From a virus, in IMG/VR virus record IMGVR_UViG_3300032308_000085, positions 1 through 23,869 of that record: DNA of 23,869 nt. One strand, 5' to 3'. Under the pieces are notes generated by a model. That model made no database searches and was not told where the DNA came from. It saw nothing but the letters and a program-made list of their open reading frames with translations. The translations under genes were made by a program, and so were the position numbers. Position 1 is the first letter of the stretch; every line of letters starts with the position of its first letter. Of this stretch, positions 1 to 23,869 are shown piece after piece.

Positions 1-204
1 ATGATGGGTTTGCAAATGATCAAATGCCCTTGCAGTATCTGCTTTGGCCTCGAGCTTGATCTTTAGCTTAGATTCTAAACGCCGGCGATTGTTGTGCGCC
101 CATCGCTCAGTGAATCCAAAAAAATCGGCAACCTTTGAAGCGCTATGGAATTTCTGCCACGCAGCCAGAAAATCCTCATCGGAAAGTTTCTGTTTCCCAG
201 GCAT
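1..204 (-). CDS. Partial helix-turn-helix protein (N-terminal 68 aa, cut by window edge)
   Basis: An ORF starts at ATG 204 and stays open for 68 codons to the left edge, so only the N-terminus is visible. It begins MPGKQKLSDEDFLAAW and continues through a helical stretch (SASKVADFFGFTERW) into an Arg-rich segment (NNRRRLESK), which looks like a small helix-turn-helix DNA-binding domain. Some phages have N-terminal HTH segments of this type fused to a calcineurin-like metallophosphoesterase. That is a suggestion from memory and cannot be tested here because the C-terminus is missing. The gene lies 73 bases beyond the endolysin, in the same direction. A perfect inverted repeat sits directly in front of its start codon, which could mean autoregulation. 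Confident that it is coding; product uncertain. Confidence 0.65.
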   Translation of the reverse strand, partial: MPGKQKLSDEDFLAAWQKFHSASKVADFFGFTERWAHNNRRRLESKLKIKLEAKADTARAFDHLQTHH

Positions 205-206
205 TT

Positions 207-236
207 TTTAGCACCATTCATTTCGTTGGTGCTAAA
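207..236. repeat. Perfect 10-bp inverted repeat before the HTH gene
   Basis: Arms TTTAGCACCA (207-216) and TGGTGCTAAA (227-236) are exact reverse complements around a 10-base spacer. On the minus strand the hairpin ends 2 bases before the ATG at 204, and its 3' arm holds the only Shine-Dalgarno-like bases (GGTG). It could be an operator or an RNA hairpin that masks the ribosome site. No T-run follows on either strand, so it is not an ordinary intrinsic terminator. Confidence 0.6.
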
Positions 237-277
237 TACCACGCTCAGATTACGGTGTCTAGTGCCAACTGATTGTT

Positions 278-787
278 TTATATATTTTTTTTCGCGTAGT
301 CTTCAACAGCGTTAACGCGACGGTTCCAACCCTTGCCAAACACCGGAAAAGCCTTCAGTTTCTCAAGAAAACGCAGTCGCAGATCGCTGTAATCATCAAT
401 CAGATCTGACGGTTTCTCGCGCTTGACCGCTGCCAACGTGATCGGCCCAATGACGCCATCATCATCCACGCCAACCACGCGCTGCAAGAATAAGATTGCC
501 TGTTTCGGCCCTGAATTGACCGCGCAGTCAAAGACGCAGTAGTCAAGACCAGCGGGCAAATCATCGCCCCAGACCTTGTTCCAGTAGCGACCACGATAGA
601 GCGGAGTGACGTCAGAAACGTCTAGGTCGCGCATACATTGCTCGTCGACACTCTCCCCTGTCCAATCCTCCCACGTGCGCTTGGTGACGCCGTGATTAGT
701 CATTCCGCCTGGGTCCGATGGATGGTTGCAATACCCGCCTTCAAAGCCGAGTGTCAGACGCAGTGCGTCATCAAAGTTGTCTTTCAT
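278..787 (-). CDS. Endolysin, glycoside hydrolase family 108 muramidase
   Basis: A 169-aa peptidoglycan hydrolase that cleaves the cell-wall glycan so the host can lyse. The N-terminus has the GH108 signature: FEGGY (15-19) with the presumed catalytic Glu16, then NHPSDPGGMTNHGVT (21-35). The C-terminal half (DDDGVIGPITLAAV, about 108-121) matches the peptidoglycan-binding domain that usually accompanies GH108. There is no signal peptide or membrane anchor, so release should depend on a holin. The ATG at 787 overlaps the holin stop as ATGA, which couples their translation. Length is normal for the family. It is the last gene of the lysis cassette. Confidence 0.93.
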   Translation of the reverse strand: MKDNFDDALRLTLGFEGGYCNHPSDPGGMTNHGVTKRTWEDWTGESVDEQCMRDLDVSDVTPLYRGRYWNKVWGDDLPAGLDYCVFDCAVNSGPKQAILFLQRVVGVDDDGVIGPITLAAVKREKPSDLIDDYSDLRLRFLEKLKAFPVFGKGWNRRVNAVEDYAKKNI

Positions 788-1185
788 TTAGATGCCACTC
801 CCTGAACTTTCTCAAAGGTCCGTAGACCGCCAAGTCCAAGCATACCGAACATCAGCTCCCACAGGGTAGCGTCCAGCGTCGGCATATCACCAACCTCGAT
901 GCCATTCAGTCGTGCAAGATAAGACCCAATCGGTCGCAGAACGTACTGATAGGCAAGTGCCGTAGCGCAGACCCAACCGATTGCCGGACGCCAACCCGCG
1001 ACAAACAAGCTCCCTGATGTTGCTTCAGCCTTGTTGATCTCGAGCTGGCCGACGATCTTGGCAAGCTCACCAGACTGCTGGAGCTTCAGCAGCTCAAGTT
1101 GTGCGCTGGCCTGTTGTGCTGGATCTGGCCATACCCGCTTGATGATCTCACCACCAAGCCCCAGGATCGCCTCTAAGCCGATCAT
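784..1185 (-). CDS. Holin, 3TM-holin family
   Basis: A 133-aa membrane protein expected to make the inner-membrane lesion that releases the endolysin. It has a hydrophobic N-terminal stretch (MIGLEAILGLGG), a charged helical middle (about 22-55), the GWRPAIGW motif (64-71) leading into a membrane segment (about 66-86), and a second hydrophobic segment (about 108-122). This layout fits the phage 3TM-holin family (PF11351, recalled). I chose ATG 1185 over the upstream in-frame start at 1254: it overlaps the previous stop as ATGA, and the extension is a Gln/His/Arg-rich shadow of the neighbouring gene. The endolysin follows with an ATGA overlap, giving a compact cassette. Confidence 0.85.
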   Translation of the reverse strand: MIGLEAILGLGGEIIKRVWPDPAQQASAQLELLKLQQSGELAKIVGQLEINKAEATSGSLFVAGWRPAIGWVCATALAYQYVLRPIGSYLARLNGIEVGDMPTLDATLWELMFGMLGLGGLRTFEKVQGVASK

Positions 1186-1385
1186 TTGGACCAGTGGCTG
1201 ATGACCCAGCCGGCAGCGGTGCTGATGCCGCTGATGACTGCCATGCCGAACCAAAACCCGCCCTTGCTCTGATTAGCAAGCTCCAATAGTTTCTTGATGT
1301 CGGCTTGCATATCGGCAACTTGCTTCTCCAGCAAATCGACCTTGGCGATTAGCTGACCATATTTTACGGGATCAATATCTGACAT
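1182..1385 (-). CDS. Coiled-coil membrane protein of the lysis cassette (XhlA-like)
   Basis: A 67-aa protein with an N-terminal heptad-like helix (about 8-38: LIAKVDLLEKQVADMQADIKKL) and one C-terminal membrane segment (about 43-63: GFWFGMAVISGISTAAGWVIS). This layout matches haemolysin XhlA-type phage lysis proteins, which act with a holin at the inner membrane. Its position directly before the 3TM holin and endolysin supports that role. There are two possible starts. ATG 1385 has GGAGA eight bases upstream. ATG 1403 adds MLETCV, overlaps the previous stop as TAATG and has GAAGG six bases upstream. Both are credible, so two forms may be made. An antiholin or a spanin-like partner are alternatives; there is no lipobox or signal sequence. 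Confidence 0.75.
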   Translation of the reverse strand: MSDIDPVKYGQLIAKVDLLEKQVADMQADIKKLLELANQSKGGFWFGMAVISGISTAAGWVISHWSK

Positions 1386-1402
1386 GACACAAGTCTCCAA
1401 CA

Positions 1403-1759
1403 TTAAATACCTTCGCCTGGCACGATGTACACGGTAGATGCGCCAGCAGGTGCCAAGCCACTAAAGAACGATTCACGCCCAAAGCGCAGCACCTCGACGG
1501 CACCAGGCACCAGCACGATAGCTGCGGACGGTGTGCCAGCGACAGGAGCCACAGCGTTTGCAGTAGCAATTGCAGCAGTTGAGCCAATGCCCAGAAACAC
1601 CGTATTGCTACTGATGTTGATGATCCGATATTGGCCTGTGCTTTGGGCATTGAAACGTGCATCAACAAGAGCCTGGACGCCAGTAGAGGCAGAAGCAGCC
1701 GCAGGAATGACAACTGTGTTGCCAAGTGGTGCGAATGCGATTTGACTATTCTGGGCCAT
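1403..1759 (-). CDS. Small beta-rich protein, probably virion-associated
   Basis: A 118-aa protein rich in Ala, Ser, Thr and Val with almost no charged residues, predicted to be mostly beta strands (for example QYRIINISSNTVFLGIG about 43-59, AAIVLVPGAVEVLRFG about 79-94). I cannot assign a named family. In composition and size it resembles the two 111-aa proteins at 10566-11247, but I see no convincing alignment to them. Its start lies one base after the stop of the 81-aa gene, with AAAGGA upstream inside that gene. A small fibre or capsid accessory protein expressed late is the most reasonable reading. Confidence 0.7.
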   Translation of the reverse strand: MAQNSQIAFAPLGNTVVIPAAASASTGVQALVDARFNAQSTGQYRIINISSNTVFLGIGSTAAIATANAVAPVAGTPSAAIVLVPGAVEVLRFGRESFFSGLAPAGASTVYIVPGEGI

Positions 1760-1760
1760 G

Positions 1761-2006
1761 TCAGATTCCTTTTGCAGCTTGGGCTGCCTTGTATGCTGCG
1801 ATCACTTCAGCCGTGTGCATTGCAGCACAGATGGCTTGCACACGATCGTCTTCGCCAGCGAAGTCGTCGCCAGGGACAACTACATGACGATGGAACTTGC
1901 TGCTGATTTCGACGCCATCTTCTTTAATGGCGGTCTTGGTGCGAACTTGCACACAGCCATTTTCAAGGACTTCAATACGGTCAACGATTTCAATTTTCTC
2001 AAGCAT
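1761..2006 (-). CDS. Conserved small phage protein, unknown function
   Basis: An 81-aa protein that begins with two beta strands (KIEIVDRIEVLENGCVQVRT), has a charged centre (KFHRHVVVPGDDFAGEDDRVQ) and ends in an Ala-rich helix (AEVIAAYKAAQAAKG). I recall close relatives of this sequence in other phage tail/lysis regions, always without a known function. The start is supported by AGGAAGG five bases upstream. It sits between the tailspike follower gene and the 118-aa protein, in the late block. The cluster of His, Asp and Glu could bind metal, but nothing proves it. Confidence 0.75.
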   Translation of the reverse strand: MLEKIEIVDRIEVLENGCVQVRTKTAIKEDGVEISSKFHRHVVVPGDDFAGEDDRVQAICAAMHTAEVIAAYKAAQAAKGI

Positions 2007-2023
2007 GATGCCTTCCTAATATG

Positions 2024-2043
2024 GCCCAAGAATCCACTTGGGC
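2024..2043 (-). other. Intergenic RNA stem-loop
   Basis: A 7-bp perfect stem (GCCCAAG / CTTGGGC) with a 6-base loop fills the gap between the stop of the 88-aa gene and the ribosome site of the 81-aa gene. No T-run follows on the minus strand, so it is not a classical terminator. It may stabilise or process the mRNA, or separate translation of the two genes. Confidence 0.5.
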
Positions 2044-2049
2044 TTTGGT

Positions 2050-2316
2050 TTAACAATCGGTTGCGTCAGCAAATTCCGGCAATGTTTTGAGATGATCATA
2101 AGCCTGAGCATCCCATGTTTTGCCATTTTCAGTAGGTTTAAAACTGCTTCTGAACACGGCGATCACAGAGCCATTGTTCTCAGCAGCCACTTTGTTTGCA
2201 AATGTATGGAGCGCAACATCAACATGGTTTTTGTTGCCAGATACAGAACCAACTCGCATATATGCCTGATCGAGTTCAATTCCAAAGCTAGTAGAAAATT
2301 TTTTGCTGAGTGCCAT
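2050..2316 (-). CDS. Conserved small protein downstream of tailspike
   Basis: An 88-aa protein. Its centre has alternating hydrophobic residues typical of beta strands (QAYMRVGSVSGNKNHVDVALHTF, about 17-39), and it ends in a conserved-looking helix (AQAYDHLKTLPEFADATDC, 70-88). I recall many phage genes with this C-terminal pattern beside tail-fibre genes, with no known function. It starts 12 bases after the spike gene with AAAGGAG seven bases upstream, so expression should be good. Its position suggests a virion component or spike accessory. Confidence 0.75.
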   Translation of the reverse strand: MALSKKFSTSFGIELDQAYMRVGSVSGNKNHVDVALHTFANKVAAENNGSVIAVFRSSFKPTENGKTWDAQAYDHLKTLPEFADATDC

Positions 2317-2328
2317 TTTTAACTCCTT

Positions 2329-3747
2329 TTAATAATCGCACAATAAATTTGCAGACCACGCAAATTGAACGCTTGCCGAACCAGACCAGTTTACAGTCAG
2401 TGTAGTTGAACTTGTAGCAGAAACGTATGCTTGACTTGTTATACCGCCAGTATTTGGAGTCAATTGATAACAGGCTGGAATGCCAGCTAATCCGTGAGCA
2501 ATTGTTCCACCAGATGCAATAGTTCCAAATATAATTCCTGAATTTCTAGTAACAAAACCTATGTTGTCTTTGACCCTAATGCCAGAATAATTTCCTTGAA
2601 CACCTGTAACCCCAGGGTTGGGAGCCTTATCGAAAGAATTACCAGACCATAAGCCGTTAGTGCCAGCAATGTGATTGATTGTATACGCGCCAATTGTTAA
2701 TTGAAACGTGTTATTCAAAATATATAAGTAATCGCCAGCAGCATAAATTGGCAAATTGCAATTATAGAACGTGCAATTTTGAATTGTTGTGATGGAATTA
2801 CTAGAGCCTGCTGATGTTCCTATCCCAGTATCCCAGTTAACAAATTTGCAATTTGATACTATGCAACCAACCGCCGCTGCAAACAACTGCATTCCTTGGT
2901 CGCCTGCTGTATTAGACGCAGATAAGTATATATTTTCAAAAATACACCCATCATTTCCGGATTCATTAGTTATTTGAATTCCAATTGCTGTTACAGCGGC
3001 AGTATGACCTAAATATCCTTTGCCAGTAAAAGCACAATTTGACGATCCGTTGCTGATCTTAATACCAACTTGTGTAAAGCCTTCAAAGTGAAACCCTTCC
3101 ACTTCGGACTGAGGAGCTGCGTCAAAAAACATTCCGATAGTGCCGCCATCAGCAACTGGGTAGAAAAAACGCCCCCATTTCTGACGCACACGATAATGGA
3201 CACCAACAGGATTGTTGGAGTAACAGTTAAAGATATAGTTGTGGCCCGTAACATCTCCGGCTGTTACGCCAAGTTGGTAGCAGTCACCGCCAACAGCAGC
3301 CACATTGCATCGAATCAAATGCACGTTGCTACACTTATCAAGCACAAACCCATTTCCACCTGGAAAATTGGTGCGATGGCTAGAAACACCAATGTCTTGG
3401 ATTGGCGCGCCTTCGTCATAAGGGCCAGTGCCTATTTTCTCAATAGCGTTGCCCGTATGCGCTTTGTAAATGATAGCCCCATACAGCCAAGCGTTTGCAG
3501 GGTCAAAGCCATCTTGCACAGCCATGCTTTCGCCGTACACAAACACTTTGATCGGAATTGACCAGACAGCAGTTGTTTTGTAAATGCCTGCTGGCACATA
3601 CAAAGATTTTTTAGCCGCGCCAGCCGCCACTGCCGCAGCATTAAGCGCAGCCGTATCGTCAGTTACACCGTCGCCAACAGCACCAAAGTCAAGCACATTC
3701 AAAGACTCACCTTGAATCATTGAATAAGAAACTTTTGTAAGAGACAT
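2329..3747 (-). CDS. Tailspike with pectate-lyase-like beta-helix
   Basis: A 472-aa receptor-binding spike. The N-terminus has the short linker MSLTKVSYSMIQ followed by LNVLDFGAVGDGVTDDTAALNAA (18-40), the hallmark opening of the phage pectate-lyase superfamily (PF12708). The middle consists of repeated short strands with Asn/Cys ladders (for example CIFENIYL, CIVSNCKF, TIQNCTFYN), as in a right-handed beta-helix. The C-terminus (about 408-472, TIASGGTIAHGL onward) is a beta-rich Ser/Thr domain, probably for trimerisation or carbohydrate contact. It should bind and perhaps cleave surface polysaccharide; catalytic residues cannot be picked by eye. It lacks a head-binding domain, which is encoded separately at 4298-4789. 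AAGGAA sits seven bases before the ATG. Confidence 0.9.
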   Translation of the reverse strand: MSLTKVSYSMIQGESLNVLDFGAVGDGVTDDTAALNAAAVAAGAAKKSLYVPAGIYKTTAVWSIPIKVFVYGESMAVQDGFDPANAWLYGAIIYKAHTGNAIEKIGTGPYDEGAPIQDIGVSSHRTNFPGGNGFVLDKCSNVHLIRCNVAAVGGDCYQLGVTAGDVTGHNYIFNCYSNNPVGVHYRVRQKWGRFFYPVADGGTIGMFFDAAPQSEVEGFHFEGFTQVGIKISNGSSNCAFTGKGYLGHTAAVTAIGIQITNESGNDGCIFENIYLSASNTAGDQGMQLFAAAVGCIVSNCKFVNWDTGIGTSAGSSNSITTIQNCTFYNCNLPIYAAGDYLYILNNTFQLTIGAYTINHIAGTNGLWSGNSFDKAPNPGVTGVQGNYSGIRVKDNIGFVTRNSGIIFGTIASGGTIAHGLAGIPACYQLTPNTGGITSQAYVSATSSTTLTVNWSGSASVQFAWSANLLCDY

Positions 3748-3756
3748 CTTAGTTCC

Positions 3757-4287
3757 TTAAACAGTGTACTGACCAGAAAAGTCTATGTAGGTTTGGTTTT
3801 GAAATGCAGTAACAGAGGCATTACTTGCAGCAGCCACCGTAATACCTCTAATGCCAATTGTTGTTGCGCCACTATTTATTAACCCATACAACGATGAAAC
3901 TGATGTGGCAGCACCCCCAATTTCTCCAAAACATATTGCGCTTCGTTGACTTGCCGTAAAAGGAAGACCAGAAATAGTTGTTGTGCTCCCAGTACCAATT
4001 ACATTTGTATACAGTGTTCCAGTAAAAGTGACCAACCTTCCAACTTTTGTGTAACGTCCTGTTTGGGTAAAATAAGTGGCATCTCCTCCGAGGCTTGGTG
4101 TCCAAGTACCTTCCTCGTAATCGGCAAGCAACTCGCTTGTGCCTGTGCCTGGCGTGGCAGAAAAGTCGATGCCTTTGCCAGAGGTTCCGATGACTAGGTT
4201 GCCAGTCGATAAGGTAACGTCTCCAGGCAAAGTTATGGGCGTTTGAATCTGACTGGCGTTAATGGAATTGGTAACTGTTTTAAGCAT
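3757..4287 (-). CDS. Tail-fibre-like protein with EEGTWTP motif
   Basis: A 176-aa beta-rich protein. The N-terminal 50 residues are a short linker (NLVIGTSGKGIDFSATPGTG). The sequence LLADYEEGTWTPSLGGDATYFTQTGRYTKVG (53-83) carries a motif I recall from the C-terminal receptor-binding parts of many phage tail fibres. The rest (about 84-176) alternates Gly/Thr/Ser turns with strands and ends in DFSGQYTV. The gene lies between the head-binding-domain protein and the beta-helix spike, each about 10 bases away and each with its own AAGGA ribosome site. It may be a second receptor-binding tip or a middle piece of a multi-chain spike. Confidence 0.82.
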   Translation of the reverse strand: MLKTVTNSINASQIQTPITLPGDVTLSTGNLVIGTSGKGIDFSATPGTGTSELLADYEEGTWTPSLGGDATYFTQTGRYTKVGRLVTFTGTLYTNVIGTGSTTTISGLPFTASQRSAICFGEIGGAATSVSSLYGLINSGATTIGIRGITVAAASNASVTAFQNQTYIDFSGQYTV

Positions 4288-4297
4288 TTCGGTTTCC

Positions 4298-4789
4298 TTA
4301 AACCAAGAATTCGATCACCGAAGTGAATGGTGGCGCTTCGGAGAACGTGACATTCCCACCTGCGATAGTGTAGGTGTTCTGGTTCTGATATACGCCGTTG
4401 ATAAATATCATACTTGGCACAAAAGAAACTGCAAAGATCGTTTGCGTACCTGTTCCTGTTGCGTTGACATATAGATTCCCAGCAGAGCCTGGGAAAACAT
4501 TGCCATTCAGCGATGTGTAGACTACGCTGCCTTTGCTGTCGAGAACCTGGATGCTGTAGTCGCTGCCAGTGTAGAAGCGTGCAGGCGTGCCTTGATAAAC
4601 CGGATAGCCGTTGAGCGTGCGGATCGGCTGCGCTGCTGCGATGGTCAGATTCGAGTCCCAGTAGACCGCGATCTGGTTGGTTTGCGGGTTGAGATTGACC
4701 GCGCCAATCCAGATATAGCCGTTCTCCAGCGGTAGGCCATCAGTGCCAGCAAATGCTGAATATGGTGGTTCAATTGAGATTGGCCTCAT
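4298..4789 (-). CDS. Stand-alone P22-tailspike-type head-binding domain protein
   Basis: A 163-aa protein whose residues about 5-95 match the head-binding domain of P22 gp9 (PF09008): a GYIWIGAVNLNP strand pair, NQIAVYWDSNLTIAAAQPIRTLNGYPVYQGTPARFY, then SIQVLDSKGSVVYTS. In P22 this domain docks the spike on the gp4/gp10 hub. Residues about 107-163 (GTQTIFAVSFVPSMIFINGVYQ onward) resemble a second small beta domain found in tail fibres. No lyase domain follows: the chain stops and the next genes carry the fibre and spike parts. ATG 4789 overlaps the preceding stop as ATGA and has AGGAG eight bases upstream. In-frame codons back to 5047 are antisense-like shadow. Confidence 0.88.
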   Translation of the reverse strand: MRPISIEPPYSAFAGTDGLPLENGYIWIGAVNLNPQTNQIAVYWDSNLTIAAAQPIRTLNGYPVYQGTPARFYTGSDYSIQVLDSKGSVVYTSLNGNVFPGSAGNLYVNATGTGTQTIFAVSFVPSMIFINGVYQNQNTYTIAGGNVTFSEAPPFTSVIEFLV

Positions 4790-7242
4790 TGTTGGTTCTC
4801 CTGGGCGAGTTGTCGTCCCGTTTGGATTGCACTCTGCAAAAACTGAATGCGTGCATCCAGAGATTGTGGCAGGTTCACTTCTTTTGCGAAATCCCCAAAC
4901 GACTTGCTCATGGCTGTGCGACGGATGGACGCCTGACTGGGTTGGCCACCCCTGGTGGCAGCTTGCACGGCCAGCTCTTGGAACTCTGGTGAGGCAAAGA
5001 GCTTGGCGGCCTGCTGCACTCCAGCACCCTTGGCTGATGACATCCATTGCACGATGTCTGGTGCGATCAATCCACCGCCAGGCACCATGCTGGCCGCGCC
5101 AGTGGCAGCACGTTGTGCCACGCTGCTGGAAATGACTCGACCCATCAAGCCCTGGACCGCTGCATCGCCAAGAATCTGGTTTGCCTTGCCTGTGGTCGGG
5201 ATGCGAGCCTGTGCATCTGCGATGCGTCTCGAAATCTCGTAGAGATCACGCGATGCACGGTCCCATTCTGGCCCCATGATCTTGACCATCTGTGAATAGA
5301 CAGGAGGATTTGCACGAAGGCCACGATAAACCTTGGTGAATTCAGCAGGACTGAACACGGTTTCAGCAGCTCCTGCTGCCGCACGACCAGCGGCCCTGCC
5401 TGCGGTAACAGACGCCAGCGCAGTTGCCAGCGTCTCCTTTTGCAACTCATCTGGCACCACTTTCATAAGACGGTTAAATGCCGCTGCATCGCCCTTTGCA
5501 GCGGTTGTGATGGCTGTCTGCATACGTTGTGCGACACTGCCATCAATCTCCTGGCCGAATGCGCCGACGATACGCTTCTCCAGTGCCTTTTGCTTGGCAG
5601 TCAGCAAGTTGGCTGCACGCAGTTCACGCCGAGCCTCCTCGCCTGCCAGCGTTGCCACGTTGTCCAGTTGATCTTGAGCCAGTACTGCATACAGGCGTTT
5701 GAGATCACCGGCTGCCATGTTGTCATATGGTGACTTCAGACCACCAACGGCCTGTCCAACCAAATCTTTCTCGCGTTTGAGGCCGAAATAGGTCAGCTCA
5801 CCCTTTTCCAGCATCTTTGCCAGATTGGATTCCTGGGGCGTCATGCGACCTGCAGCGCCCAAGTTGGTACGCAGCTCGTCGAGATACGTTTGCAGATTGT
5901 TTAGATTAACTGGTGCATTCTTCGGAACAACCTCGTCGATCCGATCGTAAATTGCCTTGGCGTCAGTTTTCAGCGTCTGCCTGGCCTGCTGCAAGTTGTC
6001 TGCAATCTTCTGAGAGATAGCCCCAGGAGCTGGTCTTCCAGCAATGAAATTCGCATCAAACTGCTGAGACACTTCGTCGGCACGCTGGATGGCGTTGCGC
6101 ACGGTGCTTTCCCATGCCGCCTCTGCCTCGCCTGCGACCAGCGCACGAGTCAGGCCCACAGCACTGCGAACCTGCGGGTTATCGCTGAACACATCGAATG
6201 GCAGGTCCATGTTCAGGCGCTCGGCTGCTGCACGAGCCTCTGGGTTGATCTGCGCAAGATCAATAAGTTGGGCCTTAGCCGCTGACGATCCAGGCCCGAA
6301 TCCTCCGGCCTTGCGTGCCAAGTTCAGAACGTCAGTGACGCCGACTTCCGCGGCCTCTGCAGCCACGGCTGGGGCCGCTGCAGGCGCTGCCGCTGACGGT
6401 TGCATCTCTGGTGTTGCTGCAGCCATAGAAGGCGCTTCAGGCGTTGCTCCCGCCCTGGGAGGCTCTTCAAAAAATGTTGGCTGAATGCGCTGTGCTGGAG
6501 GAGGTGTCTCTGGAGCCATCGCGGTGCCCATAGAGGCACCAGGAGCGCCTGGGGCTGGAGCAGGGGCCGGTGCTCGGCCTGTAACGCGCTGTACGCTTCT
6601 GCGCACGGCTGCGGTAACCGGAGGTGCCACTCGCTGCAGAATCTGCCCTGCTGGGCCTGTGGCTGCCGCCAAGGCAATCTCTTGTGGGCTAACTTTCCCG
6701 CCAGTGGCGGCCTGAGTTGCCTCGATGGCTGCTTGGGTTGCACCAGCGCCAACAATTGCGCCAGGAATGGTCGCAGCTCGGCCTGCTGGCGTGAAAGCTG
6801 CAATACCTCCAATTGCTCGAGGAATATCGCCCATTGTGAAACCTGGCGGGATGGCATATTCCCGCTGGTTGACGGACGATCTCAGGATGAAGTTTCCCTT
6901 TTCGTCTTGGCGCACCTGCACTCCAGGGAAATTGGATTGCAGAATCTGCACCGTCTCATTGGGATTACTGAGCAGTGATCCAAGAGCAGTTTTAAAAGAT
7001 GCCACGCTCATCTGATTGAGTTCTGGCATGGTCGTCCACTCAGGCAATCGCTGAGTTTCAGGAGTTGTGCGAGCGCGGCCAGTCACAGTCTCAACCAAGC
7101 CCTCGAAGAATCCCATCGGTTTTGGCTGCGATGCTAGCCATTGCTCAGGCGACATTGGTGCTGCAGCCGGTGCTGGAGCAGGAGCAGGAGCCGCAGGAGT
7201 AGCCTGCTTAGTCTGTGATGCGAGCCATTCTTCTGGACTCAT
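4786..7242 (-). CDS. Large DNA-ejection protein (P22 gp16 position)
   Basis: An 818-aa internal virion protein, probably released with the DNA to help it cross the envelope. Order seen: two copies of MSPE[EQ]WLASQ (1-10 and 30-39) joined by an Ala-Pro linker; a globular part (about 43-137); a Gly/Ala-rich hydrophobic segment (about 138-180) that could insert in a membrane; a long Pro/Ala linker (about 215-300); then a long mainly helical region to the end. It is third of three ejection genes before the spike, as gp16 is in P22, but no direct homology to gp16 can be claimed by eye. ATG 7242 overlaps the upstream stop as ATGA; the in-frame GTG at 7275 would add an unlikely extension. Confidence 0.8.
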   Translation of the reverse strand: MSPEEWLASQTKQATPAAPAPAPAPAAAPMSPEQWLASQPKPMGFFEGLVETVTGRARTTPETQRLPEWTTMPELNQMSVASFKTALGSLLSNPNETVQILQSNFPGVQVRQDEKGNFILRSSVNQREYAIPPGFTMGDIPRAIGGIAAFTPAGRAATIPGAIVGAGATQAAIEATQAATGGKVSPQEIALAAATGPAGQILQRVAPPVTAAVRRSVQRVTGRAPAPAPAPGAPGASMGTAMAPETPPPAQRIQPTFFEEPPRAGATPEAPSMAAATPEMQPSAAAPAAAPAVAAEAAEVGVTDVLNLARKAGGFGPGSSAAKAQLIDLAQINPEARAAAERLNMDLPFDVFSDNPQVRSAVGLTRALVAGEAEAAWESTVRNAIQRADEVSQQFDANFIAGRPAPGAISQKIADNLQQARQTLKTDAKAIYDRIDEVVPKNAPVNLNNLQTYLDELRTNLGAAGRMTPQESNLAKMLEKGELTYFGLKREKDLVGQAVGGLKSPYDNMAAGDLKRLYAVLAQDQLDNVATLAGEEARRELRAANLLTAKQKALEKRIVGAFGQEIDGSVAQRMQTAITTAAKGDAAAFNRLMKVVPDELQKETLATALASVTAGRAAGRAAAGAAETVFSPAEFTKVYRGLRANPPVYSQMVKIMGPEWDRASRDLYEISRRIADAQARIPTTGKANQILGDAAVQGLMGRVISSSVAQRAATGAASMVPGGGLIAPDIVQWMSSAKGAGVQQAAKLFASPEFQELAVQAATRGGQPSQASIRRTAMSKSFGDFAKEVNLPQSLDARIQFLQSAIQTGRQLAQENQQ

Positions 7243-8978
7243 TGCGCCCCCACAGATTGTTTGTACGAATTCCACTGTGCATCAGTGAAGTTCGCAGGCC
7301 TGGTGTATGTTCTACCACCGACTGTGGCGGTATTTGCAGAAGCTGAAGATCGGGCAGTTGGTGCAACTTCGACTGGCGTATAGAAGATGTTGGCCGTGTT
7401 CAGACCATAACCTTTGGCAATGCGCTCAAGACCTTGCCTGACGACAGTCTCTTGCTCGCCAGCAGATTCGTAGAGTTTCTTGGCCTGGCCTTTAAATGAA
7501 TTTCTCTGAGAAGCGTTGAGCCTCTCACCGCTGACGACCTTATTGTAAATGTTCTGGATTCGCTCAGGCACACCAGTGGCATTCTGCGCAGTGGCAAACT
7601 CTCCCTCGCGCACCACTGAGCCAGGGTCCAGCATCTTCATGTAGCCAAAGATCAGCGACAGGTCGCCGACAGCAGTGTCCTCAGATGAAAGCACCCGACT
7701 ATATGCAGACTTGACCTCTCGGAAAGCCTCCGTTTGCTTATTGTATTCATTGCGGAACTTGGTCTCGGTTTCTGGACGTTTTTCGACTGGAATAACGCCT
7801 GCGGCTAGTTGATCGGCTTCTAACTGCGCACGCTTTGCCTCTGCTCCAGACTTGGCCGCTGCAGCAATAGATGCTTGACGTGCCGCCTTTGACGCATCAA
7901 TCTGCGCCCTCGTCAGACCAATTTCAAGGCCTAACTTCTCCGGCGCAAATTTGGCCTCTGCCGCTTTAATGATTGATTTACTATTAGCCTCGCTGATTGC
8001 GAACGGCTCCGTAGCTTGAGCAACACGAGCATCTGCCTGTGCTTTTTGTGCTTGTGCAACCCTTAAATTTTGCTCTGCTTGAAGCCTTGCAGGCGTATCT
8101 GCTGCTTCGGCCAATTCCCTCTCAGCCTTGGCAACAGCAGCATCTGCATCTGCTTTAGCTTTCCTGAGTTTTTCTGAAGCTTCTGCTGCAGCCCTGGCCT
8201 CACCACCAAGACTTGCAGCAGTAAGTGCGCGTTGTTGATCTGTTTGTGCTCGTGTCAATTCTCGTTCAGCCGCCAAACGAGATTGCGTATCTTCTGCTTC
8301 AGCAACTTTTCTCTGTGCATCGGCCACAGCAGCATTTGCATCAGCCACGGATTTTTTTAGGACCGATTCTTCTCTGGCAGAAGTCCTGCGCTCCTCGCGT
8401 ACTTTCGTGATGCCCTCGTACCAATCCTTGCCAAACGTACCAGCTCCAAGCGACTCCACAAGTCGTGCGGCTTGCTCTGGGTTCTGATCAGCGATCGTCA
8501 GAATGTCTTGAAATGCACGTTTCTGTCCAGGGTCTGTCTCAGCGTTGATGCGATCTTGAATCAGCGTCTTTGCTGTTTCTGGATTTGCCTCCAAGGCGAG
8601 CAGAACCTGTGATGTGAATCTTTTCGAGCTATTGAGCTTATCTGCGCTCATGCTCTCTCCGATTAGCTTCAAGGCATCAAACTGCTGCTTATTTGCACCA
8701 ACCAGCAGAGGCTGCAGCTCATCAAATGTGCGCTCAGCGGCTGGTTTTGCAAAAAACGAATTCAGTCCAGACTGAAACTGCTCCTGTGCTAGTCTTGCTT
8801 GCTCCTGCACTGCTCTTGCTTGCTCACGAGCAATTCTGGCATCCTCGCGCTCTAGTGCTCGTGCCTGTGCCTCTGCGCCAACAGCACCAATTCTGAATCC
8901 ACCGAGTGCCGCCTCAAAAGGGCTTTGCACGTCGACTGCGTAGTTGATCGGACCTTGGAATGGATTGATGGTGGCCAT
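7239..8978 (-). CDS. Coiled-coil DNA-ejection protein (P22 gp20 position)
   Basis: A 579-aa Ala/Glu/Arg/Gln-rich protein. Residues about 32-70 form a charged helix, 205-390 are almost continuous coiled coil, and about 400-535 form a compact domain containing DLSLIFGYMKMLDPGSVVREGEF (439-461), a stretch I recall from many podovirus internal proteins. The coiled coil has an internal duplication: residues 212-251 align with 276-315 at an offset of 64. It lies between the gp7-like gene and the 818-aa gene, which matches the P22 gp20 slot. The ATG has AAGGAA seven bases upstream. Likely role: a virion internal protein ejected ahead of or with the genome. Confidence 0.8.
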   Translation of the reverse strand: MATINPFQGPINYAVDVQSPFEAALGGFRIGAVGAEAQARALEREDARIAREQARAVQEQARLAQEQFQSGLNSFFAKPAAERTFDELQPLLVGANKQQFDALKLIGESMSADKLNSSKRFTSQVLLALEANPETAKTLIQDRINAETDPGQKRAFQDILTIADQNPEQAARLVESLGAGTFGKDWYEGITKVREERRTSAREESVLKKSVADANAAVADAQRKVAEAEDTQSRLAAERELTRAQTDQQRALTAASLGGEARAAAEASEKLRKAKADADAAVAKAERELAEAADTPARLQAEQNLRVAQAQKAQADARVAQATEPFAISEANSKSIIKAAEAKFAPEKLGLEIGLTRAQIDASKAARQASIAAAAKSGAEAKRAQLEADQLAAGVIPVEKRPETETKFRNEYNKQTEAFREVKSAYSRVLSSEDTAVGDLSLIFGYMKMLDPGSVVREGEFATAQNATGVPERIQNIYNKVVSGERLNASQRNSFKGQAKKLYESAGEQETVVRQGLERIAKGYGLNTANIFYTPVEVAPTARSSASANTATVGGRTYTRPANFTDAQWNSYKQSVGAQ

Positions 8979-8987
8979 GTCTATTCC

Positions 8988-9638
8988 TTAAAAGCCAAAG
9001 CCAAGACCAGCCTTGCCACCTGCGCCGTATTGGAATCCAAGCACCTGAGCTGGTAGATTGAACAGGCCACCGTATGCCTTGGCTTCTGCAAGTTCTCCAC
9101 CAGCTCGGGCTGCTCCTTGCTGTGCCAGCAAGTTGGCCACATTGGTCCCAGATTCCATGCCAGCAGCGCCGACACCGGCAGCAGATCTCTGACCCAATTG
9201 CGTCATTCCTCCCAGTCGGCCATATTGCTGCTCGATAGCTTGGCTAAGCAAAGCTGGTCGGAATTGTGCAAGTGCGCCCTGGATGTTGCCGCCGCGCAGA
9301 CCACCAGTGGCCGAGGCACGTTGGAGCAATGCTTCTTCACCCTGACGTGCTAATGCCTGGAATGTCTCGCCACCTCTAATGCGCTCAATGGCAGCTTGCT
9401 CTGCTTCTGGACCTTGGAGACCAAGCAAGGCCTGCTGCTGCTGGAGCGAAGGTAGCCCTGCTTCGGTATAAGGTTTTAGCAATGCTTGCAACGCATCAAA
9501 CTGCCTACGCTGTTCCTCAATACCAGCTTGCGATGCGCCTGCTTGAATGCCTGCTGCCTCGCTTGCTGCACCGGCCTGCATTGTACTGCCAATCAGCGCA
9601 GAACCTCCAACGATTAAGCCAGTTACTGGATCAGGCAT
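8988..9638 (-). CDS. DNA transfer (ejection) protein, P22 gp7-like
   Basis: A 216-aa protein with a Gly/Ala-rich hydrophobic N-terminus (PVTGLIVGGSALIGS), a helical stretch with YTEAGLPSLQQQQALLG (57-73), then ETFQALARQGEEALLQRASATGGLRGGNIQGAL (90-122). The last stretch is the pattern of phage DNA-transfer proteins such as P22 gp7: a short helix, Gln/Arg-rich helix, Gly-rich turn and helix. The C-terminus is Gly/Ala-rich. It would be an internal head protein ejected into the host envelope. Its start overlaps the previous gene by 8 bases and has AAGGAG seven bases upstream. Gene order and length (P22 gp7 is about 229 aa) agree. Confidence 0.85.
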   Translation of the reverse strand: MPDPVTGLIVGGSALIGSTMQAGAASEAAGIQAGASQAGIEEQRRQFDALQALLKPYTEAGLPSLQQQQALLGLQGPEAEQAAIERIRGGETFQALARQGEEALLQRASATGGLRGGNIQGALAQFRPALLSQAIEQQYGRLGGMTQLGQRSAAGVGAAGMESGTNVANLLAQQGAARAGGELAEAKAYGGLFNLPAQVLGFQYGAGGKAGLGFGF

Positions 9639-10080
9639 GGCTGAACTCCTTCATATAGTCTTCAAATTTCTCGCCATACAACTCCATGACGCTGCCTGCA
9701 TCTTCTGTTGCACGACGAGTACCGTGGCACAGCGCCACTGTCATCAACACAACGTCATAGTATCCAGCACGCCACACAAATGACCGCGCATCGGCTTTGC
9801 CTGATCGCTCGATCTGATCGGAACCCTGCCATTTCAGGATCATGGTCGCAACAATAGGCGCCAGGTTGTGGGAGTTGGCGATCCAGAATGAGTTCTGATT
9901 CATGCCGACCAGTGTGTTCCAGATAGCTGCGTTCAGATCTTCTCGCTCGACTGGATCACCATCTGCGACATCATCAAAGACCTGGATGGCCCCATAAAGC
10001 ATGAGCAGCCATTCAACGGCTGGCGTTGGTAGTGCGAAAACCCTTTGCAGGTTCACCCTCAACCAATCGACATCAGACAT
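9631..10080 (-). CDS. All-helical protein in the P22 gene 14 position
   Basis: A 149-aa protein predicted to be nearly all helix: VDWLRVNLQRVFALP, AVEWLLMLYGAIQVFDDVADGD, then DLNAAIWNTLVGMNQNSFWIA and several more. A single DDVAD sequence resembles the DDxxD motif of isoprenoid synthases, but there is no second Asp-rich motif and the chain is half the usual length, so I do not assign that activity. It sits just before the gp7-like gene, where P22 has the head-assembly gene 14; this is positional only. ATG 10080 with AGGAG six to seven bases upstream is preferred over an in-frame TTG at 10086. Function unknown. Confidence 0.75.
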   Translation of the reverse strand: MSDVDWLRVNLQRVFALPTPAVEWLLMLYGAIQVFDDVADGDPVEREDLNAAIWNTLVGMNQNSFWIANSHNLAPIVATMILKWQGSDQIERSGKADARSFVWRAGYYDVVLMTVALCHGTRRATEDAGSVMELYGEKFEDYMKEFSHA

Positions 10081-10102
10081 GCACAACTCCTAGATAGGGC
10101 AG

Positions 10103-10128
10103 GCCGCTGGATGCCAGAACTCAGCGGC
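10103..10128. repeat. Inverted repeat between two late genes
   Basis: A perfect 7-bp stem (GCCGCTG / CAGCGGC) with a 12-base loop lies in the 75-base gap between the 132-aa and 149-aa genes. On the minus strand no T-run follows, so ordinary intrinsic termination is unlikely in the direction of transcription. It could be an mRNA processing or stability hairpin. Nothing else is recognisable in this gap. Confidence 0.5.
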
Positions 10129-10155
10129 TTGATTTTCGCACAAATTCGGAAAAGG

Positions 10156-10554
10156 TCAATCCTCATATTCCTCTCGATCTTCCCAAGCCTGACAGACGCG
10201 CATGTCGTTGCAAATAAAGTTCAGCTTTTCACAATGTCCACGAAAGCCTGCGCCCTTGTCATAGGCTGCCATTGGGATGCGTTCGATTCTGACTTGGGCC
10301 ATAAAACTATTGTCGTAGTATTCACAGTTTGAGCAATGCTTGCGCCGTGCATCCTTTTCAGTGCACTGCATGGCTTCGGCAAGCCCTGCGTAGAACTCCT
10401 TGTTTGCTCCTGGCTCATTGGTTGGCATCTCTGGACCGTAGTTCCAGTCCTGCACTGCAATGACGTAGTTCTTTTTATTTTCTGCCGTGGTGATGAATTC
10501 CTCATCCATTGGCAGGCCCATAAAGCCCTCGGGCATTATCATAAATTTGTTCAT
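10156..10554 (-). CDS. Cysteine-cluster protein, unknown function
   Basis: A 132-aa protein with a poorly conserved-looking N-terminus (MPEGFMGLPMDEEF) and a C-terminal half bearing Cys74, Cys77, Cys108, Cys115 and Cys121 in the arrangement CSNCEYY...GHCEKLNFICNDMRVCQAW. This resembles small phage metal-site or high-potential iron-sulfur-like domains (CxxC, later C, then C next to an aromatic), so it may bind zinc or an Fe-S cluster. A second phage protein at 23371 has a related spacing. AAAGGA lies seven bases before the ATG. It is embedded among virion genes, so it may be a structural or assembly protein, but no role can be named. Confidence 0.75.
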   Translation of the reverse strand: MNKFMIMPEGFMGLPMDEEFITTAENKKNYVIAVQDWNYGPEMPTNEPGANKEFYAGLAEAMQCTEKDARRKHCSNCEYYDNSFMAQVRIERIPMAAYDKGAGFRGHCEKLNFICNDMRVCQAWEDREEYED

Positions 10555-10565
10555 GACGTTTTCCT

Positions 10566-10901
10566 TTAAGTGATTTCGCGACCAGATGCTCGGATTGTCA
10601 ATGATGTGGCTGCGCTTGCGATAGTTGAGATGAATCCGCCACTGTCCAACGCTTGGCCAACCAATTCTGGAAATGTATAGGTCTCGTCCGGTGCAATGGA
10701 TCTGGTGTCAACGATCAGGTTATTCGTACCTGCGCTACCGCCACTGGTCACCAGATTAACGCTGATGGTCACATTACCTGCCGTGGTGTTGGTGGCCGTA
10801 AACTTGTCGATGATAGCCTTGCAATTAGTGGCCGTGTACTGAGTGGTCTGCGTATTCTCGGCCTGCTTGGCAGGGATAAGTACTTTGATGGATACGGTCA
10901 T
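10566..10901 (-). CDS. Beta-rich virion protein, paralogue B
   Basis: A 111-aa protein made of alternating beta strands with the core TNTTAGNVTISVNLVTSGGSAGTNNL (37-62) and the ending SLTIRASGREIT. It aligns along most of its length with its upstream neighbour of identical length (10912-11247), for example GSAGT-N in the centre and LTI-ASG-E-T at the end, so the pair arose by tandem duplication. Proteins of this kind occur among phage structural genes; a small beta-sandwich on the head or tail surface is likely. AAGGAG lies seven bases before the ATG. Confidence 0.8.
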   Translation of the reverse strand: MTVSIKVLIPAKQAENTQTTQYTATNCKAIIDKFTATNTTAGNVTISVNLVTSGGSAGTNNLIVDTRSIAPDETYTFPELVGQALDSGGFISTIASAATSLTIRASGREIT

Positions 10902-10911
10902 GTCATGCTCC

Positions 10912-11247
10912 TTATGTGGCTTCGCCGCCGCTGGCGATGATTGTCAGGCCTGCTGATGCAGCTTGAATCTGAATAGTGTCGCCTGCGTTCAGAACCTCAA
11001 TGCCGTTATATTGGAGTGCGTTGTTGCCTGGGACTGGCACATCGTAGAGGAACGCATTGCCTGTGCCTGCAGAGCCTGCAGATGGAACCAGGAACACGCG
11101 CACATTGATGGCCGCTGCCGTGGTATTGGCAATGCTAAATTCCTTCAGCAGAGTGCGAGTACTGGCTGGAACTGTGTACAGCGTGGTCACACCTGTGGTG
11201 ATCGCTGCTTGGCCGAGCTTGGCAGGTGTGATTACATCGAAAGCCAT
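10912..11247 (-). CDS. Beta-rich virion protein, paralogue A
   Basis: A 111-aa protein starting MAFDVITPAKLGQAAITTG, with strands TTLYTVPAST, FSIANTTAAAINVRVFLVPSAG and a repeated Gly/Ala turn GSAGTGN, ending LTIIASGGEAT. I recall near relatives of this sequence from other phage structural regions, where they are usually left as hypothetical virion proteins. It overlaps the preceding 115-aa gene by 16 bases, with CAGGTG about six bases before its ATG. Its paralogue B follows 10 bases downstream. A head or tail surface protein is likely. Confidence 0.82.
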   Translation of the reverse strand: MAFDVITPAKLGQAAITTGVTTLYTVPASTRTLLKEFSIANTTAAAINVRVFLVPSAGSAGTGNAFLYDVPVPGNNALQYNGIEVLNAGDTIQIQAASAGLTIIASGGEAT

Positions 11248-11579
11248 GTGAGCACCTGATTAGATCGCACTCTTGCGGTTTGATTTGCATAAGGCAAGAT
11301 GCCGTTTACATCGTGCGCTAGTTCGATATTGTTGCGCACTGGGGCCAGGGCCAGCAATTCCAAGGCCTGGGAAAGTCTGCTGATTTGGGAAAGTGCCTCG
11401 TTTGCTGTGGCCGCTGCTGTGTCTGCCTGATACTCGAAATCAGTGCCTGTAATGACCTGGATTTGATCGACTGTGGAAAACAGCAGTTCAAACTGCCTGA
11501 TCTGCTGCTGATCGGTCAGAAAGGTTGCGAGCTGATCGCGGGTCAGGTTCAGCTTGCGGGATTGTGGTGCGGTAGCCAT
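11232..11579 (-). CDS. Small helical protein in the tail-needle position
   Basis: A 115-aa protein starting MATAPQSRKLNLTRDQLATFLTDQQQIRQFELLF, predicted mainly helical with heptad-like spacing (about 14-40 and 60-80) and a Pro-containing tail. P22 has gene 26, its trimeric coiled-coil needle, directly after gene 10; this gene holds that place but is half the length of gp26 (233 aa), so equivalence is only positional. Its start overlaps the gp10-like stop as TGATG, so translation is probably coupled and stoichiometry linked. Function not proven; a short needle, plug or adaptor is possible. Confidence 0.75.
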   Translation of the reverse strand: MATAPQSRKLNLTRDQLATFLTDQQQIRQFELLFSTVDQIQVITGTDFEYQADTAAATANEALSQISRLSQALELLALAPVRNNIELAHDVNGILPYANQTARVRSNQVLTWLSM

Positions 11580-13024
11580 CAGTACGCCAGCGCCTCGATT
11601 TGAGCCTCAAGGCGTGCGAACGATACATGGGCATCGCTATCGCCACGGAAACGCTGAATGCGCCAATTGCGCATATGACCCTGCTGGAACCAGGCCAGGC
11701 GCTTGGCTGTGCTGCCAATCGTGCCGACTGCAATACTGCGGTCTTGACTCCAAGACAGGCCGTCTACGCTGTAGCTGGTGCTGATCTGTGGATTTTTGCC
11801 CAGAGTCACACTGCCGGTCAGACTGACGAGCTCCAGGCGATTGAAGATGGCGCCATTGCCCTCGTTGTAGACGATGACCGTGCTGAATTCCCACCGCACC
11901 TGCTGACCCCAGTGGTGACCAATGTCTTGCACCAGATAACCGATGGAGCTGGACTGCGGATCTCCGACAAGCCACTTGTCATATATCCAGACCATATTGC
12001 GTGCCCGGTACTGGTTGAAACCAACCAACGTGGTGGTCAGAGTAAACCAGACGGGCTGATCCAGAGCCTCAGATGCTGAGGCATCGTAGACCACCGTGCG
12101 GTCTGGCAGGTGGACGTAGAGATGCTGGTGGTTCTTGTCGTTGCGTGCCTCGAGCTGAATCTTGACCAGCTGCGCCTCGGTGTACTGCAGTAAAAGATTA
12201 TCGATTTCCTGAGTGCTGATTTTCTGGGTAGTCGCCGCTGCGCCAAGGTAGATGCTTGGTGCTTCGTTGCGACCACCTCCCAAAAAAGCAATGCGTTCTA
12301 AGTAGACGCAGCAGGCGTGCGTGCCAAGAACGCCTTTCTGGACTTGTGCGCCATCAATGCGTGCAAAGGGGAACAACTCGCCGCCCACGTTGTCGAAGAC
12401 TTCCATCGTATTGCTGTTAAGAGCATAGACCTCATTGCGCAGCTTGATGAGTGCCACAACAGGATCAGGGTCAACTTCTGAGCTTCCATATTTCAGGGGA
12501 TTGACCTGAGTCGGGTCTGACAACTCAGTGACAACTAAATTGGCACCATCCGTGGTCATGAAATAGCCATCAACCCAACAGAAATCCAGTACTACGCCAA
12601 GGTCTGGGTCTGTAACCTGCCTTAAGATCGGAGCCGTTGGGTTCCATCCTATGGTGCCTGGCGTGTTGACTGGAATCCAGTAATACAATCTTCCACCAGA
12701 TGCGATGGCCAGCACATCAAAGCTATAGTCCATCGTCACCAAATCAGTGACAGGGCCGCCAACATCGCCGAGCACTGTCACAGTGCCATCGTTGGCCACG
12801 GAGACCAGCTTAGTGCCCATCACGCGATAGCAGATACCATTCCAGTTGATGCCGCCACGGTCAATGCCTGGGCCTGTGCCGTTGGCCACAATGCCGTCGC
12901 CTGGACGCAAGAATCCATTGCTGATGCCTGACGCCTTTGGCACTGGCACCATATTCACAGGGTATGCGGTGCGCAGTTCTGGCGTGTTGTCAGCGTAGAT
13001 TCCGCTTAGGATTGGGACCTGCAT
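11579..13024 (-). CDS. Packaged-DNA stabilisation / tail hub protein, P22 gp10-like
   Basis: A 481-aa protein that in P22 (gp10, 472 aa) forms the lower hub of the portal vertex, holding packaged DNA in and carrying the needle and spikes. Similar features are visible: an opening YPVNMVPVPK followed by GFLRPGDGI (compare P22 LPVNMLATPK...GYLRSFPGI), ICYRVMGTKL (compare AVYRVCGGKLY), VQKGVLGTHAC (compare VQKGIAGTYC) and LYVHLPDRTVVYDASAS (compare LIIHLPRHVLVYDASSS). The remainder is beta-propeller-like with repeated strands. I chose ATG 13024, which overlaps the previous stop as TGATG; the GTG one codon upstream is equally close. Length and gene order agree with the family. Confidence 0.92.
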   Translation of the reverse strand: MQVPILSGIYADNTPELRTAYPVNMVPVPKASGISNGFLRPGDGIVANGTGPGIDRGGINWNGICYRVMGTKLVSVANDGTVTVLGDVGGPVTDLVTMDYSFDVLAIASGGRLYYWIPVNTPGTIGWNPTAPILRQVTDPDLGVVLDFCWVDGYFMTTDGANLVVTELSDPTQVNPLKYGSSEVDPDPVVALIKLRNEVYALNSNTMEVFDNVGGELFPFARIDGAQVQKGVLGTHACCVYLERIAFLGGGRNEAPSIYLGAAATTQKISTQEIDNLLLQYTEAQLVKIQLEARNDKNHQHLYVHLPDRTVVYDASASEALDQPVWFTLTTTLVGFNQYRARNMVWIYDKWLVGDPQSSSIGYLVQDIGHHWGQQVRWEFSTVIVYNEGNGAIFNRLELVSLTGSVTLGKNPQISTSYSVDGLSWSQDRSIAVGTIGSTAKRLAWFQQGHMRNWRIQRFRGDSDAHVSFARLEAQIEALAY

Positions 13025-13317
13025 CACTTGTCCTTGTTGCGTTCAGAGATGCGTTTTGCCTTGGCTTTGGCATCTGCTTTTGATGATGCGCCCCATGCTC
13101 TCAAACTCAGCAGCAGCCTTGTGGGTTCACCGTCTTTATATTCTGGGCCAGGATTGCCGCTCATGCGAGCCAAGAACGATGCTCTGCGAGGATTGTCACC
13201 AGATTTAACCGGAGGCTTTAAGTTCATGCCTTCAGCACGGGCAGCAGCTCGCCCCTTAGCGTTCAAGCCGCCCTTGGGGTTTTGGCCTTCCTTACGTGCA
13301 TAGGCTGGAGTTTTCAT
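13024..13317 (-). CDS. Small basic conserved phage protein (DUF6321-like)
   Basis: A 97-aa, strongly basic protein: TPAYARKEGQNPKGGLNAKGRAAA, PPVKSGDNPRRASFLARMSGNPGPEYKDGEPTRLLLSLRAWGASSKADAKAKAKR. I recall this conserved core from many environmental phages, filed as a domain of unknown function (possibly DUF6321). Its many Lys and Arg residues suggest contact with DNA or RNA. It is the third of three consecutive small basic genes, joined to its neighbours by ATGA upstream and TGATG downstream, directly before the gp10-like hub gene. Role in the virion is inferred from place only. Confidence 0.8.
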   Translation of the reverse strand: MKTPAYARKEGQNPKGGLNAKGRAAARAEGMNLKPPVKSGDNPRRASFLARMSGNPGPEYKDGEPTRLLLSLRAWGASSKADAKAKAKRISERNKDK

Positions 13318-13547
13318 CGAAACCTCTTAATCTTTTCGGCCACCTTCTTGGGCTGCTTTGCAAATTGTTGGCCCTTGGCGGTTGCCTCACGCTTGGCTCT
13401 GGTTGTTGCAGCATATTCAGCCGGTGACAAGGCCTTGATAGCCTTCTCTGGCAGATAACGCTCTCCCGTCTCGCTGGACGGCTTGCCGGACTTGGTGCGC
13501 CACTTCTGTGCGCTCCAGTCCTTCAGGCTTTTTTGTGTGGCTTTCAT
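13314..13547 (-). CDS. Small basic conserved phage protein (DUF5872-like)
   Basis: A 77-aa Lys/Arg-rich protein: KSLKDWSAQKWRTKSGKPSSETGERYLPEKAIKALSPAEYAATTRAKREA, ending KQPKKVAEKIKRFR. I recall a widespread phage family with this WRTKSGKP...GERYLPEKAIKAL pattern (possibly DUF5872), function unknown. Linked by ATGA overlaps to the 61-aa gene before it and the 97-aa gene after it, so all three are probably translated together. The charge suggests nucleic-acid binding. Confidence 0.82.
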   Translation of the reverse strand: MKATQKSLKDWSAQKWRTKSGKPSSETGERYLPEKAIKALSPAEYAATTRAKREATAKGQQFAKQPKKVAEKIKRFR

Positions 13548-13729
13548 TTATAACCGCCACCTTTTTCTTTGTACTTCTTTGCCAATAGTTGGGCTTTGCG
13601 AGCCGACCATTCACCAGCGGCAGTACCTTGCACTGCAGAACCTTTGATTTCCTCAAATAGACGCTTGCGCATGGTTGGTTTTGTATAATTGCCAGCCTCA
13701 TTCACAGAGGACTTTGGCTTGCTTGCCAT
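13544..13729 (-). CDS. Small basic conserved phage protein, unknown function
   Basis: A 61-aa protein rich in Lys: SVNEAGNYTKPTMRKRLFEEIKGSAVQG, then AAGEWSARKAQLLAKKYKEKGGGYK. I recall this pattern (NEAGNYTKP...RKRLF...WSARKAQ.LAK.YK..GGGY) as a common small protein of aquatic phages, always uncharacterised. It is the first of three consecutive basic genes. Its ATG shares one base with the stop of the fibre-like gene (TAATG), which suggests re-initiation. Probably nucleic-acid-associated; not proven. Confidence 0.82.
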   Translation of the reverse strand: MASKPKSSVNEAGNYTKPTMRKRLFEEIKGSAVQGTAAGEWSARKAQLLAKKYKEKGGGYK

Positions 13730-14769
13730 TACGCAGCCACGCCTTTGATTACTGCAAAGTTGAAAACTGGCTGCTCGGTTGTCGTGCCGCCCGTGGTACG
13801 GAATGTGATGTTGAAACTTCCAGCACCCACTGCTGTAACCATTAAGTCGTAAAGATCTGTGCCTGATTTCTGATTCAGGATGATCACATCGGTTGCCGCA
13901 ACAGTGCTGTTGGTCACGGTAAAGGTTGAAGCTGTGGCCGAACCTGCTGCACTAAATAATGTGATCGCCCCAGATGTCTTGTTAATCGTCACGCCGGTGG
14001 TTCTGCTTACGCCTTGGGTGACAGTGCCGCCTGCGCCTGTGGCATAGCCCACGCCAGCCGTTCCAGTTGATGCAATCACGCCAGTGGTCGTCAAACTTGT
14101 CCCTGTTGCTACACCAATATTTGGTGTTACCAATAGAGGGCTAGTGAATGTACCTGTACTGACAGTTGGGTTTGTGATTGTCGGGGTGGTCAGCGTTGGG
14201 CTAGTTGCAAATACCAATGAACCAGTGCCAGTTTCATCAGTCATTGCCGCCCGTAGATTGGCACTTGATGGCACAGCCAAGAAAGCCTGTATGTTTGTGC
14301 CATAAACTGCATCAGCGTTAATCTGATACCAAGAGTTTGTGGGTTGATAAAAACGAATTGCTGTTGCAGTTCCTGCACCCAAGAATGTCACGCCACCATA
14401 AAGAGCAGTTGCACCATTGAGCGCAATTGTCAGTGAAGTAATCTCTTGGGTGGTGGTAATCAGCACCGTAGTGCCATCAGGCACGCCGGTATTCAAAGGC
14501 AGCGTGATCGTGCCAGTTGCCAGTGTTCCAGCAGGTTGCAGCAGCATCCACTGTTGCTGACTTACTGGTGTTGGCACTGTGATGTTGAACCCAGATCCAG
14601 GCACGTACAGATTCACCGCCAAAGTTGGCGATGCAAAACTCTGCTGGAAGAACGTCAGCAAAGAACCAATCGAGGTTCTGCGAGCATCACCGTTGTTGGG
14701 CGAATAAACTGGAAGCTGATCACCACTGCTGATAGGACTCAGCACTGGCAGTTGATTGATTGTAGGCAT
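13729..14769 (-). CDS. Fibre-like virion protein with conserved N-terminal adaptor
   Basis: A 346-aa protein. The N-terminus LPVLSPISSGDQLPVYSPNNGDARRTSIGSLLTFFQQ (7-43) is a pattern I recall at the start of many phage fibre or appendage proteins, probably a virion-attachment segment. Residues about 50-155 form a beta domain (for example TITLPLNTGVPDGTTVLITTT). About 190-260 is a low-complexity Thr/Ser/Gly strand region (SPTLTTPTITNPTVSTGTFTSP), typical of fibrous shafts, and the C-terminal 80 residues are another beta domain. It lies between the gp4-like and gp10-like genes, an insertion relative to P22. GAGGA sits before the ATG. Likely a head or neck fibre. Confidence 0.8.
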   Translation of the reverse strand: MPTINQLPVLSPISSGDQLPVYSPNNGDARRTSIGSLLTFFQQSFASPTLAVNLYVPGSGFNITVPTPVSQQQWMLLQPAGTLATGTITLPLNTGVPDGTTVLITTTQEITSLTIALNGATALYGGVTFLGAGTATAIRFYQPTNSWYQINADAVYGTNIQAFLAVPSSANLRAAMTDETGTGSLVFATSPTLTTPTITNPTVSTGTFTSPLLVTPNIGVATGTSLTTTGVIASTGTAGVGYATGAGGTVTQGVSRTTGVTINKTSGAITLFSAAGSATASTFTVTNSTVAATDVIILNQKSGTDLYDLMVTAVGAGSFNITFRTTGGTTTEQPVFNFAVIKGVAA

Positions 14770-14777
14770 GATGATCC

Positions 14778-15260
14778 TCAGTAGTATTCGATTGGCCCAT
14801 CAGGGCCAGCATCAACAGGGCTATACGGTGGCCGCACAAATGGATTGTCGTACACACGCCAGGGCTTGTTGCCAGCGCCAGCCGGTGTGGTTGCTGGCAG
14901 TTGCTTCTCGAGTGGGAATGTCGCACGCTGAAGCAAGACATCGTAACCTTGCTTGGCAGTGGTCTTTGTCTCGATCATCACTTGCTTGCCGTAGCTCGGC
15001 GCAAGTCTGATGCCCAGACTGCAAATGATGGCCTCATATGCCGAATCAGGCACATTGGTCTGTTCATCTAAATCGCTGTCTTGTGGGCTTGATGGCAGCG
15101 GGTAACCCAATCGGATGCCCTTGGCATTCCAGTCTGCCATCATTGCATCCAGCCGACGCAATGCTGTGTTCATCTGATCAGGAGTCAGGTCGAACGCATA
15201 CGAGGCAAGACCGATTTCCTCAAAGGCAGCGTTCACGAACTGACGCTTGCTGTATCCCAT
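14778..15260 (-). CDS. Tail accessory factor, P22 gp4-like
   Basis: A 160-aa protein related to P22 gp4 (166 aa), the first tail factor to bind the portal and the platform for gp10 and the spike. Shared pattern: an N-terminal helix KRQFVNAAFEEIGLAS (compare KGDLVRAALRKLGVAS), ALRRLDAMMADWNAKGIRLGYPLP (compare [23 protein letters not shown]), then AYEAIICSLGIRLAPSYG (compare VFHNLACRIAPDYA) and a Pro/Gly-rich C-terminus. ATG 15260 is chosen because GGAGG lies seven bases upstream and the protein then begins as in P22; in-frame codons to 15314 overlap the previous gene. It overlaps that gene by 28 bases. P22 gp4 also has peptidoglycan-cutting activity; I cannot see whether this protein does. 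Confidence 0.92.
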   Translation of the reverse strand: MGYSKRQFVNAAFEEIGLASYAFDLTPDQMNTALRRLDAMMADWNAKGIRLGYPLPSSPQDSDLDEQTNVPDSAYEAIICSLGIRLAPSYGKQVMIETKTTAKQGYDVLLQRATFPLEKQLPATTPAGAGNKPWRVYDNPFVRPPYSPVDAGPDGPIEYY

Positions 15261-15550
15261 GACGTGGCCTCCATCGTCTGATTGATGCGATTGAGCAGAG
15301 TTTCGTCTGACCAACGCTTGTCCACTTTGAGGCCGATTTTAGCAGCTTGCTCCAACATTTCATCACGTGTTGGCTCGCCCACTTCCACAGTATCCACTTG
15401 CTGCACGACAGCATCAATGGGCGATGGATAGCAGACTTTTGCCAATCTGCGCTCAACGGCTTGCTGCTTTTTGAGCTTGCGCTTTTGAATACGCAACTCC
15501 CGCAACGGGGCGAGAGTCTTGGTCTTGATAATCGCTGCCGATTTAATCAT
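15233..15550 (-). CDS. Basic protein with C-terminal HeH/SAP-like helix pair
   Basis: A 105-aa protein. Residues 1-40 are strongly basic (MIKSAAIIKTKTLAPLRELRIQKRKLKKQQAVERRLAK). A short linker leads to RDEMLEQAAKIGLKVDKRWSDETLLNRINQTME (62-94), which has the shape of a HeH or SAP helix-extended-helix motif (hydrophobic helix, I/V-x-W-S turn, second helix). Such motifs often bind nucleic acid or sit in phage structural proteins. Its start overlaps the preceding small gene as ATGA, and the gp4-like gene begins inside its 3' end. Family assignment is by eye; function unknown. Confidence 0.75.
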   Translation of the reverse strand: MIKSAAIIKTKTLAPLRELRIQKRKLKKQQAVERRLAKVCYPSPIDAVVQQVDTVEVGEPTRDEMLEQAAKIGLKVDKRWSDETLLNRINQTMEATSWDTASVSS

Positions 15551-15717
15551 TTCATCTTTTTCATTGGCGCTTTGCTTGGCTTCCCTGCAGCTTTTGCTGC
15601 TTTGGTTGCTGTGCTAAGTGCCATTGCAACAGCTTGCTTTTGTGGCTTGCCTGATTTCATTTCCATAGCAATGTTCTTGCCGATGGATTGCTGAGAGTAA
15701 CCCTTGGTCATTGGCAT
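15547..15717 (-). CDS. Small Lys-rich protein with histone-H1-like tail
   Basis: A 56-aa protein if it starts at ATG 15717: MPMTKGYSQQSIGKNIAMEMKSGKPQKQAVAMALSTA, then a Lys/Ala/Pro tail (TKAAKAAGKPSKAPMKKMK) like the tails of histone H1. The N-terminal part (KGYS..IGKNI..EMK.GKPQKQAVA.AL) is a pattern I recall from many phages. Start 15717 is preferred because GGGGA lies six bases upstream; ATGs at 15729 and 15747 are in frame but lie at or inside the terminator hairpin. It is the first gene after that terminator. DNA binding or packaging aid is plausible but unproven. Confidence 0.78.
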   Translation of the reverse strand: MPMTKGYSQQSIGKNIAMEMKSGKPQKQAVAMALSTATKAAKAAGKPSKAPMKKMK

Positions 15718-15731
15718 ATCGTTCCCCATTG

Positions 15732-15768
15732 AAAAACAGGCCAACATCTCTGCTGGCCTGTCTTTTTT
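15732..15768 (-). terminator. Intrinsic terminator after the coat gene cluster
   Basis: Hairpin ACAGGCCA (15736-15743) with TGGCCTGT (15754-15761), 8 bp and a 10-base loop, extendable to about 12 bp with flanking A/T bases. On the minus strand it ends in TTTTT (15736-15732). A six-T run (15763-15768) on the other side makes it a possible bidirectional terminator, though no plus-strand gene needs one. It begins just after the stop of the 203-aa gene and separates the highly expressed scaffold/coat block from the tail genes. Confidence 0.85.
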
Positions 15769-15770
15769 AC

Positions 15771-16382
15771 TTACATGATGCGATAAACAACGAATGTGCT
15801 TGCAGCAGTCTTGCGGATACGGAAACGTGCCGCAGCACCAGAACCAGCACCAGTTGCAGCAGAACCAACAATGGTCACGCCTGTGTTGACCGTCAAGGTC
15901 AAAGCAAACGCAGCCAAGGTGATGACGCTGAAGTCGAACGAATCGTTAATGGCAAATGAGGTTGCCGCTTCAAGGTCAGCAGCCGTCGGCAACTGGATGT
16001 TGCGTGATGCTGTTGGTGTTGCTGTGATGATGCTGGTCAGCAATTCAGCCGCAGTCACAACCATTGAGCCGCCATCAGCAATGTTGGCTGGAGCAGGTTG
16101 AGACTGCCAATTGCCATCATTGCCGATCAATGGTGCTGTTCCAGTGCTATAGAAAGCTCCAGATGCACCGGCTTGAATGGTCACGATAGTGGCATTTGTG
16201 AATGCTGGTGACACATAAGTGGTGTTTTCGACAACGGTCAGCAGATCTTGCGAATCAGGAAAGTTGGGGAAGCCAACTTGCTGAAACACACTTGCTGGTG
16301 AAAAGGCTTGAACCGCTATTTTCTGTCCGGCAGGAACAGTAACAACGGCCGTGCCCTGAGTGAAAATTACTTGATAACTCAT
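15771..16382 (-). CDS. Probable coat accessory (decoration or fibre) protein
   Basis: A 203-aa protein rich in Ala, Thr, Val and Ser with alternating beta strands (YQVIFTQGTAVVTVPAGQKIAVQAF at the start) and a helix-turn middle (SGAFYSTGTAPLIGNDGNWQSQPAP). Near the C-terminus is FDFSVITLAAFALTLTVNTGVTIVGS, a pattern I recall from some phage capsid-associated proteins. It follows the coat gene by 14 bases, has AGGGGA seven bases upstream, and is last before the terminator, so it should be made in amounts close to coat. A head decoration or head-fibre protein is the best guess; not recognised as a named family. Confidence 0.78.
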   Translation of the reverse strand: MSYQVIFTQGTAVVTVPAGQKIAVQAFSPASVFQQVGFPNFPDSQDLLTVVENTTYVSPAFTNATIVTIQAGASGAFYSTGTAPLIGNDGNWQSQPAPANIADGGSMVVTAAELLTSIITATPTASRNIQLPTAADLEAATSFAINDSFDFSVITLAAFALTLTVNTGVTIVGSAATGAGSGAAARFRIRKTAASTFVVYRIM

Positions 16383-16396
16383 GATTCGTCCCCTAA

Positions 16397-17680
16397 TTAC
16401 TGACCGAACAACAAAATACCAGACATTTCTGGCTGCTTATTGACCACGCCGAAGAGGGTATCAAGACGATACTTGGTCTTCATGGTGTTCACATCGTACT
16501 GCTTCTGCATCACCAGCTCGATGCCCTGATCGGTGGAGGCACGCATCACTGCGACACCAGCATCGGACGGGACAGCGTAACGACCAGGCAGAATCTCCAA
16601 CGCATCCTTCTGCCAGAAGCAGTTGATCGGTGCGGTATTCGCGTTCAAACGGGTCATTGTTGCTGAGGCATTAGGAGTCACGATGCAGTTCTGGTATTGC
16701 AGTTCTGCATCAGTGCCGCCCTGGGCCGAGATGATTGGCGGTGTGATAACGCAAGTAGTTGCGTTTGTGATGCTTATCACACGGAAGGTCTTAGCAAAGC
16801 CAGTACCCTGCTTCGTGATGTGATGCACAGCCTCAACGCCATCGATCTGGAATGGTGTACCCGCACGCAAATCAGTTGTCGATGTGACAGTGATGGTCTG
16901 GAAGCGGTTGTCCACGTTCTGGGTCTCGCCAGTCGTAGCGGTGGAGGTGGCAACTGGGACATAATAGTTGTTTGCCGCAACCAGGGTAGACATAGTGGTG
17001 TTAGAACCAGTACGTGCCGCCAAACGGTTTGCGTAATCCAGCTTATAAGTCTCAAAACCAGCAACCATGCCAACGAAAGAACGCTCGAAAGCGGTGTTGG
17101 ACTTGTTGCCTGCAAAGCTGCGGGATACAGATGCGCCACCAGTGCCACCAGCAATGTTGCCAGCGATACCGTTGTAGTCACGGCTGGACAGGGCCAGGTA
17201 GCGGTCAAACGCTTGCACGCCCTGCTCGTTCATAATGCTGTCGCACAGGGCAACGTCATCATAATCACCAGCAGCGGTGTTTACGGTCACGACCAACGAA
17301 CCTTGGGCAGCAGCCACGTTCATGATGGCGATGTTGATGTCGGAGGCCAGCTTCTGCTTTGCAGCATCACCCAGGCGACCTTCTTGCAGTGCATCACGCA
17401 GTTCCAGAGCATCCAGGATGAACGGCACGGACTTTTGAAAGCCCAATGTCGCTGGCACTGAAAGCTGTGTGTAAGCGGTGAAGTTGTCGGTTTGATCCAT
17501 GCCATTGTACGACTGTGCAATGTATGGCTGTGGACGATAGATGACGTTGTTGGTGCGCTCCATCATCGAACCATCTGTGTTGTAGATGGACACGTTGCGG
17601 GACAACACCAGAGCATCGTTAAAGCCTTCGAGTATGTCCTCGAACGCAACGCGCTCTTCTTTGCTGAATGAATTACTCAT
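16397..17680 (-). CDS. Major coat protein, P22 gp5-like
   Basis: A 427-aa protein of the P22 coat family (gp5, 430 aa), HK97 fold. Aligned features: SMMERTNNVIYRPQPY (compare SMQRSSNTIWMPVEQE), AAKQKLASDINIAIMNVAAAQGSLVV (compare [25 protein letters not shown]), TQNVDNRFQTITVTSTTDLRAGTPFQIDGVEAVH (compare [33 protein letters not shown]) and NCFWQKDALEILPGRYAVPSD (compare [20 protein letters not shown]). The VDNRF region belongs to the inserted I-domain zone of P22 coat, so this phage probably has that domain. It follows the scaffold gene by 21 bases, with AGGA about eight bases before the ATG. Confidence 0.94.
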   Translation of the reverse strand: MSNSFSKEERVAFEDILEGFNDALVLSRNVSIYNTDGSMMERTNNVIYRPQPYIAQSYNGMDQTDNFTAYTQLSVPATLGFQKSVPFILDALELRDALQEGRLGDAAKQKLASDINIAIMNVAAAQGSLVVTVNTAAGDYDDVALCDSIMNEQGVQAFDRYLALSSRDYNGIAGNIAGGTGGASVSRSFAGNKSNTAFERSFVGMVAGFETYKLDYANRLAARTGSNTTMSTLVAANNYYVPVATSTATTGETQNVDNRFQTITVTSTTDLRAGTPFQIDGVEAVHHITKQGTGFAKTFRVISITNATTCVITPPIISAQGGTDAELQYQNCIVTPNASATMTRLNANTAPINCFWQKDALEILPGRYAVPSDAGVAVMRASTDQGIELVMQKQYDVNTMKTKYRLDTLFGVVNKQPEMSGILLFGQ

Positions 17681-17701
17681 TTCATGATCCTATAAAAAGA
17701 A

Positions 17702-18535
17702 TTACTTTGATGCTGATCGTTTCTGCGCCCGATACTGAATGACTTTCGTCATGTTGCCAGTACGAGCCGCTTCTTCTCTAAGCCGTTCAAGGGTTGAGTC
17801 TACCGCGCCTGACGATCGTCCAGTTCCTGAAACGATACGCTCTGGTGCGGGTGCTGCTCTGCGATTGGTAACTTTCAATTCTTTCTCCAGTTTCGCTACC
17901 GCAAAAGCAAACTTTACGGGGTCTTTAATGTCGGACAACTCCTTGGCCTTCTTTGGGTTCTTACCGAGTGCGTAAACAACCAGTGCGGCATTTTCAGCTC
18001 CTTGAAGAATCACGCCTTGCTGTGTGATTGAGAAGACCTCCTGGGCCACGGCCTCGGCATCTTCGTAATCCCTGACTCTCAGCTCTGCTTTCGCTTTGCC
18101 GTAGCCATCCAGCTTGGCTTGCCATGCCTTCTGCTGATTCATAACTTCAGCTTGTTGCTTGGCGTTGACCTCATCGGCTTGTCGCTTGCGCTCAAACCAA
18201 GCAGTCAGTGCCTCTTCATATTTGTCAGCGTCATAGTCGTGATCTTCTAGCTTTGGCTTGACTCCAATGACAACCGGATTGATCTCAGTTGGCTGGACTT
18301 GTAGCTTGCTTTGCAGTTCACGATTCTGGCGTTGCAATTCACGGTTTGTCTTTCGCAGCTCTCGTACCCATTCAGGTGCTGGAGTGTGCTCTTCGGGAGG
18401 TGGCGCTTCCTCACCAATGCTGACGATTACTTCCTCTGCATCAGGTTCCTCAAGGTCATCAACGATTTCCGTGATTTCCTCAATTACTTCCTCTACATGG
18501 ATTTCTTCGCCCTCAATTACTGCCTTTTCGTTCAT
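17702..18535 (-). CDS. Scaffolding protein
   Basis: A 277-aa acidic, helical protein directly before the coat gene. Residues 1-50 are very acidic (for example VEEVIEEITEIVDDLEEPDAEE). About 55-80 is a coiled coil (WVRELRKTNRELQRQNRELQ). The middle is charged helix (EALTAWFERKRQADEVNAKQQ). The C-terminus (about 252-277, LREEAARTGNMTKVIQYRAQKRSASK) is a basic helix pair, matching the coat-binding end of P22 gp8 (303 aa). This layout and position identify it as the internal scaffold that guides coat assembly and leaves before packaging. ATG 18535 overlaps the stop of a 15-codon ORF as ATGA. Confidence 0.88.
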   Translation of the reverse strand: MNEKAVIEGEEIHVEEVIEEITEIVDDLEEPDAEEVIVSIGEEAPPPEEHTPAPEWVRELRKTNRELQRQNRELQSKLQVQPTEINPVVIGVKPKLEDHDYDADKYEEALTAWFERKRQADEVNAKQQAEVMNQQKAWQAKLDGYGKAKAELRVRDYEDAEAVAQEVFSITQQGVILQGAENAALVVYALGKNPKKAKELSDIKDPVKFAFAVAKLEKELKVTNRRAAPAPERIVSGTGRSSGAVDSTLERLREEAARTGNMTKVIQYRAQKRSASK

Positions 18536-18579
18536 CCTTCGACCCCATTAAACTCACCCATTGAAACGGTGGGCGGCAT
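18532..18579 (-). CDS. Possible 15-aa leader peptide before scaffold
   Basis: A tiny ORF, MPPTVSMGEFNGVEG, ends in a TGA that overlaps the scaffold ATG as ATGA. The only ribosome-site-like sequence, AGGAGAG, is about 16 bases upstream, which is too far for good initiation, so translation is doubtful. If made, it would couple scaffold translation to an upstream ribosome. The rest of the 70-base gap after the portal is AT-rich (GAATATATTTAACGG on the minus strand), with no clear promoter pair. Confidence 0.3.
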   Translation of the reverse strand: MPPTVSMGEFNGVEG

Positions 18580-18605
18580 CCGTTAAATATATTCTCTCCT
18601 GTTTT

Positions 18606-20669
18606 TTACTGATTCGCAACAGGCTGCACAATTTGGCCTTGCAATATCTCTTGCACGGCCTGGGCATTAGTCATTGCCATCTCTTGCGCTGTTTGGTCAA
18701 CTTTGCCCAAAGTCTGCAAGGTTTGAGCGCGTTTCAACTCTGCGCTTGCCACGGTTTCCACCGTATCAGCTCGAGCCTTGGCTGCTTTTGCGGTGGCCTC
18801 CTCTGCTGCTGCCTGGAGATACATCGCATTCGGGTCCTGTGGCGTGCCTTGCATCTCGGCCATGAGTTCTTCGGCCTCTTTATCAGTGGGCTGCACCACG
18901 CCCATGCGAAGTAACTTCTTGCGGAAGTAGGCATTTGCATCGCCGACGCCCTCGCCCTCCATATTCATCATGGCCATTGCCGTCAGCACCTGGGCGGTCT
19001 CTGGATCTGAGGTGATCTGGAGCATTCCCGTCAGTGCTCGAACAGTCGCTGCACGCTTGCTGCTGCTGGATGGGCCAACCTCGGCAACCACATCAAAGGT
19101 GGCAGTGCTTAAATCGTTCTCCATGACCATCGCACCCGTTTCTGGGTCAATCATGGGCTTCATCAGCTCGACCACGCTGGACTCACCAGTCGGTGCAATG
19201 GTCTTCATCTTGCGTTTTTCTTCAACGTAGATGTCTCTGGCCATACTCAGCCAAATCTCGCCACAGCGCTTCATTCCCTTGGCAAAGTTGCTCATGTAAA
19301 TGAACGTCTGCATATCCACACGAGTCTGAATCATCTCCACGGCTTTGCCAGAGATGCCCGACACGATCTTGTCAGCGCCCTGTGGATTTCCAAGAATGTC
19401 CTGCATGTCGGTCTCGGTGATTTGCAGGAGCGCGGCCATTGCTGGCGGTATCGCTGGGCTTTTCGTATAGGCAACGGGGGCGCTTATTTGCTGGCTGCCA
19501 TCAGGGCCGGTGATCGGATTCACCAGCAGATATGGATAGTCTCTGAGATTGTCTTCGGCCCACATGAGCTGATGGCCTGCCACCTGCTCTGGCACCAGGA
19601 TTGGCTTCTCGACGCTGGAAAGTGCGCTGATCTCGCCCAGCTTTGAGAGCTGCATATTCTTGAGGCGTTGGGCATCCTTTGCCAATCTGACAGCGCCCAT
19701 GCAGCGTTCGATGTTGTCCACGAACCAACGCTTGCCATAGACCACCACAACTGGGATGCAGTTGCCTGCGATGTAGCCTGCGTCCTCAAGCACTCGGCCA
19801 CCGGACATGACGTACTTGCGCACGCGCTTACGCTTGATCTTTTTCTGCCGCACTTCAAGGGTTCCGACGGCTGCCAGCGTTTCCTCTAAGGTCTCGTCGG
19901 CTGCAAAGTCTGCAGTGCTGTAACGCTCCTCGGTGCCATCTATAGCCTCGAAGATTCGAATGGTCTCGACCTTTTCCTCGACCCTGTAGTACTCAGCCAC
20001 AAATACGACATCAGGTGTGGCCCAGTCAAACTCATACTGGTGGATGATCTTGGGCCAATCGGTCGGGTCATCGTTGTAGATTTCTTTGTAGCTCTCACGG
20101 GTCATGCTGGTGACCACAAAGGCGTACTTGGCGTCCGATTTGTCCTGGCGCTTGGCATTCAGGTCGAAGAACACCGAGCTGTCGGCATCAAAGATTGGCT
20201 CCATGCGAATGCGCTGCCGGTCATCTTCGCCATTCTCCTCATCCTCGTAGACTGTGCGCAGTCTCCATGCGCCAATGCCGCCGCCAACTGCTTCCTCGAA
20301 TGCGTTGTCATAAGCCTCATCTGCAACGGATGCCTGCTCGTCGGCGCGGTACAGGCCATCGCAAACCTCGGCCAGCTTTACATTGTCTGTGCCATCTTTG
20401 GACACATAGTCTACGGTGATGCGATTGTTGCGGTATTCGTTGACGATGCGAATGACCGCCAACATGATCTTGTTAACCTCAAACTTCGGCTTGTTCTCAT
20501 ACTGATCCCAGAGTGGGCCTTCCCACTGGGCACCGCACAGGGAATAGAAACGTCTGTCTTGCAGGCACTGCAGGCGCTCGTCACGTAGCGCAGTCTGGAT
20601 GTCATTGAACTGGCGCAGGGCTTCGCTATGCAGATTCGAGAGCCGTTGGTCGTTTGAGATTCTGGCCAT
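18606..20669 (-). CDS. Portal protein, P22 gp1-like
   Basis: A 687-aa dodecameric portal, the DNA entry and exit channel and tail-attachment site. The N-terminus LCGAQWEGPLWDQYENKPKFEVNKIMLAVIRIVNEYRNNRITVDYVSKDG (44-93) has the P22 portal pattern (QW..W......G...FDVVRPVV..LVSEMRQNPI.V.Y.PKDG). A large mixed core follows, and the last 80 residues are an Ala/Gln/Glu coiled-coil barrel (about 604-680: AAAEEATAKAAKARADTVETV onward). Length is close to P22 gp1 (725 aa). GGAGG lies eight bases before the ATG, and the gene starts 29 bases after the large terminase. Confidence 0.93.
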   Translation of the reverse strand: MARISNDQRLSNLHSEALRQFNDIQTALRDERLQCLQDRRFYSLCGAQWEGPLWDQYENKPKFEVNKIMLAVIRIVNEYRNNRITVDYVSKDGTDNVKLAEVCDGLYRADEQASVADEAYDNAFEEAVGGGIGAWRLRTVYEDEENGEDDRQRIRMEPIFDADSSVFFDLNAKRQDKSDAKYAFVVTSMTRESYKEIYNDDPTDWPKIIHQYEFDWATPDVVFVAEYYRVEEKVETIRIFEAIDGTEERYSTADFAADETLEETLAAVGTLEVRQKKIKRKRVRKYVMSGGRVLEDAGYIAGNCIPVVVVYGKRWFVDNIERCMGAVRLAKDAQRLKNMQLSKLGEISALSSVEKPILVPEQVAGHQLMWAEDNLRDYPYLLVNPITGPDGSQQISAPVAYTKSPAIPPAMAALLQITETDMQDILGNPQGADKIVSGISGKAVEMIQTRVDMQTFIYMSNFAKGMKRCGEIWLSMARDIYVEEKRKMKTIAPTGESSVVELMKPMIDPETGAMVMENDLSTATFDVVAEVGPSSSSKRAATVRALTGMLQITSDPETAQVLTAMAMMNMEGEGVGDANAYFRKKLLRMGVVQPTDKEAEELMAEMQGTPQDPNAMYLQAAAEEATAKAAKARADTVETVASAELKRAQTLQTLGKVDQTAQEMAMTNAQAVQEILQGQIVQPVANQ

Positions 20670-20698
20670 AGATCAATCCTCCAATTTGTGCAATTGTC

Positions 20699-21922
20699 TC
20701 ACCACTTTTTCATGTTGGCGATTGGGGTGAAAGCCATTGGTCTAGATGCACTGGATCGCCGAACGGCCTCGCAAGCGTAACGCAATGCGTCAATAACGTG
20801 GTTTTTCTTGTCCTCAAGCACCGGCAATATTCTGCCGGTCAATGGGTCTTGCTTATAACTGTAAAGCGTCAGCTCGTCAATTGTGTGAATGCAACGTGGA
20901 TGGACAACGATGTCGTAGTTCTTCAGAAACTCAATGCCTTCCTCGACTGACTTCGGACCTTTAATCGCGGTCATGATCTTGGGAAAGCCATTTTTCTTCA
21001 TGTGACTGATGGTCTCCGGCCTGGCAGAGTCGGCCACAATGGGCCACTTCTCGGCCTCAGGCACTGTCATGAACAGCTCAGGCGTGTTCACAATCTCGCA
21101 GCCGACCATGTAGGCCTCGTGGTCGATGTATAGTGTTCGGCCAATGATGTGACAGCGCACCAGCGTGGTTGGATCAACGGCAAAGCCCCAGTCAGCACCC
21201 AAGCGATGGATGGCATCTGGTGGTGCCTCAAAGTCCTCGACGCGCCAGTTCTTAAACACTCGACTGCTGCTGTTGGTCAGATATTGACCCATCCAGACAT
21301 GACTGTATTTGTCTGGATCACGTCGCTTGTCGTACTCCATCTCGTCGCGCAGTACGTCTGGAAACCACGGGTTGTCAGTGAAGTTGACCTTCAGGACGGT
21401 TGCATCTTTTGGCGGTGTCGGACCGCGCAGCAGGAAATCCACCGGATCGGATTGATCGCGTGGGTTCCAGGTAAACCACAGTTCTGAGCCTGGCTTGCGG
21501 ATTGTGGGCCGCAGCAGATCGAGACTGGTCTGGCTCAGACTCTGGGCCTCCTCGACCCAGGCGCAGTCGTAGCCCTCCAGCGATTTGATGCTATCGGCGG
21601 TGTGGTTCTGCATACCTTGGAAGATGATCGCGCCATCAGCCTTGCGTGACTTGATGACCGCATCCTGCACCTCGAAGTAGGCGCCAGCATTCATGGCCTG
21701 AATCTTGGTCTCGAGCAGGCGTTTGACGGACTGGTTTAGCGACTTCTGGATTTCACGAACGCAGACGCTGCGCCGTTTCTGATCCATGATGTGGGCCTCG
21801 ATCATCAGCTCGGCAAACATATGGGACTTGCCAGAGCCTCGGCCACCCCAGGCGCCCTTGTATCGTGCTGGCTCGAGCAGCGGCAGTGACCATTTGGGAG
21901 TCTCAAGGCGCAAAGTCGTCAA
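20699..21922 (-). CDS. terL: Terminase large subunit
   Basis: A 407-aa DNA-packaging motor with an ATPase and a nuclease domain. Walker A is GGRGSGKS (26-33) and Walker B is CAWVEEA (120-126, catalytic Glu125 or 124). The WFTWNPRD stretch (149-156) is the usual coupling motif. Nuclease aspartates are probably Asp244 (GADWGF), Asp298 (VADSA) and Asp378 (HVIDALRYA). The N-terminal half resembles Sf6 gp2 and the whole fits the PBSX/Terminase_3 family. The start is TTG 21922, overlapping the small-subunit stop as TTGA with GGTAGGGA beside it; another TTG lies three codons later. No ATG exists before Walker A, so a non-ATG start is required. Confidence 0.95.
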   Translation of the reverse strand: MTTLRLETPKWSLPLLEPARYKGAWGGRGSGKSHMFAELMIEAHIMDQKRRSVCVREIQKSLNQSVKRLLETKIQAMNAGAYFEVQDAVIKSRKADGAIIFQGMQNHTADSIKSLEGYDCAWVEEAQSLSQTSLDLLRPTIRKPGSELWFTWNPRDQSDPVDFLLRGPTPPKDATVLKVNFTDNPWFPDVLRDEMEYDKRRDPDKYSHVWMGQYLTNSSSRVFKNWRVEDFEAPPDAIHRLGADWGFAVDPTTLVRCHIIGRTLYIDHEAYMVGCEIVNTPELFMTVPEAEKWPIVADSARPETISHMKKNGFPKIMTAIKGPKSVEEGIEFLKNYDIVVHPRCIHTIDELTLYSYKQDPLTGRILPVLEDKKNHVIDALRYACEAVRRSSASRPMAFTPIANMKKW

Positions 21923-22374
21923 TTCCCTACCACCACGCGCTCAATCTTCTGAATGGCCAGCGGACGATCAGGATCTCCGGTCAGCTCCAGCTTGTCACCG
22001 TACTTCTTCGGAGCCAGCTTAGACAGCAGCCACTTGCGTGTGTCGACCTGGAGCTTGTGCTTCTGCACCGCAGCCCAGTCTTTCTTGCCGTCCGGCTGCA
22101 GTCCGACATCAGCGTCACTCAGCTCGAGCACCTCGTTGGCGATGCGCTCAATCAGGTCTTCCCTCGCGCGTGCGTAACTGTTGGCCAGCTCTTCGTCATC
22201 CCTGATCCACTCCAAAAACGTGCTGTGAGGAACACTAGCAGCCTCGCAGGCTTTGAAAGCGCTCAGACCGCAGCGCATTCCCGAGAACACCAAGGCGCAA
22301 ATGTCTGCCTTGTTCTCGTACTTGCTGGGCCTGAGCTTTGCCGGTCCTTTAGAATTTTTTGCGACCGATGACAT
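21919..22374 (-). CDS. terS: Terminase small subunit, Sf6 gp1-like
   Basis: A 151-aa protein that recognises phage DNA and starts packaging. Residues about 24-57 form a helix-turn-helix (ICALVFSGM...AFKACEAASVPHSTFLEWI); ELANSYARAREDLIERIANEVLELSDAD is the central oligomerisation helix pair. The conserved block KLQVDTRKWLLSKLAPKKYGDKLEL (107-131) matches the RLRVDTRKWALARMNPRKYGDKV block of Sf6 gp1. The C-terminus (PLAIQKIERVVV) would contact the large subunit. It overlaps the large subunit and precedes it, as expected. The ribosome site before the ATG is weak (AAAGATC). Confidence 0.93.
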   Translation of the reverse strand: MSSVAKNSKGPAKLRPSKYENKADICALVFSGMRCGLSAFKACEAASVPHSTFLEWIRDDEELANSYARAREDLIERIANEVLELSDADVGLQPDGKKDWAAVQKHKLQVDTRKWLLSKLAPKKYGDKLELTGDPDRPLAIQKIERVVVGN

Positions 22375-22397
22375 TCGTTGATCTTTTAAGTTAGATT

Positions 22398-22682
22398 TCA
22401 GTGATCTGGAAATGAGATTACGAAAGAGACTTCGTTTTCTTCATCTTCATCTTCTGGTTCTTGCTCGCACTCATGCTCGCCAACAGACAGAAACTGGGCA
22501 ATGTGCTGGTTTAGCACGCGCTTGAGAACGTCACGGCATTGTGGGCATTCCTCGAGGTCGATTGCACCCATCATGACAGCGACTTCCTCGGCCAGCTCGC
22601 TCTTGCCAGCGTCTGATCCATTTTCATACGCCTGGGCGTGGATGTCGTCCAAGTGTTGGGCTGCTGAGTTATTGAAGTTCAT
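22398..22682 (-). CDS. Acidic protein with CxxC, unknown function
   Basis: A 94-aa protein with a helical N-terminal half (AQHLDDIHAQAYENGSDAGKSELAEEVAVMMG), then a CPQC pair (46-49) and LKRVLNQHIAQFLSV helix. The tail is very acidic (ECEQEPEDEDEENE, about 71-84) and ends SFVISFPDH. AAGGA lies about eight bases before the ATG. It sits just before the small terminase, so it may act in early head assembly or packaging. The acidic tail could mimic DNA or bind metal or basic proteins; none of this is shown. Not a recognised family. Confidence 0.75.
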   Translation of the reverse strand: MNFNNSAAQHLDDIHAQAYENGSDAGKSELAEEVAVMMGAIDLEECPQCRDVLKRVLNQHIAQFLSVGEHECEQEPEDEDEENEVSFVISFPDH

Positions 22683-22691
22683 GTTTTTTCC

Positions 22692-23054
22692 TTACTTGAG
22701 AAATTTAAGTTTAAAAAGAGTTGAGTCAATGAGCTGCGCGATCTCATCAATGAGATTCTGGATTTCGGTCTCGTCGGGCATGATTTCGCGTGAGTCTTGA
22801 ACGAAATACTTGATGCCTACCAAGTACTCGACAGGATCATCTGCTGGAAGGTAGTAGTCGTCTGGGAAGCCGGTGAATTGCCCGTGCCTGCCCATGTAGA
22901 CTTCTGCGAGCCGGTCTACCAACTTAGGCATTGCTTGGTAATACTCACCAAGCGCCTGGTGCTCGGAATAGCTGCTAGTGGTCCAACGCAACAAATGCGC
23001 GTTTGTGCCTGAGTGCAGAAGCACCGAGACAAAAGTGCTGGCTTCATTTTCCAT
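22692..23054 (-). CDS. Small ferritin-like protein with Dps-type ferroxidase residues
   Basis: A 120-aa helical protein. Numbering from ATG 23054, His20, His32, Asp47 and Glu51 have the same spacing (12, 15 and 4 residues) as E. coli Dps ferroxidase residues His51, His63, Asp78 and Glu82. Trp24 and a Tyr/Leu-rich helix lie between them (HLLRWTTSSYSEHQALGEYY). The fifth Dps ligand, Asp67, corresponds to Gly36, with Glu37 beside it. The protein is shorter than Dps (167 aa) and lacks its basic N-terminus. I recall a related phage family of unknown function (DUF5856). ATG 23054 with GGTGG five bases upstream is preferred over a GTG at 23135, because the codons between encode a terminator hairpin. 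Confidence 0.7.
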   Translation of the reverse strand: MENEASTFVSVLLHSGTNAHLLRWTTSSYSEHQALGEYYQAMPKLVDRLAEVYMGRHGQFTGFPDDYYLPADDPVEYLVGIKYFVQDSREIMPDETEIQNLIDEIAQLIDSTLFKLKFLK

Positions 23055-23064
23055 TTGCACCACC

Positions 23065-23091
23065 AAAAAAAAGGGCAACACTCTGTCGCCC
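23065..23091 (-). terminator. Strong intrinsic terminator before the ferritin-like gene
   Basis: On the minus strand a 7-bp stem (GGGCGAC / GTTGCCC, one G-U pair) with a 5-base loop is followed by eight T's (23072-23065). It lies about 40 bases after the DUF3310 stop and only 10 bases before the ATG at 23054, with the presumed ribosome site starting directly after the T-run. It should end transcription of the upstream genes unless antitermination or read-through occurs. Confidence 0.9.
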
Positions 23092-23131
23092 AATCGGGCA
23101 ATGGTTTGGCTAGGAGTGCGCCTGTTCCCGA

Positions 23132-23374
23132 TCACCCGCGTTTTAGCACGTCTTGAAGATGTACGTCAAACGCTCTCTTGCGCCGCTCGATTTCCCGATC
23201 CAGATACCAGCGTGCCTTCTCGAGGTCTTGCATTCCAGCCTTGAGATCTGCTCTCCAGATATATTTCATCGCGTTTCCCAAATTGAAACTCATGTGCTCT
23301 GTGATCTGAATGCACTCAACGCCGCTCGGGTGCTGAGTGTAATGCTGTGGGTGGTTGACTGGATCGTGTTTCAT
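23132..23374 (-). CDS. DUF3310 protein
   Basis: An 80-aa protein with the whole DUF3310 (PF11753) pattern: MKHDPVNHPQHYTQHPSGVECIQITEHMSFNLGNAMKYIWRADLKAGMQDLEKARWYLDREIERR. The family is common in phages, often near nucleotide or DNA metabolism genes, and its biochemical role is not established. ATG 23374 overlaps the stop of the upstream Cys4 gene as ATGA and gives the typical N-terminus; an in-frame GTG at 23404 would add ten residues. The terminator at 23065-23091 follows, so this is the last gene of its transcript. Confidence 0.9.
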   Translation of the reverse strand: MKHDPVNHPQHYTQHPSGVECIQITEHMSFNLGNAMKYIWRADLKAGMQDLEKARWYLDREIERRKRAFDVHLQDVLKRG

Positions 23375-23778
23375 GAAAGGACGCTCGTTGAGTATTCGCC
23401 GCACCAGTGGCCATCGTCCACGGGTGGCCAGCCAGGTGATTGGTTGCCGTTCTCGTCTACCAGCAGCTCTGGTGATCGGCGTCTACATTCACCCATCCAG
23501 GCGTCTGTCCCATCTCCTCCAAGTAAGTTGAAATATCTACAGGATCCGCAAGTAGGTCGCACAGCCATTCCTCCAAGAATAGGTCGCTTGTTTGTTCGTC
23601 GATCACTGGTCTCATATTGTGCCTCGTACTGGTCTATCAAAACGGTAGCGTCGGTCTGAATTTGCTTTGCAAGACTGACCACGCAATCTAACTCAACCTT
23701 GAACCCTGCGCACTGTTTTTGCAGCTCGCTTGTGTTCAATTGGATGTTTGTGATTGATTCACTTACTTGATAACTCAT
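23371..23778 (-). CDS. Four-cysteine protein with CxxC...C...C site
   Basis: A 135-aa protein. The N-terminal 55 residues are helical and look like a coiled coil (TSELQKQCAGFKVELDCVVSLAKQIQTDATVLIDQYEAQYE). The C-terminal half has CGSCRYF (77-83), GECRRRSPEL (97-106), WPPV (117-120) and HWCGEY (124-129), a compact four-Cys pattern I recall from many phage proteins that probably bind zinc or an Fe-S cluster. It may be regulatory or bind nucleic acid. It is coupled to both neighbours by ATGA overlaps and belongs to the block upstream of the terminator. Exact function unknown. Confidence 0.8.
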   Translation of the reverse strand: MSYQVSESITNIQLNTSELQKQCAGFKVELDCVVSLAKQIQTDATVLIDQYEAQYETSDRRTNKRPILGGMAVRPTCGSCRYFNLLGGDGTDAWMGECRRRSPELLVDENGNQSPGWPPVDDGHWCGEYSTSVLS

Positions 23779-23869
23779 GCGATAAGAGCCTTTTTCAATT
23801 GTGATTCCTTCATGTTAAAAATATCCTCAGAACCGAAGATTTTTTCAATCCACGGCCTGACCCATAAAT
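23775..23869 (-). CDS. C-terminal fragment of an upstream gene
   Basis: A minus-strand frame is open from the right edge and ends in TGA at 23777-23775, overlapping the start of the Cys4 gene as ATGA. The visible 30 residues include RPWIEKIFGSEDIFN and end QLKKALIA. The overlap style matches the real genes here, so it is probably the end of a gene cut by the window. Too short to identify. Confidence 0.5.
   Translation of the reverse strand, partial: LWVRPWIEKIFGSEDIFNMKESQLKKALIA

Follow-up and report, generated by a model that had tools for sequence, protein, structure and literature searches.

The 120-aa protein encoded at 22692..23054 (minus strand) of the window, by which we mean the whole 23,869-nucleotide stretch of viral DNA analysed (IMG/VR record IMGVR_UViG_3300032308_000085), is an ordinary member of a known phage family, DUF5856 / PHROG 858, and the kinship of that family with Dps, as a ferritin-like four-helix bundle, is well supported. 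The reading we favor, to which we give a probability of about 0.6, is that the protein is a small derivative of Dps whose typical relatives hold a metal at a subunit interface, and that this phage has a degraded site at which efficient ferroxidase activity is unlikely. A preliminary description of this DNA had pointed to a four-residue match with the ferroxidase ligands of Dps. The kinship that it suggested stands, while one of the four histidine and acidic residues that it matched is not at a ligand position.

A known phage family with a Dps-like fold

The open reading frame (23054..22692) is intact, and its product scores 66.8 bits against the Pfam model PF19174 (DUF5856; E 3.8e-18), above the curated cut-off of 34.6, and E 5.8e-25 against PHROG 858, which carries the name 'starvation-inducible transcriptional regulator'. 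Most of the length is matched in both cases, and at the level of profile matching membership is settled. An upstream start giving a 147-aa ORF was rejected: the added stretch is a conserved leader, and homologues begin MENEA. With the rest of the family the protein shares a full-length match, the predicted fold and conserved columns, of which we count five (His20, His23, His32, Asp47 and Glu51, a set derived in the present analysis and not a published family definition). It carries four of the five; column 23 is Arg, not His, a difference from the other members that it shares with three near-identical phages.

Relatives turn up by tblastn in 612 phage records at E <= 1e-3, a number that rises to 1,330 when the limit is E <= 10, and include T4 mobD.7/rI.-1, Aeromonas phage Aeh1, Ackermannviridae and freshwater phages. 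The preliminary description had considered a ferritin-fold protein unexpected in a packaging block, a view we cannot share, as the family is common in phages, its PHROG bears a Dps-type name and its neighbors vary. Phage-carried proteins of Dps type have also been reported in gut-phage 'Gratiaviridae', as DPS-family enzymes of the ferritin-like superfamily (PMC8008677). Further relatives occur in one betaproteobacterial assembly and in two assemblies of Candidatus Actinomarina, a marine actinobacterial group (contigs L272, positions 5926-6369, and L273). The L272 gene lies beside decarboxylase and sugar-isomerase-like genes and encodes His23-Trp24 with Gln at column 20, and the Actinomarina copy may be of cellular, not phage, origin. 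Our search of the literature for DUF5856 returned no paper naming the family and no described mechanism.

An AF2 monomer model of the window protein made with 65 relatives (pLDDT 95.0, pTM 0.89) is a four-helix ferritin-like bundle, the outcome that the preliminary description had required of its proposal, with predicted helices at residues 2-23, 29-57, 74-91 and 96-118. The top Foldseek match of this model in the PDB is a Dps (prob 1.00, TM 0.67, E 0.15), and most high-probability matches are Dps or other ferritin-like proteins; none of the PDB matches reaches E 0.001. VIA aligns 109-120 residues to PA2169, Dps and bacterioferritins with Z 11-12.8, in a range (Z ~12) that unrelated helical bundles can also attain. 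Since helical bundles match by chance, a fold match is insufficient on its own to establish kinship, and we therefore sought evidence from sequence.

Searched against PDB sequences, the family profile reaches a Dps-family chain at E 2.2e-4 and several further Dps at weaker scores, and hhalign against E. coli Dps with 24 other Dps-like sequences (n=25) gives E 2e-6 with Prob 77-89. A genuine Dps found by the DUF5856 model (L345, 1396-1827, minus strand) matches PF00210 at 4.5e-19 and DUF5856 at 1.6e-5 and is, on these scores, a sequence bridge between the two models. PF00210 itself, the check suggested by the preliminary description, did not match the window protein in a search where DUF5856 was the sole family listed at E up to 10, and a single-sequence search of PDB sequences with this protein found nothing. 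Taken together, the predicted model, the fold search, the profile matches and the bridging Dps support a ferritin/Dps fold and ancestry for the window protein, and on sequence comparison and predicted structure DUF5856/PHROG 858 forms a compact, phage-borne branch of the Dps/ferritin-like superfamily, with a short A-B loop, no basic tail and no predicted BC helix. The window protein has the bundle of E. coli Dps and equivalents of its His63, Asp78, Glu82 and Trp52, but is 120 rather than 167 residues long, has an A-B loop three residues shorter, and carries Arg at the His51 position and Gly at the Asp67 position. It begins MENEAS directly at helix A, without the basic N-terminal tail of E. coli Dps, and is acidic (pI 4.6, net -10). 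Dps has a short helix in the B-C connection, whereas the AF2 model of the window protein has none there (residues 58-73).

Which histidine corresponds to the Dps ligand

The preliminary description set His20, His32, Asp47 and Glu51 against His51, His63, Asp78 and Glu82 of E. coli Dps. These residues, with Gly36 and Glu37, are as given in the ORF translation, and the Dps numbering given for those four agrees with the protein of MG1655, in which we read His51, Trp52, His63, Asp67, Asp78 and Glu82. The H-12-H-15-D-4-E pattern is not a matter of chance within the family, because just 0.05% of shuffles of the window protein produce it, and it occurs in 268 of 273 family members as against 6 of the 8,043 unrelated ORFs that share their loci. 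The family carries two histidines on the same helix, at columns 20 and 23, and profile-profile alignment places column 23 on Dps His51 and Trp24 on Trp52, with three residues deleted from the A-B loop; the remaining ligands then pair as His32 with His63, Gly36 with Asp67, Asp47 with Asp78 and Glu51 with Glu82. HMMER alignments to solved Dps likewise put the column-23 His on the His of the Dps 'HW'. In two relatives with a longer A-B loop (L089 and L270) the 12-15-4 spacing is counted from the column-23 His and the column-20 His stands at 15; in L088 the two histidines stand at 13 and 16. Column 20 is occupied by Arg or Gln in three others (L269, L272 and L273), which keep His23-Trp24.

Profile alignment, loop-length variants and conservation thus lead us to reject the equation of His20 with Dps His51. 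The 12-residue spacing from His20 comes about because an offset of one turn and the three-residue A-B deletion add up, and as far as these alignments go the 12-15-4 match of the window protein is in part an accident of register. The 'HxxxW' noted in the preliminary description is therefore the Dps 'HW' in which Arg has taken the place of the His. In the window (all codons on the minus strand), codon 20 (22995..22997) encodes the conserved His that aligns to Lys48 of E. coli Dps, not to the ligand His51, and codon 23 (22986..22988), at the position of that ligand, is CGT for Arg. His32 (22959..22961), Asp47 (22914..22916) and Glu51 (22902..22904) are the part of the four-residue match that stands. 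Gly36 (22947..22949) lies where Dps has Asp67, and the fifth ligand is missing, as had been noticed.

Loss of a ligand under purifying selection

Conservation of the matched residues had been proposed as a test, and we find His32, Asp47 and Glu51 in 40/40 clusters having the position and His20 in 38/40. His23 is likewise present in 40/40 representatives of 80% clusters having the position, and Arg at this column is confined to the window protein and its three near-identical phages (L001-L003). The codon is CGT in this group and CAT (His) in L004, L005, L024 and L026. At column 36 most members have Gly or Gln, T4 has Asp and Klebsiella phage Matisse has Glu. By these alignments four of the Dps ligand positions are retained in the family (His23, His32, Asp47 and Glu51), and the fifth is usually absent. 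The window protein keeps three of the five (His32, Asp47 and Glu51) and has lost the column-23 ligand, most likely with a metal site that is weakened or lost.

We consider it unlikely that Arg23 is a sequencing error: the same CGT stands in four contigs that differ by 11-19 pairwise synonymous changes. Gene decay can be rejected as well, given dN/dS values of 0.04-0.09 within the Arg23 group (window and L001-L003), and the gene is under strong purifying selection. With Arg23 and Gly36 together, efficient ferroxidase activity is unlikely. Of the two parts of the preliminary proposal, fold and ancestry are supported, and iron binding or ferroxidase activity of this particular protein is weakened.

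The T4 homologue rI.-1

T4 rI.-1 (MobD.6/MobD.7; mobD.7 at L084 311-694) belongs to the same Pfam and PHROG family and has the same predicted four-helix fold, with about 22% identity to the window protein and a different setting, the rI operon. Unlike the window protein it keeps the column-23 His and an Asp where Dps has Asp67, and all five Dps ligand positions are filled at equivalent columns (His33, His42, Asp46, Asp57 and Glu61). Its predicted model is a confident ferritin-like fold (Z 12-13.9 to Dps) that aligns over residues 13-128 to residues 31-165 of E. coli Dps, and His33 (column 23) falls on Dps His51, provided that helix A is left ungapped. In the review PMC6832632, rI.-1 is said to share one operon with rI, and its over-expression from a plasmid to delay slightly the collapse of lysis inhibition; no other experimental clue from a relative came to light than this slight effect and the state of one T4 laboratory stock, in which rI.-1 carries a frameshift (PMC8573959) and so is non-essential. 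Our search of the literature for rI.-1 together with Dps found no paper joining them.

Genomic context and a conserved leader

The virus record has P22-like head genes, with holin and endolysin genes at its far end. The order, all on the minus strand for the genes located here, is DUF3310 (23132..23404), the DUF5856 gene, a 94-aa ORF with no family match (22398..22682), an Sf6-like small terminase subunit (21919..22374), the large subunit (20699..21922), and then P22 portal, scaffold and P22 coat. The gene had been placed beside terminase, and it is, with the one 94-aa ORF in between. Neighbors of DUF5856 genes differ among phages (RusA resolvase, portal, HNH nuclease, terminase, rI); the gene adjoins portal genes in several podoviruses and a holin in P19250A. 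A RusA-like Holliday junction resolvase gene lies directly upstream in L058, L072, L074, L082 and others. We rejected a functional link to the head from gene order, which varies, and nothing therefore ties the family to the head.

Reading by consensus gives a conserved putative promoter at 23140..23169 (minus strand), TTGACG-18-TAAAAC, in which TGn precedes the -10; a promoter scanner did not list it because its -10 ends in C. The TG is conserved among relatives and the n is variable. A conserved leader of two hairpins follows (23073..23133, minus strand), in which stem I (23133-23092) has one pair with a compensatory change (U-A/C-G) and the second stem (23091-23073) is an 8-bp intrinsic terminator, followed by a T8 run (23065..23072) that ends 10 nt before the ATG. 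Mean column identity across the leader is 87% (14 sequences), and Rfam gave no match to it. It occurs in 34 viral contigs, and the DUF5856 gene follows in 30; the remaining four contigs run out about 130 nt or less from the motif, and the same start is seen in two. Late promoters of the lambda type are gated by a terminator, and by analogy the DUF5856 gene looks like the first gene of a late operon behind such a promoter. The stretch from 23169 to 23065 (minus strand) is a possible site of antitermination control of the late operon.

What the protein might do

We propose that typical members pair their A-B helical hairpins two by two in the manner of Dps, that a metal would then be held at the dimer interface by His23 and His32 from one subunit together with Asp47 and Glu51 from its partner, and that the protein would act in the infected cell, either by buffering iron or peroxide or through the oligomer itself. 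A metal or oxidation function for DUF5856 proteins is our inference. In the window phage the change of His23 to Arg, with Gly36, would leave a degraded site at which efficient ferroxidase activity is unlikely, and selection would keep the fold or the oligomer, possibly with weak metal binding by His20, His32, Asp47 and Glu51. Within the late operon the protein would be made first, with the promoter-proximal terminator as a gate.

His20 might stand in for the lost His23, being about one helix turn away, and one could then imagine a working mini-ferritin in which His20 joins His32, Asp47 and Glu51 to oxidise and store iron or to detoxify peroxide. The retention of all four residues, the presence of His20 in nearly all clusters and the very low dN/dS are consistent with this, but the alignments and loop-length variants give the ligand position to column 23 rather than to column 20, Gly occupies the Asp67 position and an Arg within the site would be expected to disfavour Fe(II), and we think it rather improbable. 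A tentative alternative, which we would still call unlikely, is a reuse of the fold in which metal chemistry plays no part; the protein could, for instance, be an accessory that regulates the timing of lysis or another phage protein. The site is degraded here, Asp67 is missing in most members, P19250A has its copy next to a holin, and over-expression of T4 rI.-1, a gene of the rI operon, slightly delays the collapse of lysis inhibition (PMC6832632). Yet that effect is slight and comes from a plasmid, the neighbors vary (RusA, portal, HNH), and near-invariance of His23, His32, Asp47 and Glu51 across very divergent phages is hard to explain unless most members hold a metal.

Two further readings carry far less weight with us. 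A role in the head or in packaging, with protection of the packaged DNA, as the preliminary description had suggested, would suit a gene just before the terminase genes and the adjoining portal genes of several podoviruses, but the context is not conserved, an acidic protein (pI 4.6, net -10) without a basic tail does not suit the role, and the homologue in T4 belongs to the rI region and is frameshifted in a laboratory stock (PMC8573959); we regard this role as very improbable. The Dps likeness could also be convergence or chance in an unrelated four-helix bundle, as weak Foldseek E-values and the ease with which helical bundles match might suggest. Independent sequence-profile matches to Dps, the bridging Dps, the 'HW' match of Trp24 to Trp52 and the near-invariant ligand columns all speak against such a coincidence, which we hold to be barely credible.

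Returning to the Dps-derived protein with a degraded site, we find it tempting to speculate further that the family is a virus-specific compact branch of Dps with an interfacial metal site that works in most members and is complete in T4 rI.-1, and a role in iron or peroxide handling in the infected cell and in lysis timing, and that the site has been lost in some freshwater phages where the protein serves a second role. This broader picture is speculative, and we would not bet on it; if it is true, freshwater phages such as the window phage lost the catalytic His and kept the protein under strong selection. T4 rI.-1, with its five ligand positions, is the natural candidate for an assay and more interesting in this respect than the window protein. 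A tempting motif match is corrected here, in that the matched His lies away from the ligand position, where the true ligand has been lost, and iron chemistry should not be assumed for this protein. For DUF5856, a family widespread in phages, the kinship with Dps provides an identity that can be tested.
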